Positions 1 to 64,000 of a stretch of DNA of 64,000 bases are shown piece after piece. The DNA is from Vibrio azureus (GTDB lineage Bacteria > Pseudomonadota > Gammaproteobacteria > Enterobacterales > Vibrionaceae), in contig NZ_CP018616.1 of assembly GCF_002849855.1 (NCBI RefSeq), positions 186,001-250,000 of the forward strand, in the 5' to 3' direction. The notes beneath the pieces were generated by a model. The model was not told where the DNA came from. It made no database searches and worked only from the letters and a program-made list of their open reading frames with translations. Both the position numbers and the translations under genes were made by a program. Every line of letters starts with the position of its first letter. Position 1 is the stretch's first letter.

Positions 1-151
1 CGGCCGTGAGTACTCTGCTATGGAGCGTTCTATTGACGTGCAGATCTCACGTTTACGTCGTATGTTGGAGGATGACCCCAGCAAGCCTCGTTATATTCAA
101 ACGGTTTGGGGGCTCGGTTATGTATTTGTCCCAGATGGTAAGGAAGTGTAA
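1..151 (+). CDS. ompR: Response regulator OmpR, C-terminal fragment
   Basis: This is the last ~49 codons of a response regulator cut by the window edge; the frame runs from base 2 to the TAA at 149-151. The visible part is the end of an OmpR/PhoB winged helix: the recognition-helix segment (SMERSIDVQISRLRR-like) followed by the wing with the conserved tail IQTVWGLGYVFVPDG. EnvZ follows on the same strand 88 bases later, which is the usual ompR-envZ order and identifies the gene. It would bind porin and osmoregulated promoters when phosphorylated by EnvZ. The receiver domain lies outside the window. Confidence 0.93.
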   Translation, partial: GREYSAMERSIDVQISRLRRMLEDDPSKPRYIQTVWGLGYVFVPDGKEV

Positions 152-239
152 CGCTGATACCTAAGTAACCTCGATCTGAATCAATCATCAGCCTCTGATA
201 ACGTGTACCTTTGGAGAGGCTGATGTGCAAGGACTTTTC

Positions 240-1532
240 ATGCGCATTCGAAGCTCATTCACCCAATCTATTTTGCTGTTCATCACCCTTTTGCTCGCCA
301 GCCAAGCTTTTTCATACTATGCCCTGTTTAACTACGCTCTGATGCCCAGTTTGCAGCAGTTCAACAAGATTATTGCGCATGAGTTGAATATTGTGATTGA
401 TCAGGATGATTTGCTCAAAGCGGATGCGCCATTGCGCCATCAATTATTAGAAAAGCTGGGGGTGACCGTCCATCGTGCTGATAGTGAAATGAAGCATGAA
501 TTTGAGCAAGCGATGTCGATAGACTTAATGTCCTCAGAGATGACACAAGCCCTCGATTCACCGACGGAAGTACGATTATTGCTGGGAGATGAGAGTTATA
601 TTCTGTGGGTTAAAATCAATAAATTACCTAACTCCATCATTCGCGTGCCATTGTCAGAGTTGCAAGAAGAGGACTTTATTCCTTTATTTCGCAATAGTTT
701 GATTATGGCCTTACTGATCATTGCTGGTGGTTGGTTATTTATTCGATTGCAAAATCGTCCATTGCTGGAGTTAGAGAAAGCCGCTAAAGGCGTTGGACGA
801 GGAGAAATTCCTGCGCCCATTCCTGAAAGAGGCGCGTCAGAAATCCGTTTGGTGACGCGTGCCTTTAATCGGATGTCCAAGGGGATACAACAGCTAGAAG
901 AAGATCGGGCCCTGTTGATGGCAGGGATCAGTCATGATTTACGCACACCGCTAACACGTATCCGCTTAGCAACCGAAATGATGTCGCCCGAAGACAGCTA
1001 CCTTGCTGAAGGCATTATTAGTGATACTGAAGAGTGTAATGAGATCATTAGCCAGTTTATGGATTATCTTAAACCGGTAAATAAGGACACGTTTGAGCTT
1101 GTTGACCTCAATACTATCGCGAATGAGGTTGCCATTGCAGAAGGCAGTTATGAACAAGTAATAGAGACAGAATTGAGTCTCTTGCCGCTGGAAGCTTTGG
1201 GCAGTCCAATTGCGATTAAACGCGCTGTGACTAACCTTGTCGTCAATGCTCAGCGTTATGGTAATGGTTGGATAAAGATCAGTACGGGCATGACCGCCGA
1301 CAAAAAACTGGTATGGGCCTGCATTGAAGATAATGGCCCGGGGATCGAGCCATCTCAGGTGGCAAAACTGTTTGAACCTTTTACTCGCGGGGATACAGCA
1401 CGGGGTAGTGAAGGGACGGGATTAGGACTCGCGATTGTTAAGCGTATCGTTAGCCAGCATTCAGGGTCGGTCACGATGCGTAATCGCAGCGATGGCGGCT
1501 TGATGGCACAGATCAGTTTTCCAACCCAATAA
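240..1532 (+). CDS. envZ: Osmosensor histidine kinase EnvZ
   Basis: Inner-membrane sensor kinase/phosphatase for OmpR, 430 aa. There is a transmembrane helix near residues 10-30, a periplasmic domain, a second helix near 149-170, HAMP, then HisKA with phospho-acceptor His232 in the H-box [10 protein letters not shown]. The catalytic domain shows the N-box (Asn336 in [10 protein letters not shown]), DNGPGIEP (Asp364) and [12 protein letters not shown] chose the ATG at 240 because AAGGA at 229-233 sits 6 bases upstream and the protein then begins MRIRSSFTQ, as EnvZ proteins do; an in-frame ATG at 225 has a poorer site. It is probably cotranscribed with ompR. Confidence 0.95.
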
Positions 1533-1562
1533 CGCCGTTTATATGCTGCTCTGATTGGTTAC

Positions 1563-1592
1563 TCGCCTTCCCATCACCTGATATGAAGGCGA
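1563..1592. other. Inverted repeat between convergent envZ and recG
   Basis: An 8-bp perfect stem (TCGCCTTC at 1563-1570, GAAGGCGA at 1585-1592) with a 14-base loop lies in the 72-bp gap between the convergent ends of envZ and recG. There is no T-run on either side, so it is not a canonical intrinsic terminator. It may block or stabilise both transcript ends. Confidence 0.35.
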
Positions 1593-1604
1593 ATACGACA
1601 TCCT

Positions 1605-3686
1605 TTAGGCTTTGGAATACATATCTCGCTCACCAAGCCAACGATCAATGATAGCCGCTGCATTATCGGGGTACTGCTGGTGAATATGACGCGAAATACG
1701 TTGAACTTCAGGAATTAAGTGCTGATCACGGATTAAATCAGCGATTTTAAAATCAGCTAAACCGGTTTGTTTGGTTCCGAGCAGTTCACCCGGTCCACGG
1801 ATTTCTAAGTCTTTCTGAGCGATAACAAAACCGTCGTTACTCTCACGCAAAACGCCTAAACGCTTTTGTGCTGTTTTAGATAAAGGAGAGTGGTAAAGCA
1901 AGACGCAGTGACTAGCAACGGAGCCCCTTCCAACTCGGCCTCTTAACTGATGCAGTTGAGCCAAACCAAGACGCTCTGGATTTTCAATGATCATCAAACT
2001 GGAGTTGGGCACATCTACACCGACTTCAATAACGGTCGTTGCAACCAACAAATGCAGCTTATTGTCTTTAAAGTCCTGCATTACCGCTTGTTTCTCATTG
2101 GGTTTCATTCGACCATGGACTAAGCCAATTTTTACGTCGGGCAATGTACGTTGCAGCTCTTCGGCGGTGTCGGCGGCGGCTTGCGCTTCTAAAACCTCAG
2201 ACTCATCAATCAGTGTACACACCCAATACGCTTGTTTACCTTCGTTTAGACAAGCATGTCGAACACGTTCTACGATGTCGTCACGTTTGGTATCAGGTAT
2301 GGCAACAGTCTGAATTGGCGTTCGGCCCGGTGGTAATTCATCAATCACCGAGGTTTCAAGATCGGCATACGCCGTCATCGCTAGGGTTCTTGGTATTGGC
2401 GTGGCTGTCATGATCAACTGATGAGGATACACGCCTTGTTTGGTGCCTTTCTCCCTCAGTTCTAAGCGCTGGTGAACGCCGAATCGATGTTGTTCATCAA
2501 TAATGACTAAGGCTAGGCGTTTGAATTCGACGTGTTGTTGAAATAGCGCATGAGTGCCAACCACCATTTGTGCTTCACCACTGGCAATCCTGGCCAGCTC
2601 AGTTTGCTTTGCTTTCCCTTTCAATTTGCCTGCTAACCAGCCAACTTGGATGCCCATTTTTTCAAACCACTGCGAAAAATTAATGGCGTGCTGTTCAGCG
2701 AGTAATTCTGTCGGAGCCATTAAAGCCACTTGATAACCATGTTCGATTGCTCGGACGGCGGCAAGGGCGGCAACCAATGTTTTGCCTGAACCAACATCAC
2801 CTTGCACTAGGCGCATCATCGGATGTGCTTGTTCGAGATCGGCTTCAATTTCTTTTACGACGCGCGATTGAGCATTGGTCGGAGAAAAGGGCAATTGCTG
2901 AAGTAACTGTTGCTTTAATGTATCACAAGCGGTGAGAGGGAGCGCAGCATCTTGCTTTCCTTTACTCCGTACAGCCAACATGGATAGATTTTGTGCCAGT
3001 AATTCTTCGAGAATCAGACGAATTTGAGCAGGGTGCTTACCTTGATCAAATAGGGTTAAATTGATATTCGGTGGAGGCCGGTGGATAGTATGCAGCGCCT
3101 GAGCCATCGAGAGTTGATTAGGGTAGAGCCCTGTTGGTAAGAGTTCTTGGACGGCGGCTTTATCTAATAGCGTTAGGGCTTGATCAGTAAGGTTGCGTAA
3201 CGTGATTTGGCGCAGGCCTTCTGTGGTGGGATACACTGGAGTTAAACTTTGTTCCACATCTGGCTGCTGTTCATTGAGATAAAATTTGTAATCAGGGTGA
3301 ACGATTTCCAGCCCCATTGCACCGCGTTTAATTTCTCCATACGCATGAACAGGCTTGCCTTGAGAAAAGTTATTCTTCATCGCGGCGGTAAAATTAAAAA
3401 ACCTTAGGGTGACAGTGCCGTTACCATCGCTGACTTTAACCGTCAGCATTTTTCGTTTACCAAACGTGGTATCCACTGCCATGACTTTGCCTTGAACCGC
3501 AGCCCATAAGCCGGCATGAAGTTTTACCATCGGGTAGATACGGGTGCGGTCTTCATAACGCAATGGCAGATGAAACAGTAAATCCTGAACGTTATGTAAA
3601 CCGACTTTAGCCAGTTTTTCTGCGACTTTAGCGCCAACGCCGGACAAGGAGGTTAAAGGAACAGCAGATAACAATTGGGCAGACAT
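1605..3686 (-). CDS. recG: ATP-dependent DNA helicase RecG
   Basis: Branch-migrating helicase that regresses stalled replication forks and processes recombination intermediates. The N-terminal wedge/OB domain (PMVKLHAGLWAAVQGKV region) is followed by two RecA-like lobes with Walker A GDVGSGKT near residue 295, the DEQH box near 395 and the C-terminal motif VGRGSVASHCVLLY. The open frame extends 45 codons further upstream, but I place the start at 3686. This gives 693 aa, the E. coli length, and a protein beginning MSAQLLSAVPL; the extra residues are low-complexity and AT-rich. It is separated from trmH by 250 bp, so it probably has its own promoter. Confidence 0.95.
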   Translation of the reverse strand: MSAQLLSAVPLTSLSGVGAKVAEKLAKVGLHNVQDLLFHLPLRYEDRTRIYPMVKLHAGLWAAVQGKVMAVDTTFGKRKMLTVKVSDGNGTVTLRFFNFTAAMKNNFSQGKPVHAYGEIKRGAMGLEIVHPDYKFYLNEQQPDVEQSLTPVYPTTEGLRQITLRNLTDQALTLLDKAAVQELLPTGLYPNQLSMAQALHTIHRPPPNINLTLFDQGKHPAQIRLILEELLAQNLSMLAVRSKGKQDAALPLTACDTLKQQLLQQLPFSPTNAQSRVVKEIEADLEQAHPMMRLVQGDVGSGKTLVAALAAVRAIEHGYQVALMAPTELLAEQHAINFSQWFEKMGIQVGWLAGKLKGKAKQTELARIASGEAQMVVGTHALFQQHVEFKRLALVIIDEQHRFGVHQRLELREKGTKQGVYPHQLIMTATPIPRTLAMTAYADLETSVIDELPPGRTPIQTVAIPDTKRDDIVERVRHACLNEGKQAYWVCTLIDESEVLEAQAAADTAEELQRTLPDVKIGLVHGRMKPNEKQAVMQDFKDNKLHLLVATTVIEVGVDVPNSSLMIIENPERLGLAQLHQLRGRVGRGSVASHCVLLYHSPLSKTAQKRLGVLRESNDGFVIAQKDLEIRGPGELLGTKQTGLADFKIADLIRDQHLIPEVQRISRHIHQQYPDNAAAIIDRWLGERDMYSKA

Positions 3687-3936
3687 AAGGGGCTCAAGAA
3701 AATGGTTAACATAGTAGTATGTTAACCAAGTTGCTGTGTTTTTGTACAGGAAAAAATAGGTAAGTATTCGTGAGGAGTAGAATTTCGCTGTCCCCGTTAT
3801 TCCGAGGGGACGGAGTGACATAGGAATTGACTTGTCGTTAGTGTCTAAGTGAAGCTTACGTTAGTAACATTAGCCTGCTCAGACAGTCGATCCTGAATCA
3901 CGCTCCTTCACCGCTGTTCAGGATAACTAGAGTGGA

Positions 3937-4620
3937 TTACTTGCTTTGCATCTCTTGCCACCATGCATCATCCGCAACAATTTGGCCTTGTTCGTCAAGT
4001 TGTGGGTAAGTGAGCCCTTTGCGTTTTGCTACCTTGGCTAACACTGGGTGACCACGCTCAAATAAAATACGGTTGATGGTCTCTTGGTCTAGAGCACTGT
4101 TTTCACGTTGATACATACCCGCCGCTTCACGTTGGCGCTGCGCTTCGTAAAGAATCACAGCGCTAGCAACAGAGACATTCAGTGACTGCACCATTCCCAC
4201 CATAGGAACAATAATATCCTGATCCGCGAGCTTTTTTGCTTGTTCCGATGCGCCTACTTTTTCGCTGCCGAGAATGATGGCTGTCGGTTTGGTGTAATCG
4301 ATATCACGAAAATCAACGGCGTTATCAGATAAATTTGTCACCAAGACTTGCATGCCTTGTGCTTTTAATTGTGTGATGGCTTCATCAATTGAATGATGAG
4401 TTTCCACCTCTACCCAGTTGCGAGCACCTGCTGAAGTATGGCTGAGTGTGCGCATTTCATCTGGCCAAATAGCATGCACTTTGTGTAACCCCGTAGCATC
4501 AGCAGTACGAATAACCGCTGAGACATTGTTGGGCTTATGGACCTCTTCGAGACAAAGGGTAAGGTCTGTTTGGCGTGCTTTGAGCACCTGATGGATACGA
4601 TGGTAACGTTCTAGGTTCAT
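3937..4620 (-). CDS. trmH: tRNA (guanosine-18-2'-O)-methyltransferase TrmH
   Basis: SpoU-family (SPOUT) methyltransferase, 227 aa, that methylates the ribose of G18 in the D-loop of tRNAs using S-adenosylmethionine. The three family motifs are visible: NNVSAVIRTADATG near residue 32 with the catalytic Arg, AIILGSEKVGAS in the middle, and IVPMVGMVQSLNVSVASAV forming the trefoil-knot cofactor site. It lies downstream of spoT as in enterobacteria, but a strong hairpin with a T-run (4634-4665) separates the two, so here it may be transcribed on its own. Confidence 0.95.
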   Translation of the reverse strand: MNLERYHRIHQVLKARQTDLTLCLEEVHKPNNVSAVIRTADATGLHKVHAIWPDEMRTLSHTSAGARNWVEVETHHSIDEAITQLKAQGMQVLVTNLSDNAVDFRDIDYTKPTAIILGSEKVGASEQAKKLADQDIIVPMVGMVQSLNVSVASAVILYEAQRQREAAGMYQRENSALDQETINRILFERGHPVLAKVAKRKGLTYPQLDEQGQIVADDAWWQEMQSK

Positions 4621-4633
4621 AATCTATTTTGGT

Positions 4634-4665
4634 ATAAAAAAGCCACCCTATTTTATCGGGTGGCT
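4634..4665 (-). terminator. Rho-independent terminator after spoT
   Basis: AGCCACCC (4641-4648) pairs perfectly with GGGTGGCT (4658-4665). Read on the minus strand, the hairpin is followed by a run of six T (complement of the As at 4635-4640). It sits between the spoT stop and the trmH start and should end or attenuate the gmk/rpoZ/spoT transcript. Confidence 0.85.
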
Positions 4666-4692
4666 AGGGTTTGGTAGATCGATTTTGAGTGG

Positions 4693-6813
4693 TTAGTGCT
4701 TACGTCTTCTTACTCGGGTCGCTTGTGCCATACTTTTGATTTTTCTCATAATACTGGCAAGGTGCACACGATCTTTGGTACTGAGCAACACGGTGACGGT
4801 ATACATTCTACCATCACGTTCTTCGGTCGAAAGTCCGTGGATATTGGAGCCCGTTTTGGAGATGACATTCGTTAGTTCTGCAAGCGCACCTTGGTTATTG
4901 AGCATATCAACTTGGAGCTCGGCAATAAACTCTTTGCTGTAGTCATTCGACCAAGCGACCGCCATGTATTTTTCAGGTTCTCTTTGGTAACCACGAACAT
5001 TAGGGCAGGTCTCTCGGTGAACCACAAGCCCTCTGCCTGGTGAGACATGCGCAATGATGTGATCATCGGGGATAGGATGACAACAGTTAGCGAAAGTCAG
5101 CAATAGCCCCTCCGCACCACGAATTGGAAGCTTTTGACTGGTATCACTAGGGATCGAACTGGTTGTGGTCAGCTCATCTGTGTCCCCCAGTAGACGGCGG
5201 GCAATCACGATGCTCATCAATTCACCAAGGCCAATCGCAGCCAACAGGTCATCGATACTTTCGAGGCGCAAATCAGTCAGTACTTCTTGAATGTTCTCGG
5301 GATAAATGGAATCAATCGAATGTCGACCAAGTGCATGATTGAGCAAACGTCGACCAAGAGTAACGGATTCTTCACGGCGCATCGTTTTGAGTACTTGACG
5401 GATCTTCGTACGGGCGCGTGATGTCACGACGTAGTTTAACCAAGCAGCATTTGGACGAGCACCAGGTGCACTGATGATCTCGACAGTTTGGCCGTTTTTG
5501 AGAGCTTGGCTAAGAGGATATGGATATCTATCTACACGAGCACCAACACAGGCATTACCGACATCGGTATGTACTGCATAAGCAAAATCTACCGCAGTCG
5601 CACCTAAAGGTAATTCGACGATGCGGCCTTTTGGTGTGAAGACATAAATCTCATCTGGGAATAGGTCAGATTTTACGTTTTCAATAAATTCAAAAGAGTT
5701 ACCCGCACTTTGCTGCAGTTCAAGTAAGCTTTGCATCCAGCGTTGTGCTTTGACTTGGGCTGTGGTGCCAGACTTATCGCCTTTCTCTTTATAAGACCAG
5801 TGTGCCGCAACCCCTTTATCAGCCATTTGGTCCATATCTTCGGTACGGATCTGAACTTCAACAGGGACACCATGTGGGCCAACCATTGAAGTATGCAAAG
5901 ATTGATAACCATTGGCTTTAGGAACGGCAATGTAGTCTTTCATTCGACCAGGACGTGGCTTGTATAAACTGTGAACTTGGCCGAGTGCACGATAACAAGT
6001 ATCGGCAGAGTCAACCACAACCCGAAATGCGTATATGTCCATAATGGTATGAAAACGTTGTTCTTTAGTTTTCATCTTGTTGTAGATGGAGAACAAGTTT
6101 TTCTCACGACCAAATACTCGAACTGTTAGGCCAATATCGTGTAAGCGGCCCTCGATTTCGTCATGGATGCGCTGGATCATTTCTTTACGATTACCACGCG
6201 CCGCTTTGACGACTTCTTTTAGGACTCGATAACGATTTGGATACAGGGCTTCAAAGCCAAGCTCTTCCAGTTCAGTCTTGATGTTATGGATACCCAGGCG
6301 ATGTGCCAAAGGGGCATAAATTTCGAGAGTTTCACGTGCAATGCGGCGTTTCTTATCCGGGCGAAGAGCACCCAAAGTACGCATGTTGTGAGTGCGGTCA
6401 GCCAGCTTGATCAGTATGACGCGAATGTCTTGTACCATTGCGAGAACCATTTTACGGAAGTTCTCTGCTTGAGCCTCTTTCCTGTCACGAAATTTGAGTT
6501 TGTCCAGTTTAGATACACCATCAACCAGATCGGCGACTGTTAGGCCAAATTTCTCTTCAAGATCTTCTTTGGAGACGTCACAATCTTCGATAACGTCGTG
6601 CAATAAAGCCGCTTGGAGAGTTTCAATATCAAGGTGCATTTCAGCTAGGATTCTAGCCACTGCAACAGGGTGGATGATGTATGGTTCCCCGCTAGAACGG
6701 GTTTGCCCTTCATGGGCATCTCTTGCTACCACATAAGATTGACGCAGAGCCTCAATTTGAGGCTCTGTTAAGTATTCTTGGGCAACATCTTTGAGGCTAT
6801 CGAATAGATACAA
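4693..6813 (-). CDS. spoT: Bifunctional (p)ppGpp synthetase/hydrolase SpoT
   Basis: Controls the stringent-response alarmone, 706 aa (E. coli 702). The domains in order are an HD hydrolase (GEPYIIHPVAVARIL, then LLHDVIEDC near residues 70-78), the RelA/SpoT synthetase (GRMKDYIAVPKANGYQSLH near 290-310), TGS (DEIYVFTPKGRIVELP near 390), a helical region, and a C-terminal ACT domain (last ~80 residues). The intact HD residues indicate active hydrolase, which separates it from RelA. It is 39 bases downstream of rpoZ and probably cotranscribed with it. Confidence 0.96.
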   Translation of the reverse strand: MYLFDSLKDVAQEYLTEPQIEALRQSYVVARDAHEGQTRSSGEPYIIHPVAVARILAEMHLDIETLQAALLHDVIEDCDVSKEDLEEKFGLTVADLVDGVSKLDKLKFRDRKEAQAENFRKMVLAMVQDIRVILIKLADRTHNMRTLGALRPDKKRRIARETLEIYAPLAHRLGIHNIKTELEELGFEALYPNRYRVLKEVVKAARGNRKEMIQRIHDEIEGRLHDIGLTVRVFGREKNLFSIYNKMKTKEQRFHTIMDIYAFRVVVDSADTCYRALGQVHSLYKPRPGRMKDYIAVPKANGYQSLHTSMVGPHGVPVEVQIRTEDMDQMADKGVAAHWSYKEKGDKSGTTAQVKAQRWMQSLLELQQSAGNSFEFIENVKSDLFPDEIYVFTPKGRIVELPLGATAVDFAYAVHTDVGNACVGARVDRYPYPLSQALKNGQTVEIISAPGARPNAAWLNYVVTSRARTKIRQVLKTMRREESVTLGRRLLNHALGRHSIDSIYPENIQEVLTDLRLESIDDLLAAIGLGELMSIVIARRLLGDTDELTTTSSIPSDTSQKLPIRGAEGLLLTFANCCHPIPDDHIIAHVSPGRGLVVHRETCPNVRGYQREPEKYMAVAWSNDYSKEFIAELQVDMLNNQGALAELTNVISKTGSNIHGLSTEERDGRMYTVTVLLSTKDRVHLASIMRKIKSMAQATRVRRRKH

Positions 6814-6852
6814 ATTATAGGCCCGGAAGGTAAATGAATTCTAAAGACAGAA

Positions 6853-7125
6853 TTAACGGTTGTGAGCGATGCTACTTACTGCTGCTAGCTCTGCCGCTTC
6901 TTGCTCTTGTTGTTCTTGACGCTCACGTGCATCAAGAACGTCTTTAGTGATTAAACCTTCTTCGATTTCGCGTAGAGCGATAACCGTTGACTTATCGTTC
7001 TCTTCTGGCACTAGTGCATCTTTACCGCCAGTTTGCATTTGACGAGCGCGGCGTGCCGCAATCAGTACTAGGTCGAAACGGTTGCCAACTTTTTCAACAG
7101 CGTCTTGAACAGTTACGCGTGCCAT
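6853..7125 (-). CDS. rpoZ: RNA polymerase omega subunit RpoZ
   Basis: Small RNA polymerase subunit, 90 aa, that aids folding and assembly of beta-prime and forms part of a ppGpp-binding site. The N-terminal [20 protein letters not shown] and the following AARRARQM are the family signature (MAR motif included). GGAG lies 5-9 bases ahead of the ATG on the minus strand. Its place between gmk and spoT is the conserved gammaproteobacterial order. Confidence 0.96.
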
Positions 7126-7352
7126 GAGGACTCCAATAATTAACTAAATTTTGAATGACGAGAAAGTATACAGTCTTCGAAACATATTTACTAGCAATAA
7201 GATCAGACTAACATAACTTTCTTGAGGTTTTTACTTCGTTTTTAAAGATACCCAGAAACCTTGGGTTAACCTAGATATCGTCTAAAAAGTAGTAAGTAAA
7301 AATACAGTCGTGAGTAAGACCGTTACGAGTTAGATAGAGGAATGCTCCCCGG

Positions 7353-7976
7353 TTACTCAGCTAAAAGCGCGTCAAGCATGCCTTTATATTTTGCCGCTTG
7401 CTTTTCTGCTTTCAATCTTTCTGCGCGCAGTATGGCTTTGAAGTCGAGCAAAGCAGTATCGAAGTCATCGTTAACAATGATGTAATCATATTCACTGTAA
7501 TGAGAAATTTCGGATTTTGCTTCAGCCATTCGCTTGGCAATCACTTCATCACTGTCTTGGCCACGTGTGTTTAAGCGGCGTTCGAGTTCACCATTTGATG
7601 GCGGTAGAATAAATAGGCTTTTGGCTTGTGGCATTTGTTGGCGAATTTGACGAGCACCTTGCCAGTCAATATCTAGGAAAACATCAATGCCCTTTTTCAA
7701 CGTCTCTTCTATCCATACTCGAGATGTGCCGTAAAAGTTACCAAACACTTCTGCATATTCGAGAAAGTCACCTTTCGCAATCAGTGACTTGAAAGTATCT
7801 TGCTCAACAAAGTGGTAATGAACGCCATCGACTTCACCTGGGCGAATATCACGAGTAGTGTGAGACACAGATACCTTCATCGCGTAAGTTGGATTACGTT
7901 CCAACATCGCTGAGATCAAGCTAGATTTACCTGCGCCACTTGGTGCCGATACGATATAGAGAGTACCCTTGCTCAT
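7353..7976 (-). CDS. gmk: Guanylate kinase
   Basis: Phosphorylates GMP to GDP with ATP. With the start at 7976 the protein is 207 aa, the E. coli length, and begins [19 protein letters not shown], which contains the P-loop near residues 10-18. The open frame runs 23 codons further upstream, but those residues ([13 protein letters not shown]) are not part of the family. The GMP-binding segment ([19 protein letters not shown]) follows near residues 37-55. It heads the gmk-rpoZ-spoT group, with a 227-bp gap before rpoZ in which I see no terminator. Confidence 0.95.
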
Positions 7977-8193
7977 TGTACTGTTCCACGGTTGGTTAGA
8001 TGAACTGCCGAAAAGAAATTGACGGCATATTATAAACGATAGCACTGGCGTTAATTGTGTCTACACCAAAGTCATTGATTTAGTGTCAGAGAGAGTTGCC
8101 AGAAAAATGGAGTCGAAGGGTATCACCTTCTCAAGACGGTGGCTAGCGAATATACACTATGCAGGGTTCAGTGATAAAAGTGTTGAGGTGAAT

Positions 8194-8217
8194 AAAAAAC
8201 CGTTACAAAGGTAACGG
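8194..8217 (-). terminator. Terminator of the minus-strand flp pilin genes
   Basis: CCGTTAC (8200-8206) and GTAACGG (8211-8217) form a perfect 7-bp stem with an AAAG loop. On the minus strand it is followed by six Ts (complement of 8194-8199), 20 bases past the stop of the second pilin gene. On the plus strand the hairpin is also followed by CTTTTT, so it could act in both directions. Confidence 0.85.
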
Positions 8218-8236
8218 CTTTTTAGAGTATCAGGAA

Positions 8237-8434
8237 TTAGCTACCTAAAACGTTACCTGAGCGAGAGATGTTTGAGCTCATTTTTTCCCATGCATCTTCT
8301 AGAGATTCTAGGAACCCAGTTCCTTCGCTGCTGAAGATGAAGAAAAGAGCAGAAGACATAGCAACACCAATGATTGCGTATTCAATAGCAGTGATACCGT
8401 CTTCGTTGTTTAGGAAGTTTTTAAATGTGTTCAT
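8237..8434 (-). CDS. flp: Flp/Fap-type prepilin, copy 2
   Basis: Type IVc (Tad) major pilin precursor, 65 aa. It has a short positive leader ending in Gly13, then ITAIEYAIIGVAMSSALF: the prepilin cleavage site with Glu at mature position 5, Tyr at 6, and the hydrophobic assembly helix. A short acidic tail follows. It is almost identical to the copy at 8506-8703, differing in a few leader residues and at F/Y and S/N positions. It lies downstream of that copy (72 bp apart) and ends just ahead of a strong terminator. The ribosome site (AAAGAGAT) is weaker than that of copy 1. Confidence 0.9.
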   Translation of the reverse strand: MNTFKNFLNNEDGITAIEYAIIGVAMSSALFFIFSSEGTGFLESLEDAWEKMSSNISRSGNVLGS

Positions 8435-8505
8435 GTATAAATCTCTTTAAATAATATGGAAAGAAGGAAGAAATAAACGTTATTTCTCCAAGTACCCTAG
8501 TTCTA

Positions 8506-8703
8506 TTAGTTACCTAAAACGTTACCTGAACGAGAGATGTTGGAGCTCATTTTTTCCCATGCATCTTCTAGAGATTCTAGGAACCCAGTTCCTTCGCTGC
8601 TGAAGATGTAGAAAAGAGCAGAAGACATAGCAACACCAATGATTGCGTATTCAATAGCTGTGATACCGTCTTCGTTTTTAATAAAAGTTTTTAATGCGTT
8701 CAT
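8506..8703 (-). CDS. flp: Flp/Fap-type prepilin, copy 1
   Basis: Flp pilin precursor, 65 aa, with leader MNALKTFIKNEDG and mature start ITAIEYAIIG (Glu5, Tyr6). It should be cleaved by the TadV-type peptidase at 9359 and polymerised by the TadA/B/C machine. A strong ribosome site (TAGGAGAT) precedes the ATG on the minus strand, so this is the first cistron of a two-pilin operon. Its nucleotide sequence over about 150 bases is nearly identical to the neighbouring copy, pointing to a recent duplication or gene conversion. It is transcribed away from the tad assembly genes. Confidence 0.9.
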   Translation of the reverse strand: MNALKTFIKNEDGITAIEYAIIGVAMSSALFYIFSSEGTGFLESLEDAWEKMSSNISRSGNVLGN

Positions 8704-9164
8704 TTTAAATCTCCTAAGGGAATTAGATTTTTACAGCCTAGAAAAGGTCTCGGCTTTGGACGATTTCAATAGTCGAATATATTTTAATGTGGATCCACAT
8801 TAATAATGATAATAACTTTTTATTTTCTATGTAATATTGATAATCAATGTAAAAATAACATAATTAATTTTCTTAAAATATTTATTTATTTGACGAGAAA
8901 AATACTTCAATTTAAGTAAATAAAAAGTAAATTTTGATTTTTATGAAAATTTTACCTAAAGCATGATTGTGTGACAAAGATTTGACTTTTCCTTGACTTA
9001 ATTAATGAAATTTAAATCAAGCTTATGTTTTTAAAGACAATGAATTTATTCTCGACTAAAGGTGTTTTTTCAAACTCCTGACAAAAAGCTGTATCTAAGA
9101 TGGTAGTTTATTAACCAACATATAATTAGGTTAATAAGATTGTTAAAATTATTTTTGGTTTGTT
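8704..9164. promoter_or_regulatory. Divergent tad/flp control region
   Basis: 461 bp without a gene, very AT-rich, between the minus-strand pilin pair and the plus-strand tad operon; both promoters must lie here. It contains a perfect 20-bp palindrome (listed separately), a TTGATAATCAA dyad near 8826, and the plus-strand TTGACT/TTGACTT motifs near 8983-8998 that could be -35 elements. I could not assign a -10 with confidence. Confidence 0.5.
8784..8803. promoter_or_regulatory. Perfect 20-bp palindrome, candidate operator
   Basis: TTAATGTGGATCCACATTAA is exactly self-complementary over 20 bases. It lies 81 bases upstream of the first minus-strand pilin, in the divergent tad/flp region. The core TGTGGATCCACA does not fit CRP (TGTGA-N6-TCACA) or Fur. 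A symmetric site this long suggests binding of a dimeric regulator; which one is unknown. Confidence 0.55.
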
Positions 9165-9350
9165 ATGTTGAATCAACTAAAAAAGTTAATATATTCAGAG
9201 TCAGGTTTAGAAACTGTTGAATACGCAATCATAGGCTGCGTTATAAGCTGTTTTATTTTATACGTAACGGAAAGTAGCGAAATCGTTAATGCAACTAATG
9301 AAGCCTTGATCGATATGAGCAGAACAAATAGCTCTTCACTAAATGGTTAA
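9165..9350 (+). CDS. Third Flp-like prepilin at the head of the tad operon
   Basis: A 61-aa prepilin with cleavage context SESG then LETVEYAIIG, i.e. Gly14, mature Glu5 and Tyr6, followed by a hydrophobic stretch and a Ser/Asn-rich tail. It differs clearly from the minus-strand pair (shorter, LETVEYAIIGCVIS, different tail). The prepilin peptidase gene starts 8 bases after its stop. It could be a minor or alternative pilin subunit made together with the assembly machine. I see no strong ribosome site, so expression may be low. Confidence 0.8.
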   Translation: MLNQLKKLIYSESGLETVEYAIIGCVISCFILYVTESSEIVNATNEALIDMSRTNSSSLNG

Positions 9351-9358
9351 ATGAAAAA

Positions 9359-9820
9359 ATGATTTATATAAATGCAATAATCATGACTTTACTATCGGTC
9401 ATTTGCTTTGAAGATATGAAATATAGGAAAATATACAATAAAAGAGTTCTATTTTTACTGGGATTACTGTGTTTCAAATTCTGCTTCGGACTGCTAGTGA
9501 TAGGCGAACCTATTGACTTCCATTGGTATGGGTTAATTATATATCTTGCTATTTCTGCGGGATTAATTCTACTTGGGTCTCTAGGTTTGATTGGCATGGG
9601 TGATGTCAAACTCATTATGATTATTATGCCATTTATTGGTGTAGATAATTACATGGATTTCTTATTTTATATGACTGTTGTGGGTGGGATTTTAGCAGTA
9701 ATTCAACTGGTAGTGCTAAATAGGATGTTTGAGTTTGTTGGATTCTCTTCGAAAGGTGTGCCGTATGCCATACCCATTATTGCTTCCTATGTCATGCATT
9801 CAACAATATTGTTTAGATAA
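9359..9820 (+). CDS. tadV: Tad prepilin peptidase (TadV/CpaA)
   Basis: A24-family aspartic peptidase of the short, methylase-less type, 153 aa, that cleaves Flp, TadE and TadF leaders at the inner membrane. The two catalytic aspartates are visible: Asp19 in CFEDMKYRKI and Asp83 in the GMGD motif (GMGDVKL). Several hydrophobic helices span the rest. It follows the third pilin by 8 bases and precedes the CpaB/RcpC gene by 9. Confidence 0.9.
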   Translation: MIYINAIIMTLLSVICFEDMKYRKIYNKRVLFLLGLLCFKFCFGLLVIGEPIDFHWYGLIIYLAISAGLILLGSLGLIGMGDVKLIMIIMPFIGVDNYMDFLFYMTVVGGILAVIQLVVLNRMFEFVGFSSKGVPYAIPIIASYVMHSTILFR

Positions 9821-9829
9821 AGGTTTTTC

Positions 9830-10606
9830 ATGAGATTTAAGACAATAGGTTTAATAGCAATATTTATCATTGCTCTTGGGACGCTAGGGATATATAAGTC
9901 TGATGCGTTAAATAAAATATCTACTAATGAGAAAGAGCTCCAAGATAAAAAAATTGAAAAAATAACAGTATCAGCTTTGGCGATTAAACAGGATTATGGG
10001 ACCGGCTCTTTAGTATCTTATGATTCATTTAAAACGATTAAAACGCAAATTGATGAAGCAGATAGATATAAATATATTACTGAAAGTGATAAAGATAGTT
10101 TAATTTCAAATGTGTTTTTTATTAAAAAGTCAATGAAATCGGGCGCCCTTATCGAAAAGAGCAACTTACAGGAACTCAATAGTGGGGATTTTACTGATGT
10201 CGTGATGAGAGTTGATCGCAGCACAGTAGAAGAATTCAAAGCTGACTTTTATGATATTTATTGGCATTTTAACCAATCAGGGAGAAGTAAGAATAACAGG
10301 AAGATTAAGCTTTTTGCCAAGAATGTATTTATCAGAACGATTGGTGAAGTAGAAGAAGGTGAAGAAAATACGAAACCATTTGATAAAGAACACGAAAAAC
10401 TAAGCCCAGTCGTTTTTTCAGTACAAAACAGATTCATCGATCGCTACCTTCAAGCTGATCAACTTGGTTACTTTAAAATAGTAAAGTCGGCAAGAAAGAC
10501 AATTAACTTAGAAAATTACTCTACTTTAGAAGTTGACTATTCAAAGGAAATTCAAGCCAATGATATTAGCTCAAGTTATAAATATGATGTCAACATTATT
10601 AAATAG
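9830..10606 (+). CDS. rcpC: Flp pilus assembly protein RcpC/CpaB
   Basis: 258 aa, with an N-terminal signal/anchor helix (FKTIGLIAIFIIALGTLGIY) followed by a SAF-like segment (TVSALAIKQDYGTGSLVSYD ... MKSGALIEKSNL) typical of CpaB proteins. It acts in the periplasm with the RcpA secretin. Position between tadV and the secretin gene supports the call, since sequence similarity by eye is modest outside the SAF motif. AAAGG lies just upstream of the ATG. Its end overlaps the beginning of rcpA by about 20 bases. Confidence 0.85.
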   Translation: MRFKTIGLIAIFIIALGTLGIYKSDALNKISTNEKELQDKKIEKITVSALAIKQDYGTGSLVSYDSFKTIKTQIDEADRYKYITESDKDSLISNVFFIKKSMKSGALIEKSNLQELNSGDFTDVVMRVDRSTVEEFKADFYDIYWHFNQSGRSKNNRKIKLFAKNVFIRTIGEVEEGEENTKPFDKEHEKLSPVVFSVQNRFIDRYLQADQLGYFKIVKSARKTINLENYSTLEVDYSKEIQANDISSSYKYDVNIIK

Positions 10607-11810
10607 AAAAGTATTTTTTGCTTTTATGTTGCCACTCATTGCTTTTGGTACTCAGGCAAGCGTCTATTTATCAATGTCGGTTAATGAGACAAGGTATGTT
10701 CCTTTGTCTTATATACCCAAAGATATAGTGATAGGTTCTGAAAAAATGCTTGGGGTAACCTTAACCGACAGTAATAACTTGTACTTTATTGCTCATGCTG
10801 CGGGTAAGAGTAAAGTCATTGTTAAAGGTGAAGATGAAACAACAGAGTATATTATTCATATTCGTGATGTTGATAAAGATATTGAAAGTTTAAATAAATA
10901 TCTTAATTCTGCAGGTTTTTCAGATATCAGGGCTGTAAAAGTTGCAGGGAAAATATATATTAATGGGCCTATAAAAGATAGTGTCGAGAAAAGGGAACTG
11001 AATACTTTAATAAAGAAAGCCATCTCTTCTCAATATATAGATAACACGACTATTACTGAAAATCGTCAAATCCAGATTAAACTTACTATGGCTGAAGTAT
11101 CAAAGCATATTGATGAAGAGTTGGGCATTCAATGGAGCGCAGGCTGGAGCAAAATTGATGGGATAACCAGTGATTTCTTGAAAGCAACGATCGGAATATT
11201 ATCAAGAAATAATTTAGCTACTGTTCTGACCAGACCTTCGATCATTGTTACCAACAATTCGACTGCAAGCTTTGAAGCAGGTGGTGAAATACCAGTTTTA
11301 AAGTCAGACGATGGTAATGTTGATATCGAGTTTAAAAAGTATGGTATACAACTTGAGTTTAAACCTGAAATAAAAAGAGACCAAAGTATTGATTTAAGGG
11401 CTAATATATCGTCATCACAAATCGCTGGATTTATCGATTTAGATGGTAATCAAACACCACAGTTGAATACTCGAAAAGTAAATACTGAGCTTAATGTCCA
11501 TGATGGCGATATTTTTGTACTAGCAGGTCTGATTGATAATAGTCAAAGCCAAGCTGTAACAAAAGTACCTCTATTAGGCTACTTGCCAATTATTGGAGCA
11601 TTATTTACCTCTGAGAATTTTCAATCTAACAAAACTGAACTAATGGTTTTTGCTGAAGTTAATTTTGTTGAAAATAGTATCGATCAACCCAATCTTCCTC
11701 AAGTCAAAATGAAATCGTCTTTATCTGTTTTTACTAATATAGATTTAAAAAGTAGTCGTCCTGAAATAAAAGATTTTATAGAGAATGCTAAGTATCATTA
11801 TGAAAACTAG
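10584..11810 (+). CDS. rcpA: Tad outer-membrane secretin RcpA/CpaC
   Basis: Outer-membrane channel of the Tad pilus, 408 aa from this start. The frame is open from 10533, but from 10584 the protein begins with a good signal peptide (LNRKVFFAFMLPLIAFGTQA). The C-terminal half is a secretin domain: TRPSIIVTNNSTASFEAGGE, then the signature VPLLGYLPIIGALFTSE and TELMVFAEVNFV. The N-terminal half is a BON/secretin-N type region. It is shorter than many CpaC proteins. It overlaps rcpC upstream and the lipoprotein gene downstream, so translation is probably coupled. Confidence 0.9.
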   Translation: MMSTLLNRKVFFAFMLPLIAFGTQASVYLSMSVNETRYVPLSYIPKDIVIGSEKMLGVTLTDSNNLYFIAHAAGKSKVIVKGEDETTEYIIHIRDVDKDIESLNKYLNSAGFSDIRAVKVAGKIYINGPIKDSVEKRELNTLIKKAISSQYIDNTTITENRQIQIKLTMAEVSKHIDEELGIQWSAGWSKIDGITSDFLKATIGILSRNNLATVLTRPSIIVTNNSTASFEAGGEIPVLKSDDGNVDIEFKKYGIQLEFKPEIKRDQSIDLRANISSSQIAGFIDLDGNQTPQLNTRKVNTELNVHDGDIFVLAGLIDNSQSQAVTKVPLLGYLPIIGALFTSENFQSNKTELMVFAEVNFVENSIDQPNLPQVKMKSSLSVFTNIDLKSSRPEIKDFIENAKYHYEN

Positions 11811-12270
11811 TTTAAAGTTAACCTTATCTGCAATATTATTATTTTCTATGCTTGGATGCAGTCAAAGTTTTAAAGGTGAAAATGTATATATTGTTCATGA
11901 AATAAAAAATGAAGAGAATATTAACTATACTCTTCCATTTTCTAAAGCGATAAACTCAGAGATTAAGAATGGTACAGTATCGTGGATACATGGCATCAAT
12001 ATATATCATACAAACAATATATCCAAAGAAAGACTTTATCAATTAAAGATTGATCTTGAAAATATTTATGACTTTTCCCCTAAGTTTACCAATATTGGAA
12101 GTTATCAAGGCAGAAAATTATTACTGTGGGAAGTGCATGTAAGCGATCATAGGCTCATCAAGTGTGAAACTTGGGAAGTTCCCAGTGGCCATCATTTGAT
12201 GAATGAAAGTGAAATTGATCAGTTTGTAAATGGAACGGCTTGTTCATCACTAGAGGTTTGGCCAAAATGA
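11800..12270 (+). CDS. Putative Tad lipoprotein (RcpB/CpaD position)
   Basis: 156 aa with an N-terminal signal (KTSLKLTLSAILLFSMLGC) that looks like a lipoprotein leader, although the lipobox MLGC is not ideal. The rest shows no motif I recognise. Its place between the secretin RcpA and TadZ is that of RcpB/CpaD, the outer-membrane lipoprotein partner of the secretin, and that is the likely role. The ATG lies inside the end of rcpA (11-base overlap). Confidence 0.65.
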   Translation: MKTSLKLTLSAILLFSMLGCSQSFKGENVYIVHEIKNEENINYTLPFSKAINSEIKNGTVSWIHGINIYHTNNISKERLYQLKIDLENIYDFSPKFTNIGSYQGRKLLLWEVHVSDHRLIKCETWEVPSGHHLMNESEIDQFVNGTACSSLEVWPK

Positions 12271-13418
12271 TTCTCGAAAAACTAAAAAAAGTAAATAAAA
12301 CCCAATCTGGTGTAAAGTCAAAATCATTTTCTCCTTATATCATCATTGTTATTTCTAATAACATAGATTTAATAGAGCAAATACAGAACTATTTTTCTGC
12401 ATATAGTGTTGATGTCATCAGGTACAATGATAGTTTAGACGCACTCGAAAACTTATTTAACTTGTATTTTAAGTCTAAGGTATATGTTATTAGTGATGAA
12501 CTTACTTTACAGGATAATGGTGGAGTAGAGAAGTTTATAGAGGTTACTAAAGGGCGAGTTGGTACATTACTCTATGGAGAGAAAGAGGAACTGGATTACT
12601 ATTGGACAATAAAATCATCTGGTATTGATGAGTATACAAGCTTATCCGATAAAACTAACCAGGTTTTCAATGTAATCTTATACTTTTTTGGTATTGCAAA
12701 ATCGAGCAGTAGCCACTGGTTTATGATTTCTGATACAACTTCAAGTCATGGAGGTCAGATCCTTCAACATTTATATGAAAGCTTGCACACATATGTTAAA
12801 CAGCGTCCCAGCTTAAATACTTTGTTTATTAATCTTGATATGTATAGTATTTCTTTGGATGCAAGAATAGGGAAAAAAGTTGATTCAAAAATAATAAACT
12901 CTCTAATCAATGATGAAAGCTTAGACATAAAAGTTGCTCAGGAATATATTGTAAAAATCGAAGAAAACTTATCATACTTTTCAATAGATCTATTACATCA
13001 TACTAACTTGAATTCTATAAATAAAATATCAGATAAGTTGATGAGTTTTTTTGATTTATTTGATGGTGATTATTCATATATTTTTATATATGTTCCTTTT
13101 TATATTTCTAAGTTGGATATTTATCACAAGCTAATAAATCGCTCTGACAATGTTACTTTAGTAACAGATGCGTCTCTTGATTCCGTCTATATGCTCAAAT
13201 ATATCACAGAGCAAGAAGGTAAAAATTTAGAAAATAATATTAAGACATTTAAATATGATTCAAATGATGAGGGCAGGTATTTACTAGATGAAGGTAATAT
13301 CTATAAGAAAACAGGACAGAAGATAAGCTATAATTTTAACTTGAATAAAAGAAAAAGATTTTTTAAAGAAAAAAAATCTAGAGATGAAATAATTTATAGG
13401 TTAATTAAAAATGATTGA
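12267..13418 (+). CDS. tadZ: TadZ/CpaE-like pilus localisation protein
   Basis: 383 aa. An N-terminal receiver-like region (YIIIVISNNIDLIEQIQNYF) is followed by a ParA/MinD-like region (HWFMISDTTSSHGGQILQHL ... LFINLDMYSISLD). The Walker A lysine motif KGGxGKT is not present: the corresponding stretch reads DTTSSHGGQ, so nucleotide binding is doubtful. TadZ proteins place the Tad machine at a pole and are often atypical ATPases. It starts in an ATGA overlap with the lipoprotein stop and overlaps tadA by 8 bases, which fixes its place in the order. Confidence 0.75.
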   Translation: MILEKLKKVNKTQSGVKSKSFSPYIIIVISNNIDLIEQIQNYFSAYSVDVIRYNDSLDALENLFNLYFKSKVYVISDELTLQDNGGVEKFIEVTKGRVGTLLYGEKEELDYYWTIKSSGIDEYTSLSDKTNQVFNVILYFFGIAKSSSSHWFMISDTTSSHGGQILQHLYESLHTYVKQRPSLNTLFINLDMYSISLDARIGKKVDSKIINSLINDESLDIKVAQEYIVKIEENLSYFSIDLLHHTNLNSINKISDKLMSFFDLFDGDYSYIFIYVPFYISKLDIYHKLINRSDNVTLVTDASLDSVYMLKYITEQEGKNLENNIKTFKYDSNDEGRYLLDEGNIYKKTGQKISYNFNLNKRKRFFKEKKSRDEIIYRLIKND

Positions 13419-14655
13419 TTCAAATGTTTTTGTCTTATGTAGAAAGTTTGTTCTAGACAATGTTGATATTACCGAGATCCAAGGTGAGGATGACTCAATA
13501 AAGTATGAATATATTTACACTACGGTCATTGAATTTTTATCTAGTTCATCTTTTATATTAACAGAGTCAGATAGGCAGAAATTAACCAAAGATATAAAAG
13601 ATGATATTTTTGGTTACGGGCCTTTAGAACAACTATTGTCTGATTCGACAATAAGTGACATTATGGTTAATAGCTTGAGTGAAACTTTTGTCGAGCGCAA
13701 TGGTAAACTTAATCGAGCATACGATGTATTTTTTCATAACGAGGAACAGGTTTTAAGAATCGCGAAAAAGATTGTTGCTCCCATAGGTCGTCGTATTGAT
13801 GAGAGCTCACCAATGGTTGATGCCAGACTACCAGACGGTAGTCGTGTCAATATTATTGTTCCCCCTGTTGCTTTAGATGGTTGCAGTATTTCTATCCGTA
13901 AGTTTCGTGAAGATAAGCTTGATATTGTCGATCTTGTCCATTTTGAATCAATGACTGAAGAGATGGCTCTGTATTTGAGTGTTATGGTGCGCTCTGCAGC
14001 AAATATTATCATTTCAGGTGGAACAGGTTCTGGTAAAACAACGTTACTTAATGCGTGCTCGAATGAAATTAATGATGGGCATCGTGTGGTTACTATCGAA
14101 GATGCAGCAGAGCTACAGCTGCAACATGGACATGTTGTGCGTTTAGAGTCTAGACCAGCAAGTAGTGAAGAATCTGGTGAAGTATCGATACGTTCACTCG
14201 TGATTAACTCATTACGTATGCGGCCAGATAGAATTATTGTTGGTGAGTGTCGTGGTGATGAGGCATTTGAAATGCTGCAAGCAATGAACACGGGTCATGA
14301 TGGTTCTATGTCAACTATACACTCTAATAACCCTAAAGATGCACTTATTCGTTTAGAAAGTATGATGATGATGACGGCTAGCAACTTGTCAGTGGAATCG
14401 ATAAAGAAACAAATAAGCCAAGCTGTCGATATCATTATACAAACAAGCCGACTTATTGATGGAAGACGTAAAATTACACATATAACAGAAATCGGCAGCT
14501 ATGATTCTGGCATGATCTCAACCCAAGATATTTTTGTATACGATCACAAGACCGATACGCATATTAATGAGGTTAAATCTACTCTTCTAGACCGTAAAGT
14601 TAAAGCGAATGGTTTAGAAAACGAAATGAGTTTGGTATTTCAAAATGGCCTTTAG
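13411..14655 (+). CDS. tadA: Tad pilus assembly/retraction ATPase TadA/CpaF
   Basis: Hexameric secretion ATPase of the VirB11/GspE superfamily, 414 aa, that powers Flp pilus extension and retraction. It shows FGYGPLEQLLSDSTISDIMVN near residue 70, Walker A SGGTGSGKTTLLNA near 203-215, the Asp box and Walker B region (RIIVGECRGDEAFEML) and the His box (GHDGSMSTIHSNNP). All key residues are intact. It is overlapped by tadZ upstream and by tadB downstream. Confidence 0.95.
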   Translation: MIDSNVFVLCRKFVLDNVDITEIQGEDDSIKYEYIYTTVIEFLSSSSFILTESDRQKLTKDIKDDIFGYGPLEQLLSDSTISDIMVNSLSETFVERNGKLNRAYDVFFHNEEQVLRIAKKIVAPIGRRIDESSPMVDARLPDGSRVNIIVPPVALDGCSISIRKFREDKLDIVDLVHFESMTEEMALYLSVMVRSAANIIISGGTGSGKTTLLNACSNEINDGHRVVTIEDAAELQLQHGHVVRLESRPASSEESGEVSIRSLVINSLRMRPDRIIVGECRGDEAFEMLQAMNTGHDGSMSTIHSNNPKDALIRLESMMMMTASNLSVESIKKQISQAVDIIIQTSRLIDGRRKITHITEIGSYDSGMISTQDIFVYDHKTDTHINEVKSTLLDRKVKANGLENEMSLVFQNGL

Positions 14656-15514
14656 GAAAGAAAAACTAGATGATTATATTGAAGATGCGATCATAAATGA
14701 ATCTAAAGAAAATAATATCTTCGATAAAATAAAAGCGAGTTTTAACGATTTTTACTTAAAGTATTTGAGCCAAAATATTTTGATCATGTTCTTCGATATT
14801 TATGGACTAAGTAATTTTATAATTCATATTGGTGTTGTTTTATTTTATATTTCTTTTATGCTCTTTGTTACCGATACTTTCAGATTTTCATACTTTTTGA
14901 CGAGTATTTTGATATCTCTAGTGGTTTTAATTGGTTTTTATCAGATCTTAAACGAGTATAAAAGAAAGCTAAGTGATTACTTTGAAGATAAATTTGCATT
15001 TGCTTTAAGGATGATAAGTAGGAATCTACTTTCTGGCCGAACGATTATTTCTGCTATGGAGTCAGCATCCCGTCATACAGTTGGAAAAATTCGCCTTGAA
15101 TTTGAACGTATCATTAAACAAGTACATGCTGGTAATACTTTGGAAGAGGCGTTAGCTTCAGGAGAAAAAATTTACCCTTACAAAGGCTATATTGTTTTCA
15201 GTGCAAACGTGCAAATGAGCTTAAAGCGTGGAGGGAGTATTAAAGATTCACTTAATGAGCTGGCTCAAGATCTTGTTGCTTCACAAGTTATAAGAAAAAA
15301 AACTCAAGCACTGACCTCTGAATCAAGGGGAGCAGCTAAGATACTCGCATTATTACCTTTCATTATGTTGTTTATATTAAAGAATTTGGCACAAGATAAT
15401 TTTAATTACCTGCTTAATGAACAATATGGTAAGTATATAATTGTCTATGTTGTTGTTAGTGTAACAATTGGTTTTGTTATGATTCAAAAAATGATAAATA
15501 GTGTTTCATTATGA
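14645..15514 (+). CDS. tadB: Tad inner-membrane platform protein TadB
   Basis: GspF-like polytopic platform protein, 289 aa. Two N-terminal membrane segments (IIHIGVVLFYISFMLFVTD; YFLTSILISLVVLIGFYQIL) are followed by the cytosolic T2SSF domain (LRMISRNLLSGRTIISAMES ... RGGSIKDSLNELAQDLV) and C-terminal helices. It works with TadC and TadA. It overlaps tadA by 11 bases and the tadC start by 4. Confidence 0.9.
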   Translation: MAFRKEKLDDYIEDAIINESKENNIFDKIKASFNDFYLKYLSQNILIMFFDIYGLSNFIIHIGVVLFYISFMLFVTDTFRFSYFLTSILISLVVLIGFYQILNEYKRKLSDYFEDKFAFALRMISRNLLSGRTIISAMESASRHTVGKIRLEFERIIKQVHAGNTLEEALASGEKIYPYKGYIVFSANVQMSLKRGGSIKDSLNELAQDLVASQVIRKKTQALTSESRGAAKILALLPFIMLFILKNLAQDNFNYLLNEQYGKYIIVYVVVSVTIGFVMIQKMINSVSL

Positions 15515-15816
15515 TTGTTGCTATAAGCCTTATTGTATTTTTTATAGGTGTATTCATCTTTATAATTAATAGCTTAAATATGAAGAAGGAACAAGATTAT
15601 GTTGATAACTTTATTTTCATGATATCTGATCATGATGATAAACAAGAATATTATAGTATATTTAACCAAATCTCTGAAAAGAAAAAGTTACTTGATGATT
15701 TTTTATATAGTTTATTGTCTAAGTACTTTTCTGAAAGTGAAATGTTTACTATGCTACCAAGTGGAGGGTTAATAGAAAAAAACATAAAACTAACTTCTTT
15801 TTATGTGTTTTCTTAG
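15511..15816 (+). pseudogene. tadC: tadC, 5' part (frameshifted)
   Basis: 101 codons: an N-terminal membrane helix (IVAISLIVFFIGVFIFIINS) and a soluble stretch, ending at TAG 15814-15816. The downstream frame (stop 16404-16406) is open from 15738 and reads on through a second hydrophobic segment (FLEVALFIYFIFFISG) that belongs between the two pieces. Joined by a -1 shift they give a ~295-aa protein, the normal TadC size. So this is one gene broken by a frameshift, not two genes. An A7C run at 15776-15783 is the probable point. It may be mutation, an assembly error or recoding. Confidence 0.8.
15777..15783 (+). other. In-frame slippery heptamer in tadC
   Basis: The bases A-AAA-AAC fall exactly in the zero frame of the upstream tadC part (AAA at 15778-15780, AAC at 15781-15783). 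A -1 slip here leads into the frame of the downstream part. No clear downstream stem-loop is visible in the following AT-rich 70 bases. Confidence 0.5.
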
Positions 15817-15857
15817 AGGTTGCTTTATTTATTTACTTCATTTTTTTTATATCAGGA

Positions 15858-16406
15858 GTGTCAATTAAATCTTTTACTATAGTGATTGTTTTTGTTTATG
15901 TTAACAATATCTTAGTTAAATTATTCTTTGAGAAGTTCTTCATCAAGGAAGAAAGAACTAGAATAAAAGTAAACTTTACTTATTTTCTGGATTTGCTAGC
16001 AACTGCAACGAAATCAGGTATGACGATTGAGCTTGCATTAATTGCGGTCTCTGAGTATATCGGTTCGATGTCATTATCATTGTCTAATTACATTCATATA
16101 TACTCAAATGATATTTCGACTAATGGATTCACAGTAGCAAGTGAAAACTTGAGAAAGAATATTGAAATTCAAGAAATAAAAGATTTCACAGCTGTACTTG
16201 AGAATGCTGTTGAAAGTGGCGCTGCTGTTAATGATGCTTTACGAATGTTATCTAAGGAAACCCGAAGTTTTCATTTTATTGAAACCGAAGAAAAAATTGG
16301 GAAAATAAGTGCTAAAATGGGCGTGCCTCTTATTTTATTCATCATGTTCCCAATCATTGTTGAAATTATTGCTCCTGGTGTTCTCAATCTTATGAGTAAA
16401 CTATAA
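15858..16406 (+). pseudogene. tadC: tadC, 3' part (T2SSF domain)
   Basis: 182 codons from a GTG at 15858, holding a membrane segment (SFTIVIVFVYVNNILVKLFF), the whole GspF-like domain (FLDLLATATKSGMTIELALI ... ENAVESGAAVNDALRML) and two C-terminal hydrophobic segments. AGGAG abuts the GTG with no spacing, so independent initiation would be poor. The frame is open upstream to 15738 and continues the tadC reading after a -1 shift. If translated only from here, the first membrane segments of TadC would be missing. The A of the tadD start codon is the last base of its stop. Confidence 0.75.
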
Positions 16407-17113
16407 TGAAAAAACTGATCATATATTGCCTTTTTGGCTTATGTTTATCTGCTTGTCAAGCAACCAAGACTTCTGAAATTGGTCCTGAGTTGACTTTTAA
16501 CCTAAAAAGCTACGAAAAGGTGATTTCTCAATTATCTGAAAAGAAGTTGCTTACAGACAGAGAAAACTACATGTTGGCGTATTCTTTTTATAAAATTGGT
16601 CAAAGTGATAGAGCTATATTTTTGCTGAGTGGTAAGAAGCAGTTAAAGGATGATGATCTCTATCTTTTAGCTATTATTTATTTAGAAAATAATGATAAAG
16701 CAAGTGCAAAAAACTACTTAGATAAAATAAAGTCCCACAAGTCCTATCAAGAAGATAACAAGCTGGCAGCAAAAGTAGATAATCTCTATTTATTAGCCAA
16801 ATGTGATGATCTTGGTAAAGAGCAATGTAGTACGGAATTTAACTCATTGAGTAAAAAATATCCAACCTCTGAGTTTATTTATAAGAATATGCTCCTGTCT
16901 CACTTCGTTTATCAGCCAAATGACAAGTCTAATTTCTTAAAGATTTATAATACCTATGAAACGAATAAGGAAGATCTGGAGTCTGTTGTACTGGCTGGTG
17001 TGATTTCAGGTCAGGATGATATTGCCATCGAGCTATTAAATAAAAAATATAAAGATAAAGACAAAGTATTATTAATTTATGAAGCGATAAAAGATGCAAA
17101 AGTTAACGAGTGA
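16406..17113 (+). CDS. tadD: TadD-like TPR lipoprotein
   Basis: 235 aa. Signal peptide with lipobox LSAC (Cys17), then helical repeat segments (NYMLAYSFYKIGQSDRAIFL; DDLYLLAIIYLENNDKASAK; EFIYKNMLL) that read as tetratricopeptide-like pairs. TadD is the outer-membrane pilotin-like TPR lipoprotein of the Tad system, and the position after tadC fits. It overlaps the stop of tadC by one base and the next gene by 20. Confidence 0.8.
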   Translation: MKKLIIYCLFGLCLSACQATKTSEIGPELTFNLKSYEKVISQLSEKKLLTDRENYMLAYSFYKIGQSDRAIFLLSGKKQLKDDDLYLLAIIYLENNDKASAKNYLDKIKSHKSYQEDNKLAAKVDNLYLLAKCDDLGKEQCSTEFNSLSKKYPTSEFIYKNMLLSHFVYQPNDKSNFLKIYNTYETNKEDLESVVLAGVISGQDDIAIELLNKKYKDKDKVLLIYEAIKDAKVNE

Positions 17114-17573
17114 ATCAGGCTCAGCTTCCGTGGAAGCAATATTTACTATTCCAATACTGATTTATATCCTTATTGTTATGGTTGGTTTTCTTCAATATGT
17201 TCATAATGAAAGTATATTTAACTATAATATAACTCGAGCATTACATTTGTTTGATTATAATTCTATCGTTATCGATAATGATCTTGATGCATCGAAGCTG
17301 AAGTTTATTGAATCTCTTAATTATAATTTGAATCAGAGTGTTATTAATTTAGATGAAGATAGCCTTCGTTTTGATTGCTTTGATGATTTAAATAGTCTTA
17401 TAAACAGTTCTTATTCTATTGAATGTAATAGAAGTACTATCGGTGAATCTCAAGTGATTCGTATTAGCTTTCAACTTGATTACAAGAGATTTTCTTGGTT
17501 ATTCTCGAAAATATTTCCAGATGACTTTTTAGGTTTGAGTAGGGAGTTAATTATCTTAAATGAATCAATTTAA
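17094..17573 (+). CDS. tadE: TadE-like pseudopilin
   Basis: 159 aa with the short leader ESGSASVEAIFTIPILIYIL: prepilin-like cleavage after SG, Glu at mature position 5-6, then a membrane helix. TadE family minor pilins are processed by TadV and needed for pilus assembly. The remainder is a Cys-containing periplasmic domain with no known motif. It overlaps tadD (20 bases) and the following gene (14 bases). Confidence 0.8.
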   Translation: MQKLTSESGSASVEAIFTIPILIYILIVMVGFLQYVHNESIFNYNITRALHLFDYNSIVIDNDLDASKLKFIESLNYNLNQSVINLDEDSLRFDCFDDLNSLINSSYSIECNRSTIGESQVIRISFQLDYKRFSWLFSKIFPDDFLGLSRELIILNESI

Positions 17574-18087
17574 TACAGATTCCGGCAGCATTGCTGTTGA
17601 AGCGACGATACTTATGCCATGTCTGTTGATTTTGACGCTTCTTATTATGCAATTTTCTGCTGCCACCTCTCTTAAACTTGAGTTATCTGATATGACTTTT
17701 CAAATAGGGCGTTTAATATCGAATAGACATGATGTGTTTTCAGGTAATCTATCTAGCACAGACATCAATAAGATATCTAAGGCTTTTCATCTTGAAGAAA
17801 GAAATATATCTATTTTTGTTGAAGAGCTAGCGTATGGAGAGATTGACTCCAGTGGACAGAATTACAATATATTAAAATTGTATCATGATATTGATGGTCG
17901 GCACTGCGACATAGATGAAGCATTATCTGTTCAGCCAGTAATTAATGCTTTTAATAAGTTTCACTCAGTTTATCGAGTGACTCTATGTCGTCATATTGAG
18001 AGCTTCAATACGCTTCCTATACCCAATACCCTCTATAACTGGTTTGAAGTTAAGTTTTCCTCGACCCACTATGGGATACATCACTAA
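17560..18087 (+). CDS. tadF: TadF-like pseudopilin
   Basis: 175 aa. It begins with NTDSGSIAVEATILMPCLLI, the same SG/S-x-x-VE cleavage and helix arrangement as TadE. The C-terminal domain carries two or three cysteines (HCDID; TLCRHIE). The gene order tadE-tadF-tadG supports the name. It overlaps the previous gene by 14 bases and its stop shares the A of the next ATG. Confidence 0.8.
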   Translation: MNQFNTDSGSIAVEATILMPCLLILTLLIMQFSAATSLKLELSDMTFQIGRLISNRHDVFSGNLSSTDINKISKAFHLEERNISIFVEELAYGEIDSSGQNYNILKLYHDIDGRHCDIDEALSVQPVINAFNKFHSVYRVTLCRHIESFNTLPIPNTLYNWFEVKFSSTHYGIHH

Positions 18088-19691
18088 TGAAGAAGCAACA
18101 AGGCTCGATTATCCCCTTATTTATATTAGTCATGCTTTCTGCCTTTGTGTTCACTTATTACACTTATGATATCAGCCGTAGCTATTTAGCGGCTAAAGTT
18201 CAAATTAACACCACTCGTGAAATTAATAATTTAATTTCAATTAGCGGTGACACACTTACTGATATCAACCAATCGATAGCACAGCTAAATGGACTGGATA
18301 TTGATCATTCAAAAGGAGATTGGTCTTATGACAACTATGAGGAAAATGACGTTATTTCTGTTGTTTCCACAGTTAACTTGACCCAACACCGTAAACTGAC
18401 GCAAGCATTACCGGATGTATCAGATGATGGATTTGAAGTTGAAACTAAGACTATACGAGCTAAGCATTACGAGGATCTGAATATTATCGTGACAATTTCT
18501 GATGATTCAGAGACTAAATACTTGGTCAATAGTGTCAAATATTCACTGAATAATGCTCTTAAAGTCTTATTTGAACACACTAACTCTAATTTGACCGTCG
18601 TTCCTTTTGGCTATCGCATCAATATAAATGGTAAATGCTGGACAACCTTTCCTCGTGGAGATGGTTTTTCTTTTCAATGGTGGGAAGCCTATTATGCACA
18701 ACTTGATATATTAGATGCTCTAGAGCAGCAACAGCAAAATATCGATAATTTGATTGCTAATACCCGTCATCAGATTGAGCAAAAACAAGCCCGCATTGAC
18801 GAAATTGATCAATTACTGGCAACAACAGATGATCCAGAAGAAATCGATAATTTAAACGCAGAAAAAGAAGCACTTGAAGATGAAATACAAGAGTTGCAAA
18901 GGCAGTTAGAAGATTTATTAAACCAGAAGGAAGACATTGATAATCAAGTTAATGATCAGCAACAGACGATCGAGGATTTACAGTCTTCTCCAACATTCAT
19001 GAAATATAATGAATTAGCAGACCATTACGCTAAAAGTGGTCAAAATTATCTTTATATTGACAATTACTTCGATGCTTTTCTTTATGATCACTCTTATGAC
19101 TATACCGAAGATGATGCAAGAGACGACGCTCTTGTTACTGAGTTTAAGCCTGGTTCATTAAATAAGCTTAGCATTACTAAGAATAAATATTTCGGTAACA
19201 GCCAGACTTGCCCAAGTAAAGCAGTCATTGAGGAGACAACGAGTTATCGTGCTTTTCTCTCTACCGTGAACCAAATGAGCTTTAGTTCGCCGTTTGTCTC
19301 ACCCATTCAAGGTGTCAATTATGCGTTGAAGCACTCTTTTTTAAGTAATAAAGCAAACAGAACGGCAGTTATTCATCTTACTGCTTTAACTGATGACAAG
19401 TTATCTGAGCAAGATCAGAAAGAGAGTGATAAAGATATTTTACAACAGTTCTGCCAGACAATAAAAAAAGATTACATCCACGATGTTTCAGCTAAGTCGA
19501 TTTTCATTGTTAACGATGATTCTAATATCTCAGAGATTGAGTCATTAGAATGTGCGAACCTCTGGCATGATCAATACAGTATTATTAACATTGATGAATT
19601 TGATGACGATGACTTACTTACTGATCGTATTGCCTATGAACTTTTACAAGAATCGAGTTCAAACTATATTGGAAATATAAATGAATCATAA
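18087..19691 (+). CDS. tadG: TadG-like protein with coiled-coil insertion
   Basis: 534 aa. N-terminal TadE/G-type anchor (QQGSIIPLFILVMLSAFVFT), then a segment like a von Willebrand A fold (NIIVTISDDSETKYLVNSVK; later FVSPIQGVNYALKHSFLSNK and TAVIHLTALTDDKLSE). The metal site DxSxS is not preserved (TISDDSE). Between these, residues ~208-300 form a strongly predicted coiled coil rich in Gln/Glu/Asp/Leu (IEQKQARIDEIDQLL; LEDEIQELQRQLEDLL). It probably sits in the periplasm as part of the Tad basal apparatus. It overlaps its neighbours by 1 and 11 bases. Confidence 0.8.
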   Translation: MKKQQGSIIPLFILVMLSAFVFTYYTYDISRSYLAAKVQINTTREINNLISISGDTLTDINQSIAQLNGLDIDHSKGDWSYDNYEENDVISVVSTVNLTQHRKLTQALPDVSDDGFEVETKTIRAKHYEDLNIIVTISDDSETKYLVNSVKYSLNNALKVLFEHTNSNLTVVPFGYRININGKCWTTFPRGDGFSFQWWEAYYAQLDILDALEQQQQNIDNLIANTRHQIEQKQARIDEIDQLLATTDDPEEIDNLNAEKEALEDEIQELQRQLEDLLNQKEDIDNQVNDQQQTIEDLQSSPTFMKYNELADHYAKSGQNYLYIDNYFDAFLYDHSYDYTEDDARDDALVTEFKPGSLNKLSITKNKYFGNSQTCPSKAVIEETTSYRAFLSTVNQMSFSSPFVSPIQGVNYALKHSFLSNKANRTAVIHLTALTDDKLSEQDQKESDKDILQQFCQTIKKDYIHDVSAKSIFIVNDDSNISEIESLECANLWHDQYSIINIDEFDDDDLLTDRIAYELLQESSSNYIGNINES

Positions 19692-20289
19692 TTTGAGAAC
19701 CTTATTGTGTGCTTTTGCCTTTTTCTTTGGCATCACACAGTTATCCTATGCAGATGATGTTGTTGATCACTGTGATGCATACTTGATCCCGAAAAATAAA
19801 ATAAAAGATGGTAGTTACTATTCTTTTATGGGACGTACGATCGAATCACATTCAGTGCAAAGTTATCTACTAAAGCAAAAGTTGAGCGAGTTTAAATCGG
19901 CTGCGTATGATATCTGTGAGAGAAGTGATTTTTCTTTCCTTCATCGCACCTTGAGCGCCAGTCGCTTTACACATCTTTCAACTCTCTATTTTGAGACTGA
20001 TTTTTTTGAAATCAATGATAGGGACCTCTCGCACATATCATCGTCTAATGAATTTATTGACGCCGATGCTTTATTAATTGTTGGTTCTGCCTCTGTGATC
20101 GGTGATGATTTCCACAACTTGAATTTATCGTTGAAGCGTGCAGACCAAGTTGTACAGCGTTTAAAAGGCCGAAAAGACATTTTCCTATTGAATATCGGTG
20201 CTTTTGGTCAAGATACAACTCGTGCGAATGATGAATTTTACAAGGCTAAACGCCGCAGTGTTTCCATCTATGGGCTTTCTTATGAATAA
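19681..20289 (+). CDS. OmpA-like periplasmic protein of the tad operon
   Basis: 202 aa with a signal peptide (LLCAFAFFFGITQLSYA). The C-terminal ~90 residues resemble an OmpA_C domain: LYFETDFFEINDRDLSHIS, then VGSASVIGDDFHNLNLSLKRADQV and a final AKRRSVSIYG. The peptidoglycan-binding Asp of the usual GHTD is replaced (GSAS), so muramyl binding may be lost or altered. OmpA-like proteins often end tad loci. Its stop overlaps the start of the regulator gene by 8 bases, suggesting that their synthesis is coupled. Confidence 0.7.
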   Translation: MNHNLRTLLCAFAFFFGITQLSYADDVVDHCDAYLIPKNKIKDGSYYSFMGRTIESHSVQSYLLKQKLSEFKSAAYDICERSDFSFLHRTLSASRFTHLSTLYFETDFFEINDRDLSHISSSNEFIDADALLIVGSASVIGDDFHNLNLSLKRADQVVQRLKGRKDIFLLNIGAFGQDTTRANDEFYKAKRRSVSIYGLSYE

Positions 20290-20998
20290 GCAAGTATTCT
20301 GGAAACTGGATAAAAGCCATCGCAGACTGTACGGTGAAAATGGCATAGAGATACATTTTACCAAATATGAGTTTAATCTGTTTTTTTACTTGTTGTCCCA
20401 GCAACAACAGGTGTGTTCTAGTTCATCGATCATTGAGCAAGTTTGGGGTGATTCGCCAAAGGGCAGCTATGCTGCAGACAGTTCAAATCTTATTCAGTTA
20501 ATCTCTAAAATTAGGCGGCAGTTAAAACCGCTTGAAAAAATCATGGAAATTAAAAGCCAACGTGGTGTGGGCTACTTTCTTTCTATGTCTGAAGGGTATG
20601 TGTTTAATGACGATGAAATAAGCTACACCCCACAAACGATTTACGATAGAGATTCTGAGACGGAAAAAAAATATCGCTTTTATCAAAGCCAATTTTTAAA
20701 ACAGCTGTTTAGTCTTAACCAAGATCGTCAATTTAGAATACGCGATTTTGGTTTCGTGTTGCTTCTTTCAGTGTTTTTTGGGGGGATTTTATTGTTGCGC
20801 CAGACTTCGCGGCTTCCGACAAGTCCAGTTTACAAGGCGAATTCTGGTTTGCATGTTGGAGACTGTGGCATTCCATCAGAGCTGATTTTTACTCAAGAAA
20901 ATTTGGCTTGTAGCGATATCAGCGACTTTAATTTTGCACAAGATCATTCCTATATCATCAGTAAAGCAGCAGGGAATATCTATGTTTCTTCGTTTTAA
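20282..20998 (+). CDS. ToxR-like membrane-bound transcriptional regulator
   Basis: 238 aa. The cytoplasmic N-terminus is an OmpR-type winged helix (FTKYEFNLFFYLLSQQQQVC ... SNLIQLISKIRRQLKPL ... SQRGVGYFLS), without a receiver domain. A single membrane helix (FVLLLSVFFGGILLL, near residues 156-172) leads to a short periplasmic tail with two cysteines (Cys195 and Cys210). This is the ToxR/CadC one-component layout: an envelope signal controls DNA binding directly. It is buried in the tad operon, so it probably regulates pilin or tad expression; that target is inferred. The frame is open upstream to 20198, but the ATG at 20282 fits the domain start. Confidence 0.8.
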   Translation: MNKQVFWKLDKSHRRLYGENGIEIHFTKYEFNLFFYLLSQQQQVCSSSSIIEQVWGDSPKGSYAADSSNLIQLISKIRRQLKPLEKIMEIKSQRGVGYFLSMSEGYVFNDDEISYTPQTIYDRDSETEKKYRFYQSQFLKQLFSLNQDRQFRIRDFGFVLLLSVFFGGILLLRQTSRLPTSPVYKANSGLHVGDCGIPSELIFTQENLACSDISDFNFAQDHSYIISKAAGNIYVSSF

Positions 20999-21422
20999 GA
21001 AGTCAGGTGTGCTGTTGATGGCGTTTATGGTTTTTTTAGGTGCTACGATGTTAAAAGCAACTGAACCAAGTGAGGTTTGTTACCATCTGAATGCTCAGTT
21101 TTTGTCTGATTCTGGCGCTAATTTTGCTTACTCAGTTGATGTATTGAGTAATGGTAAACTGCTATTAGAAACCGAGCTCAGCGCTAATGGCCAGCATTAT
21201 CAGTATTCTCGCTTATTCGAATACAGCCATATAAAATCGAATACTTTCATTATTCATGAAGTGGGTCGACGCTCTGATGAGAGTCGCGATATTGAGCCGT
21301 TTTTAAAGTTTGATTTCTTTAAGTCCTTACAAGAAGTTGAATTATTTAAGCCTTCAGCAGAAGTGGTACTTGCTCGTTCTGAATCCAGATACCTTTATCT
21401 ACATTCTTCACAAGCATTATAG
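20982..21422 (+). CDS. Small exported protein, last gene of the tad operon
   Basis: 146 aa, with a signal or anchor helix (FKKSGVLLMAFMVFLGATML) and a periplasmic domain of beta-rich appearance (FAYSVDVLSNGKLLLETELS) holding one cysteine. I recognise no family. It overlaps the ToxR-like regulator by 17 bases. By analogy with toxS following toxR it could be a periplasmic partner of that regulator, but no ToxS similarity can be shown by eye. AGGGA sits 7 bases before the ATG at 20982. Confidence 0.65.
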   Translation: MFLRFKKSGVLLMAFMVFLGATMLKATEPSEVCYHLNAQFLSDSGANFAYSVDVLSNGKLLLETELSANGQHYQYSRLFEYSHIKSNTFIIHEVGRRSDESRDIEPFLKFDFFKSLQEVELFKPSAEVVLARSESRYLYLHSSQAL

Positions 21423-21441
21423 GTTTTAAACAACCTGACAT

Positions 21442-21466
21442 CAGCATCTTGAGGTGACTTAGGTAT
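21442..21466. repeat. Copy of the GCATCTTGAGG intergenic repeat
   Basis: CAGCATCTTGAGGTGACTTA and the next five bases match the terminal repeat of the element at 42522-42790 (inverted orientation to its left end). It follows the tad operon end by 20 bases. Confidence 0.6.
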
Positions 21467-21474
21467 TGACTAAG

Positions 21475-21502
21475 AAAAAAAAGGGGAAGCATAGACTTCC
21501 CC
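21475..21502 (-). terminator. Terminator of the TonB2 cluster
   Basis: GGGGAAG (21483-21489) pairs perfectly with CTTCCCC (21496-21502) around a 6-base loop. On the minus strand it is followed by eight Ts (complement of 21475-21482). It lies 125 bases past the TPR gene stop, with a repeat copy in between. It is the transcript end for the minus-strand tonB group. Confidence 0.8.
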
Positions 21503-21557
21503 CAAACGTGCGACTGACTCACACTTAATTTACACATTACCTAGGGGTGAACTTGTG

Positions 21558-21588
21558 TATACCCAAGCATCTTGAGGTTACTTGGGTA
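21558..21588. repeat. Second copy of the GCATCTTGAGG repeat, dyad form
   Basis: TATACCCAAG at the left and CTTGGGTA at the right enclose CATCTTGAGGTTA, making a dyad. The same 25-base unit, without the left half, occurs at 21442-21466, and it forms both ends of the element at 42522-42790. Confidence 0.6.
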
Positions 21589-21627
21589 CAGCGAATAAAC
21601 AAAGTCTCCTATTTGTCGTATGCATGC

Positions 21628-22842
21628 TTAGCTTTGCGATTCTAAAAAGTTTATCCACGGGCCTGCCATATTGCTTATTTCTGGTACAAGAGCTGAATTT
21701 TTCATCGCTTTAAGAGCATGATTGGGCTGATTCAATTCAAAATGTGCCATGCCTCGAATATAACTCAGTTCCCCTTTGTCCTTTCGCTTGGCATCCGGCG
21801 CGGCTTTTTTGGCAAACTTGGTTGCTGCTGCATATTGCTTATCTAAAATCATTAAACGAGCAACTTTGAGCTGCGTCTTGGCTGTGGGTGCCATGTTATA
21901 AGCAAGAAGGTAAGTATCAATCGACTTATCTAATTCTTGCGCTTGTTGCCAGAAAGAAGCCAACTTTTCTAAGTTAGCGGCACTGCGCGTCACCAGACCT
22001 TGCTCTATGGAAGCTTGTAGCGTGGTGGCTGCTCGATAAGGGACACCTTGATAAGCTTGGAAGTTGACCAAACGTAAATGCTCTTTTTCACCTTCTAATA
22101 GACCTAATTTGTGGGCCATTTCTAATGTGGATAAGGCATTGCGCTCTTGTTTCAACTCCATGTATATGCCGGAGAGCTGAGTCCAGTAACGCTTATTTTG
22201 TGGGTACTCAGTAGTTAAGATCTTAAGTACCCCCGCCACACTTCTAAACTGTTTGAGTTCGTAATGGGCAGACATCAACAACTGATACCAAGATTCACTC
22301 GGGTTTTTACTCATCGCAATCGCTTGTTTGGTGGGAGGGATTGCATTTTTGTAATCTCCAAGTTGAACATAGGCACTGGCTAGAGTGATATAAGCGTGTG
22401 CTTGTGGTTTTTCTTCTGTGCTCTGTGCGGTTTTAAACCATTCCTTCATGGTTACAACGGATTGTTTAAATTGCCCCTCTGCGAGATAAAGTTGGGCTAA
22501 GCTGTAACGCACTTGCTGGGCTACGGGTACTGGCAATGCGTCAAGGCTTAAGGCCTGAGCAAAATATTTTGCAGCTTTGGGATAGTCATCTTTTAATGAA
22601 TATAGAAATCCCATTTGTTGCAGCAAAACGGCTTTGTCATATTGTTTTTTCCCCGAGCTTTTTAGTGCCGCGTTGATCTTGGCGACGGCTTTGGTGTAAT
22701 TCTCCTCAGCAATCAGCTCTTGTACTTTATTGACTGTCCGAAATGTTCTGTCAGATAGCTCCGGGTTAGCGGCAATAACAGGCGCGCTAGACACGCCTGA
22801 AATCAACGCCAGAGAAGCCAACCACTTTATATATCCTTTCAT
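21628..22842 (-). CDS. TPR protein of the TonB2 cluster
   Basis: 404 aa, signal peptide (KWLASLALISGVSSAPVIAA) followed by a chain of tetratricopeptide repeats (KAAKYFAQALSLDALP; AHAYITLASAYVQLGDYKNA; YWTQLSGIYMELKQERNALS and more), so a periplasmic protein-interaction scaffold. Vibrio TonB2 operons end with such a TPR gene after tonB2. It starts 11 bases after the tonB stop. Role in the TonB complex is inferred from position. Confidence 0.85.
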   Translation of the reverse strand: MKGYIKWLASLALISGVSSAPVIAANPELSDRTFRTVNKVQELIAEENYTKAVAKINAALKSSGKKQYDKAVLLQQMGFLYSLKDDYPKAAKYFAQALSLDALPVPVAQQVRYSLAQLYLAEGQFKQSVVTMKEWFKTAQSTEEKPQAHAYITLASAYVQLGDYKNAIPPTKQAIAMSKNPSESWYQLLMSAHYELKQFRSVAGVLKILTTEYPQNKRYWTQLSGIYMELKQERNALSTLEMAHKLGLLEGEKEHLRLVNFQAYQGVPYRAATTLQASIEQGLVTRSAANLEKLASFWQQAQELDKSIDTYLLAYNMAPTAKTQLKVARLMILDKQYAAATKFAKKAAPDAKRKDKGELSYIRGMAHFELNQPNHALKAMKNSALVPEISNMAGPWINFLESQS

Positions 22843-22853
22843 TGTGTGACTCC

Positions 22854-23486
22854 TTAATTGGTTGAGAACTCAATTTCCTGTGATAAGCGGGCATCAGCGG
22901 GCTTACCATCGACCATCTTGGGTTTAAAGGTCCACTTTGAAACGGTTTTTTTCGCGGCTCGACCTAACCCGAGTTTGCGAGGCGTTTCTTTGAGTACTTT
23001 GATGTCCTGAACCCCACCTCGTTGGTTGACGGTAAACTCGATTAAAACGATGCCCTTTTCGATTCCTGCTCGTGCTGCCTTACGTGGCATCTGAGGTTGG
23101 AATGTGGCCAAAGGTACGGGGCCGCCGCTTCCTGCCAATTTAGCTCCACCACCTTGGGTGTAGTGACCGAGTACCGAACCACCAGTCACATTGACTGGCA
23201 GATCCAGTTTTGGCATATCCATTGGAATTTGCTCCATAACCGGCTTGACCGTTGCGGTGACCTTCATCTCTGGGGGAGGGGGTGGGCGCTTCGGTGGTGG
23301 CGGTTTGGGTAATTCGCGTTTTTTCTCCTGTATTTTTTCATCGGGTTTAATGCGTATGAATTCCACCATGCGGAGGTCTTCATTTGACACTAATTCGTGG
23401 CGCTCTTTATTTACCAGCTTGTCCATCCCCCAGAATAATCCGAGGGAGACAATCAGCGCCAAGGCAAGGGAGGCCAAATACCGCAT
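22854..23486 (-). CDS. tonB2: Energy transducer TonB (TonB2 type)
   Basis: 210 aa. N-terminal membrane anchor (MRYLASLALALIVSLGLFWG), a proline-rich spacer (LPKPPPPKRPPPPPEMKV) and a C-terminal TonB domain (VLIEFTVNQRGGVQDIKVLK ... VSKWTFKPKMVDGKPA). Unlike TonB1 it has a short spacer, as in Vibrio TonB2. The start at 23486 is preceded by AAGGA and lies just after the exbD stop; the longer open frame would overlap exbD by 41 bases. It transmits proton-motive energy from ExbB/ExbD to outer-membrane receptors. Confidence 0.92.
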   Translation of the reverse strand: MRYLASLALALIVSLGLFWGMDKLVNKERHELVSNEDLRMVEFIRIKPDEKIQEKKRELPKPPPPKRPPPPPEMKVTATVKPVMEQIPMDMPKLDLPVNVTGGSVLGHYTQGGGAKLAGSGGPVPLATFQPQMPRKAARAGIEKGIVLIEFTVNQRGGVQDIKVLKETPRKLGLGRAAKKTVSKWTFKPKMVDGKPADARLSQEIEFSTN

Positions 23487-23490
23487 AGGC

Positions 23491-23898
23491 TTAATCCTTA
23501 TTGGTTGCGGCAATGGAGATACTTTCGACACCTGCCATCTTGATCTGGTCCATCACTTTTACGACCACGCCAGCATTGGCTTCGGTATCCGCTTGGATGA
23601 CAACCGCACCATCAGGGCTTTCTGCGCGAAGGCGCTCAATGTTGGCACGTACGGCATCAGTTTCGATGCGGCGTTTATCGACCCAAACATCACCTGCAGC
23701 GCCGATAGCGACCATGATGTTCCCTTTTTTCACGGTTTGCGCAGAGCTTGCCGTAGGACGATTGACTTCTAGACCGGCTTCTTTCACGAACGACGTGGTA
23801 ACGATAAAGAAGATCAACATGATGAATACGATGTCGAGCATCGGAGTCATATCGATAGCAGCTTCGTCACTGCTATTATTGCTATAGCGTCTTTTCAT
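23491..23898 (-). CDS. exbD2: Biopolymer transport protein ExbD
   Basis: 135 aa inner-membrane protein. A short cytoplasmic N-terminus is followed by one membrane helix (DMTPMLDIVFIMLIFFIVTT) that carries the essential Asp of the ExbD/TolR family (Asp in MLDIVF), then a periplasmic domain (VVIQADTEANAGVVVKVMDQ). It forms the proton channel with ExbB. Gene spacing is 26 bases after exbB and 4 before tonB. Confidence 0.95.
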   Translation of the reverse strand: MKRRYSNNSSDEAAIDMTPMLDIVFIMLIFFIVTTSFVKEAGLEVNRPTASSAQTVKKGNIMVAIGAAGDVWVDKRRIETDAVRANIERLRAESPDGAVVIQADTEANAGVVVKVMDQIKMAGVESISIAATNKD

Positions 23899-23924
23899 GA
23901 CCTATACCTCTTATTTCCGTTTAC

Positions 23925-24452
23925 TCAGGCAATGTGCTTTAACTTATCTTCAAGTTTCTGCGTGGTAACTTTGGCTAAATGATCAAGACGAGTACTGAAG
24001 AAAAGTCCTGATAGTGAAGCCACCATCCCAGCAAGTGTCGGGATCGTTGCCTTTGAGATCCCTGAGGCCATTGCTCTAGGGCTTCCTGTTCCTGTTACTG
24101 CCAAGATATCGAACACTTGGATCATACCGACAACGGTGCCAAGTAGACCCAGTAGAGGGCAAAGTGCGATTAACACTTTGATGATGGGTAACCCCTTTTT
24201 ATTCTCGATATCCTGACGAGAGACCATTTCTTGTCGGATCATCTTAGCGTTCCAGCTTTGATGCTCTGAACGTGCTTGCCAAGAGCTGATGGTGTTTTTC
24301 ATGGCTTTTGGCGCGACGGCAGCGAAGTAAAACCAACGTTCTAGCAAGACTGCCCATAACATAAAGCTGAGGATGAAAATGGCGACGAGTACATCGCCAC
24401 CCATTCCCAAGAAGCGCCTAATTGATTCCAGTTCTGCGATTAACCACCACAT
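23925..24452 (-). CDS. exbB2: ExbB proton-channel protein
   Basis: 175 aa MotA/TolQ/ExbB family. Three membrane segments are visible: GGDVLVAIFILSFMLWAVLL near residue 20, then VLIALCPLLGLLGTVVGMIQ and ATIPTLAGMVASLSGLFFST near 90-155, with the conserved GLLGTVxGM motif. It is the short ExbB of the TonB2 system and follows the ExbB-like TtpC gene by 9 bases. Confidence 0.93.
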   Translation of the reverse strand: MWWLIAELESIRRFLGMGGDVLVAIFILSFMLWAVLLERWFYFAAVAPKAMKNTISSWQARSEHQSWNAKMIRQEMVSRQDIENKKGLPIIKVLIALCPLLGLLGTVVGMIQVFDILAVTGTGSPRAMASGISKATIPTLAGMVASLSGLFFSTRLDHLAKVTTQKLEDKLKHIA

Positions 24453-24461
24453 AGCGCCTCC

Positions 24462-25823
24462 TTAGCTTTCGGCCTTATGCAGCTTTTCCTGATAGCGAGC
24501 GATGAAACCTGCACTCTGTTCTTCAAGAGTTTGCACCAAGCGACGGCCTTTACTGTGTACGATGGTGTAGAGGAACAGCAGTGGGATCGCGACCACTAGA
24601 CCAAGCATGGTTGTCACTAGTGCCTCAGAAATACCACCCGCCATCAGTTTTGGATCGCCTGTACCGAATAGAGTGATGGCTTGGAAAGTACCAATCATTC
24701 CCATAACGGTACCAAGTAGACCGAGCAGAGGCGCTACAGAAGCAAACAGCTTGATTGAGCTCACAAAGCGTTCAATACTTGGAGCATTACGTAAGATGAT
24801 CTCATCTAATTTGGCTTCCAGATCTTCTAGGTTGTCCCCTTTATGCTCTTGGTAAGCTTGAATTACTTCACCTAGAGGGTTACCTGGTATCACGCTGTCT
24901 GAGCTGGCTTGTTTGCGCATTTTGCTGCCAATCACTAATAGACGTACGTAACAGATAAGGGCAATCAGTGCGCCAACCGCTCCCATCGCTAGGATCACAT
25001 AGCCGACAACGCCACCTTGGTCGATGCGTTCTTGCACGGTGGGGCTCTGAACAAGCAAAGATAAGATCACGCCACGTGAAGGATCGAGGAAAAGGGGTTC
25101 GTATGCGTTATTTGCTGCTTCAAAGCCGCCAACTAAACCAGTGATGTTGTTACTTGGCTGACGAGACAGTTCTTCAAACTTACCGGTTTGAGGGACATAA
25201 GTGACGTATTTACCGTCTGCAATCGCGTTGAATTCACCAACCAAAGTGATGTCTCGAACGGCTTCTTTACCTTCTCCGTAAACAACCGTTGCTGATGCCG
25301 TGGTTGTTTCTCCTGAGGCGACGATTTGCTGCAGAATGGTGTACCAAAATGCTTCCAGCTCTTGAGTAGAAGGTAATGCTTTGCTCTCAGCCAGTTTGGT
25401 CAGAAGCGCTTCACGTTCAGGAAACAGCACTGCATTTTGTGACGCCGCAAATAAGCCTTTAAATTCGCCAGCATATTGACGAACGACCCCAAACATTTCA
25501 CCTAAGGTGCCGGAACGCACGCGAAGAGTTTCTGTTAGCTCGGTTAACTGCTTGTCGTTCTCGTCAAAGGTGGCTTTCAGTTGGTCACCTAGAGTTTGTT
25601 GTGCGGCAAGTTCATCACGAGCCTGCTGTAAGAGAGCGGCTTGCTGATCGCGGTTATTTTTGAACTCCGCTTCACGTACTTTGTTCTGCTTAGACTCAAC
25701 GATACTCTCTGATTGAACGTTTTTAAGCAGTTCTGATAAATTTTTCGGAGTGTCGGCATTGACGCCCGCGACCATAATGAAACTCGCAAGTAAGCCAGCG
25801 GCTAGAGTTTTGAATCCTTTCAT
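24462..25823 (-). CDS. ttpC: TtpC, TonB2-system ExbB-like protein
   Basis: 453 aa. Signal peptide (LAAGLLASFIMVAGVNA), a long coiled-coil periplasmic region (residues ~30-110) and then a MotA/TolQ/ExbB domain with GYVILAMGAVGALIALICYV, SVAPLLGLLGTVMGMIGTFQ and TTMLGLVVAIPLLFLYTIVH. The fusion of a periplasmic domain to an ExbB core is the TtpC architecture that Vibrio TonB2 needs for function. It starts 2 bases after the DUF3450 stop. Confidence 0.92.
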   Translation of the reverse strand: MKGFKTLAAGLLASFIMVAGVNADTPKNLSELLKNVQSESIVESKQNKVREAEFKNNRDQQAALLQQARDELAAQQTLGDQLKATFDENDKQLTELTETLRVRSGTLGEMFGVVRQYAGEFKGLFAASQNAVLFPEREALLTKLAESKALPSTQELEAFWYTILQQIVASGETTTASATVVYGEGKEAVRDITLVGEFNAIADGKYVTYVPQTGKFEELSRQPSNNITGLVGGFEAANNAYEPLFLDPSRGVILSLLVQSPTVQERIDQGGVVGYVILAMGAVGALIALICYVRLLVIGSKMRKQASSDSVIPGNPLGEVIQAYQEHKGDNLEDLEAKLDEIILRNAPSIERFVSSIKLFASVAPLLGLLGTVMGMIGTFQAITLFGTGDPKLMAGGISEALVTTMLGLVVAIPLLFLYTIVHSKGRRLVQTLEEQSAGFIARYQEKLHKAES

Positions 25824-25825
25824 TT

Positions 25826-26590
25826 TTATTCCTCCCCAGCAAATACAGGCAGTTTGATCAGCGCAGGTGGCGCTTGTTTCTTAGCGATACGCAGTCCTTG
25901 TTGTACAGCAAGGCGGTAGCTTTCAGGTAGGGATTCCCATTGGCGAGTTTGTTGGTTCCACATGCCCGTTTCACCGCCATCAGGTGATTGGAACAGCAGG
26001 GCAGTACGACCAACACGTAGGAAATCGTACGTCACGGTTTCCCCATTTCGCTCCAGGCTTGCTTTGTAAGACTCCAGCGAGCGTGAAAAGCCTTCTTCGA
26101 TTTGATAGGCCGCCATGACTTTACGGAATTTTTCCGATGTGGTGACATCAGCACGATCCATGAGGTCACGAAGTTCTTGGACACGAATGGTGCGCTCTTC
26201 TTTTTGGAAAGGCAGATCGAGGGTCACGAATTCATCTAATGCGTCGATCATTTTTAAGGTTAGGGGCACCACTTCCGTTGCCGTTTGGTCGATCTGAGCA
26301 ATCTGAGCGTTGAGAGAATCCAGCTCTCCTTGCTGTGACTCAACCATACGGCTGATTTGTTCGTTGTAGACTTTCATGCTGTCGATCTGGCGAAGTAAGC
26401 CTTTGTATTCGCTCAGCATGCTTTCTGTACTTTCTGCGTAGTGATCAATTTTTTGTTGTGAAGCCTGAGAAGACTTGGTTACTTTCGCTTGATTCGCGAC
26501 CACAGTGCCTGAGTCTGCTGCGATTGCTGTTCCACTTACCGCCAACAGAGCGGCAGTGATTGCACTTACGCCAAATTCCTTTAACGCCAT
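25826..26590 (-). CDS. DUF3450 family periplasmic protein
   Basis: 254 aa, signal peptide (ITAALLAVSGTAIAADSG) and a long alpha-helical, coiled-coil region (YAESTESMLSEYKGLLRQID ... VESQQGELDSLNAQIAQIDQ), then a globular end (FLRVGRTALLFQSPDGGETG; MWNQQTRQWESLP). DUF3450 proteins are found ahead of ttpC in Vibrio TonB2 operons. Molecular role unknown. It shares a transcription direction with the receptor gene 73 bases upstream. Confidence 0.88.
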   Translation of the reverse strand: MALKEFGVSAITAALLAVSGTAIAADSGTVVANQAKVTKSSQASQQKIDHYAESTESMLSEYKGLLRQIDSMKVYNEQISRMVESQQGELDSLNAQIAQIDQTATEVVPLTLKMIDALDEFVTLDLPFQKEERTIRVQELRDLMDRADVTTSEKFRKVMAAYQIEEGFSRSLESYKASLERNGETVTYDFLRVGRTALLFQSPDGGETGMWNQQTRQWESLPESYRLAVQQGLRIAKKQAPPALIKLPVFAGEE

Positions 26591-26630
26591 AGTTGCATCC
26601 TTGTCAGTGTGTAAAATGTCAGTCGGTTGT

Positions 26631-26653
26631 GGCGCAGGAAAATGACCTGCGCC
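26631..26653 (-). promoter_or_regulatory. Intercistronic stem-loop between receptor and TonB2 genes
   Basis: GGCGCAGG (26631-26638) and CCTGCGCC (26646-26653) form a perfect GC-rich 8-bp stem with a 7-base loop in the 73-bp gap after the receptor gene. No T-run follows on the minus strand, so it is not a classical terminator. It may stabilise the receptor mRNA or cause partial read-through. Confidence 0.5.
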
Positions 26654-26663
26654 AAAAGTTTGC

Positions 26664-29264
26664 TTAAAAGTTTTGTGAGTAGTTCAAGAAGTAAACACGC
26701 CCCTGAATACCGTATAAGTCAGTGTTATAGGTGACACCATCGGATTCAAAAGCCGGATCTTCATCAGTAAGGTTGCGAACACCCGCTGTCAGCTTTCCAT
26801 CCCATGGTGTGGAGTAGTTGTACGCGACATTAAATGTGGTCAAGCTTGGTATCTTGCCCGTTTTGTTGTAGTTCTTATCGACATCTTGCGCTTGAGAGGC
26901 AATGTGATCCGCCGAAAAGTAAATGTCATGGTCATTGAGAATGTTAAATCCAACACCGGTTTGGAAGCGATACTCTGGCATGCCATTGCGGCCAACTTTG
27001 TTATTGGTTGGGCCGTTCACGTACTCAGGGCTGCTGTAATCAAGTACATAAGTACCAGCAAAGTCGTAGCGAACCGTAGTCAGGTCGAAGTCATAAAGGT
27101 AATTCACCTTTAAGTCGATCCCTGATGTTTCAAGGTCCCCAATGTTCGATAGTGGAACGGTCGCATGAGTAATACTGCCCGCTGCATCACGAGTGATGTT
27201 GGCGTTTGCCTGACCACTGCTGCGCTCTTGGTCAATCATACTTTGTAGCGTATTCATGACTATCGTATCTTCAATACGGATGTTGTAGTAATCCGCGGTA
27301 AGGGCAAGATCTTCGATAGGTGAGTAGCTGATACCAAAGTTAAGTGAGGTTGAGGTCTCGGCATCTAAATCTTTGTTTGAGGTGCGTGTAGTCGTGTATT
27401 GCTTTTCTGGACAATCAGCCTCAGAGATGCCATTCGCTTCACAGTAGACGTAATCTTTAGCGAAGTCGTTGGATTCACTGTCTGCACCATAAAGGTTACT
27501 CAAAGAGGGTGCTCTAAAGCCCATACCTGCACCAGCACGGAACATGAGGTTGTCTTGTGGCTGATAGCGGAAAGACGCTTTTGGTGAAAGTGCGCTACCA
27601 AAGTCACTATAATGGTCGTAACGTACCGCTACGTTCATTTCTAACTCATCAGTGAATGCTAACAGCGATTCCGCAAAGAGCGCGTAAGTTTCACGGTCAC
27701 CAGCAGATGAATTACCTGCACTACCGATGATATTTCCCGCTTCACTTTGTGAGTCGTACTGATCAAAGTAATCGTAAGTGGTCATTTCAGCGCCGAGATA
27801 GAGGGGAATAGTGATGTCACCCACTTCTGCCAAATCAAACTGTAAGCCACCATTAAATTGATGCATCTCCATTTGAGATTCACGAGCGGTGGTTGCAGCC
27901 AAATCCTTCGTCGCATCAGCACTGAATTCACCATTAATGAATTCACCTGCATTGGCAAGTGCTTCTGCTGGTGAACGCAAAACATAACCCGTACCACGTT
28001 CGTTGCTGTTGGAATAATTTAAGTGATAGCCCGCTTCCCAGATAACTTCACCAAAGCCATCCGTTTCAAAAGCCCCGTCTAATCCCGCTTTCATATCGGC
28101 TTGAAAATCGGTGACGTTGGTATCACGAGTGCCCACGTTGGTAAATCGATAGTAGACACTGGCAGGGCCTGCTGCTGGGTCAAGACCATTTTCAGTAAAG
28201 AAGTTTGCACCACCGACTGTGTTTGGATCGATTTGGAAGAAACCTGCAGCAGGTGCGAAGCGACCAAAACTTTGGTTACGGCTTAACAGCATTTGCGCAT
28301 TAAAAGTTGTTGTGTCCGATAAGAAAATATTACCGTTTACAAACACTGTATTTCGTTCCAGTGACGCGGTTTGTGCCGCTTCTGAGGTATAATCGTAGCC
28401 ACACATTGGACCAAGACCTGGGTATTCCGTTATGCCAACAAAGCCTTTGCTAGGATCACATTTCGCGTCTGTGTCGTAGCCATTGAGCGGCTTGAGTTTG
28501 CCATCATGATAAACATTTCGGCCATAAATGCTGACGCCAGACATGTCGAAGTAATTGCTTGCGCCCGTATTTTTTGAACTTAGGTAATCACGATCGCGAT
28601 AATAGATTTCATCTTTTGCGTCGTGTTCGAATGAGAAGTAGATATTACCTTTTTCACCGGAAGTACCAGCGACGATCGAGAAGTTTTTCTCATCTCCCCC
28701 TTCTTGAGAAGGCAGTCCACTACCAACAGTGATATTCAGGCCGTCGAACTCATCTTTTAAAATGACGTTAACCACACCTGCAACGGCATCGGAACCATAG
28801 ACGGCAGAGCCTCCGTCTGCCATGACTTCTACACGCTCAACGATTGCAGCAGGGATCACATTTAAGTTTGCCGCACCCCCACCCATAGTGGCAGAGCCGG
28901 GTAGTCGCTTACCATTGATCAATACCAAGGTGCGCTCAGCGCCAAGGCCACGTAGAGCGACGGTCGCTTGGCTTTGCCATGAGCTGCCCGAACTTTCGCT
29001 GAAAGAACCAAAAGAGTTTAATGAAGTTTTACGTAGTACGTCAGCGATAGAAATGTCACCCGCACGTTCAATTTCTGCACGTCCGATGACGGCAACTGGG
29101 GTGCTGCCTTCCATCGATGCGCGAGTTAAACGCGAACCGGTTACTTTCATTTTTTGCAGTTTTTCAACTTGTTGCTCTTCTGCCTGTGCTGTGAAAGGGG
29201 CCACTGCCGTGGTGCCTAGAGCGAGGCTGATCGCAACAGATAAAGCAGTTGTGTTTTTAGACAT
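26664..29264 (-). CDS. TonB-dependent outer-membrane receptor
   Basis: 866 aa. Signal peptide (ALSVAISLALGTTAVAPFTA), TonB-box-like EKLQKMKVTGSR near residue 35, a plug domain (VALRGLGAERTLVLINGKRL; ERVEVMADGGSAVYGSDAVA) and a long beta-barrel ending in aromatic Phe (VYFLNYSQNF), all as in complete receptors. The plug type (GTxxVxxRGLG..LxLxNGxR) is common in receptors for peptides or sugars rather than in classical siderophore receptors; substrate cannot be told from sequence. It heads the DUF3450-ttpC-exbB-exbD-tonB-TPR group and is divergent from a peptide ABC importer. Confidence 0.9.
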   Translation of the reverse strand: MSKNTTALSVAISLALGTTAVAPFTAQAEEQQVEKLQKMKVTGSRLTRASMEGSTPVAVIGRAEIERAGDISIADVLRKTSLNSFGSFSESSGSSWQSQATVALRGLGAERTLVLINGKRLPGSATMGGGAANLNVIPAAIVERVEVMADGGSAVYGSDAVAGVVNVILKDEFDGLNITVGSGLPSQEGGDEKNFSIVAGTSGEKGNIYFSFEHDAKDEIYYRDRDYLSSKNTGASNYFDMSGVSIYGRNVYHDGKLKPLNGYDTDAKCDPSKGFVGITEYPGLGPMCGYDYTSEAAQTASLERNTVFVNGNIFLSDTTTFNAQMLLSRNQSFGRFAPAAGFFQIDPNTVGGANFFTENGLDPAAGPASVYYRFTNVGTRDTNVTDFQADMKAGLDGAFETDGFGEVIWEAGYHLNYSNSNERGTGYVLRSPAEALANAGEFINGEFSADATKDLAATTARESQMEMHQFNGGLQFDLAEVGDITIPLYLGAEMTTYDYFDQYDSQSEAGNIIGSAGNSSAGDRETYALFAESLLAFTDELEMNVAVRYDHYSDFGSALSPKASFRYQPQDNLMFRAGAGMGFRAPSLSNLYGADSESNDFAKDYVYCEANGISEADCPEKQYTTTRTSNKDLDAETSTSLNFGISYSPIEDLALTADYYNIRIEDTIVMNTLQSMIDQERSSGQANANITRDAAGSITHATVPLSNIGDLETSGIDLKVNYLYDFDLTTVRYDFAGTYVLDYSSPEYVNGPTNNKVGRNGMPEYRFQTGVGFNILNDHDIYFSADHIASQAQDVDKNYNKTGKIPSLTTFNVAYNYSTPWDGKLTAGVRNLTDEDPAFESDGVTYNTDLYGIQGRVYFLNYSQNF

Positions 29265-30073
29265 CCTTGTTGCTCCAATTTTTTCTTATTCTTCCTTGTC
29301 TTTGGTCATATCGAGACCAAATGTGACGTTAATATTTCGTTAACGCTTGGAACATGTATACCTGAGTTGAAAAAAGGAAGTCAAACCAGTGGTAAAGAGT
29401 TATGTGCCAATGTGAAAATAATGTTAAATACTGTTTTGTTGTGATATTTTAGTCTATTCATCCTTATTATTTTTATTTTTTAGTTTATTCATCTAATAAA
29501 AGGGCTGATTTTGTGTTTGTTATAAACATTAATGCGTTATGTCGTATTGATGAATTAATGTCGATATTAATACTGAATATCTTTAAAGTTTCAGAATAAT
29601 ATGCTGACTGTGAGTTTTTGTAACAGAGAGGTGAATGACAGAGGTAAGGTGATTGGTATCAAAATATGATACCCCTTGATATGAAAGGGCTCATCTAACT
29701 TTCTTTCACAAATTAACATATCTGGTTTTATTTCATTATTTTTCACAAATGTTGCTTTTAGACGATAATTCAGTGATAAAACGGCCAGATTGATATCCTG
29801 TGTGAATTTATTTTGTGGTTTTTCATAACTTTTTACAAAAACATTTCAATTTTTTAGACACAAAAGAAGTTTGTCGTGTTTCGGCTTCAAATACTTGAAG
29901 TAGAGGGTAATTCGATATAAATATTGATTGCAGCAACAGGAAAATGGCTGACTGAGCCAAAAGGAAGCGGTCTCAGTAGCTCAAATGACTGCCAAATAAA
30001 AAGCACCATGTCAGGGGGGATAGTTTGCGTTATCTTCTCCCTAAATGGACAGAGAACAAGGAGTGAGTTGTTT
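29265..30073. promoter_or_regulatory. Divergent control region, receptor and peptide importer
   Basis: 809 bp without a credible gene, strongly AT-rich, between the divergent receptor and yejB-like genes. It includes a dyad GGTATCA-N5-TGATACC (29655-29673) and several TTCACAAA direct repeats (29704, 29743 and relatives). An open frame from 29924 is only an in-frame extension of the importer gene. No convincing Fur box or -35/-10 pair was found by eye. Confidence 0.45.
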
Positions 30074-31099
30074 ATGCTGTCATATTTTTTGCGCCGTTTA
30101 GCTTTGGTGATTCCAACGTTTCTCGGCATTACTATTCTGATTTTTGCTATAACCCGATTTGTACCCGGTGGACCTGTTGAGCGAATGCTCTCTCAAATGC
30201 AGGCTCAAGGGGACGGTGCGGCGTCAATGACCTCCGCAGGTGGCAGTACTGCTCTGTCTGAAGAACAGATTGCAGAGCTGAACGCTTTTTATGGTTTAGA
30301 CAAACCTGTCATGGAAGCCTACATTGAGTGGCTGGGGCGGTTAGTGACTTTCGATCTTGGAGAATCAACGCGCTATTACGAGCCAGTCTCGGATATGATT
30401 GCTGAACGTCTCCCTGTTTCGCTGTTTTATGGTGGAATGACTTTTTTTATTAGTTACTTTATTTCTATTCCCCTTGGCTACTATAAAGCCTTGAAACACG
30501 GCTCCGTTTTTGATTCTTCTTCTTCTATTCTCATTTTTGTCGGTTACGCGTTGCCTGGTTATGTGGTCGGGGTCTTGCTGATCACACTATTTAGCTATCA
30601 CTTAGAGTGGTTTCCAATGGGAGGCTTCGTTGGTGATGACTTCGATGACTATGAAACATTTTTTGAGCGGGCTAAAGATGTGATGTGGCATGCGGTATTA
30701 CCTTTGATCTGTTACTTGATTGGTGATTTTGCCACGTTGACGATGACGATGAAGAACAACCTTATGGAAAACTTATCGTCAGACTATATCCGTACTGCTA
30801 TTGCCAAGGGGTTGCCATTTAACAAGGCGGTGCGCAAACACGCTTTGCGTAATAGCCTAATACCCATCGCTTCTCATTTTGGCAACTCGTTGCTGTTCTT
30901 TATGACAGGGGCGTTTCTTATCGAAGTGATCTTCAATATTGATGGAATTGGCCTACTGGGGTACGAGTCGATCATGGAGCGTGACTACCCGGTGGTCATG
31001 GGGATTGTGGCGATTAATGCGGTCTTGCTACTGATTGGTAATATCATTTCTGATGTCTGTGTTGCTTTAGTCGACCCTCGAGTGAAGTTTGGAGCGTAA
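30074..31099 (+). CDS. yejB: Peptide ABC transporter permease, YejB-like
   Basis: 341 aa DppB/OppB-family permease. It begins LSYFLRRLALVIPTFLGITI and contains the EAA loop (IRTAIAKGLPFNKAVRKHAL) and the tail GIGLLGYESIMERDYPVVMG ... VDPRVKFGA, which matches E. coli YejB (GLGLLGYE, SRDYPVMFG, VDPRIDF) better than OppB. AAGGAG lies 10 bases ahead of the ATG at 30074. The gene ends one base before the start of the second permease. Confidence 0.88.
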   Translation: MLSYFLRRLALVIPTFLGITILIFAITRFVPGGPVERMLSQMQAQGDGAASMTSAGGSTALSEEQIAELNAFYGLDKPVMEAYIEWLGRLVTFDLGESTRYYEPVSDMIAERLPVSLFYGGMTFFISYFISIPLGYYKALKHGSVFDSSSSILIFVGYALPGYVVGVLLITLFSYHLEWFPMGGFVGDDFDDYETFFERAKDVMWHAVLPLICYLIGDFATLTMTMKNNLMENLSSDYIRTAIAKGLPFNKAVRKHALRNSLIPIASHFGNSLLFFMTGAFLIEVIFNIDGIGLLGYESIMERDYPVVMGIVAINAVLLLIGNIISDVCVALVDPRVKFGA

Positions 31100-31100
31100 T

Positions 31101-32144
31101 ATGATTAAAGTCAGTCCATTAACTCAAAAGAAAATCCGTCATTTTAAAGCGATTAAACGAGGCTACTGGTCTTTTGTGATCCTCTCATTGATGTTGGTGC
31201 TTTCGTTATTTGCTGAACTTCTGATTAACAGTAAAGCATTGGTGGTGAAGTACAACGGTGATTACTCTTTTCCTGTCTTCAGTGATGTCCGCTTAGGCAG
31301 TGAATTTGGTCAAGCTTCTTCTAGTGAAGTTAACTACCGGGAATTACAAAAAACCTTCCAAGAGCAAGGTGGTGATAATTTTGTCATTTTACCCATAGTG
31401 CCTTGGAACCCCTATGAGCAAGATTTTAGCGGAGACTTCCCACCAACGGCACCGAATGCGGAGACTCAGCATTACTTAGGGACCGATGTGATTGGTCGAG
31501 ATATCTTGGCCAGACTGGTATACGGCTTTCGTACTGCGATGGGTTTTGCCTTATTAACGATGGCGATTTCATACGCGATTGGTACTGCAGTCGGGTGTGC
31601 GATGGGCTTTTGGGGCGGTAAGTTTGACCTGTTTGTCCAACGCTTAATTGAAGTCTGGTCGATGGTGCCGTTTTTGTACGTCATCATGATCTTAGTCTCG
31701 ATTGTACAGCCTACCTTTACCTTATTTGTTGCCATCAACGTACTCTTCGGTTGGATGGGGATGACGTGGTACATGCGTACCATGACTTATAAAGAGTCTG
31801 CCCGGGAGTATGTCATGGCTGCACGTGCTTTAGGTGCTTCAACTGCAAGGATTTTATTCAATCACATTCTACCTAATACCATGGTGATGATCGTGACTTT
31901 GGCGCCATTTACCATTGCTGCCAACATCACTGCACTGACGGCTTTGGATTACCTTGGCCTAGGTTTGATGCCTCCGACACCGAGCTGGGGGGAACTGCTG
32001 CAACAGGGTAAATCAAACTTAGATTCACCATGGATTGTGAGTTCTGTTGTGACCTCTATTGTGCTGGTTTTGGTGATGGTGACTTTCATCGGTGAAGCCA
32101 TTCGAGCGGCATTCGACCCGAAAAAATTCACACGCTATGTTTAA
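31101..32144 (+). CDS. yejE: Peptide ABC transporter permease, YejE-like
   Basis: 347 aa permease with the YejE features: N-terminal RHFKAIKRGYWSFVILSLML, a large periplasmic loop (residues ~45-130), LGTDVIGRDILARLVYG, the EAA loop (YVMAARALGASTARILFNHI) and LDYLGLGLMPPTPSWGELLQ. GGAG precedes the ATG by 6 bases. It pairs with the YejB-like permease to form the inner-membrane channel. Confidence 0.88.
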   Translation: MIKVSPLTQKKIRHFKAIKRGYWSFVILSLMLVLSLFAELLINSKALVVKYNGDYSFPVFSDVRLGSEFGQASSSEVNYRELQKTFQEQGGDNFVILPIVPWNPYEQDFSGDFPPTAPNAETQHYLGTDVIGRDILARLVYGFRTAMGFALLTMAISYAIGTAVGCAMGFWGGKFDLFVQRLIEVWSMVPFLYVIMILVSIVQPTFTLFVAINVLFGWMGMTWYMRTMTYKESAREYVMAARALGASTARILFNHILPNTMVMIVTLAPFTIAANITALTALDYLGLGLMPPTPSWGELLQQGKSNLDSPWIVSSVVTSIVLVLVMVTFIGEAIRAAFDPKKFTRYV

Positions 32145-32205
32145 TGATGAAAGGTAATAACGATCATTAAAAAGATGTGGTGAAAAAACATAAAAAGGGA
32201 AGTTT

Positions 32206-34032
32206 ATGAAACAACTATTTTTAGCGTCGACCCTGAGCGCTTTGAGTTTAGGGACCATTTCAGCGACGCTTCCGACTGACTTAGATTGGCAAACCAATTG
32301 GGATGAGCCGCAGTATGGTTCACCGCAAGCCAAACGTGGCGGGACGTATCGTACTTATATGTCGAGCTTTCCACAAACCCTACGTAGTGTCGGGCCAGAT
32401 GCTAACTCGGGGTTGCGTTCGTTTATTTTAGATGAAACCCCGGGGCTGGTGGTTCGTCACCCAGATACACTCGACTTTATTCCTGAATTAGCCAACCAAT
32501 GGGCATTAGCAGGAGATAATAAAACGGTGTACTTTAAGCTTAATCCACAAGCAAAATGGTCCGATGGTCACCCCGTTACGGCGGATGATTTTGTGTTTAT
32601 GCTTGATTTTTACCGCTCAAAAGACATCCTAGAGCCTTGGTATAATGATTATTACACCAAGACCATTGCTGAAGTGATCAAATTTGACGACTTAACTTTT
32701 GCTGTGCGTGCTGCCAGCGAGTTTAACCCTGAAGAGTTGTTGCTTCGTATGGGGGCGTTGCGTCCGCGACCTGCTCACTTTTACGCTAATCCGAAAAAAG
32801 ATGCCAATGGCGATGGCATTCATGATGATTTCGTTCGCTATTACAACTTTAAGAGTGAACCGACCACAGCCGCTTACTACTTGGCGGACATTAAAAAAGG
32901 CAAAAGTGTCACCTTTAAGCATGTAGGTGAAGATTGGTGGGGTTACTCCAATAAGTATTATCAAAACCGCTATAACGTCGACAAGATCCGCATTACCGTT
33001 ATTCGTGATAACGACATTGCCAAAAAGCATTTTGAAAAAGGCAAATTAGATGCGTTTGGTTTAGTGTTGCCTAATTTGTGGCACGACAAGTCAAATACTG
33101 CGCCGTACCAAAAAGGCTATATTGAAAAATTCTGGGGCTACAATCAATATCCAGTCGGGGCGGGAGGTGTTTGGCTAAATACAGCCATGCCATTATTGGA
33201 TGATCTCAACGTACGTAAAGGCATTCATTCTGCGATTGATTTTGATGGCATGATCGAAAATCTGATGCGTGGAGACTATAGCCGTAAACCGAACCCAACA
33301 GGTTTTGGCCATGGTAAATATACTTTGCCGGATGCTGTCGCTCCAAAATTTGATCCACAAAAAGCCGCGCAAGCCTTTACCGAAGCAGGCTTTGATAAGA
33401 TTGGTCCAGATGGCATTCGCCTCAACGATAAAGGCCAGCGTTTGAGTTTCGAACTTACCTATAGCACGCCACTGCATACACCTCGGATTGCTTTTTTACG
33501 CGAGCAAGCGAAATTAGCAGGCCTGGAGATTGAACTGAAGCTAATCGATGGCTCATCCATGTTCAAATACGTGCGCGAGAAAAAACACCAACTTGCCTTT
33601 TTAGATATGGGAACCTCTGAAATCCCAACCTATTGGGAGTATTTCCATTCCGATAATGCGAACAAACCACAAACCAACTCTTTCACCAATTACAGCACAG
33701 ATGAGCTGGATGAGAAAATCATGCAGTATCGTTTCAGTATGGATATGAATGAAAAAATCCGCCTAGGTCATGATATTCAACGTGACATTATCAACGCGCA
33801 TGTGATTGTCTCTGGTTATATGGTGCCGTATGTGCGTTATGGTCACTGGCGGTGGCTAAAATTGCCTGATAAGCCGATGAATCGAATGACCGAGGCGTTA
33901 TTCAGTGGCGGAATTATCGGCGATGGCACTTACTGGATTGATCCGGATGTGAAAAAGCAAACTCAACAAGCAATGAAATCGGGCCAAACTTTTGCTCCCG
34001 TTGTTGTTGTCGATGATACCTATAAGCTGTAA
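32206..34032 (+). CDS. yejA: Periplasmic peptide-binding protein, YejA-like
   Basis: Family 5 extracellular solute-binding protein, 608 aa, near the length of E. coli YejA (604). Signal peptide (QLFLASTLSALSLGTISA), no lipobox, so it is free in the periplasm. The motif KWSDGHPVTADDFVFMLDFY near residue 120 and GGVWLNTAMPLLDDLNVRKG near 320 are family hallmarks. It probably binds oligopeptides or peptide-like antibiotics such as microcin C analogues (inferred from YejA). It lies between the permease and ATPase genes. Confidence 0.88.
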   Translation: MKQLFLASTLSALSLGTISATLPTDLDWQTNWDEPQYGSPQAKRGGTYRTYMSSFPQTLRSVGPDANSGLRSFILDETPGLVVRHPDTLDFIPELANQWALAGDNKTVYFKLNPQAKWSDGHPVTADDFVFMLDFYRSKDILEPWYNDYYTKTIAEVIKFDDLTFAVRAASEFNPEELLLRMGALRPRPAHFYANPKKDANGDGIHDDFVRYYNFKSEPTTAAYYLADIKKGKSVTFKHVGEDWWGYSNKYYQNRYNVDKIRITVIRDNDIAKKHFEKGKLDAFGLVLPNLWHDKSNTAPYQKGYIEKFWGYNQYPVGAGGVWLNTAMPLLDDLNVRKGIHSAIDFDGMIENLMRGDYSRKPNPTGFGHGKYTLPDAVAPKFDPQKAAQAFTEAGFDKIGPDGIRLNDKGQRLSFELTYSTPLHTPRIAFLREQAKLAGLEIELKLIDGSSMFKYVREKKHQLAFLDMGTSEIPTYWEYFHSDNANKPQTNSFTNYSTDELDEKIMQYRFSMDMNEKIRLGHDIQRDIINAHVIVSGYMVPYVRYGHWRWLKLPDKPMNRMTEALFSGGIIGDGTYWIDPDVKKQTQQAMKSGQTFAPVVVVDDTYKL

Positions 34033-34041
34033 GGGGGAATC

Positions 34042-34902
34042 ATGGAAAATGAAGTCATTCTTCGCGTCAAAGACCTTGAAGTCGAATTCACCACCGATGA
34101 TGGCCCGGTAAAAGTCCTACACGGCGTCAACTTTGAGGTTAGAGCGGGGCGGACCTTGGGTTTGGTGGGTGAATCAGGCAGCGGCAAGAGCGTCACCTCG
34201 ATGGCCATCATGGGGCTGTTACCCAAACCATATGGCAATATTGTTCACGGTGAAGTGGAGTACCGAGGGACGAACCTTGTGACTCTCCCGGCGGAAAAAA
34301 TGTATCAAATGCGTGGCAATCGAATTGCGATTATTTTTCAAGATCCGATGACTGCTCTTAACCCTGTTCATTCAATCGGTCGCCAGTTGTGTGAGGTGCT
34401 TGAGCTACATCGGCCAGAACTCAATCGTAAACAGCGTGAAGCGTACGCTGTAGAAATGCTAGCAAAAGTTAAAATTCCACTGGCAGAAAAACGCCTCAAT
34501 GAGTATCCGCATAATTTATCTGGTGGCATGCGTCAGCGGGTGATGATTGCGATGGCTTTGGCCTGTAAGCCAGATATTTTGATCTGTGATGAGCCAACCA
34601 CGGCGTTGGATGTAACGGTTCAAGCATCAATTCTTGAGCTGATGAACGAGCTGCAACAGGAAACGGGCATGGCGATGATCTTTATTACTCACGATCTCGG
34701 TGTGGTGGCTGAAGTGTGCGATGATGTTGCGGTGATGTACGGCGGACGTATCGTCGAAAAAGCGGAGATCTTTGATCTATTTGACAACCCTCAGCACCCT
34801 TATACCGAGCGGTTGATGGGATTGATGCCAAGTTTGGATAATGAACCGAAACAAATGATCGACATTAAACCGATTGATGCCAGCATATTTGCGCACTCAT
34901 AA
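34042..34902 (+). CDS. Peptide ABC transporter ATP-binding protein (DppD/YejF N-half type)
   Basis: 286 aa with Walker A GESGSGKSV near residue 47, the Q-loop (IIFQDPMTALNP), signature LSGGMRQRVMIAMALA, Walker B ILICDEPTTALD and His switch ITHDLGVVAE. The C-terminal extension NPQHPYTERLMGLMP belongs to the OppD/DppD class. In E. coli the two ATPase halves are fused in YejF; here they are separate genes. It starts 9 bases after the binding-protein stop. Confidence 0.92.
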   Translation: MENEVILRVKDLEVEFTTDDGPVKVLHGVNFEVRAGRTLGLVGESGSGKSVTSMAIMGLLPKPYGNIVHGEVEYRGTNLVTLPAEKMYQMRGNRIAIIFQDPMTALNPVHSIGRQLCEVLELHRPELNRKQREAYAVEMLAKVKIPLAEKRLNEYPHNLSGGMRQRVMIAMALACKPDILICDEPTTALDVTVQASILELMNELQQETGMAMIFITHDLGVVAEVCDDVAVMYGGRIVEKAEIFDLFDNPQHPYTERLMGLMPSLDNEPKQMIDIKPIDASIFAHS

Positions 34903-34933
34903 GACAAAGTGAACACGTCATAGAGAGGTCTTC

Positions 34934-35773
34934 ATGACAAAAGAAGTATTAAGAATTGAACATCTTAAGCAGCACTTTGTCTCGGGCAAAGGGCTGTTTA
35001 AAAAGGGCTACACCATCAAAGCTGTTGATGGCGTTTCTTTTTCTGTGGCACAAGGAGAAACGCTAGGTTTAGTTGGGGAGTCGGGCTGTGGTAAAAGCAC
35101 CCTAGGTCGTACTATTTTGAAATTATTTGAACCTACCGACGGCAAGATTTTCTTTGAAGGTCAGGAGATTACCCGTTTGTCGGCCAAGCAAATGCGGCCA
35201 CTACGCAAAGACATGCAAATCGTGTTTCAAGATCCAATGGAATCTCTTAATCAGCGCCACACTATCGGGATGATCCTCGAAGAGCCGTATGTGATTCACA
35301 ATATCGGTAGCTCTGCGGAGCGCAAACAATGGGTGAAAGAACTGCTGGTTAAAGTTGGGCTGCCTGAAAGCGCGGTCAACCGTTACCCTCATGAGTTCTC
35401 GGGGGGTCAGCGCCAACGTATCGGTATTGCGCGAGCGATTGCACTCAAGCCCAAGTTATTGATTTGTGATGAGTCGGTTTCAGCGCTCGATGTGTCGGTA
35501 CAAGCTCAAATCCTCAACTTACTTTTGCAATTACAACAAGAAATGAATCTGGCGATCATTTTTATCTCCCATGACTTATCGGTCGTCAAACACGTATCCG
35601 ATAAAGTCGCGGTGATGTATTTCGGTAAGGTTGTAGAATCCGGCAGTGCCAAAGAAATCTATGCTAACCCACAGCATGATTACACCAAAAAGCTACTGGC
35701 TGCGATTCCGATCAATCATCCGAAATACCGCAAGAAAAAGCGTCTCGCCGAAAAAAAGCAGCGAGTGGCGTAG
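34934..35773 (+). CDS. Peptide ABC transporter ATP-binding protein (DppF/YejF C-half type)
   Basis: 279 aa, with Walker [10 protein letters not shown] near residue 55, Q-loop [11 protein letters not shown], signature [16 protein letters not shown], Walker [13 protein letters not shown] and His switch [10 protein letters not shown]. The N-terminal [20 protein letters not shown] insertion is typical of OppF/DppF. It is the last gene of the importer operon, 31 bases after the first ATPase, with a terminator 50 bases downstream. Confidence 0.92.
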
Positions 35774-35822
35774 TGCCACCATGCAATGAGTCAAACTAGG
35801 CCGATGAAAGCAGTACGTTCAA

Positions 35823-35848
35823 AAACGCCCCTCGAATTTGGGGCGTTT
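35823..35848. terminator. Bidirectional terminator, peptide importer and BOF gene
   Basis: AAACGCCCC (35823-35831) and GGGGCGTTT (35840-35848) form a 9-bp stem with an 8-base loop. It has a short T-run on the plus strand and five Ts on the minus strand, so it can end both the importer operon and the convergent BOF-protein gene. Confidence 0.8.
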
Positions 35849-35883
35849 AGTTCGGGGCTGTTGACCTTGCGAGCGGATCTTGT

Positions 35884-35951
35884 TGCAAACAAATTGTTAT
35901 CACAAACAGATTGTTATTGCGAAAAAATCGTTATCGAGAACAAATCGTCAG
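35884..35951. repeat. Short direct repeats around TTGTTAT
   Basis: Three imperfect units of about 18-20 bases follow each other: AAACAAATTGTTATCAC, AAACAGATTGTTATTGCG and AAAAAATCGTTATCGAG, then a partial AACAAATCGTCA. They occupy the gap between the terminator and the BOF-protein gene stop. Confidence 0.5.
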
Positions 35952-35961
35952 TTGCTTAATA

Positions 35962-36366
35962 CTAGTGACTTAACACTTTTAGAGAGTCGGCAATAACCGC
36001 GCTACTGGAATCATTTTTAGCGATTTTACCCACAATTTGTACTTGATCTTTGGGGGAGACTTTTTGTTCTCCCCAAACATAAGGACCAATTTTCACGCTC
36101 ATTTGACCAGTTTTATCCTTAAACGTGTATTGATCATCACCCAAGGAATCTGTGACATGACCAATAATGGTGACGGTCATACCATCAGTAAGCCAACTGG
36201 CATCCATCACATCTTCGACAGTATTTAAGGTGTCATTCACTTTAGGGCCATCAAACCCACTTTGTTGAGTGGTGACCTCTGCTTGTTCAGTAATGGTGTC
36301 GTTACTGGCAAAAGCTGGAGTGGCGGCAACCAGAGCGCCAAGCATCAGTATCAGTGTGTTGTTCAT
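35962..36366 (-). CDS. BOF family periplasmic protein (YgiW/YdeI-like)
   Basis: 134 aa, signal peptide (NTLILMLGALVAATPAFA) and a bacterial OB-fold domain: MTVTIIGHVTDSLGDDQYTF, KDKTGQMSVKIGPYVWGE, VSPKDQVQIVGKIAKND. YgiW/YdeI/VisP proteins are small periplasmic stress-related proteins in enterobacteria; the exact role here is open. It is monocistronic by layout, ending toward the bidirectional terminator. Confidence 0.85.
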   Translation of the reverse strand: MNNTLILMLGALVAATPAFASNDTITEQAEVTTQQSGFDGPKVNDTLNTVEDVMDASWLTDGMTVTIIGHVTDSLGDDQYTFKDKTGQMSVKIGPYVWGEQKVSPKDQVQIVGKIAKNDSSSAVIADSLKVLSH

Positions 36367-36520
36367 GTCATTCCCTTTAGAGGTTAAGCGGAAACAAAGG
36401 GCACTAACCCTCTGTTATCGTTGCTTTTAAATGTAGTCCATCCTTTGAAAAAAGCGATTTGATTGTGTATGAAGCGTGATGACTAGGCTGAGAATGTGCA
36501 TGATGCCGGGTCGAGATAAC

Positions 36521-36548
36521 AAAAAGCCCAACGTTTGATGCTGGGCTT
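36521..36548 (-). terminator. Terminator of yicC
   Basis: AAGCCCA (36524-36530) pairs with TGGGCTT (36542-36548). On the minus strand the stem is followed by five Ts, 19 bases past the yicC stop. Confidence 0.75.
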
Positions 36549-36567
36549 GAATAAGGTGAGGCGAAAG

Positions 36568-37434
36568 TTATTCGATATTTTGGATCTGCTCACGCATTTG
36601 TTCGATCAGTACTTTAAGTTCTACACCAGAGGCGGTGATGTCAGTGCTGATGGACTTAGAGGCCAGAGTGTTTGATTCACGGTTGAACTCTTGCATCATG
36701 AAATCGAGACGACGACCAACGGCTCCGCCTTTTTTAATGATGTTAGTGGTTTCTTTAACGTGCGAGTCTAAGCGGTCTAGCTCTTCTGCCACATCTGACT
36801 TTTGCGCCAAAAGAATCAGCTCTTGCTCAACGCGAGAAGGGTCTAGCTCAACCTTGGCATCTTCAAATTTCGAGAACAAGCGCTCTCTTTGCCACTCAAG
36901 GATTTCAGGCATGCGTGCGCGAACTTTGACGACTTCTGCAGTGATGGCCTCAAGACGCTGCTCAATAAGCGCTTTCATGTTATCACCCTCACGACCACGA
37001 GCTTCAATGAATTCGTCGATTGCTTCATCAAAGGCACCAAGAAGCGCTTTATTGATTTCGTCCATGTTTTGCTCTGGCGTTTCCATGACACCTGGCCACT
37101 GCATCACTTGGAAAGGGTTGATGCGGCTGAGTTCACCGGTCATATGCATGACTTGTTCAGCAGCTTTGATCACTTGGTTGGCAAGTGCTTCATTAATGCT
37201 GAGCTCTGTTTTTGCTGCTGGGTTTGCTTCAAAACGTAAGCTACATTCTACTTTGCCGCGAGCAAGACGTTTACGAAAGCGCTCACGCAGTACTGGCTCT
37301 AAAGCACGGAACTGCTCTGGCATGCGGAAGTAGGTTTCTAGGTAGCGTTGATTGACACTACGGATTTCCCATACGGCACTGCCCCAGTCGCCTTTTATCT
37401 CTTTGCGTGCATACGCAGTCATACTATAAATCAT
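36568..37434 (-). CDS. yicC: YicC family endoribonuclease-type protein
   Basis: 288 aa, same length as E. coli YicC (287). N-terminal YicC domain (MIYSMTAYARKEIKGDWGSA ... SVNQRYLETYFRMPEQFR) and C-terminal DUF1732 (EELDRLDSHVKETTNIIKKG ... RLDFMMQEFNRESNTLASKS). Family members have been described as endoribonucleases affecting small-RNA turnover. It is divergent from rph, as in E. coli, with 172 bp between the two starts. Confidence 0.93.
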   Translation of the reverse strand: MIYSMTAYARKEIKGDWGSAVWEIRSVNQRYLETYFRMPEQFRALEPVLRERFRKRLARGKVECSLRFEANPAAKTELSINEALANQVIKAAEQVMHMTGELSRINPFQVMQWPGVMETPEQNMDEINKALLGAFDEAIDEFIEARGREGDNMKALIEQRLEAITAEVVKVRARMPEILEWQRERLFSKFEDAKVELDPSRVEQELILLAQKSDVAEELDRLDSHVKETTNIIKKGGAVGRRLDFMMQEFNRESNTLASKSISTDITASGVELKVLIEQMREQIQNIE

Positions 37435-37553
37435 CGAATTTTCCTGTCTTTTGTTTGCTGAAAATTACCGCGCAATAGTAGCACAACCTATGTGCGGGAT
37501 CTCAGTCATTGTTACAAGCGATCGACCAGATAGCTTTATTAGGCTAATTCCGT

Positions 37554-37570
37554 TATACTCTGCGCCCAAT
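37554..37570 (+). promoter_or_regulatory. Possible rph promoter -10 and GC-rich discriminator
   Basis: TATACT, followed by CTGCGCCC, lies about 45 bases upstream of rph. The GC-rich discriminator is typical of stringently controlled promoters. The -35 (TAGCTT at 17 bases) is poor, so this is tentative. Confidence 0.35.
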
Positions 37571-37606
37571 CAAATCGTCTTCTCCTCATTACTAAGGTAG
37601 ATGCCC

Positions 37607-38323
37607 ATGCGCCCAAACGATCGCAAGGCGGATCAAGTTCGCCCAATAAAAATTACTCGTAACTACACGGCTTATGCTGAAGGCTCAGTATTAGTTGAAT
37701 TTGGTAACACCAAAGTATTGTGTAATGCGACCGTTGAAGAATCGGTGCCACGTTGGTTGAAAGGCCAAGGTAAAGGTTGGGTAACGGCAGAATATGGCAT
37801 GCTACCTCGTGCTACACACTCACGGACTCGTCGTGAAGCAGCCAGTGGCAAGCAAGGCGGACGTACAATGGAAATCCAACGCTTGATTGCTCGCAGCCTA
37901 CGTGCGGTTGTGGATTTGAAAGCCATGGGCGAATGCATGATTACTGTTGACTGTGATGTGATTCAAGCCGATGGTGGTACGCGTACGGCATCCATCAGTG
38001 GTGCTAGTGTGGCCATGGCAGATGCTTTCCAACACCTTGTTGAGAGTGGCAAACTGAAAGCAAACCCAATGAAGGGTCACGTTGCGGCCGTTTCTGTTGG
38101 CCTACTCGGTGATGAGGTTCTATGTGACCTTGAGTATGTAGAAGACTCAGCTGCAGACACAGACATGAACGTTGTGATGACGGAAGAAGGTAAGATGATC
38201 GAGATTCAGGGCACCGCAGAAGGTGAACCGTTTAGCCATGAGCAATTGATGGCGCTACTCGAATCAGCCAAAATCGGCATTAGCGATATCGTCGCGGCGC
38301 AGAAAGCGGCATTAGAAAATTAA
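37607..38323 (+). CDS. rph: Ribonuclease PH
   Basis: Phosphorolytic 3'-5' exoribonuclease that trims tRNA 3' ends, 238 aa as in E. coli. It begins [20 protein letters not shown]. The phosphate-site and catalytic region [20 protein letters not shown] is near residues 62-82, and [14 protein letters not shown] follows near 120. I use the ATG at 37607 rather than 37601 because AAGG (37594-37597) is better spaced and the family starts there. pyrE follows after an attenuator. Confidence 0.95.
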
Positions 38324-38331
38324 TGATTTTT

Positions 38332-38363
38332 AAATAGCTTCCCATTAAGGAAGCTATTTTTTT
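38332..38363 (+). terminator. rph-pyrE intercistronic terminator/attenuator
   Basis: AAATAGCTTCC (38332-38342) and GGAAGCTATTT (38349-38359) pair perfectly over 11 bp around a 6-base loop, and the stem runs into a stretch of seven Ts (38357-38363). The position between rph and pyrE is that of the UTP-sensitive attenuator of E. coli pyrE; here it also ends the rph transcript. Confidence 0.85.
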
Positions 38364-38370
38364 ACCTATT

Positions 38371-38417
38371 GCTAGGACCTAGGACCTAGGACCTAGGACC
38401 TAAGACCTAGTACTTGG
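38371..38417. repeat. CTAGGAC tandem repeat array upstream of pyrE
   Basis: About six head-to-tail copies of CTAGGAC/CTAAGAC/CTAGTAC, giving overlapping CCTAGG palindromes. The array is inserted between the attenuator and the pyrE ribosome site. The same unit recurs at 39102-39420 and 62215-62275. Confidence 0.8.
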
Positions 38418-38459
38418 AATACGAATAGAAATTTACACAGTAAAAGTTGAGAGAGAATA

Positions 38460-39101
38460 ATGAAAGCATACCAGCGTGAATTTATTGAGTTTGCACTTGA
38501 GAAACAGGTTCTTAAGTTTGGTGAGTTTACTTTGAAATCTGGGCGTAAAAGTCCGTATTTCTTTAATGCTGGTCTTTTTAATACGGGTCGTGACCTTGCT
38601 CGTCTTGGTCGTTTTTATGCTGCGGCATTGGCGGATTCAGGAATTGAGTTTGATGTGTTGTTTGGCCCTGCTTACAAGGGTATCCCAATTGCAACCACGA
38701 CGGCGGTTGCGTTAGCGGATCATCATGATGTCGACACGCCTTACTGTTTCAACCGTAAAGAAGCGAAGAACCATGGCGAAGGCGGTAACTTAGTGGGCTC
38801 TGCACTAGAAGGTCGTATTATGCTGGTGGATGATGTGATTACTGCGGGCACAGCGATTCGTGAATCGATGCAAATTATCCAAGCGAATGGTGCTGATCTG
38901 GCGGGTGTCTTGGTTGCGATTGATCGCCAAGAAAAAGGCAAAGGCGAGCTTTCAGCAATTCAAGAAGTGGAGCGTGATTTTGGCTGTGCGGTCATTTCTA
39001 TCGTCAGCTTGTCTGATTTGATCACGTACCTTGAAGATAAAGGTGATGCAACCGAGCACCTTGACGCAGTGAAAGCCTACCGTGCTGAGTTTGGGATTTA
39101 A
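38460..39101 (+). CDS. pyrE: Orotate phosphoribosyltransferase
   Basis: Makes orotidine-5'-phosphate from orotate and PRPP in pyrimidine synthesis; 213 aa as in E. coli. [18 protein letters not shown] is near residue 26 and the PRPP loop [17 protein letters not shown] near 120. GAGAGA lies ahead of the ATG. Expression should respond to the upstream attenuator. Confidence 0.96.
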
Positions 39102-39425
39102 AGAAAAGGTCATAGGTTAAGAGAAAGGCCCTAGGTTAAAAGAAAGGTCCTAGGCCCCTAGGATCTGTTCTCCGTAAGCGAAGCGCTCCGTCTTCCGTAT
39201 TCCCAAAGTTTGCTCATAAGCTACCGAAGGCTATGAACATCCCGCGCATAATATCTAGGACCTAGGGTCTAGGCCCTAGGCCCCTAGGACCTGTTCTCTG
39301 TAAGCGAAGCGCTCCGTATTCCGTATTCCCAAAGTTTGCTCATAAGATAACGAAGCCTATAAAACATACCGCGCATAATATCTAGGACCTAGGACCTAGG
39401 CCCTAGGATCCTAGAACCTTAACCC
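39102..39425. repeat. pyrE-lpxL convergent gap filled with CTAGG repeats and a tandem duplication
   Basis: The 324-bp gap between convergent pyrE and lpxL is almost entirely repeats. Clusters of CTAGGNCC units occur at about 39128-39165, 39254-39292 and 39381-39415. Between them, a segment containing CTGTTCTCCGTAAGCGAAGC, CAAAGTTTGCTCATAAG and CCGCGCATAATATCTAGG occurs twice: copy 1 is 39151-39269 and copy 2 is 39277-39397. The copies differ at a few positions. No ORF or clear terminator is visible. Confidence 0.85.
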
Positions 39426-40376
39426 TTATTTATACCTAATCCCTTTTGGTACGTTCTCATCAGCCATTGTCTTGTAGCGCTTGTGTAACCACATCCACTG
39501 TTCGGGAGCACGTAAAATCACCATCTCAACAAACTTATTCATATAAGCCGCTGCGGCGACTTCATCTTTTTGTGGGTAATCGTCTTCAATACATTGGTCT
39601 GCAATGATTTCGTATTTGCCATTTTGGTTACGGAACCCTGAACCAGGAATAATCGAACACTTCGATGTATACGCTAGAATGCTTGTTCCTGTGGTGGTAG
39701 AGGCGTCTTCAATCGCAAAGAATGGCACAAACACAGCTTTATTACGGCCATAGTCATGGTCGGGCAGATAGAACAGGCGCTCGCCTCGACGAAGAATTCG
39801 GATCATCTGCTTAAGATCTTTACGATCTATCAGTTTATTGCCGTTATGAGAGCGTCCCCAGTATTGAATAAAGTTATAAGCGGGATTGGTGTGTGGACGA
39901 AAGGCCCCATAACCAGCCATACCAAGCACAGCAAAAGCGCGGGCTGTGATCTCTAAATTGAGCGCATGCACACAACACAGCAGGACGCCTTTCTCTTCTG
40001 CGGCCTTAATGCGTAGGGCGATGAGATCTTTTTCAACAATGATTGTTTTGAAACGCCATGTCGGCCAAAACCAAGTAATCCCGGTTTCAATCAGCGCCAT
40101 CCCCGTATTTTTGAAGTTTTCAATGACGATGGACTGAATCTCTTCAGGTGTTTTTTCTGGGAAAGCCAGCTCAAGGTTACGTGTGGCAATATGAACCCGT
40201 TTTTTACCAAAGCGCATGCCCAGTTTGCCTATTGTCTGGCCGAGTGAAAGAAGCATGCGATAGGGGAGCAGATTAACGACTAAGGCTAATAAACCAAAGC
40301 CGCTCCAAACCCCCCAATAACGAGGGTGGAGTAGGGAAAGAGAAAACGCCGGTTTGGTGTATTTATCTTTGCTCAT
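39426..40376 (-). CDS. lpxL: Lipid A late acyltransferase, LpxL type
   Basis: 316 aa inner-membrane acyltransferase (HtrB/LpxL/MsbB family) that adds a secondary acyl chain to Kdo2-lipid IVA. N-terminal membrane helix (GVWSGFGLLALVVNLLPYRM) and the HX4E catalytic pair in CVHALNLEITARAF near residue 136. HALNLE resembles LpxL (HFLTLE) rather than LpxM (HGWAVD). It is 5 bases downstream of slmA, so probably in the same operon. A second family member lies at 60091-61077. Confidence 0.88.
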   Translation of the reverse strand: MSKDKYTKPAFSLSLLHPRYWGVWSGFGLLALVVNLLPYRMLLSLGQTIGKLGMRFGKKRVHIATRNLELAFPEKTPEEIQSIVIENFKNTGMALIETGITWFWPTWRFKTIIVEKDLIALRIKAAEEKGVLLCCVHALNLEITARAFAVLGMAGYGAFRPHTNPAYNFIQYWGRSHNGNKLIDRKDLKQMIRILRRGERLFYLPDHDYGRNKAVFVPFFAIEDASTTTGTSILAYTSKCSIIPGSGFRNQNGKYEIIADQCIEDDYPQKDEVAAAAYMNKFVEMVILRAPEQWMWLHKRYKTMADENVPKGIRYK

Positions 40377-40381
40377 AGTCT

Positions 40382-40972
40382 CTACTTAATTTGTGCGCTG
40401 AGCAGTGCCCAGTATTCATCAAAGTTTTCTGTTGGTTGATATTTAAAATCACTGCGTACAAAGCGATTGAGGCTGCCTTCTACTTGACCGAGTATTTGTG
40501 CCGCTAGAATGCGTTCTTCGACAGGAAATGACTTTCCCTCTCGCAGTTTTCGTTCACGCAGAATTTGACGAAGTTGGGTTTCAATGCGTTCAAACAATTG
40601 GTTAATACGCTCGCGTAAACGTTCATTTTCAAACATTAGCGCATGACCGGAAAGAATGCGCGTTAAGCCCGGGTTACGTTCTGAAAAGGCAAGGATCAGA
40701 TGCATCACCATGCGGATACGCTCTAAGGTGTCTTTTTCATCTTCTAAGATACGATTAATACGTGTCATTAAGGCTTCTTCGATAAATTCGATTAACCCTT
40801 CAAACATACGAGCTTTACTCGGGAAGTGACGATACAGTGCCGCTTCGGAGACCCCAACTTGCTTGGCCAATTTTGCTGTAGTAATGCGCGATGCTCCTTC
40901 TGTCGATTCAAGCATCTGTGCAAGTGCTTGTAAGATCTCTTCACGACGATTGGATTTTTTACTACCAGCCAT
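40382..40972 (-). CDS. slmA: Nucleoid occlusion factor SlmA
   Basis: 196 aa TetR-family protein that binds chromosomal sites and blocks FtsZ ring assembly over the nucleoid. N-terminal helix-turn-helix [20 protein letters not shown], followed by [19 protein letters not shown] and a helical C-terminal domain. It lies between coaBC and pyrE as in E. coli, but dut, which normally separates coaBC from slmA, is absent here. Confidence 0.94.
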
Positions 40973-41200
40973 TCTTATTTCCTTTCCAAAAAATACATAG
41001 TTAAGCGGGAGGATTATAAAGATCTCTTTACCATCAAACTAGAGCACAAAAGAGGTAATGGGAGATTTAATCCCCCAATTGTCATGTTTGTGTGTAATTT
41101 GTGGCAGGCGTTCTTTTATTGCTCCCCCCAACATTTTGAATTGATGACTAAGGTTCGTGGTGCAACAGAACCAGAAGAGCAGCATTGCAAAAAGCACTCA

Positions 41201-42403
41201 TTAGTCCATTAAGTGGTGTATCTGATGTAAAATTTTAACGCTCAAGGCTTGTTTAGACTCTAGTGGCAAGGCCAATTCGCCTTGTGACCAAAATAGGGTA
41301 ATAGCGTTGTCGTTGCTGTTAAAACCTTGCCCATCAACAGAAACATCATTGGCGCAAATCATATCGAGATTTTTGCGTGCTAGTTTGTCACGAGCGTAAG
41401 CTTCGACTTGGTTGGTTTCTGCGGCAAAACCAACGGTAAACGGACGCTGTTGTTTTAGAGCAGCCACTGATGCAACGATATCTGGATTTTTAACCATATT
41501 GATGGTCATGTGCTCGTTGCTCTCGGTCTTTTTCAGCTTCTGTTTGGCGACGGTATCAGGACGATAATCCGCAACGGCCGCACAGCTAATGAAAATATCA
41601 TGTTGGGTGGCGTGCTTCATCACGCTATCGTGCATCTCTTGCGCGCTATTGACGTTGATGCGTTCTACATTAGGTGGTGTCGCTAAACTGACAGGACCAC
41701 TGATTAACGTCACATTGGCGCCAAGTTGTGCGGCGGCGTTGGCTAATGCAAAGCCCATTTTCCCAGAACTGTGGTTAGTGATGTAGCGTACAGGGTCGAT
41801 GGCTTCACGTGTTGGTCCGGCCGTAATCAGCACGGATTGACCAGCAAGCAGTTTGGGCTGAAAAAATTGCTCACACATTTCGACCAATTGCATCGGTTCG
41901 AGCATTCGCCCTGGGCCAACATCACCACAAGCTTGCTCACCTGCTGCTGGTCCCCAAACCTCCATCCCTCGACGTGTTAGGGTGGCAAGGTTGTCTTGAG
42001 TGGCGGCACTGCGATACATCTGTTGATTCATGGCCGGTGACACGGCAATCGGTGAAGCTGTCGCTAAAACCAGAGTGGAAAGTAAATCGTTACCCATACC
42101 AGCAGCAATGCGAGCGATTAAATCTGCCGTCGCAGGGGCAAGCAGAACTAAATCAGCCCATTTCGCCAATTCAATATGTCCCATAGAAGCTTCAGCTGCG
42201 GGATCAAGAAGGCTGTCTGAGACAGGGCGCCCTGAAACGGCTTGCATGGTCAATGGCGTAATAAATTCTTTGGCAGCGTCGGTCATGACAACTTGAACGT
42301 GCGCGCCTCTTTCTATCAAGCGGCGAGTGAGCTCAGCACATTTATAAGCGGCAATACCGCCACTGATGCCAAGCAAGATTTTCTTTCCAGAGAGTGTGTG
42401 CAT
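41201..42403 (-). CDS. coaBC: Bifunctional phosphopantothenoylcysteine synthetase/decarboxylase CoaBC
   Basis: 400 aa (E. coli 406), making 4'-phosphopantetheine for CoA. The N-terminal flavin-dependent decarboxylase shows [27 protein letters not shown] and the catalytic Cys in [13 protein letters not shown] near residue 158. The C-terminal synthetase shows [20 protein letters not shown] near 190 and the CTP/K site. The next step of the pathway, coaD, is also in the window (48759-49241). A repeat element lies 118 bases upstream of the start. Confidence 0.95.
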
Positions 42404-42962
42404 ATGATATCTCCAATCTATCTGGCGCTGAGTTTACCACAATTGAACGGGCCATCTTGTCTGGTAAAGAACAAGTTGCCAATTTCGAGTCACTTGGATA
42501 TGGGCCTCAGTCTATTTCGTTATATACCCAAGTAACCTCAAGATGCTGCGTTCAGCGAGATGACCTTAGCTCTCAGGCACGGCAACGATTCGAAGATTTA
42601 GTAGCCTACATTGAGAATCGTTAACAAAGTCTGAGAGTTAAGGTCACTCGCCCTTTGGGAGCGTGTCACTGAGCCGACTTCTTGCGTCAGACAACTTGGA
42701 GATAGAATACTATCCCGCTTCGTTGTCTTCCTTGAATTCGACTCAGTGACCTCGCTCTGAATCAAGCATCTTGAGGTCACTTGGGTATATTCATCATGCC
42801 GACAAAGTTTGCTCTGGACGAAGGTCTTTCGTCAATGACAAAAAAGTCAATTTCAGTGTTGTACGGCGGAGCACAAAAAAATGCAATGTGAGTTTCGCCT
42901 TTGACGATTTATTTTGTGCAATGAACTTTGAAATGACTTTGTTGCTTAAAAAGGCCAGCTTA
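42404..42962. other. coaBC-radC divergent intergenic region
   Basis: 559 bp between divergent coaBC and radC. Most is the inverted-repeat element at 42522-42790. The remaining 172 bp before radC hold a small dyad, GACGAA-N5-TTCGTC, near 42817. The radC frame is open through this leader, but the residues do not look coding. Confidence 0.6.
42522..42790. repeat. 269-bp MITE-like element with terminal inverted repeats
   Basis: The left end (ATATACCCAAGTAACCTCAA, continuing GATGCTG) and the reverse complement of the right end (ATATACCCAAGTGACCTCAA, continuing GATGCTT) agree at about 25 of 27 bases. Inside are two more nested inverted pairs: GACCTTAGCTCTCAG with CTGAGAGTTAAGGTC, and TGTCACTGAGCCGA with TCGACTCAGTGACC. 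No ORF is encoded. Single copies of the end sequence occur at 21442-21466 and 21558-21588. It fits a non-autonomous dispersed element. Confidence 0.75.
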
Positions 42963-43637
42963 ATGACACTGAAAACTTTGCCCAATGAATCGATGCCAAG
43001 AGAAAAACTCCTACAACGTGGACCGCAATCGTTGAGTGATGCCGAGTTGTTAGCGATATTTTTACGCACGGGTACCCGAGGGATGAACGTGATTGAGCTG
43101 TCAGACTTCTTACTTAAAGATTTTGGCTCCTTAAGACAACTTTTTTCTGCATCAGAAAAATCTTTTTGTCAGCATAAAGGCCTCGGACAGGCAAAATACG
43201 TTCAATTACAAGCGGTTTTGGAGATGACGCAGCGTTATCTGGCTGAAACATTAAAACGAGGCAGTGCTTTATCCAGTCCAGAGCAAACCAAACTGTATCT
43301 TTCATCTATATTAAGAGACAGGCAAAGAGAAGCCTTCTATATTCTTTTTTTGGACAATCAGCACCGCGTCATCAAAGATGAAATTTTATTCGAGGGCACG
43401 CTGGATGCGGCTTCGGTCTATCCTCGAGAGGTGGTCAAGCGGGCTCTGCATCATAATGCGGCAGCACTTATCCTCGCTCATAACCATCCATCGGGTATTG
43501 CTGAACCAAGCCAAGCAGACAGAAGAATTACTCGACGATTAATCGATGCTTTGGCGCTGGTGGATATTCGAGTTTTAGACCATTTTGTCATTGGTGATGG
43601 TGAAAGTGTTTCCTTTGCAGAAAGGGGTTGGATATAA
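42963..43637 (+). CDS. radC: RadC family JAB/MPN-domain protein
   Basis: 224 aa, the E. coli length. Helix-hairpin-helix-like N-terminus ([20 protein letters not shown]) and the JAMM metal motif: [19 protein letters not shown], then AHNHPSG and D ten residues on. Despite its name no repair role is established. The ATG at 42963, with AAGG nine bases upstream, gives the family start [10 protein letters not shown]; the open frame extends 64 codons upstream into the repeat element. Confidence 0.92.
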
Positions 43638-43939
43638 CTGTGCATTTTTTAGGTTGTTAGTTGCTAAAAATCTGCTATCATCCTCGCCACTAAATTTTTA
43701 ACTGAATTCAGCTTGGACTGCTAGAAAAACCTGCTGTCTAAAAAAAGATCACGAAAACCTGTAAAAAGGATCTGTTCGGGTCTTGAGCAATGCATATCAA
43801 GTTAGTATAATGCGCGACCTTTGATAGCCTTGTATGGATTTTCCATAGCGGTTCTTAACCTCAAACTTCTTTCCGAGAAATAGAGAGGTTCGGCCACCAA
43901 GGTTGATATCGAGCTGAAACGATTTTGGAGAAGACATTC
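43638..43939 (+). promoter_or_regulatory. radC-rpmB intergenic region
   Basis: 302 bp ahead of rpmB. It holds a strong sigma70-type promoter (listed separately), a second possible -10 TATCAT near 43676, and the rpmB ribosome site. The leader between promoter and gene is about 120 bases. Confidence 0.6.
43783..43811 (+). promoter_or_regulatory. rpmBG promoter
   Basis: TTGAGC (43783-43788), a 17-base spacer and a consensus TATAAT (43806-43811), followed by the GC-rich discriminator GCGCGACC typical of ppGpp-controlled ribosomal genes. Confidence 0.7.
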
Positions 43940-44176
43940 ATGTCACGAGTATGCCAAGTAACTGGTAAGCGTCCAGTAACGGGTAACAACCGTTCACACG
44001 CACGAAATGCTACTAAGCGTCGTTTTCTGCCGAACCTACAAACTCATCGTTTCTGGGTAGAGAGCGAAAAACGTTTTGTTAAACTACGCCTTACTGCAAA
44101 AGGTATGCGTATCATCGACAAGAAAGGTATCGATACTGTTCTTGCTGATATCCGTGCACGTGGCGAAAACGTTTAA
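43940..44176 (+). CDS. rpmB: 50S ribosomal protein L28
   Basis: 78 aa, beginning [20 protein letters not shown], the L28 signature; [20 protein letters not shown] follows. The start at 43940 has GGAGA 9 bases upstream. Followed after 13 bases by rpmG, the conserved ribosomal pair. Confidence 0.97.
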
Positions 44177-44189
44177 GAGGAAATAGGCA

Positions 44190-44360
44190 ATGGCAAAGAA
44201 AGGCGTTCGTGAGAAAATCCGTCTAGTATCTTCAGCAGGTACAGGCCACTTCTACACAACTGATAAGAACAAGCGTAACATGCCAGGCAAATTTGAGATC
44301 AAGAAATTTGATCCAGTTGTACGCCAGCACGTTATGTACAAAGAAGCAAAAATCAAGTAA
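44190..44360 (+). CDS. rpmG: 50S ribosomal protein L33
   Basis: 56 aa: [20 protein letters not shown], then [20 protein letters not shown] and a tail [16 protein letters not shown]. It has no cysteines, so it is the zinc-free form. AGAGGAAA precedes the ATG. A terminator follows 28 bases after the stop. Confidence 0.96.
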
Positions 44361-44387
44361 TTGGTTTTTACCCTTTGTCGATTTGAA

Positions 44388-44414
44388 AACCCAGCTTTCG
44401 AGCTGGGTTTTTTA
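44388..44414 (+). terminator. Terminator of rpmBG
   Basis: AACCCAGCT and AGCTGGGTT pair over 9 bases around a TTCG tetraloop-like centre, directly followed by TTTT. A textbook intrinsic terminator. Confidence 0.92.
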
Positions 44415-44522
44415 TTACCTAAAATTCATGATCAAAAATCTCTGGCCCTCGCCAACCTTAGCAAGCTTTGATAGGGTTATCCTTATTAACTTTAAGTTTT
44501 TCTATTAAGGTCAGGAATTGTT

Positions 44523-44999
44523 ATGCGTGTCAGCCCTTCTCGCCGCCGTCGTTGGAATAACATACTTATTTTAGGCATTATTGCTTTTATGGTGCTGCTT
44601 AATGCGCCTACCTGGATTCAAACTTATTTAATCGATGATCCACAAAATGATTACCCCAAAGTGCTACGCTCTGATTATCCCGTACGAGCCGTTTACTTTT
44701 CTGGATGGACGCTTGAAAAACAACATGGCCAATGGCAATCCAATTTGAAAGCAGAGATCCCAGCGCAAGAGATTGTGTCGCGTTGGCAATCTCTTGAAGG
44801 AACGGAACTGACCGCTGAACAATATGCGCAGTTAAAGCCACAATTAGCTGCGCCTGAAAGTATTGAAATTTGGTATCAAGGGGTGGAAGAACCACAGAGG
44901 ATCACATTTTACCGCCTTAAGAATTTTTGGCTGTTTAAAAACTGGCAAGATAAGTGGATTGCGATTTCTGTTGATGGCAAATACATCATGCCTAATTGA
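44523..44999 (+). CDS. Conserved membrane-anchored protein of unknown function
   Basis: 158 aa. A positively charged N-terminus (RVSPSRRRRWNN) leads into one membrane helix (ILILGIIAFMVLLNAPTWIQ), then a periplasmic domain of about 120 residues (DYPVRAVYFSGWTLEKQHGQ; ITFYRLKNFWLFKNWQDKWI). I recognise no named family. It lies between rpmG and mutM on the same strand with its own upstream gap, and codon use looks like that of its neighbours. Confidence 0.75.
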   Translation: MRVSPSRRRRWNNILILGIIAFMVLLNAPTWIQTYLIDDPQNDYPKVLRSDYPVRAVYFSGWTLEKQHGQWQSNLKAEIPAQEIVSRWQSLEGTELTAEQYAQLKPQLAAPESIEIWYQGVEEPQRITFYRLKNFWLFKNWQDKWIAISVDGKYIMPN

Positions 45000-45096
45000 A
45001 CGCCAAATCGATAAGGCAAAATTTTGTAAAATAATGCTTTCCAATTAGGCTAGTCAGCTAATGAGTAATGAGAGTAATGAGAGTGAGGAGAAGTTA

Positions 45097-45906
45097 ATGC
45101 CTGAGTTACCTGAAGTGGAAGTGAGTCGTATGGGGATCAGCCCACATATGGTCGGTCAGACGATCAAGGCATTTGTGTTTCGGACACCAAAATTGCGTTG
45201 GGATATTCCACCAGAGCTTAAGCGTTTAGAAGGGCAAGTGATCCGTAATATTAGTCGGCGTGCTAAATACTTACTGATTGAAACCGATCAAGGAACCGCG
45301 ATTGTGCATTTAGGCATGTCAGGCTCACTGCGTGTACTTGATGCCGATTTTCCAGCAGCTAAACACGATCATGTCGATCTTAAACTGACTAATGGTAAGA
45401 TCTTACGTTATAACGATCCTCGTCGCTTCGGTGCTTGGTTATGGAGTGCACCGAATGAATCTCACTCGGTATTAGGGCATATGGGGCCTGAGCCTCTGAC
45501 TGAAGAGTTCAACGCTGAATATATGATAGACAAAGCTAAAAGTAAGCGTGTTGCGGTCAAACAGTTCATTATGGACAACAAAGCTGTCGTCGGAGTCGGA
45601 AATATCTATGCCAATGAGTCTTTGTTCAAATCGCGTATTCATCCGACTCGACCTGCAGGTAGCCTAAACAACAAAGAGTGGCAACGGTTAGTCGACAATA
45701 TCAAATCGACCTTAGAAACGGCAATTCAGCAAGGTGGAACGACACTCAAAGACTTTGCTCAAGCGGATGGGAAGCCCGGCTACTTTGCACAAGAACTGTT
45801 GGTTTATGGTAAAGCGGGTGAGCCATGTCCTGAATGTGGAGAGATTATCCAAGAACAGAAACTCGGTCAGCGTAATACGTTTTTCTGTGAACAATGTCAG
45901 CAATAA
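45097..45906 (+). CDS. mutM: Formamidopyrimidine-DNA glycosylase MutM
   Basis: Removes 8-oxoguanine and Fapy lesions and nicks the site; 269 aa as in E. coli. The catalytic N-terminal Pro2-Glu3 ([14 protein letters not shown]) fixes the start at 45097; upstream codons in the open frame would bury the active Pro. Lys near residue 57, [15 protein letters not shown] [13 protein letters not shown] near 165, and a C-terminal zinc finger with four cysteines (CPEC ... CEQC) are present. Confidence 0.96.
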
Positions 45907-46034
45907 GTGCTGAAAATGTAATCTAAGTGTTTACGTATGATCTGATTTTTTCTGGTATGATCATTACTATTTTGACTTTTAAGTCTAGCTAGCTTAGATG
46001 TATAGTTAGAAGCAGTTCTCATAGTTTGGTCGAT

Positions 46035-46928
46035 ATGATAAGAAAATTAAGAAAATTAAGAAAAGTAAAAAAGAAATGGATTTCTTTGAAATTAATGCTG
46101 CAAGCTTGTTGGGCTCATTTTGTTGTTCGAAACAATAGAGACTTTGATTCTAGCAGCCCTGTTCATGTCTCACTTACCAGCTACGGTCGTCGTCTGCATA
46201 AGGTATTCATCATCATAGAAATGTTAATGAAGCAAACGGCTCCAATGAATTCCTTAACCTTGTATATCTCCAATCAAGATATGCGCAGAGAGCAGTTACC
46301 TTCTAGTTTGAAACGCTTGGAAAAGCGTGGGTTAACACTATGTTTTGTTGATGAAAATATTTGCTCATATAAAAAAATCTATTATTCATACTTAAAACAT
46401 CATAAAAATGAACAAGCTTTATTAGTCACGGCAGATGATGATGTGCTTTATTCGTCCAATTGGTTGGAGGAGCTGGTTCATGCGTCCTCGCAGCATCCAA
46501 ATGCAGTGGTCGCTCACCGATGTAAGACCATTACTTTAGATGTTGAAGGCAAACCAAAAGCCTATAGACAGTGGAATGGGCAGCATGATATCCCTTGTGA
46601 TCATATTAAGCATCATCTAATAATGCCAACGGGGGTTGGTGGTGTCCTTTATCCCGTCACCTCTCTAATGGGCCTCGAACAGCAAAAGAATGACTTTATG
46701 CAGCACAGTCGATGTGCTGATGATATTTGGTTGAAATGCTTAACTTACTATAATGGTTTTGAAAGCAAGCTAACGAAGCCTCGCAGTTTGGTTACTTATC
46801 CTAGTGTGATAACGTTATCTACTAAGCGAAAAGGACTTGCTTTGTATAATGTTTACCAAGGGGGCAATGATAAACAGATGGCTCAAACTATGGAGTATTT
46901 TGGTATCAATTTTCTAAGTAATCACTAA
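46035..46928 (+). CDS. Putative glycosyltransferase (GT-A-like)
   Basis: 297 aa. After a basic N-terminus the motif VHVSLTSYGRRLHKVFIIIE and, near residue 134, TADDDVLYSSNWLEEL (a DxD-type metal/sugar-nucleotide motif) suggest a GT-A-fold enzyme; DDIWLKCLTYY near 235 could hold the catalytic acid. No numbered family can be assigned by eye. The ATG at 46035 is preferred to a TTG at 46026. It opens the LPS region, and codon use is AT-rich, like that of other core genes here. Confidence 0.65.
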   Translation: MIRKLRKLRKVKKKWISLKLMLQACWAHFVVRNNRDFDSSSPVHVSLTSYGRRLHKVFIIIEMLMKQTAPMNSLTLYISNQDMRREQLPSSLKRLEKRGLTLCFVDENICSYKKIYYSYLKHHKNEQALLVTADDDVLYSSNWLEELVHASSQHPNAVVAHRCKTITLDVEGKPKAYRQWNGQHDIPCDHIKHHLIMPTGVGGVLYPVTSLMGLEQQKNDFMQHSRCADDIWLKCLTYYNGFESKLTKPRSLVTYPSVITLSTKRKGLALYNVYQGGNDKQMAQTMEYFGINFLSNH

Positions 46929-47009
46929 TTAACGGTACACTGCTTTGCTCGAATTAGTCCATTCTTGCCAACAGTATACCTCAAATTTTCAATACTTTAA
47001 GGCATATTC

Positions 47010-47708
47010 ATGGAACCAAACGTTAATACATCGTTAAAAATATATGTTATTACAACAGGTAACGAGGAAAGAGTTGAGAGAATACGCAGCTATCTTAAAG
47101 AGTTTAACTTTGAGTTTGTGCAATCAGACCCTTATGATGCTCTCCTCTGTCTTGAAAAAAAGTATCAAAGTTATTCCCATAAGTTTCGTCAAAAAGCCAT
47201 CATGGCGGGTGAAATCGGCTGTTTTAAGACTCATTCACAAGCTTGGGAAAAAATAGTTGCGAGTGGTAACTCTGCAATAATCATCGAAGATAATATCGAA
47301 TTTATACAGGAACCTTCGAGGTTACTTAGGGCGGATGTATCCGAATATATTAAAAAATATGGCTTGATTAACTTCACGAACTTTAGTTATATTTTAGAAT
47401 CAGACAGACCATTTAAAGTCTCTGATGTAGAGGAGAATAAGCCTTTTCCTACGGTATGCTATGGTATAACTCCTTTGAGGGCTGTTGATCTCCTTAGCAA
47501 AATGCAAAAAACAGCCTACGCTGTTCCCATCGATAAATGGTTATCTATTCCTAAATTGAGCGGTTGTTACGGTTATATTAGCCCAATTGTTGTGGCGAAA
47601 CGGCAAGCAAACTTATCGAGTATTGCTAATAAACGTAAGGGTAAAAAGACTTTTAATCCAATAAATATGTTTCTTAGAGTTTTAAATAAAATTAAATATA
47701 AATTTTAG
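47010..47708 (+). CDS. GT25-family LPS glycosyltransferase, first copy
   Basis: 232 aa. N-terminal KIYVITTGNEERVERIRSYL, then GEIGCFKTHSQAWEKIVASG and IIIEDNIEF near residue 92, the layout of family 25 (LpsA/LOS galactosyltransferase) enzymes. The usual third Asp of the EDD motif is Asn (EDN). Acceptor is unknown. It is convergent with the GT90 gene, with 109 bp between them. A second GT25 gene is at 59372-60106. Confidence 0.78.
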   Translation: MEPNVNTSLKIYVITTGNEERVERIRSYLKEFNFEFVQSDPYDALLCLEKKYQSYSHKFRQKAIMAGEIGCFKTHSQAWEKIVASGNSAIIIEDNIEFIQEPSRLLRADVSEYIKKYGLINFTNFSYILESDRPFKVSDVEENKPFPTVCYGITPLRAVDLLSKMQKTAYAVPIDKWLSIPKLSGCYGYISPIVVAKRQANLSSIANKRKGKKTFNPINMFLRVLNKIKYKF

Positions 47709-47817
47709 TTAATACTAAAGGTCACCCAGAATTTAAGGTAGCCTTTATTTGTTGTTTTTAATGGTAGTATTTAGTGGTTAACTGAGAGTCGAATCAAACG
47801 GTAAGTGCTTGAATGTA

Positions 47818-48762
47818 TTACGCAGTGTTACTCGGGGGGATTTCTTGTAGATTAAAGTATTTCTGGGCTACCATTAATGAAATCAGTCGCTCTCGCTGCG
47901 GGTGTTTGAATTGTTCTACCCAAGCATGCGCATTGGCGATGATGTTTTCCGCTTCTTTAGGGTGGGCAAGGTAGTAATCCATCTTTTCGTTAATGTCGGA
48001 AAAATCATCTTTTATCTCGACATAGTGTACGCCAGGTAAGAGTCTCCCTTCCATAAACCATGTTTCAAAGCGCAGCTTGGGTGTAAAGCAAAGTGAGTTT
48101 GAAGACATAATCCACTTTAGGTTAGTCGCAACGTCCATTCCTTCTAAGCTGAGTATAAATTTGTACTCTAATTGCTCTGCTATCGTCATCGGAGGCGTGA
48201 CGTAATGTAATTGATCTTGCTCTTTAGTGTCTACTCTACCTACATCACACCGAGGGTTATGAAAATGTGTAGCGAGTAATATTCTCCTATTTGGCCGAAA
48301 CCCAGTCCCACGCCAAACAAGTCGATCTTTTTTATTTTGATAAGGTTTGTCTTGCTTGACAAAATTATAGTGTCTCACAGCATTGAGCTTGAGCAGAACT
48401 GAGTTGGCGTTATTACCTTCAATGGGTCTGCTTTTTAGAAAGGTTGGCTCGGAGGGAATATCGACGACATCACCATTGATGTATTTGAACTTTGCCTTGG
48501 CCGGGAAGCTCTTAACTACTTTAAGTAAATCATAATAGTAGGTGCTCCCTCCTGTTTTTTTGAAATTCCTGACTTCAGTTAAGTCTTGCTTTGTGAGAGT
48601 AAATTCAGAATTTAATTTATTGTAATACTCAACTCTCTCAAATAAATATTTTAGCTCGTATGTCCCTTGCTTCTTTATCAGATTTCTTGCATAGAAACGG
48701 AAAAAACAAGAAGGTAAATAAGGAAGGAATATATTGCTTAAGTAGTATTTTAACTTTTTCAT
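47818..48762 (-). CDS. GT90/CAP10-like LPS-modifying glycosyltransferase
   Basis: 314 aa. The stretch [20 protein letters not shown] and the later [26 protein letters not shown] region (near residue 200), with [20 protein letters not shown], are characteristic of the CAP10/GT90 family that adds sugars such as xylose or modifies LPS. N-terminal membrane-associated segment ([20 protein letters not shown]). Its ATG overlaps the coaD stop (ATGA), so it is translated together with coaD. Confidence 0.8.
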
Positions 48763-49241
48763 GATTTGTCGAATTTAGTTAGGAGCGCGTTATTGACTGC
48801 AAGGGGCACAAATTGTGTTACCTCGCCTCCATGGATAGCGACTTCACGGACAATGGTTGAAGAAAGAAAGGCATACTCTTCTGCGGGTGTTAGAAAAACA
48901 CTCTCTACACCTGGTAAGAGCTTACGGTACATGCTCGTTAGACCAAATTCATATTCGAAGTCAACCGTGGTCCGTAAGCCTCGGACTAATATATTGGCTT
49001 TTTGTTCACGAGCAAAATCAACCAGTAGACCACTGAAGCCTTCTGTCGATACATTGCTTAAATGGGCAGTGGATGCTTCGACCAGTTGGACGCGTTCATC
49101 CAGACTAAATAACGTATTTTTAGAAGGGCTAGCTGCAACGCCAATGATGATATTATCAAACATGTCTGCAGCACGCGTGATGATATCGAGATGACCGTTG
49201 GTAATTGGGTCGAAAGTACCTGGGTATATAACTTTTTTCAT
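48759..49241 (-). CDS. coaD: Phosphopantetheine adenylyltransferase
   Basis: Penultimate CoA step, 160 aa (E. coli 159). The nucleotidyltransferase motif TNGHLDI with His18 after [23 protein letters not shown] near residue 90, and [13 protein letters not shown] near 128 identify it. In Vibrio and enterobacteria coaD sits among waa genes; here it overlaps a GT90 gene by 4 bases. Confidence 0.96.
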
Positions 49242-49291
49242 CGTAAAACTTTCTCGTATACGTCTACTTGTATTGATTTGTGTGACCGATA

Positions 49292-50089
49292 TTAATCATT
49301 TTCAGGTTCTAAAAATTGGTCAACACCATTTTCGCAGTGTTTTAGCTTGTTTTTAATCGTGTTTTCTAAGATCTCATCGTTCTGACCCAGCGACGCGCGT
49401 GAGTTTTCTATGTGGTAGAGATGGTAGCCTACCCCGGCAAACTTGAGGTATAAGCGTGACTTACCCGCATTTAGCATACGATGAACAAATTCGCTATCTT
49501 CTCGTCCCCAACCGACAAAATCTTGGTTGAAGCCATTCACTTCGATGACATCTTGTCGCCAAAACGCCATATTACAGCCACGAGTTGCTTTGTCGTTGTT
49601 GCGTTCGTATGAGAACCAGCTCGAGAGTAGTGAGTTGGTAATGCAGTTCTTACGGTTGCGGATCCCTTTGCTAAACACCGAAGGAACCAAATCGTTTTCC
49701 ATAATTTCACGGCTGCATGCTTCGTCAGTAAGAACTCGACCACCTTGAACAAACCAATTTGGTTTTGCCACGTGCTTATGAGATTCGATAAAGGTCCGTG
49801 ACAACACCATGTCACCATCAATCATAATTAAGTAATCGCCAGAGGCTTTCGCGATTGCACGGTTGCGGCTCATAGAAAGCTGGAAGCCATTGTCTTCATG
49901 CCAACTATGTACCAGAGGCGTCGGAAAACCTTCACGCATTTGGTCAATCATTGCTTTAGTATCTTTACGAGACCCATCATCGGCCACAATGACTTCATCA
50001 GGTAAAACAGTTTGACGTTCTACACTTTCTAAAACAGATTTTAAGGCTTCTTTCCAGTTATAAGTGGTAATTATTAACGTTGTTTTCAT
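49292..50089 (-). CDS. GT2-family glycosyltransferase with GT2_7C end
   Basis: 265 aa. Begins [20 protein letters not shown] with DDGS near residue 36 and the DxD motif [10 protein letters not shown] near 93. The C-terminal part [29 protein letters not shown] is typical of galactosyltransferase-type GT2 enzymes. It probably adds a core sugar. It overlaps the waaE-like gene by 4 bases (ATGA). Confidence 0.82.
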
Positions 50090-50880
50090 TGTTTTTTTGC
50101 CTGTTCGCGTAAGTATAAGTCGATGTATTTAACGAAAGTAGAATGCATGCTCAGCCATGCAAGGATGAAACCATGCTTACCATCAAGAAAACCACGTTTG
50201 AGAATGTACATCTTCAAAAAGCTAGCTAACGCATGGATGATAGCCGTACTGAGACCGGATTTTTTCCTACCCTCTCGCTCGTCTGCCCAAGCTTTTAGGT
50301 AGCCAGTAGTTTTGTGGATATAATGATGGAGGTTCTCATACGTATAATGATGCAGTCTTCCGTCCAGCTTTTTGATTGCAAAGCCTTTATCTTCAACTTT
50401 TTCATGCACGAGCGCATTATTGTAATGAGTATACTTAGTGCGATAAAGACGAACGATCCAGTCTGGCGACCATCCGGAATGATAGATAAACTTACCAAAT
50501 GCGGCACTCAGGCGATTTACTTTGTACAGAGTGTTTGGTTCATCTTTTTCGACGGCTTTTAAAATACTGTCTTTCAGCTCTGGTGTGACTTGTTCATCAG
50601 CATCTAACCAAAGCACATAATCAGCAGTGACATATTGTTGGGCAAGCTGACGCTGCTTACCAAAGCCCGGCCATTCTAAATTGGTGTAGAACTTATCGGT
50701 ATATTGCCTTGCAATCGCTTCAGTTTGATCGGTGCTTCCTGAATCCAGCAAGACAATCTCATCAACCCAATCTTTTACTGTTTCTAGACAAGCTTGAAGG
50801 TGTTTTTCTTCATTCTTTACAATTAAGGCGACTGCCAACGTGGGTTTAGACAAGGTCATCTCCTGATTGAGTTGTGTCAT
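50086..50880 (-). CDS. waaE: WaaE/KdtX-like LPS core glucosyltransferase
   Basis: 264 aa GT2 enzyme. [40 protein letters not shown] and [20 protein letters not shown] near residue 95, then [25 protein letters not shown], are the KdtX/WaaE pattern; members add beta-1,4-glucose to heptose I. The donor here is inferred. It lies 22 bases after a GT9 gene on the same strand. Confidence 0.87.
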
Positions 50881-50902
50881 TCGTCAATGTAGTTTATTGA
50901 TA

Positions 50903-51949
50903 TTAAGAATATACATCTTGTAAAACGCGATCAAACATGGCGATAACACATTGACTGGAAATTCTATTCATCGCTTTTTCATCTTTCACACGTGTTCTCC
51001 AGCTCAGTTGTTGGCTGGTTTTGCCTGTTTCAGCCCAAATGGCCTCTTCATACACTGAAACGGCGTATTGCAAATAGCGATAAGGTCCAACGCGAGCTGG
51101 ATTGTGATGAGCATATAAACCAATCACAGGGGTATTCATAGCACTGGCCATATGGGCAGGGCCAGTATCAGGCGAAATGACCATCTCAACGTGATCAATC
51201 AGCGCCAGCATTTGCATAATGGAGCTTTTACCTACTAAGTTTAGACAAGGTTCGCTCAGTAATGACTGAATACTTTCTGCAAGATCAACTTCCACTTTTG
51301 CTGGGCTTCCTGCCAAGATAACTTGCCAACCTTTTTGGCGGGCATGGTTAATGACATCGACATAGCCCTGAGCATGCCAGTTCTTATAGGCTTTACTGGC
51401 ACCTGGAACGATCAGTAAATGTGGTTTATCTTTCTGGAGTTGTGCATTTGCCCACACTTTATCTGTTTCTGGATAAGTTAAAGACCAAGTGGGCTCTGTA
51501 GGAACCACCCCTAGCTGATAGGCAAAAGCCAGCAGTCCATCTGCTACATGCAGTGAAGGTGGGGAAGGAACTTTTACGTTGGTAAATAAGGTTTGAAAAT
51601 CTTGACTGCGATCAGCAGCAAAACCTAGGGTGTACTTAGCCTTAATCCCTAACGTGACCACACTAGCTCGAAGTGCATATTGCATGTGCAGCAAGGCATC
51701 AAACTCACGATCTTGTAACTGACGCCACACAGCTTGATAGCCTTTGAACCCTGCTTTTTTATCAAAAACAATGATCTCAATACCTTCTACGGCTTGGAGG
51801 AGTTGAGCTTCGAGTGCGCTGGTTATCCAAGTAATTTGCGTCGTAGGCCATTGTTTTTGAATCGCCTGAGCAGTTGCAATGGCATTACACACATCACCCA
51901 AGGCGGATAATCGTAAAATACACAGAGAGGCAGGAGCTGAAGTGAACAT
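50903..51949 (-). CDS. GT9-family heptosyltransferase
   Basis: 348 aa ADP-heptose:LPS heptosyltransferase family. N-terminal ILRLSALGDVCNAIATAQAI, then LLIVPGASKAYKNWHAQGYV near residue 180 and SPDTGPAHMASAMNTPVIGL YAHHNP near 260 are the GT9 motifs. It may be the heptosyltransferase I (WaaC/OpsX-like) of this locus, since WaaF is present separately at 58320-59375; the acceptor cannot be fixed from sequence. It is first in the minus-strand run toward coaD. Confidence 0.82.
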   Translation of the reverse strand: MFTSAPASLCILRLSALGDVCNAIATAQAIQKQWPTTQITWITSALEAQLLQAVEGIEIIVFDKKAGFKGYQAVWRQLQDREFDALLHMQYALRASVVTLGIKAKYTLGFAADRSQDFQTLFTNVKVPSPPSLHVADGLLAFAYQLGVVPTEPTWSLTYPETDKVWANAQLQKDKPHLLIVPGASKAYKNWHAQGYVDVINHARQKGWQVILAGSPAKVEVDLAESIQSLLSEPCLNLVGKSSIMQMLALIDHVEMVISPDTGPAHMASAMNTPVIGLYAHHNPARVGPYRYLQYAVSVYEEAIWAETGKTSQQLSWRTRVKDEKAMNRISSQCVIAMFDRVLQDVYS

Positions 51950-52056
51950 AGTGTCTGTCTAGTAAGATAATTTAAGAGCAAGTAAATTATGCAGACATTG
52001 CTAATAAATGTAAAATGGGCACTTGCAATTATTATAATCAAAGAAAGAAGAAAACG

Positions 52057-52461
52057 ATGTCACAAAAACAGCCTAATTCAACGCCAACCTCTGGTAAGCC
52101 GGGTAATACTGGTCTAACTCGCATCATCAAAGCTGCGGGGTTCTCTATGCAAGGATTAAAAGCCGCTTTTAAATATGAAGCCGCTATTCGTCAAGAACTT
52201 GCACTGCTGGTCATTGCCATCATATCCGTTTGCTTTTTAGATTTAAGCGTTATAGAGCGCATTATCATGCTAGGAGTGGTGGTATTGGTATTGATTGTGG
52301 AGTTGCTTAATTCGGCCATAGAAGCGGTTGTTGATCGAATCGGTACGGAGTACCATGAACTCAGTGGTCGAGCAAAAGACATTGGCTCTGCTGCGGTTTT
52401 GGTCGCTATGCTGTTTGCGGGCTTTGTATGGCTGTACATTATTACTGGTCATTATCTATAA
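52057..52461 (+). CDS. dgkA: Diacylglycerol kinase
   Basis: 134 aa integral membrane kinase that recycles diacylglycerol to phosphatidic acid. Conserved FKYEAAIRQELALLVIAI and the active-site helix VELLNSAIEAVVDRIG with the essential Glu, then DIGSAAVLVAMLFAGFVWLY. The start at 52057 follows AGAAAGAAGAAAACG; the 14 extra upstream codons of the open frame look non-coding. It has an N-terminal extension of about 20 polar residues versus E. coli. Confidence 0.93.
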   Translation: MSQKQPNSTPTSGKPGNTGLTRIIKAAGFSMQGLKAAFKYEAAIRQELALLVIAIISVCFLDLSVIERIIMLGVVVLVLIVELLNSAIEAVVDRIGTEYHELSGRAKDIGSAAVLVAMLFAGFVWLYIITGHYL

Positions 52462-52486
52462 TGTTATCACTACCTGAGTGTAAACC

Positions 52487-53197
52487 ATGATTAAGTGCCT
52501 CCAACAAGACAACAGTATGATTTGGTTTGATGATCAAATCATTTATAACCCACACCAATCGCTGTTTGATGCTCAATATTGGCAAAAGCAAGACAAAGTT
52601 GTGGGTAGTGCTTCTGGGCGTGGTACTACATGGTTTATCCAACTTAATGATTTACAAGTCGCTTTACGCCATTATCGTCGTGGTGGCTTGTTTGGTAAGC
52701 TTATCAAGGACCATTATTGGTTCGCAGGGTGGGAGCAGACTCGGAGCGCACAAGAGCTTAAATTACTGCAATTGCTCATTGATGCAGGGGTCAATGTTCC
52801 CCGACCGATAGCTGCGAGAGCAGTCAAAATAGGCTTAACTTATAAAGCGGATTTATTAAGTGAAAGGATTGCAAATGCTCAAGACTTAGTCAGTCTTTTG
52901 CAAGAAAAGCCATTATCGGAAGCCATGTATCAGAAGATAGGGCAAGAAATTGCCAAGATGCACAATGCCAACGTGAATCATACTGATCTGAACATTCACA
53001 ATATTCTGATTGATGACAAAAGAAAAGTATGGATTATTGATTTTGATAAATGCCGTCAGCAACCGGATGGTGATTGGAAGCAAGGCAATTTAGAGCGTTT
53101 GAAGCGCTCGTTTTTTAAAGAATTGAAGAAACGCCAGATACATTGGCAAGAAAGCGACTTCGCTGTGCTTGAAAAGACGTACTCTTTAAGTCTTTAG
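52487..53197 (+). CDS. kdkA: 3-deoxy-D-manno-octulosonic acid kinase
   Basis: 236 aa. Phosphorylates O-4 of the single Kdo of Vibrio/Haemophilus-type lipid A core. LRHYRRGGLFGKLIKDHYWF near residue 62, catalytic loop NHTDLNIHNILIDD near 165 and metal motif IIDFDKC near 183 are the KdkA signature. It starts 25 bases after dgkA. Its presence implies that the core has a single Kdo. Confidence 0.93.
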   Translation: MIKCLQQDNSMIWFDDQIIYNPHQSLFDAQYWQKQDKVVGSASGRGTTWFIQLNDLQVALRHYRRGGLFGKLIKDHYWFAGWEQTRSAQELKLLQLLIDAGVNVPRPIAARAVKIGLTYKADLLSERIANAQDLVSLLQEKPLSEAMYQKIGQEIAKMHNANVNHTDLNIHNILIDDKRKVWIIDFDKCRQQPDGDWKQGNLERLKRSFFKELKKRQIHWQESDFAVLEKTYSLSL

Positions 53198-53344
53198 GTG
53201 CTAACGACGAGCAGTCAAAAATTTAAATTTGGCTATCTTATTAAGGCAAGCCAAGTTGAGTAGTTTAAGTGCAAATTCAACTACAATTAAACAAGATTTC
53301 TCGCACTTTACGTGAGCACAATAATTAAGCCGGTAACATTCATA

Positions 53345-54409
53345 ATGAAAATACTCGTAACTGGTGGTGCTGGTTTTATTGGCTCTGCAGTCATAAGACA
53401 CATCATTTGTGATACACAAGATACCGTCATTAACCTAGATAAATTGACTTATGCGGGTAATTTAGAGTCCTTAGCGGAAGTATCGGATAGTGAACGTTAC
53501 CATTTTGAGCAGGTTGATATCTGTCAACGTGACGAGCTTGATCGCGTATTTGAAAAGCATCAACCTGATCTCGTGATGCACCTTGCGGCGGAATCACACG
53601 TAGATCGTTCCATTGATGGACCTGCGGCATTTATTGAAACCAATGTCATTGGAACATATCACCTTCTTGAATCGGCACGCCAATATTGGTCGACACTTGA
53701 TGATACACGCAAAGCCACTTTCCGTTTTCATCATATTTCTACCGACGAAGTGTATGGTGACCTAGAAGGTACGGATGATTTGTTTACTGAAACTACATCC
53801 TATGCGCCGAGTAGCCCTTACTCCGCTTCTAAAGCATCCAGCGATCATTTAGTTCGAGCTTGGCTGCGAACTTACGGTTTCCCAACCGTTGTTACTAATT
53901 GTTCGAATAACTATGGACCTTACCATTTTCCAGAGAAGTTAATCCCTCTAATGATCCTTAATGCATTAGATGGCAAACCGTTGCCAGTTTATGGCGATGG
54001 TATGCAAATCCGTGATTGGTTGTTCGTCGAAGATCATGCTCGTGCTCTTTACAAAGTAGTGACTGAGGGTGAAATCGGTGAAACATATAACATTGGTGGT
54101 CACAATGAAAAAGCGAACATTGAAGTCGTGAAAACCATTTGCTCGTTACTTGAAGAGTTTCGACCAAACAAACCTGCAGATGTTGAATCTTATGAATCGT
54201 TGATCACGTATGTGAAAGACCGACCAGGTCATGATATACGCTATGCAATTGATGCAACAAAAATTGCTCAAGAGCTTAACTGGACGCCTGAAGAAACATT
54301 CGAAAGTGGCATTCGAAAAACCGTTGAATGGTATCTAAACAACCAGCAATGGTGGCAACGTGTGCTTGATGGTTCATACAGTTTAGAAAGACTCGGAGCA
54401 GGTGAATAA
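53345..54409 (+). CDS. rmlB: dTDP-glucose 4,6-dehydratase RmlB/RfbB
   Basis: 354 aa short-chain dehydratase making dTDP-4-keto-6-deoxyglucose. [10 protein letters not shown] near residue 7 binds NAD; the catalytic pair is [11 protein letters not shown] near 134-144 and [10 protein letters not shown] near 160. C-terminal [15 protein letters not shown] and [13 protein letters not shown] are complete. The start is preceded by the open frame from 53312 but the family start is at 53345. No intact rmlA, rmlC or rmlD follows, so its product has no visible use in the window. Confidence 0.94.
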
Positions 54410-54650
54410 TGAAAGGTATTATTATTGCTGACGCTTATGGCGTGCCTGCTCACCATATTTCTTTTGATGACTTAGTGGAAGAGGTGACTTTAAGTTCTTC
54501 GATTATTACTTTTCTGTGGGACGAGAGTGTAATTTGCCAAGCAAAGTTTCAGAGTCCACTAGCCTTGAAGACTTATATGCTTTACCCAAGCAATACGATA
54601 TCAATATAAATACTCCCCCCCTTTTAGATAGCTGCCCATTCAAAAAATAA
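54409..54650 (+). pseudogene. Deletion scar: rmlA start joined to a pyruvyltransferase end
   Basis: The ATG overlaps the rmlB stop and the first codons read MKGII, like RmlA (MKGIILAG). At once the sequence becomes IIADAYGVPAHHISFDD, the C-terminal part of a polysaccharide pyruvyltransferase. At 54481-54485 the frame is broken: GAGGTGAC lacks one G. One frame back it continues GDFKFFDYYFSVGR and runs to TAA at 54648-54650, ending LLDSCPFKK. Both ends of this remnant look like parts of different genes fused by deletion at the shared GGTATTATT, followed by a 1-base deletion. Confidence 0.75.
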
Positions 54651-54651
54651 A

Positions 54652-54685
54652 AATAAGCCCCAAAATGAACGTTTTGAGGCTTGTC
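54652..54685. terminator. Terminator between rmlB remnant and waaL
   Basis: AAGCCCCAAAA and TTTTGAGGCTT pair with one mismatch around TGAACG. It lies between the convergent ends of the rmlB/remnant unit and waaL and could end both. The T-run is weak on both strands. Confidence 0.65.
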
Positions 54686-54714
54686 TAGTTTATTTCGAGA
54701 GCGTATTTATGTAC

Positions 54715-55932
54715 CTAGCTGGATGACTCACAAGGCCGTCCTGTATTAGTTCCTTGTGCTAAGCATAATGATATTAATGAGACAAATATAATAAAGGGCT
54801 GAACATGAGTCAAAGGGACATCAGTCAAAGCAGCAGTGGCGCAAACACTGATTGTTCCGATCACTATTAGACGGGGCAGAAAATCTAAACGCTGAAGCTG
54901 AGTGAGCGGATAAGTCACAAGTAACAAAAATAGCATCAACCCAATAAGACCATTTCTTACTAGTTTGTCTACGTACTGATTGTGGTAATGGTCCCAGGCA
55001 ATGAACTCCTTTTTAAGTAATTTCTGTTCAAAGAGCTTTTGACGATATTCCTGATGTTGGTCACCGATACCAAGCAGTGGGTTATCAGTGATAGGGTAAA
55101 TGCTCGAAGACCACAATTGTAAACGGATGCCGATAGAAGTTGTATATTGTGCTTGCTTAAGGTGCGTTATTTCATTTTTTGTTGAGTTTATACGCCCTAT
55201 GATAGAGCTTGAATTCAGAATTATTGAAAATATACTTAATACACCAACAATAGCTAAGCGATTAACTAAGAGCTGCTTTTTTCGATAGGTCAGAATGATG
55301 ATAATGGCTGCGGCAACCACCAAAGCTAAAATCACTCCTCTTGTTTGCCCTATTAATATCGAGTTCAAACTTAATGTAAAGCTTAGCAAGCCAACAGAAC
55401 GCACTCGCTTAGAAGAAGATAGTAAGGCGTAGATAAGGGAGCAGGCGGCAACAACAGCTGAAATTGTGGTAAAAGTGATTGCATTGATAGGCCATAAAGC
55501 TCTTGGTGTATGCCAAATATGAGCATGTAAAAATGAACTAGTAAGTAAAACAATACTAGAAAGTAATAAATACCAATGAAGCTTTGAGAAAATCCTTCTT
55601 GATTCAAATGTTGGTATAGAAATAAATAATACGAGCATACAGGCATAAGCTCTCAGCATCCCTGTTGAGCTTCCATTATTGTATTCTTGAAAAAGAATAG
55701 CAGAAAGTAACATCAAAGCAAGGATCTGTAACCACCGGTTACTGGTTAGATTACTTAAAATCGCTTTAGGGCCGTAGTAGCAGCAAGAAATTACTAGTGA
55801 AATGCTTATCAACCCCACCAGGGCTTTGTATGCATGATTGGTCGTCAATTGGCCCGAAAAAATCCACAAAAATGGGGGAAGTGATATCAAATATCCGATC
55901 TTTTCTTTTAAAGGAAGTTTTTTTGTATTCAT
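54715..55932 (-). CDS. waaL: O-antigen ligase WaaL
   Basis: 405 aa with about ten hydrophobic helices and one large periplasmic loop. Within this loop is the Wzy_C pattern GIRLQLWSSSIYPITDNPLL GIGDQ and HYHNQYVDKLVRNGLIGLML (Arg and His positions of the ligase). It transfers undecaprenyl-linked O-antigen to the lipid A core in the periplasm. A Wzy polymerase is the alternative, but location in the core cluster next to waaA favours ligase. It follows the GT4 gene directly. Confidence 0.83.
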   Translation of the reverse strand: MNTKKLPLKEKIGYLISLPPFLWIFSGQLTTNHAYKALVGLISISLVISCCYYGPKAILSNLTSNRWLQILALMLLSAILFQEYNNGSSTGMLRAYACMLVLFISIPTFESRRIFSKLHWYLLLSSIVLLTSSFLHAHIWHTPRALWPINAITFTTISAVVAACSLIYALLSSSKRVRSVGLLSFTLSLNSILIGQTRGVILALVVAAAIIIILTYRKKQLLVNRLAIVGVLSIFSIILNSSSIIGRINSTKNEITHLKQAQYTTSIGIRLQLWSSSIYPITDNPLLGIGDQHQEYRQKLFEQKLLKKEFIAWDHYHNQYVDKLVRNGLIGLMLFLLLVTYPLTQLQRLDFLPRLIVIGTISVCATAALTDVPLTHVQPFIIFVSLISLCLAQGTNTGRPCESSS

Positions 55933-57045
55933 TTAATTTTTTGACCTATATTGAGCTAAATTGTAGTACTGCGTAGCCATAAACTCTACAGTAAACTTTT
56001 TATTAAGAGGCACGATAAATTTATTCTTTTCCTTATGCAGCTCCAAGATTTTTTCTTTTAAACTTGAACTGTTTAACTCACAAAGGCAATGTTGATACGT
56101 CTCACCAAAAATTTCACTAGGGCCGCTTTGACAGTCGGTCGATATCGTAGGGGTACCTAATGCAATTGATTCTGCGATGACGATAGCAAAGCCTTCATAA
56201 TCGGAGCAAAGTATCAAACCAGCAGCATTTGCCAACCATGGGTAGGGATTCTCACAAAAGCCAAGAAGTTTAATTCTTTGAGCAGCATTGGGGTTATCAG
56301 TGATGATTCCTTGTATTCTCTGGGTTATTTCAGTATCTCTTTCTCCAAGTAAAACAAGGTCAGTATCTTTTATATCAGAATCAATATAGGATTTTACGAG
56401 GCGATCTTGCCGTTTAGCTTCATTAAAATTGCCAATATGGAGAAAGTAGTCTTTGTTAGGAGCAATGAATTCCTCTTGAGAGAGCGTAGCTATTGATTCC
56501 GTTGAAACACCATTATAAATAGTTGTGGTCCTGTTGATCTTAAAGTTTTTGTTTAGATCTTCTTCTATTCCTTTTGAGACGCAAATGACGGGTAAATTTC
56601 TGTAAATTAAAAAGATTTTTATTTTCTTGATGAGCTTGCCAAGAGTGTTTTTTTTGCTTAATTTATTTTTTGAAAGATTACTATGAACAACATGATAAGC
56701 ATTCTTAAACCGAGAGTATTTCATCACTTTTGATATGGTGTCTAAGTGGCAAATAATGAGGTCTGGCTCATCTTGTGTAATATTTTCTTTAATGTAATGA
56801 TCGATGATTTTACATTTACTCTTGTTGGCTATTTTTAAACCAAGAAAATTTCTCTTTTCAGTGTTTAGTTTATGTATTATTACAGATTTTGGTTCTGGTG
56901 TTAGGCCTTTATAGGGCTTTGTTGTAATAATATGAACAAAGCAATCCTCAAGTTTAGCTAACTCTTGACTTAAATTTATAACAGAGCTCTCTACACCTCC
57001 ACCTTTTAAGTGTGGGACAATCGAGATAATGGTCTTTTTTCTCAT
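55933..57045 (-). CDS. GT4-family glycosyltransferase
   Basis: 370 aa GT-B enzyme. N-terminal SIVPHLKGGGVESSVINLSQ glycine-rich loop, YFLHIGNFNEAKRQDRLVKS near residue 205 and CSDYEGFAIVIAESIALGTP near 290 with the E-x7-E motif. It is a core or O-antigen sugar transferase; donor and acceptor unknown. It sits one base from waaL and 9 from waaA. Codon use is more AT-rich than waaA, suggesting that this gene and waaL are part of the exchangeable section. Confidence 0.8.
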   Translation of the reverse strand: MRKKTIISIVPHLKGGGVESSVINLSQELAKLEDCFVHIITTKPYKGLTPEPKSVIIHKLNTEKRNFLGLKIANKSKCKIIDHYIKENITQDEPDLIICHLDTISKVMKYSRFKNAYHVVHSNLSKNKLSKKNTLGKLIKKIKIFLIYRNLPVICVSKGIEEDLNKNFKINRTTTIYNGVSTESIATLSQEEFIAPNKDYFLHIGNFNEAKRQDRLVKSYIDSDIKDTDLVLLGERDTEITQRIQGIITDNPNAAQRIKLLGFCENPYPWLANAAGLILCSDYEGFAIVIAESIALGTPTISTDCQSGPSEIFGETYQHCLCELNSSSLKEKILELHKEKNKFIVPLNKKFTVEFMATQYYNLAQYRSKN

Positions 57046-57054
57046 AATTATATT

Positions 57055-58326
57055 CTACCTATCATCTATCAATATTGATGTTGTTCTTTCAATTACGCCA
57101 ACTTGTCGTGACATAAAGTATTTTAAGTCTTTATTTATATTCTTAATATTGTGATTTGAGCTTAGTAAGATAATAATAGATTCTGATAGTGCTTGTTTAT
57201 GATCAATAATATTAATTATCTCTTTTTTGAGTAGTGTTGATACAATCAATTCAAAGTTATAATAACTTGGTCCGGTAATCACAGGGACCCCCAATGCTGC
57301 CGGCTCTAACACATTGTGTCCACCAACTTTATCGCCAATTAAACTACCACCCATAAAACAAACATCAGCAGCACCAATAAGAGTTAACATTTCACCCATG
57401 GTATCGCCAAGATACACTTGGGTCGATGTTGTTACGGCTTCTTGGCTTGTACGGCGAGCAGTTTCAAAGTCTAGCTTCTGGCAAAGCTCAAATACGTTGT
57501 CGAAACGTTCTGGATGGCGAGGAACAAGAATCAATAGTGCGTCAGGGTGTGACTCTAGAACTTGTTTATGCGCTTCAAGAACTTGCTCGTCCTCACCTTT
57601 GTGGGTACTTGCTGCAATCCAGACTGGGCGATCGCGGCCAAGTTCATTGCGCAGTGCTTTGCCTTGCTCTCTAACCGTATCCGATATTTGAATATCAAAC
57701 TTTATTGAGCCTGTAACAAAAAGTTTGTTTTTCTCGACCCCTAAACGTTCGAAACGCTCGGCATCTGACTCTGTCTGGCAAAGTACTTTATCCAGACAAG
57801 GGGCTAATAGGTTAAACAGTGGCTGAACTTTGGCGTAGTTCTTACACGACTTTTCAGATAGGCGAGCATTGACCACGATGATAGGGATTCCCGCATTATG
57901 GACAACATTAAGCGTGTTTGGCCAAAGCTCGGTTTCGATGATCAACATTTGCTTTGGGTGTATTGCCTTTAGAAAGCCTTTCACGGCAAAGCTAAAATCG
58001 ATAGGCATATAGCGGTGTTCAACTAAGTCACCCAACTTAGCAATTTGTTCTGCACCAGTGCTGGTTGTGGTGGTGACCAAAATAGGTTGGGTTGGGTTTT
58101 TCTTTTTTAACGCTTTAATGAGTGGAATAGCAGCGATGCTTTCACCTACCGAAACCGCATGAATCCAAATGGGGGGCTCAGTTGCTTCTAGCTTTGGAGT
58201 AATACCAAAATGCTCTTTCCATCGTTGGCCAAACTTGGGCTTGTTTGGTTTGCTTTTATACAAACCAAACAGTAGCAAAGGAGAAGCGATGGCGAGTAAT
58301 AAAGTATATAGGCCTCGAATTAGCAT
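57055..58326 (-). CDS. waaA: 3-deoxy-D-manno-octulosonic acid transferase WaaA
   Basis: 423 aa GT30. N-terminal membrane anchor (LYTLLLAIASPLLLFGLYKS), IWIHAVSVGESIAAIPLIKA near residue 55, LIIETELWPN near 130 and FMGGSLIGDKVGGHNVLEPA near 315. Transfers Kdo to lipid IVA on the cytoplasmic face. With KdkA present it is likely monofunctional. Its ATG overlaps waaF by 7 bases. The C-terminal 60 residues are unusually AT-rich and Ile/Asn-rich compared with the rest. Confidence 0.94.
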   Translation of the reverse strand: MLIRGLYTLLLAIASPLLLFGLYKSKPNKPKFGQRWKEHFGITPKLEATEPPIWIHAVSVGESIAAIPLIKALKKKNPTQPILVTTTTSTGAEQIAKLGDLVEHRYMPIDFSFAVKGFLKAIHPKQMLIIETELWPNTLNVVHNAGIPIIVVNARLSEKSCKNYAKVQPLFNLLAPCLDKVLCQTESDAERFERLGVEKNKLFVTGSIKFDIQISDTVREQGKALRNELGRDRPVWIAASTHKGEDEQVLEAHKQVLESHPDALLILVPRHPERFDNVFELCQKLDFETARRTSQEAVTTSTQVYLGDTMGEMLTLIGAADVCFMGGSLIGDKVGGHNVLEPAALGVPVITGPSYYNFELIVSTLLKKEIINIIDHKQALSESIIILLSSNHNIKNINKDLKYFMSRQVGVIERTTSILIDDR

Positions 58327-59375
58327 GAGCTGACCGTTATTGCTTCCAGTTTTTGAATACTACTGAGTACTTGCTTCGGGGATAACTCAGTTAAACACTT
58401 AAGGTGCTTAAACTCACACTCACGCTTAAAGCATGGACGACAGTCAATGTCAGTGTGAACAATCTCTACCTTTTCCGCCAGTGGTGGCGTGTATTTGGGT
58501 GAGGTTGAACCATAAACTGCCACCACATTACAACCAACGGCCGCTGCCACGTGCATAAGGCCTGAGTCGTTTGCTACTACAGTTTGACACGCCGCCAGCA
58601 GATCAACTGCTTCAATCAGGCTTGTTTGCCCGGCTAAAACATGAATTTGGTGCTGATGTTCCTGAGGGACTAATTGTTTGATGTTGTTACAGGTCTCCAG
58701 GTCTTTTTGTGAGCCAAATAGCCACACTTGTTTTCCTGAATGCGCCATTGCTGAGGCGACTTCTGCATAGTGCGCTTCGGGCCATTTTTTCGCAGGGCCA
58801 AACTCCGCACCTGGGCATAGGCCAATAGCAGGCGCTTCTTGGTTGAGATTAAACTTAGCAATAGCTTCAGCTTGCTCTTGTTTATCAATAAACAGGCTTG
58901 GGCGAGGTAGGGTTTCTAAACCACCCAGTGAGGAGGAGTCAACCATCTCCGTTTGTGAATAGGCTAATGCCACATAGCGTTCAACCATGAATTGAAAAGA
59001 CTTCATATTTGGACGCAAGTCATTAAGCAGCCCGTAGCGCATTTCGCCTTTCCAGCCCGTGCGAAGCGGAATATTGGCAAACCAAGGAATCAGGGCAGAT
59101 TTTGCCGACTTAGGCAGAATGTAAGCGTGATCATATTGCTTTTCACGTAGAGACTTGCCAATTTCACGGCGACCCAATAAGTTGAACTCACCATGACCGA
59201 TAGGCATTTCAATCGCTTGGTGGATCTCTGGCATACGCTCAAGAATGGGTTTACACCAACCGGGTGCAATTACGTCAATTTGGCTTTGTGGATGAAGCTG
59301 CTTTAAAACGATGTACAGTGACTGGGACATCACCATATCACCAACCCAAGATGGTCCGATGATGAGTATTTTCAT
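58320..59375 (-). CDS. waaF: ADP-heptose:LPS heptosyltransferase II WaaF
   Basis: 351 aa GT9. ILIIGPSWVGDMVMSQSLYI at the start, GLCPGAEFGPAKKWPEAHYA near residue 185, and ANDSGLMHVAAAVGCNVVAV YGSTSPKYTPP near 265. It adds the second heptose of the inner core. The stop overlaps the waaA start, and the ATG overlaps the upstream GT25 gene stop by 4 bases, so the three genes form one operon. Confidence 0.94.
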   Translation of the reverse strand: MKILIIGPSWVGDMVMSQSLYIVLKQLHPQSQIDVIAPGWCKPILERMPEIHQAIEMPIGHGEFNLLGRREIGKSLREKQYDHAYILPKSAKSALIPWFANIPLRTGWKGEMRYGLLNDLRPNMKSFQFMVERYVALAYSQTEMVDSSSLGGLETLPRPSLFIDKQEQAEAIAKFNLNQEAPAIGLCPGAEFGPAKKWPEAHYAEVASAMAHSGKQVWLFGSQKDLETCNNIKQLVPQEHQHQIHVLAGQTSLIEAVDLLAACQTVVANDSGLMHVAAAVGCNVVAVYGSTSPKYTPPLAEKVEIVHTDIDCRPCFKRECEFKHLKCLTELSPKQVLSSIQKLEAITVSSC

Positions 59376-60106
59376 GCTTTGTTCTTCCAGTACATAAACT
59401 TAAGAATGGACTCGTAGGTTCTGAAGAGCTCTGCGTAGATCTTATTAGGTAGGGTCATCTTCGACTTGTCTTTTCTTTTAGTACCAATGGTTGAAGCGAT
59501 TTGAGCTCTAGTGAAAAGGTCTGGGGCAACGCTGTAAGTCTGAACATTATGGCGCCATGGTTTTTCCATGTAGTCATCGACTGGTTCGATAAACTCTTGA
59601 GCATGTCTAACAAACTTAGAGGCAGCTTTCGGTGTGACAATATAAGCGGTGGTACCACAAGTCCCAGCAGAGTAGCCTCCGAGCATATGATTATCATCAA
59701 TCGGTGCGATTGGAGTGAATACCCGCTTCTTAGTGGCAGACAACTTAATGTAGTCATAAGTAGAAGTCAGCGGAAAGGTATGTGCGAGTATTTGCTTCAA
59801 TCCTTCTACAGGATCGACGTTATCTTCTAAGATGATTATCGGTTCATCGAGCTCAGTACAGCGAACCCACAACTCGTAGTGGCTTGAGAAGCAGGCTACT
59901 TCACTGGCTTTTAATTGATACCCTTTGCGGTGCTGAGTAATGGTTGGACGGTTTTTTTCTGAATGAAGAAAACCGTCAATAGAGCCATCTACGGCATCAA
60001 AAAATTCAAACTCAACGCCCTGTTGTTTTAACCTTTCTTCTATACGTTCTCGGCGATCTAGCGATCGAGCCAAGCTTACGACAAATACTTTCACTGAACT
60101 TTCCAA
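59372..60106 (-). CDS. GT25-family LPS glycosyltransferase, second copy
   Basis: 244 aa. VKVFVVSLARSLDRRERIEE, FFDAVDGS, ASEVACFSSHYELWVRCTEL and IIILEDNVDP near residue 92, then GGYSAGTCGTTAYIVTPKAA, are the family 25 pattern (LOS beta-galactosyl/glucosyltransferases). As in the first copy, EDD is EDN. It overlaps both the acyltransferase (16 bases) and waaF (4 bases). Confidence 0.85.
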   Translation of the reverse strand: MESSVKVFVVSLARSLDRRERIEERLKQQGVEFEFFDAVDGSIDGFLHSEKNRPTITQHRKGYQLKASEVACFSSHYELWVRCTELDEPIIILEDNVDPVEGLKQILAHTFPLTSTYDYIKLSATKKRVFTPIAPIDDNHMLGGYSAGTCGTTAYIVTPKAASKFVRHAQEFIEPVDDYMEKPWRHNVQTYSVAPDLFTRAQIASTIGTKRKDKSKMTLPNKIYAELFRTYESILKFMYWKNKA

Positions 60107-61077
60107 TCGCTATCATATCTCGGTTTAAAGAGGTTGTAATAATTATTGCCATTTTCTTGTGAGCGGAGCAACTGCAGTATCCACATATATTGTTCAGGTT
60201 TACTGGCAACAAAGTACTCAATTGCTTGGTTACAAGTACGTGCATCTTGTTCTTCACCTTTGTCTAACTCGAACGCCGGTAAGATTTCGATATCAAACGA
60301 GCCATCTTCGCTATTTATTGAAGCGAACATAGGCAACACTTTAGCGCGCGATAGTTTGGCAATTTTACCTAAGCCAGGCAGGGTGGCTTTACGAGTGGCA
60401 AAAAAATCGACAAACACACTGTGCTCAGGACCATGATCCTGATCGGGCAGGTAGTAGCCAATATAGCCATCGCGAATCGATTTTAAAAACGGTTTAATAC
60501 CGCCAGAGCGTTCGTAAACGCGGCCGCCATATTGCACTCGTTGTCGGTGCATCAACCAATCTGCGACTTCGTTTTTCTGTTTCTTTGCCATGGCTGATAC
60601 CGGCATGCCCATCGAAGCAAGCAATACCGCTGGCACATCAATAGCCCAAGAATGTGGCACCATCAAAATGACTTTTTCATCGTTATCAATGTGCTTTTGT
60701 AGGATGTCTAAACCACGGATCTGACAACGTCGCTGCAACCACTTAGACGAACGTAAGCTGAGTAAGCCAAAGCGAAAGAAAAACAAAGCGGCGGTGTAAA
60801 GTGTCTTTTCAATTAAAGCTTCACGTTCTGCAAATGATTTTTCAGGAAAACACAGCTCGAAGTTCACTCTAATTCGATGAATTGGGCCTTTGGAAGACTT
60901 AACCATTTTGCTGGCGATGATTTTAGCCAGCCATTTTTGCAGGCTAAAAGGCAGTAGAGAAAGAGGCACAGCAAGTATCACCCCAAGCCAAGTAAGCCAA
61001 TATTTGGGCGCAAGGAAATGGCGCTGAAAGACTGGGTTATAGGCCTTAGGATCGAAGTCATTACGTTGTTCAGTCAT
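60091..61077 (-). CDS. lpxM: Lipid A late acyltransferase, LpxM/LpxN type
   Basis: 328 aa. Membrane anchor YWLTWLGVILAVPLSLLPFS, HX4D catalytic motif in MVPHSWAIDVPAVLLASMGM near residue 145 (LpxM has HGWAVD) and YYLPDQDHGPEHSVFVDFFA near 225. It adds a further secondary acyl chain. In V. cholerae a related enzyme (LpxN) adds 3-hydroxylaurate, a determinant of polymyxin resistance; whether this copy does so is unknown. It is the first gene of the acyltransferase-GT25-waaF-waaA operon. Confidence 0.85.
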   Translation of the reverse strand: MTEQRNDFDPKAYNPVFQRHFLAPKYWLTWLGVILAVPLSLLPFSLQKWLAKIIASKMVKSSKGPIHRIRVNFELCFPEKSFAEREALIEKTLYTAALFFFRFGLLSLRSSKWLQRRCQIRGLDILQKHIDNDEKVILMVPHSWAIDVPAVLLASMGMPVSAMAKKQKNEVADWLMHRQRVQYGGRVYERSGGIKPFLKSIRDGYIGYYLPDQDHGPEHSVFVDFFATRKATLPGLGKIAKLSRAKVLPMFASINSEDGSFDIEILPAFELDKGEEQDARTCNQAIEYFVASKPEQYMWILQLLRSQENGNNYYNLFKPRYDSDWKVQ

Positions 61078-61152
61078 CAGTTTGCAAGTACCTAGTACAA
61101 AGGAAAAAGCCGTCGCTCATCACTCAATTGATATTTTTAACTATAACAGAAT

Positions 61153-61182
61153 AAACAAGGCAGGGGATATCCTGCCTTGTTT
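61153..61182 (-). terminator. Terminator of rfaD
   Basis: AAACAAGGCAGG (61153-61164) and CCTGCCTTGTTT (61171-61182) form a perfect 12-bp stem with a 6-base loop, 13 bases past the rfaD stop. Read on the minus strand it ends in TTGTTTATT. Confidence 0.85.
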
Positions 61183-61195
61183 GATAGCAATAAGA

Positions 61196-62137
61196 TTAAC
61201 CGTTTTGTATCGCAAGATATTCTGCGACACCTTGTGCTACGGTTTTGAACTCGACGTCACAGCCAGCCGCACGAAGCTTAGTAAGATCGGCTTGAGTGAA
61301 TTCTTGGTAAGCACCTTTTAAGTGCTCTGGGAATGGGATGGTCTCGATTTCACCTTTGCCATGGTATTGGATCACCGCTTTGGCAATCTCTTCAAAAGAC
61401 TCAGCATTACCTGTGCCTAAATTAAAAATACCTGATACTGCATGGTTTAAAAACCATAGGTTAACCGCTGCGACATCACCGACATAAACAAAGTCACGCT
61501 TAAAATGGCCGCTACCTGCAAACAGTTTTGGATTTTCACCTGCGTTCATTTGGTTATTCAGGTGGAAAGCAACAGAGGCCATGCTGCCTTTGTGATCTTC
61601 ACGTGGGCCATAAACATTAAAGTAACGGAAGCCAGTGATTTGCGACAGTTTCTCACCATGTTGCTCGGCATCTTGCCATAAGCGACGTACGTAGTTATCG
61701 AACTGCTGTTTAGAGTAACCGTAAACGTTAAGAGCACCTTCGTACTCACGTTCTTCAATGAAGGTTTCGGTTTCGCCATATGTGGCAGCAGATGAAGCAT
61801 AAAGGAAAGGAATTTCACGGTCTAAGCAGTAATGCAGCAGCTCTTTTGAATACTCGTAGTTATTGAGCATCATGTATTTGCCGTCCCACTCGGTCGTCGC
61901 AGAGCAAGCCCCTTCATGAAATACCGCTTCGATAGGACCGAAATCATCGCCAGCCATCACTTGTGTAAGAAAGTCATCACGATCCATGTAATCGGTGATA
62001 TCCAGATCAACCAGATTTTTAAACTTTTTACCGTTTTTTAGGTTATCAACCACCAGAATATCGTTAATTCCTGCTTCGTTGAGTGCTTTAACAATATTGC
62101 TGCCAATCATGCCAGCACCACCAGTTACGATGATCAT
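61196..62137 (-). CDS. rfaD: ADP-L-glycero-D-manno-heptose 6-epimerase
   Basis: Also called HldD/GmhD; makes the heptose donor used by WaaC/WaaF. 313 aa. NADP site [20 protein letters not shown] near residue 4, catalytic [15 protein letters not shown] near 138 (Tyr-x3-Lys), and [20 protein letters not shown] near 170. In Vibrio this gene marks one border of the O-antigen/capsule locus. Confidence 0.95.
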
Positions 62138-62214
62138 AAGACTTCCACCATAGATTAAAATTTTCTTCAGAATTTTAGCAAGAAACGGAAAGTAGCGCTA
62201 TTGGTAGGGATAAA

Positions 62215-62273
62215 CTAGGTTCTAGGTTCTAGGACCTAGGACCTATGACCTATGACCTAGAACCTAGAACCTT
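62215..62273. repeat. CTAGG-family inverted repeat upstream of rfaD
   Basis: Arms AGGTTCTAGGTTCTAGG (62217-62233) and CCTAGAACCTAGAACCT (62256-62272) are perfectly complementary over 17 bp, enclosing further GACCTAGGACCTATGACCTA units. It is the same repeat family as at 38371 and 39102-39420 and could form a long hairpin or cruciform in the 221-bp gap ahead of rfaD. Confidence 0.8.
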
Positions 62274-62358
62274 TCCCATATTCCGTATACCAAAAATATA
62301 TTCAAGAACTGTTGAAACACACGAAACACCCTGTATGCTCCTTCTAGGACCCTAAAAC

Positions 62359-64000
62359 CTACTCCCCAGACGCATTCGGACGTTGATACCACGGATTACG
62401 TTCATCCGTTAGCTCAATCAAGCTGTATTTACGTCCTAGCTTTTGACCACCATCTCGAGTGAGAGGCTGCCAGCTAAAGAAGGCGCGATTATTACTTGGC
62501 TTCACCGTCATAATATCGAATGGAATCGAGACATAGAATCCTTTGGTAAAGCTGCCTTCACCAAACTCATCGGCTGATAAATCACTGATTGAAGCAAACG
62601 CTCCGGCAATGACACCACTCTTAAACTGTTTTGCGACATTGATCTGAGTACCCACATCACCGGCTAAGAACTGACCGACATCGACTTGGATCATTAAGTC
62701 TTGTAGGAAATTCCATTGCGGGAAGTAATAGCCAGACACAAAGCCAGTAAAGCCTTTATCGATCACTTCAAATGGGCGGCCGTATTCAGGGATTTGCTGC
62801 CATTTTTGATCGTAGACACCGAAGTAGCTTTGCGGGTCACGCTGAGAGATCAGGTTAATATCGGCACCGATGGCCCAGTTTGCGCCTTGTGGACGGTAAA
62901 GCACTTCGGTACCAACCCCTGCAAACATACTCTCGAGATAACCGGCATAAACTTGCTGATCAACGCTATCGCCATACTCTTGGAACCACGTCATTTGAAG
63001 GTTAGACATGGTCACAGGGTGCTCATTTTGGTAAGCACGGAACATGGTACGCACGCGAGGAACCGAAGTCGCATCTGGTGGAGTGACGAAGTTAAATTTA
63101 TCGTAGTTGTTGTACCAATCCCAGTAGAGAGAGCCGCCAAATTCGAGATTATCAGTCAGCCAGTAGGAAGCGCTGCCAGTTAAACCGACACTGAATAAAT
63201 AGAATGATTCAGGGTTACCCAATGTTTGAGCCAACTTTGGCGAGAAGCCCCAATCAAAACGCTCAAAGCCATCATAAGTGGGTGTCCCTTGCGGCTGTGC
63301 ACTTGAGTTGGAGGTGGCATCTTCAATGCTTGGGTTGAGATAATTTACTTCAGCAAAGTCGCGATACTTGTTTTTATCGATCACGGTTTGGTTGCTTAAA
63401 ATACCGCCATTACGCTCGTTGATGGTAAAAGTCTCAATCTCTTGAGGCATCTGGTTGGTTAATACCGCTGCGGCTTTTTCATGCGCTTCTTTACGATCGC
63501 GGTATTTCTTCTGTTCACCGACGACAGATACCGTGTCACCATCGACATAAATTTGGGTATTTTGATAGCCTGCAATCTTATCCAGATCTTCTGTGACACG
63601 TTGCCAATCAACATCCGACAACTGATCTGGTTGCTGTTGGCTTATGGCTGGAGTTGGGGTATCACGCCAAAACGATGGCATATCATTAAAGTTGGTATTG
63701 AGGCTAATCCCTGCAACTAAAGTATCCCCGCGCTCATAACTTAAGCGCAGATCGCCCATGGTGCCTAAACGGTAAAGTGCACCGATGTTCCATGGCGTGT
63801 GGGGTGTCATATTAACGTCACCGCGCATGACAGGAAAATCTTCGCTATAGTCGTTACTGTCGTATTCAAGCTTAAAACGCAGTGGAGCATATAAGGTTTG
63901 ATATTCAATGCCACCAAAGAGAGCCGAAGTGCCTTTAAACCAACGTTCAAAATCGACACTGCCGCCTGTTCCTTTATAGTCGGATGGACGAGAGCAGTAT
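62359..64000 (-). CDS. YjbH/WbfB-like outer-membrane polysaccharide protein, partial
   Basis: 547 codons of a C-terminal part; the frame stays open to base 64000, so the N-terminus is outside and the ATG at 63828 is internal. Preceding residues read ERWFKGTSALFGGIEYQTLY, followed by LGTMGDLRLSYERGDTLVAG and long beta-strand-like segments (YLFSVGLTGSASYWLTDNLE; VDVGQFLAGDVGTQINVAKQ), the pattern of YjbH/GfcD barrel proteins tied to exopolysaccharide secretion. WbfB of V. cholerae O139, near rfaD, has the same type, so this is probably the first gene of the capsule/O-antigen block. Confidence 0.82.
   Translation of the reverse strand, partial: YCSRPSDYKGTGGSVDFERWFKGTSALFGGIEYQTLYAPLRFKLEYDSNDYSEDFPVMRGDVNMTPHTPWNIGALYRLGTMGDLRLSYERGDTLVAGISLNTNFNDMPSFWRDTPTPAISQQQPDQLSDVDWQRVTEDLDKIAGYQNTQIYVDGDTVSVVGEQKKYRDRKEAHEKAAAVLTNQMPQEIETFTINERNGGILSNQTVIDKNKYRDFAEVNYLNPSIEDATSNSSAQPQGTPTYDGFERFDWGFSPKLAQTLGNPESFYLFSVGLTGSASYWLTDNLEFGGSLYWDWYNNYDKFNFVTPPDATSVPRVRTMFRAYQNEHPVTMSNLQMTWFQEYGDSVDQQVYAGYLESMFAGVGTEVLYRPQGANWAIGADINLISQRDPQSYFGVYDQKWQQIPEYGRPFEVIDKGFTGFVSGYYFPQWNFLQDLMIQVDVGQFLAGDVGTQINVAKQFKSGVIAGAFASISDLSADEFGEGSFTKGFYVSIPFDIMTVKPSNNRAFFSWQPLTRDGGQKLGRKYSLIELTDERNPWYQRPNASGE

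What the first reader, a model, noticed from the sequence alone, without database searches (positions are those of the whole stretch)
15511..16406. tadC split by a -1 frameshift exactly at an A-AAA-AAC heptamer
The two frames overlap in 15738-15816. Joined by one -1 step they restore a ~295-aa TadC with all membrane segments. The only homopolymer of seven in the overlap, A7 followed by C, is in phase as X-XXY-YYZ with the upstream frame. All other tad genes look intact. If the slip is used (ribosomal or RNA-polymerase slippage), Tad pilus output would be limited by TadC dose; if it is a fixed or phase-variable indel, the machine is off in part of the population. No downstream stimulatory stem was seen, which favours a mutation, polymerase slippage or an assembly error over ribosomal recoding.
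Basis: partly seen in the sequence, partly recalled or inferred. Interest (0 to 1): 0.72.

Follow-up and report, generated by a model that had tools for sequence, protein, structure and literature searches.

The report
Strain-specific frameshift in a Vibrio tadC
A gene for part of a bacterial adhesion-pilus machine is broken by a one-base reading-frame error in this one marine Vibrio genome; close relatives have it whole, so it looks like an ordinary recent mutation (or sequencing error) and not a deliberate translation trick.

Summary
In detail: tadC of a Vibrio Tad-pilus locus (nearest named relative V. sagamiensis) lies in two frames, 15511-15816 and 15741-16406, one base out of register, with in-phase A_AAA_AAC at 15777-15783. 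Recoding is not supported. All 15 protein clusters at 64-98% identity to the downstream piece read through the site in one frame. V. sagamiensis DNA has no such A run; AND4 has seven A there in an unbroken gene. In-frame X_XXY_YYZ heptamers are common: 607 in 135,334 codons, about 0.12 expected in the overlap. No nested downstream structure beats shuffles. A GGAGGG lies 8 nt upstream, but by a published rule such sites are no commoner at A_AAA_AAN than elsewhere. Both halves show ordinary purifying selection. This is the only uncompensated interior gene break found in 71,845 aligned coding bases; 23 of 24 A/T runs of seven or more there have no frame-changing gap nearby. Best reading: a recent strain-level indel, tadC null or nearly so. 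Main rival: a local consensus error. Slight leakage at A_AAA_AAC remains possible.

The parts
15511..15816 (+). tadC upstream piece: 101 aa, one N-terminal membrane segment (residues 1-26); the last residues after the A tract are out of frame
   Evidence: its first 90 residues are those of the intact relative P0003
15741..16406 (+). tadC downstream open frame: remaining hydrophobic segments and the T2SSF domain (PF00482, E 1.1e-9); begins at the first codon after the TGA at 15738
15776..15782 (+). run of seven A, the only homopolymer of six or more in the overlap
15777..15783 (+). A_AAA_AAC heptamer, in phase X_XXY_YYZ with the upstream frame (same motif as the IS1 frameshift site)
   Evidence: motif use in IS1: passages of PMC12428005
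15763..15768 (+). GGAGGG, Shine-Dalgarno-like, 8 nt before the heptamer; not present in V. sagamiensis or AND4
15858..15860 (+). GTG, first possible start in the downstream frame (would give 182 aa); AGGA directly abuts it, so spacing looks poor for initiation
   Evidence: spacing judged by reading the sequence
13411..14655 (+). tadA (T2SSE ATPase), intact, 414 aa
14645..15514 (+). tadB (T2SSF), intact, 289 aa
16406..17113 (+). tadD (TPR protein), intact, 235 aa
9359..20289 (+). rest of the Tad locus: prepilin peptidase, rcpC-like, secretin, tadZ-like, tadE/F/G-like and OmpA-like ORFs; no other uncompensated interior frame break found (several names are from position in the locus, recalled, not from a call)

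Best explanation
tadC of this Tad locus carries a recent one-base frameshift, net one base short against intact orthologues at or beside 15776-15783, seen in this genome only. Translation makes a 101-aa N-terminal piece with one membrane segment and stops at 15816. The T2SSF part of the inner-membrane platform is made little or not at all, so this pilus machine is predicted to be off or nearly off in this strain. The A_AAA_AAC motif at the break is a by-product of the sequence there, not a programmed site. Shown: the split, the intact copies, constraint on both halves, no general frame damage in the stretch of assembly compared. Inferred: that it is a true mutation and that the pilus is lost.
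For: Of 227 genus genomes, 4 match at E<=1e-30: the window's, G043 (84%), G238 (68%) and G031 (32%, not this locus). tadC has an open frame of 301 and 302 codons in G043 and G238, 221 only here; G238 has the same DNA at the site as AND4, so these are two other lineages. All 15 protein clusters at 64% identity or more to the downstream piece (P0003-P0017) read through the site in one frame (12 aligned, the other 3). They are not all independent: two rows each stand for V. sagamiensis (P0006, P0007) and AND4 (P0014, P0015). The 98% copy P0003 is 298 aa and has the window's first 90 residues. A search with the 101-aa split form gave two rows: itself, on a contig of 3,027,809 bases that by its length is evidently the window's own genome, and P0081, which ends at residue 70, before the site. 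dN/dS against V. sagamiensis is 0.086 (upstream) and 0.105 (downstream), inside the 0.035-0.139 range of 11 neighbouring genes. It is the only uncompensated interior gene break found in 71,845 aligned coding bases (with checks 42, 43, 73-75, 77). A control over 148 relatives shows such breaks are not peculiar to tadC.
Against: No reads are available, so a local consensus error cannot be excluded. Low dN/dS on both halves fits an error or a still-used gene as well as a recent mutation. The in-phase A_AAA_AAC plus a nearby GGAGGG could allow some full-length product, and A_AAA_AAC is a proven frameshift motif in an IS without an established stimulator (PMC4066793, passage). The search for other genomes sharing the split covered proteins of 55-177 aa and one genome per species, so a strain annotated as a pseudogene would be missed.
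Confidence: 0.65

Rival explanations
1. Sequencing or assembly error: the strain's tadC is whole and the consensus is one base wrong at the A-rich stretch.
For: A run of seven A is a usual place for long-read errors (recalled). The reading-frame survey PMC3711429 (passages read) expects singleton breaks validated by BLASTp to be sequencing errors rather than genuine indels. Both halves are under normal constraint. Intact near-identical copy P0003 exists.
Against: No other uncompensated interior gene break found in 71,845 aligned coding bases; of 24 A/T runs of 7 or more there, 23 have no frame-changing gap within 12 nt. 100 interior A/T runs of 7-8 lie inside long open frames in 520 kb sampled. 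The two near intact alleles do not carry a longer A run here (V. sagamiensis by DNA, P0003 inferred from its protein), so the error would not be a plain shortening of their tract. AND4 has seven A but is distant.
Confidence: 0.22
2. Functional -1 slippage at A_AAA_AAC (ribosome, or RNA polymerase on the A run) makes a little full-length TadC, limiting Tad pilus output.
For: A6C is the IS1 frameshift motif, with about 2% reported in a plasmid system (PMC12428005, passages), and PMC4066793 calls an A_AAA_AAC IS cluster a proven case with no established stimulator (passage). GGAGGG lies within the stimulatory distance of that paper's rule (rule, met), and a stricter motif set is found before 0 of 49 comparable sites. 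Both halves constrained. Platform proteins may be needed in few copies (recalled).
Against: Split absent from 15 of 15 near protein clusters; in-phase heptamer absent from V. sagamiensis and AND4, the only relatives whose DNA I read at the site. No nested downstream structure beyond shuffles: z -1.16, -0.50, +1.01, +0.07 (pseudoknots not tested). Without stimulators the heptamers scored as frameshift-prone in E. coli gave 2.1-10 times a 0.055% background (PMC4066793 section 17; the value for A_AAA_AAC itself is in a figure I did not see). Transcription insertions rise exponentially with run length (PMC5574713 section 7) and selection against A/T runs sets in at nine bases in many genomes (PMC1088944, passages). 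By the looser rule SD-like sites precede 10 of 118 A_AAA_AAN heptamers against a 9.5% background.
Confidence: 0.08
3. Phase variation: reversible length changes of the A run switch tadC on and off in the population.
For: Surface and pilus genes are usual targets (PMC3711429, passages). Another Vibrio genome (G003) has a tadC-like gene broken at an eight-A run, at a different place.
Against: The run is only seven long. The near intact alleles differ by more than tract length. AND4 keeps seven A with an intact gene. The tadB control shows similar numbers of breaks, so nothing singles out tadC.
Confidence: 0.05

Closest known systems
Strain-specific frameshift pseudogenes or singleton frame transitions (class in PMC3711429)
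   Same: One-base break, intact orthologues in close relatives, no conserved split
   Different: Nothing found that differs; true indel and sequencing error not separated
IS1 insA-insB' -1 frameshifting at A6C
   Same: Same A_AAA_AAC motif, same direction of shift, in the overlap of two frames
   Different: tad locus and not an IS; split not conserved; no nested downstream structure beyond chance (pseudoknots not tested; for IS1 itself sources differ on whether a stimulator is established)
E. coli dnaX -1 frameshifting
   Same: A-rich slippery heptamer with a Shine-Dalgarno-like sequence just upstream (8 nt here, 10 nt in the dnaX-based construct of PMC11162774)
   Different: AAC instead of AAG in the A site; no strong downstream hairpin; in dnaX the shift makes a shorter second product (recalled), here it would be needed for the only full-length one
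TadC / T2SSF platform protein of Tad (Flp, type IVc) pili
   Same: Position between tadB and tadD; PF00482 domain; orthologues of 298 aa
   Different: Open frame split in this genome only, among those examined

Membership tests
Programmed -1 ribosomal frameshift gene | Split organisation conserved in orthologues | tested here: not met
   15 of 15 clusters at 64% identity or more read through the site (14, 16, 76); V. sagamiensis and AND4 loci unsplit
Programmed -1 ribosomal frameshift gene | In-phase slippery heptamer in the overlap | tested here: met
   A_AAA_AAC 15777-15783 (25); but 0.12-0.14 such heptamers expected by chance
Programmed -1 ribosomal frameshift gene | Conserved slippery heptamer | tested here: not met
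   No in-phase heptamer at this place in V. sagamiensis or AND4/G238 DNA; DNA of the other relatives not seen
Programmed -1 ribosomal frameshift gene | Downstream stimulatory structure | tested here: inconclusive
   Four folds of 50-120 nt no better than shuffles; the program predicts no pseudoknots
Programmed -1 ribosomal frameshift gene | Upstream Shine-Dalgarno-like stimulator | tested here: inconclusive
   GGAGGG present. Tight rule: 0 of 49 comparable A_AAA_AAC/G sites, background 2-2.4%. Published looser rule: 10 of 118 against 9.5%. Not in V. sagamiensis or AND4 (52)
Programmed -1 ribosomal frameshift gene | Full-length product made | not testable with these tools
   Needs proteomics or a reporter
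Homopolymer phase-variable gene | ON and OFF alleles differing only in tract length | tested here: not met
   The intact alleles seen differ from the window allele by more than tract length; P0003 judged from its protein; other strains not seen
Strain-specific indel pseudogene | Intact close orthologues and a lesion in one lineage | tested here: met
Strain-specific indel pseudogene | Lesion confirmed in the DNA of the strain | not testable with these tools
   No reads held
Tad pilus platform protein TadC | T2SSF domain, gene between tadB and tadD in a tad locus | tested here: met

The most novel reading that the evidence does not exclude
A fresh indel in tadC has fallen on a site where A_AAA_AAC and an upstream GGAGGG together allow enough ribosomal slippage to keep a little TadC. 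The strain would have turned an all-or-none pilus platform gene into a low-dose one: a newborn, unconserved recoding site of the adventitious kind.
Probability: 0.06. Interest if true: 0.5.

Novelty: new member of a known kind. Interest (0 to 1): 0.14.

Why it matters
Mostly as a caution: a split gene with a perfect slippery heptamer at the junction looks like recoding, but such heptamers turn up in frame about once per 185-225 codons here, and near-identical intact copies argue strongly against a programmed site. If the break is real, this Vibrio probably lacks one of its two Tad-type machines; a second locus at G000:C1 about 2.380-2.390 Mb has intact core frames.

Tried and rejected
Downstream stem search: four stretches folded, none beyond shuffles. 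Ab initio frameshift scan with a coding-potential HMM: a first form found no switches, a second stopped on a script error, and the working form did not flag tadC itself, probably because it restarted at the GTG; it lacked sensitivity and I did not use it. I replaced it with alignment to V. sagamiensis.

Gaps found there that were not gene breaks: L068:2076 lies outside the small minus-strand gene. Window 40988 lies between two minus-strand genes. Window 42947 lies before the start of the V. sagamiensis gene. The other rows sum to a multiple of three within the same ORF, lie near gene starts or ends, or touch an ORF without a counterpart. Nine queries besides tadC were checked with tblastn; one of them (L063:18408, 369 aa) had no match in the window.

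Considered: recurrent tadC breaks as a sign of phase variation (G003, an eight-A run; G061, one in-frame TAA). Rejected, because the tadB control shows breaks too (G039, one TAG; G003:C2, a 114-aa frame). In both calls only the best rows are printed and more matches are not listed. Considered: a two-polypeptide TadC with reinitiation at GTG 15858; unlikely from its spacing, not tested.

Plasmid searches with stretches of C4 and C3 did not name the strain. Literature: 'tadC' with 'frameshift' gave 3 papers, none about this as judged from the listing. 'Tad pilus', 'Vibrio', 'tadC' gave 16 papers, 15 seen as a listing only. Searches with 'A AAA AAC', 'dnaX', 'transcriptional slippage' and 'AAAAAAC' gave general recoding papers. 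No wider claim about what is in print is made.

Full report
What is there. The window lies in a Vibrio genome of 4.83 Mb in 4 contigs, whose nearest named relative at this locus is V. sagamiensis NBRC 104589, of the harveyi group. A Tad-pilus locus occupies about 8.2-20.3 kb. Its tadC is in two same-strand frames: 15511-15816 (101 aa) and an open frame from 15741 to 16406 with the T2SSF domain. A7 at 15776-15782 is the only run of six or more in the overlap, and A_AAA_AAC at 15777-15783 is in phase with the upstream frame.

Is it more than chance? In-frame X_XXY_YYZ heptamers occur 19 times in 3,511 codons of this locus and 607 times in 135,334 codons of 393 long ORFs sampled from the genome, so 0.12-0.14 are expected in 26 codons. 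In those ORFs A_AAA_AAC occurs in frame 25 times, and there are 100 interior A/T runs of seven or eight. tadD of this same locus carries A_AAA_AAC in frame at 16708 and is intact. The motif is no evidence of recoding by itself.

Relatives. Of 227 genus genomes 4 match at E<=1e-30: the window's, G043 (84%), G238 (68%) and G031 (32%, another locus). G043 and G238 have one open frame of 301-302 codons. A genome-contig scan names V. sagamiensis and Vibrio sp. AND4, both with 298-aa tadC; G238 has the same DNA as AND4 at the site, so two other lineages are seen. The protein database holds 15 clusters at 64-98% identity to the downstream piece, and all 15 cross the site in one frame; V. sagamiensis and AND4 each account for two of them. 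The best, P0003, is 98% identical to the downstream piece and has the window's first 90 residues, so the split is probably not even general in this species. A search with the split N-terminal piece found it full length only on a contig that by length is the window's own genome; the other match, P0081, ends before the site. At the site V. sagamiensis has no A run longer than four, and AND4 has seven A in a different phase and an unbroken gene. The DNA of the other relatives was not seen.

Age and selection. NG86 dN/dS against V. sagamiensis is 0.086 and 0.105 for the two pieces and 0.035-0.139 for 11 neighbouring genes. Both halves were under ordinary purifying selection until very recently, or still are; this cannot separate a new mutation, an error and a leaky gene.

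Assembly quality. Against V. sagamiensis, 82,518 bases of this genome align at 80% identity or more in pieces of 300 bases or more; 71,845 of them are in ORFs of 80 aa or more. The tadC gap is the only one found that is uncompensated and interior to a real gene (doubtful cases resolved). Of 24 A/T runs of seven or longer there, only the tadC run has a frame-changing gap within 12 nt. One event is too few for a rate, but the compared part of the assembly is plainly not full of homopolymer errors.

Could it be read through? No nested downstream structure beats shuffles; pseudoknots were not tested. GGAGGG lies 8 nt before the heptamer. A strict five-base motif set is found before 0 of 49 comparable A_AAA_AAC/G sites, with a background of 2.05% (2.4% in A+T-rich ORFs). 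The published looser rule is met here but also by 10 of 118 A_AAA_AAN sites, with a background of 9.5%. The sequence is not kept in V. sagamiensis or AND4. E. coli precedent: frameshift-prone heptamers without stimulators gave 2.1-10 times a 0.055% background (PMC4066793, section 17; the figure with the A_AAA_AAC value was not seen). The same paper calls an A_AAA_AAC IS cluster a proven case without established stimulator (passage). IS1 with the A6C motif is put at about 2% in a plasmid system, and the motif alone is called effectively very low (PMC12428005, passages). For RNA polymerase, insertions grow exponentially with run length (PMC5574713, abstract and section 7) and selection against runs sets in at nine in many genomes (PMC1088944, passages). 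So I infer 0.1-2% full-length product at most.

tadC-specific? There is no sign of a tadC hot spot.

Verdict. A recent strain-level one-base frameshift in tadC (0.65), or a local consensus error (0.22). Functional slippage (0.08) and phase variation (0.05) are minor. If real, the N-terminal piece keeps one membrane segment and the T2SSF part is lost, so this Tad machine should be off. A second Tad-type locus at G000:C1 2.380-2.390 Mb has intact tadA-, tadB- and tadC-like frames.

Noticed in passing
L080 (G003:C1:1598800-1601200, minus strand): A tadC-like gene of another, unnamed Vibrio is broken near its C-terminal end at a run of eight A, a different place from the window's break; the same genome also has a short 114-aa tadB-like frame on C2.
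   Followed up: partly
8237-8434 (-), 8506-8703 (-), 9165-9350 (+): Two nearly identical Flp/Fap pilin genes on the minus strand face away from the Tad operon; a third small pilin-like ORF without a Pfam hit starts the plus-strand operon.
   Followed up: no
20198-20998 (+): ORF with a Trans_reg_C (winged-helix) domain directly after the Tad locus, with a similar-sized ORF at the same place in V. sagamiensis; a possible ToxR-like regulator of the locus (guess).
   Followed up: no
18087-19691 (+): The tadG-like ORF carries a long Glu/Gln-rich stretch with weak SMC/Rad50-type matches far below cut-offs and no Pfam hit.
   Followed up: no
G000:C4:40216-42509 (L061): The 109-kb contig C4 carries T2SSE and T2SSF genes, a further pilus or secretion system on a probable plasmid.
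   Followed up: no
G000:C1 length 3,027,709 against database contig 3,027,809: The protein database lists the split piece on a contig exactly 100 bases longer, probably another version of the same assembly; not independent evidence.
   Followed up: no
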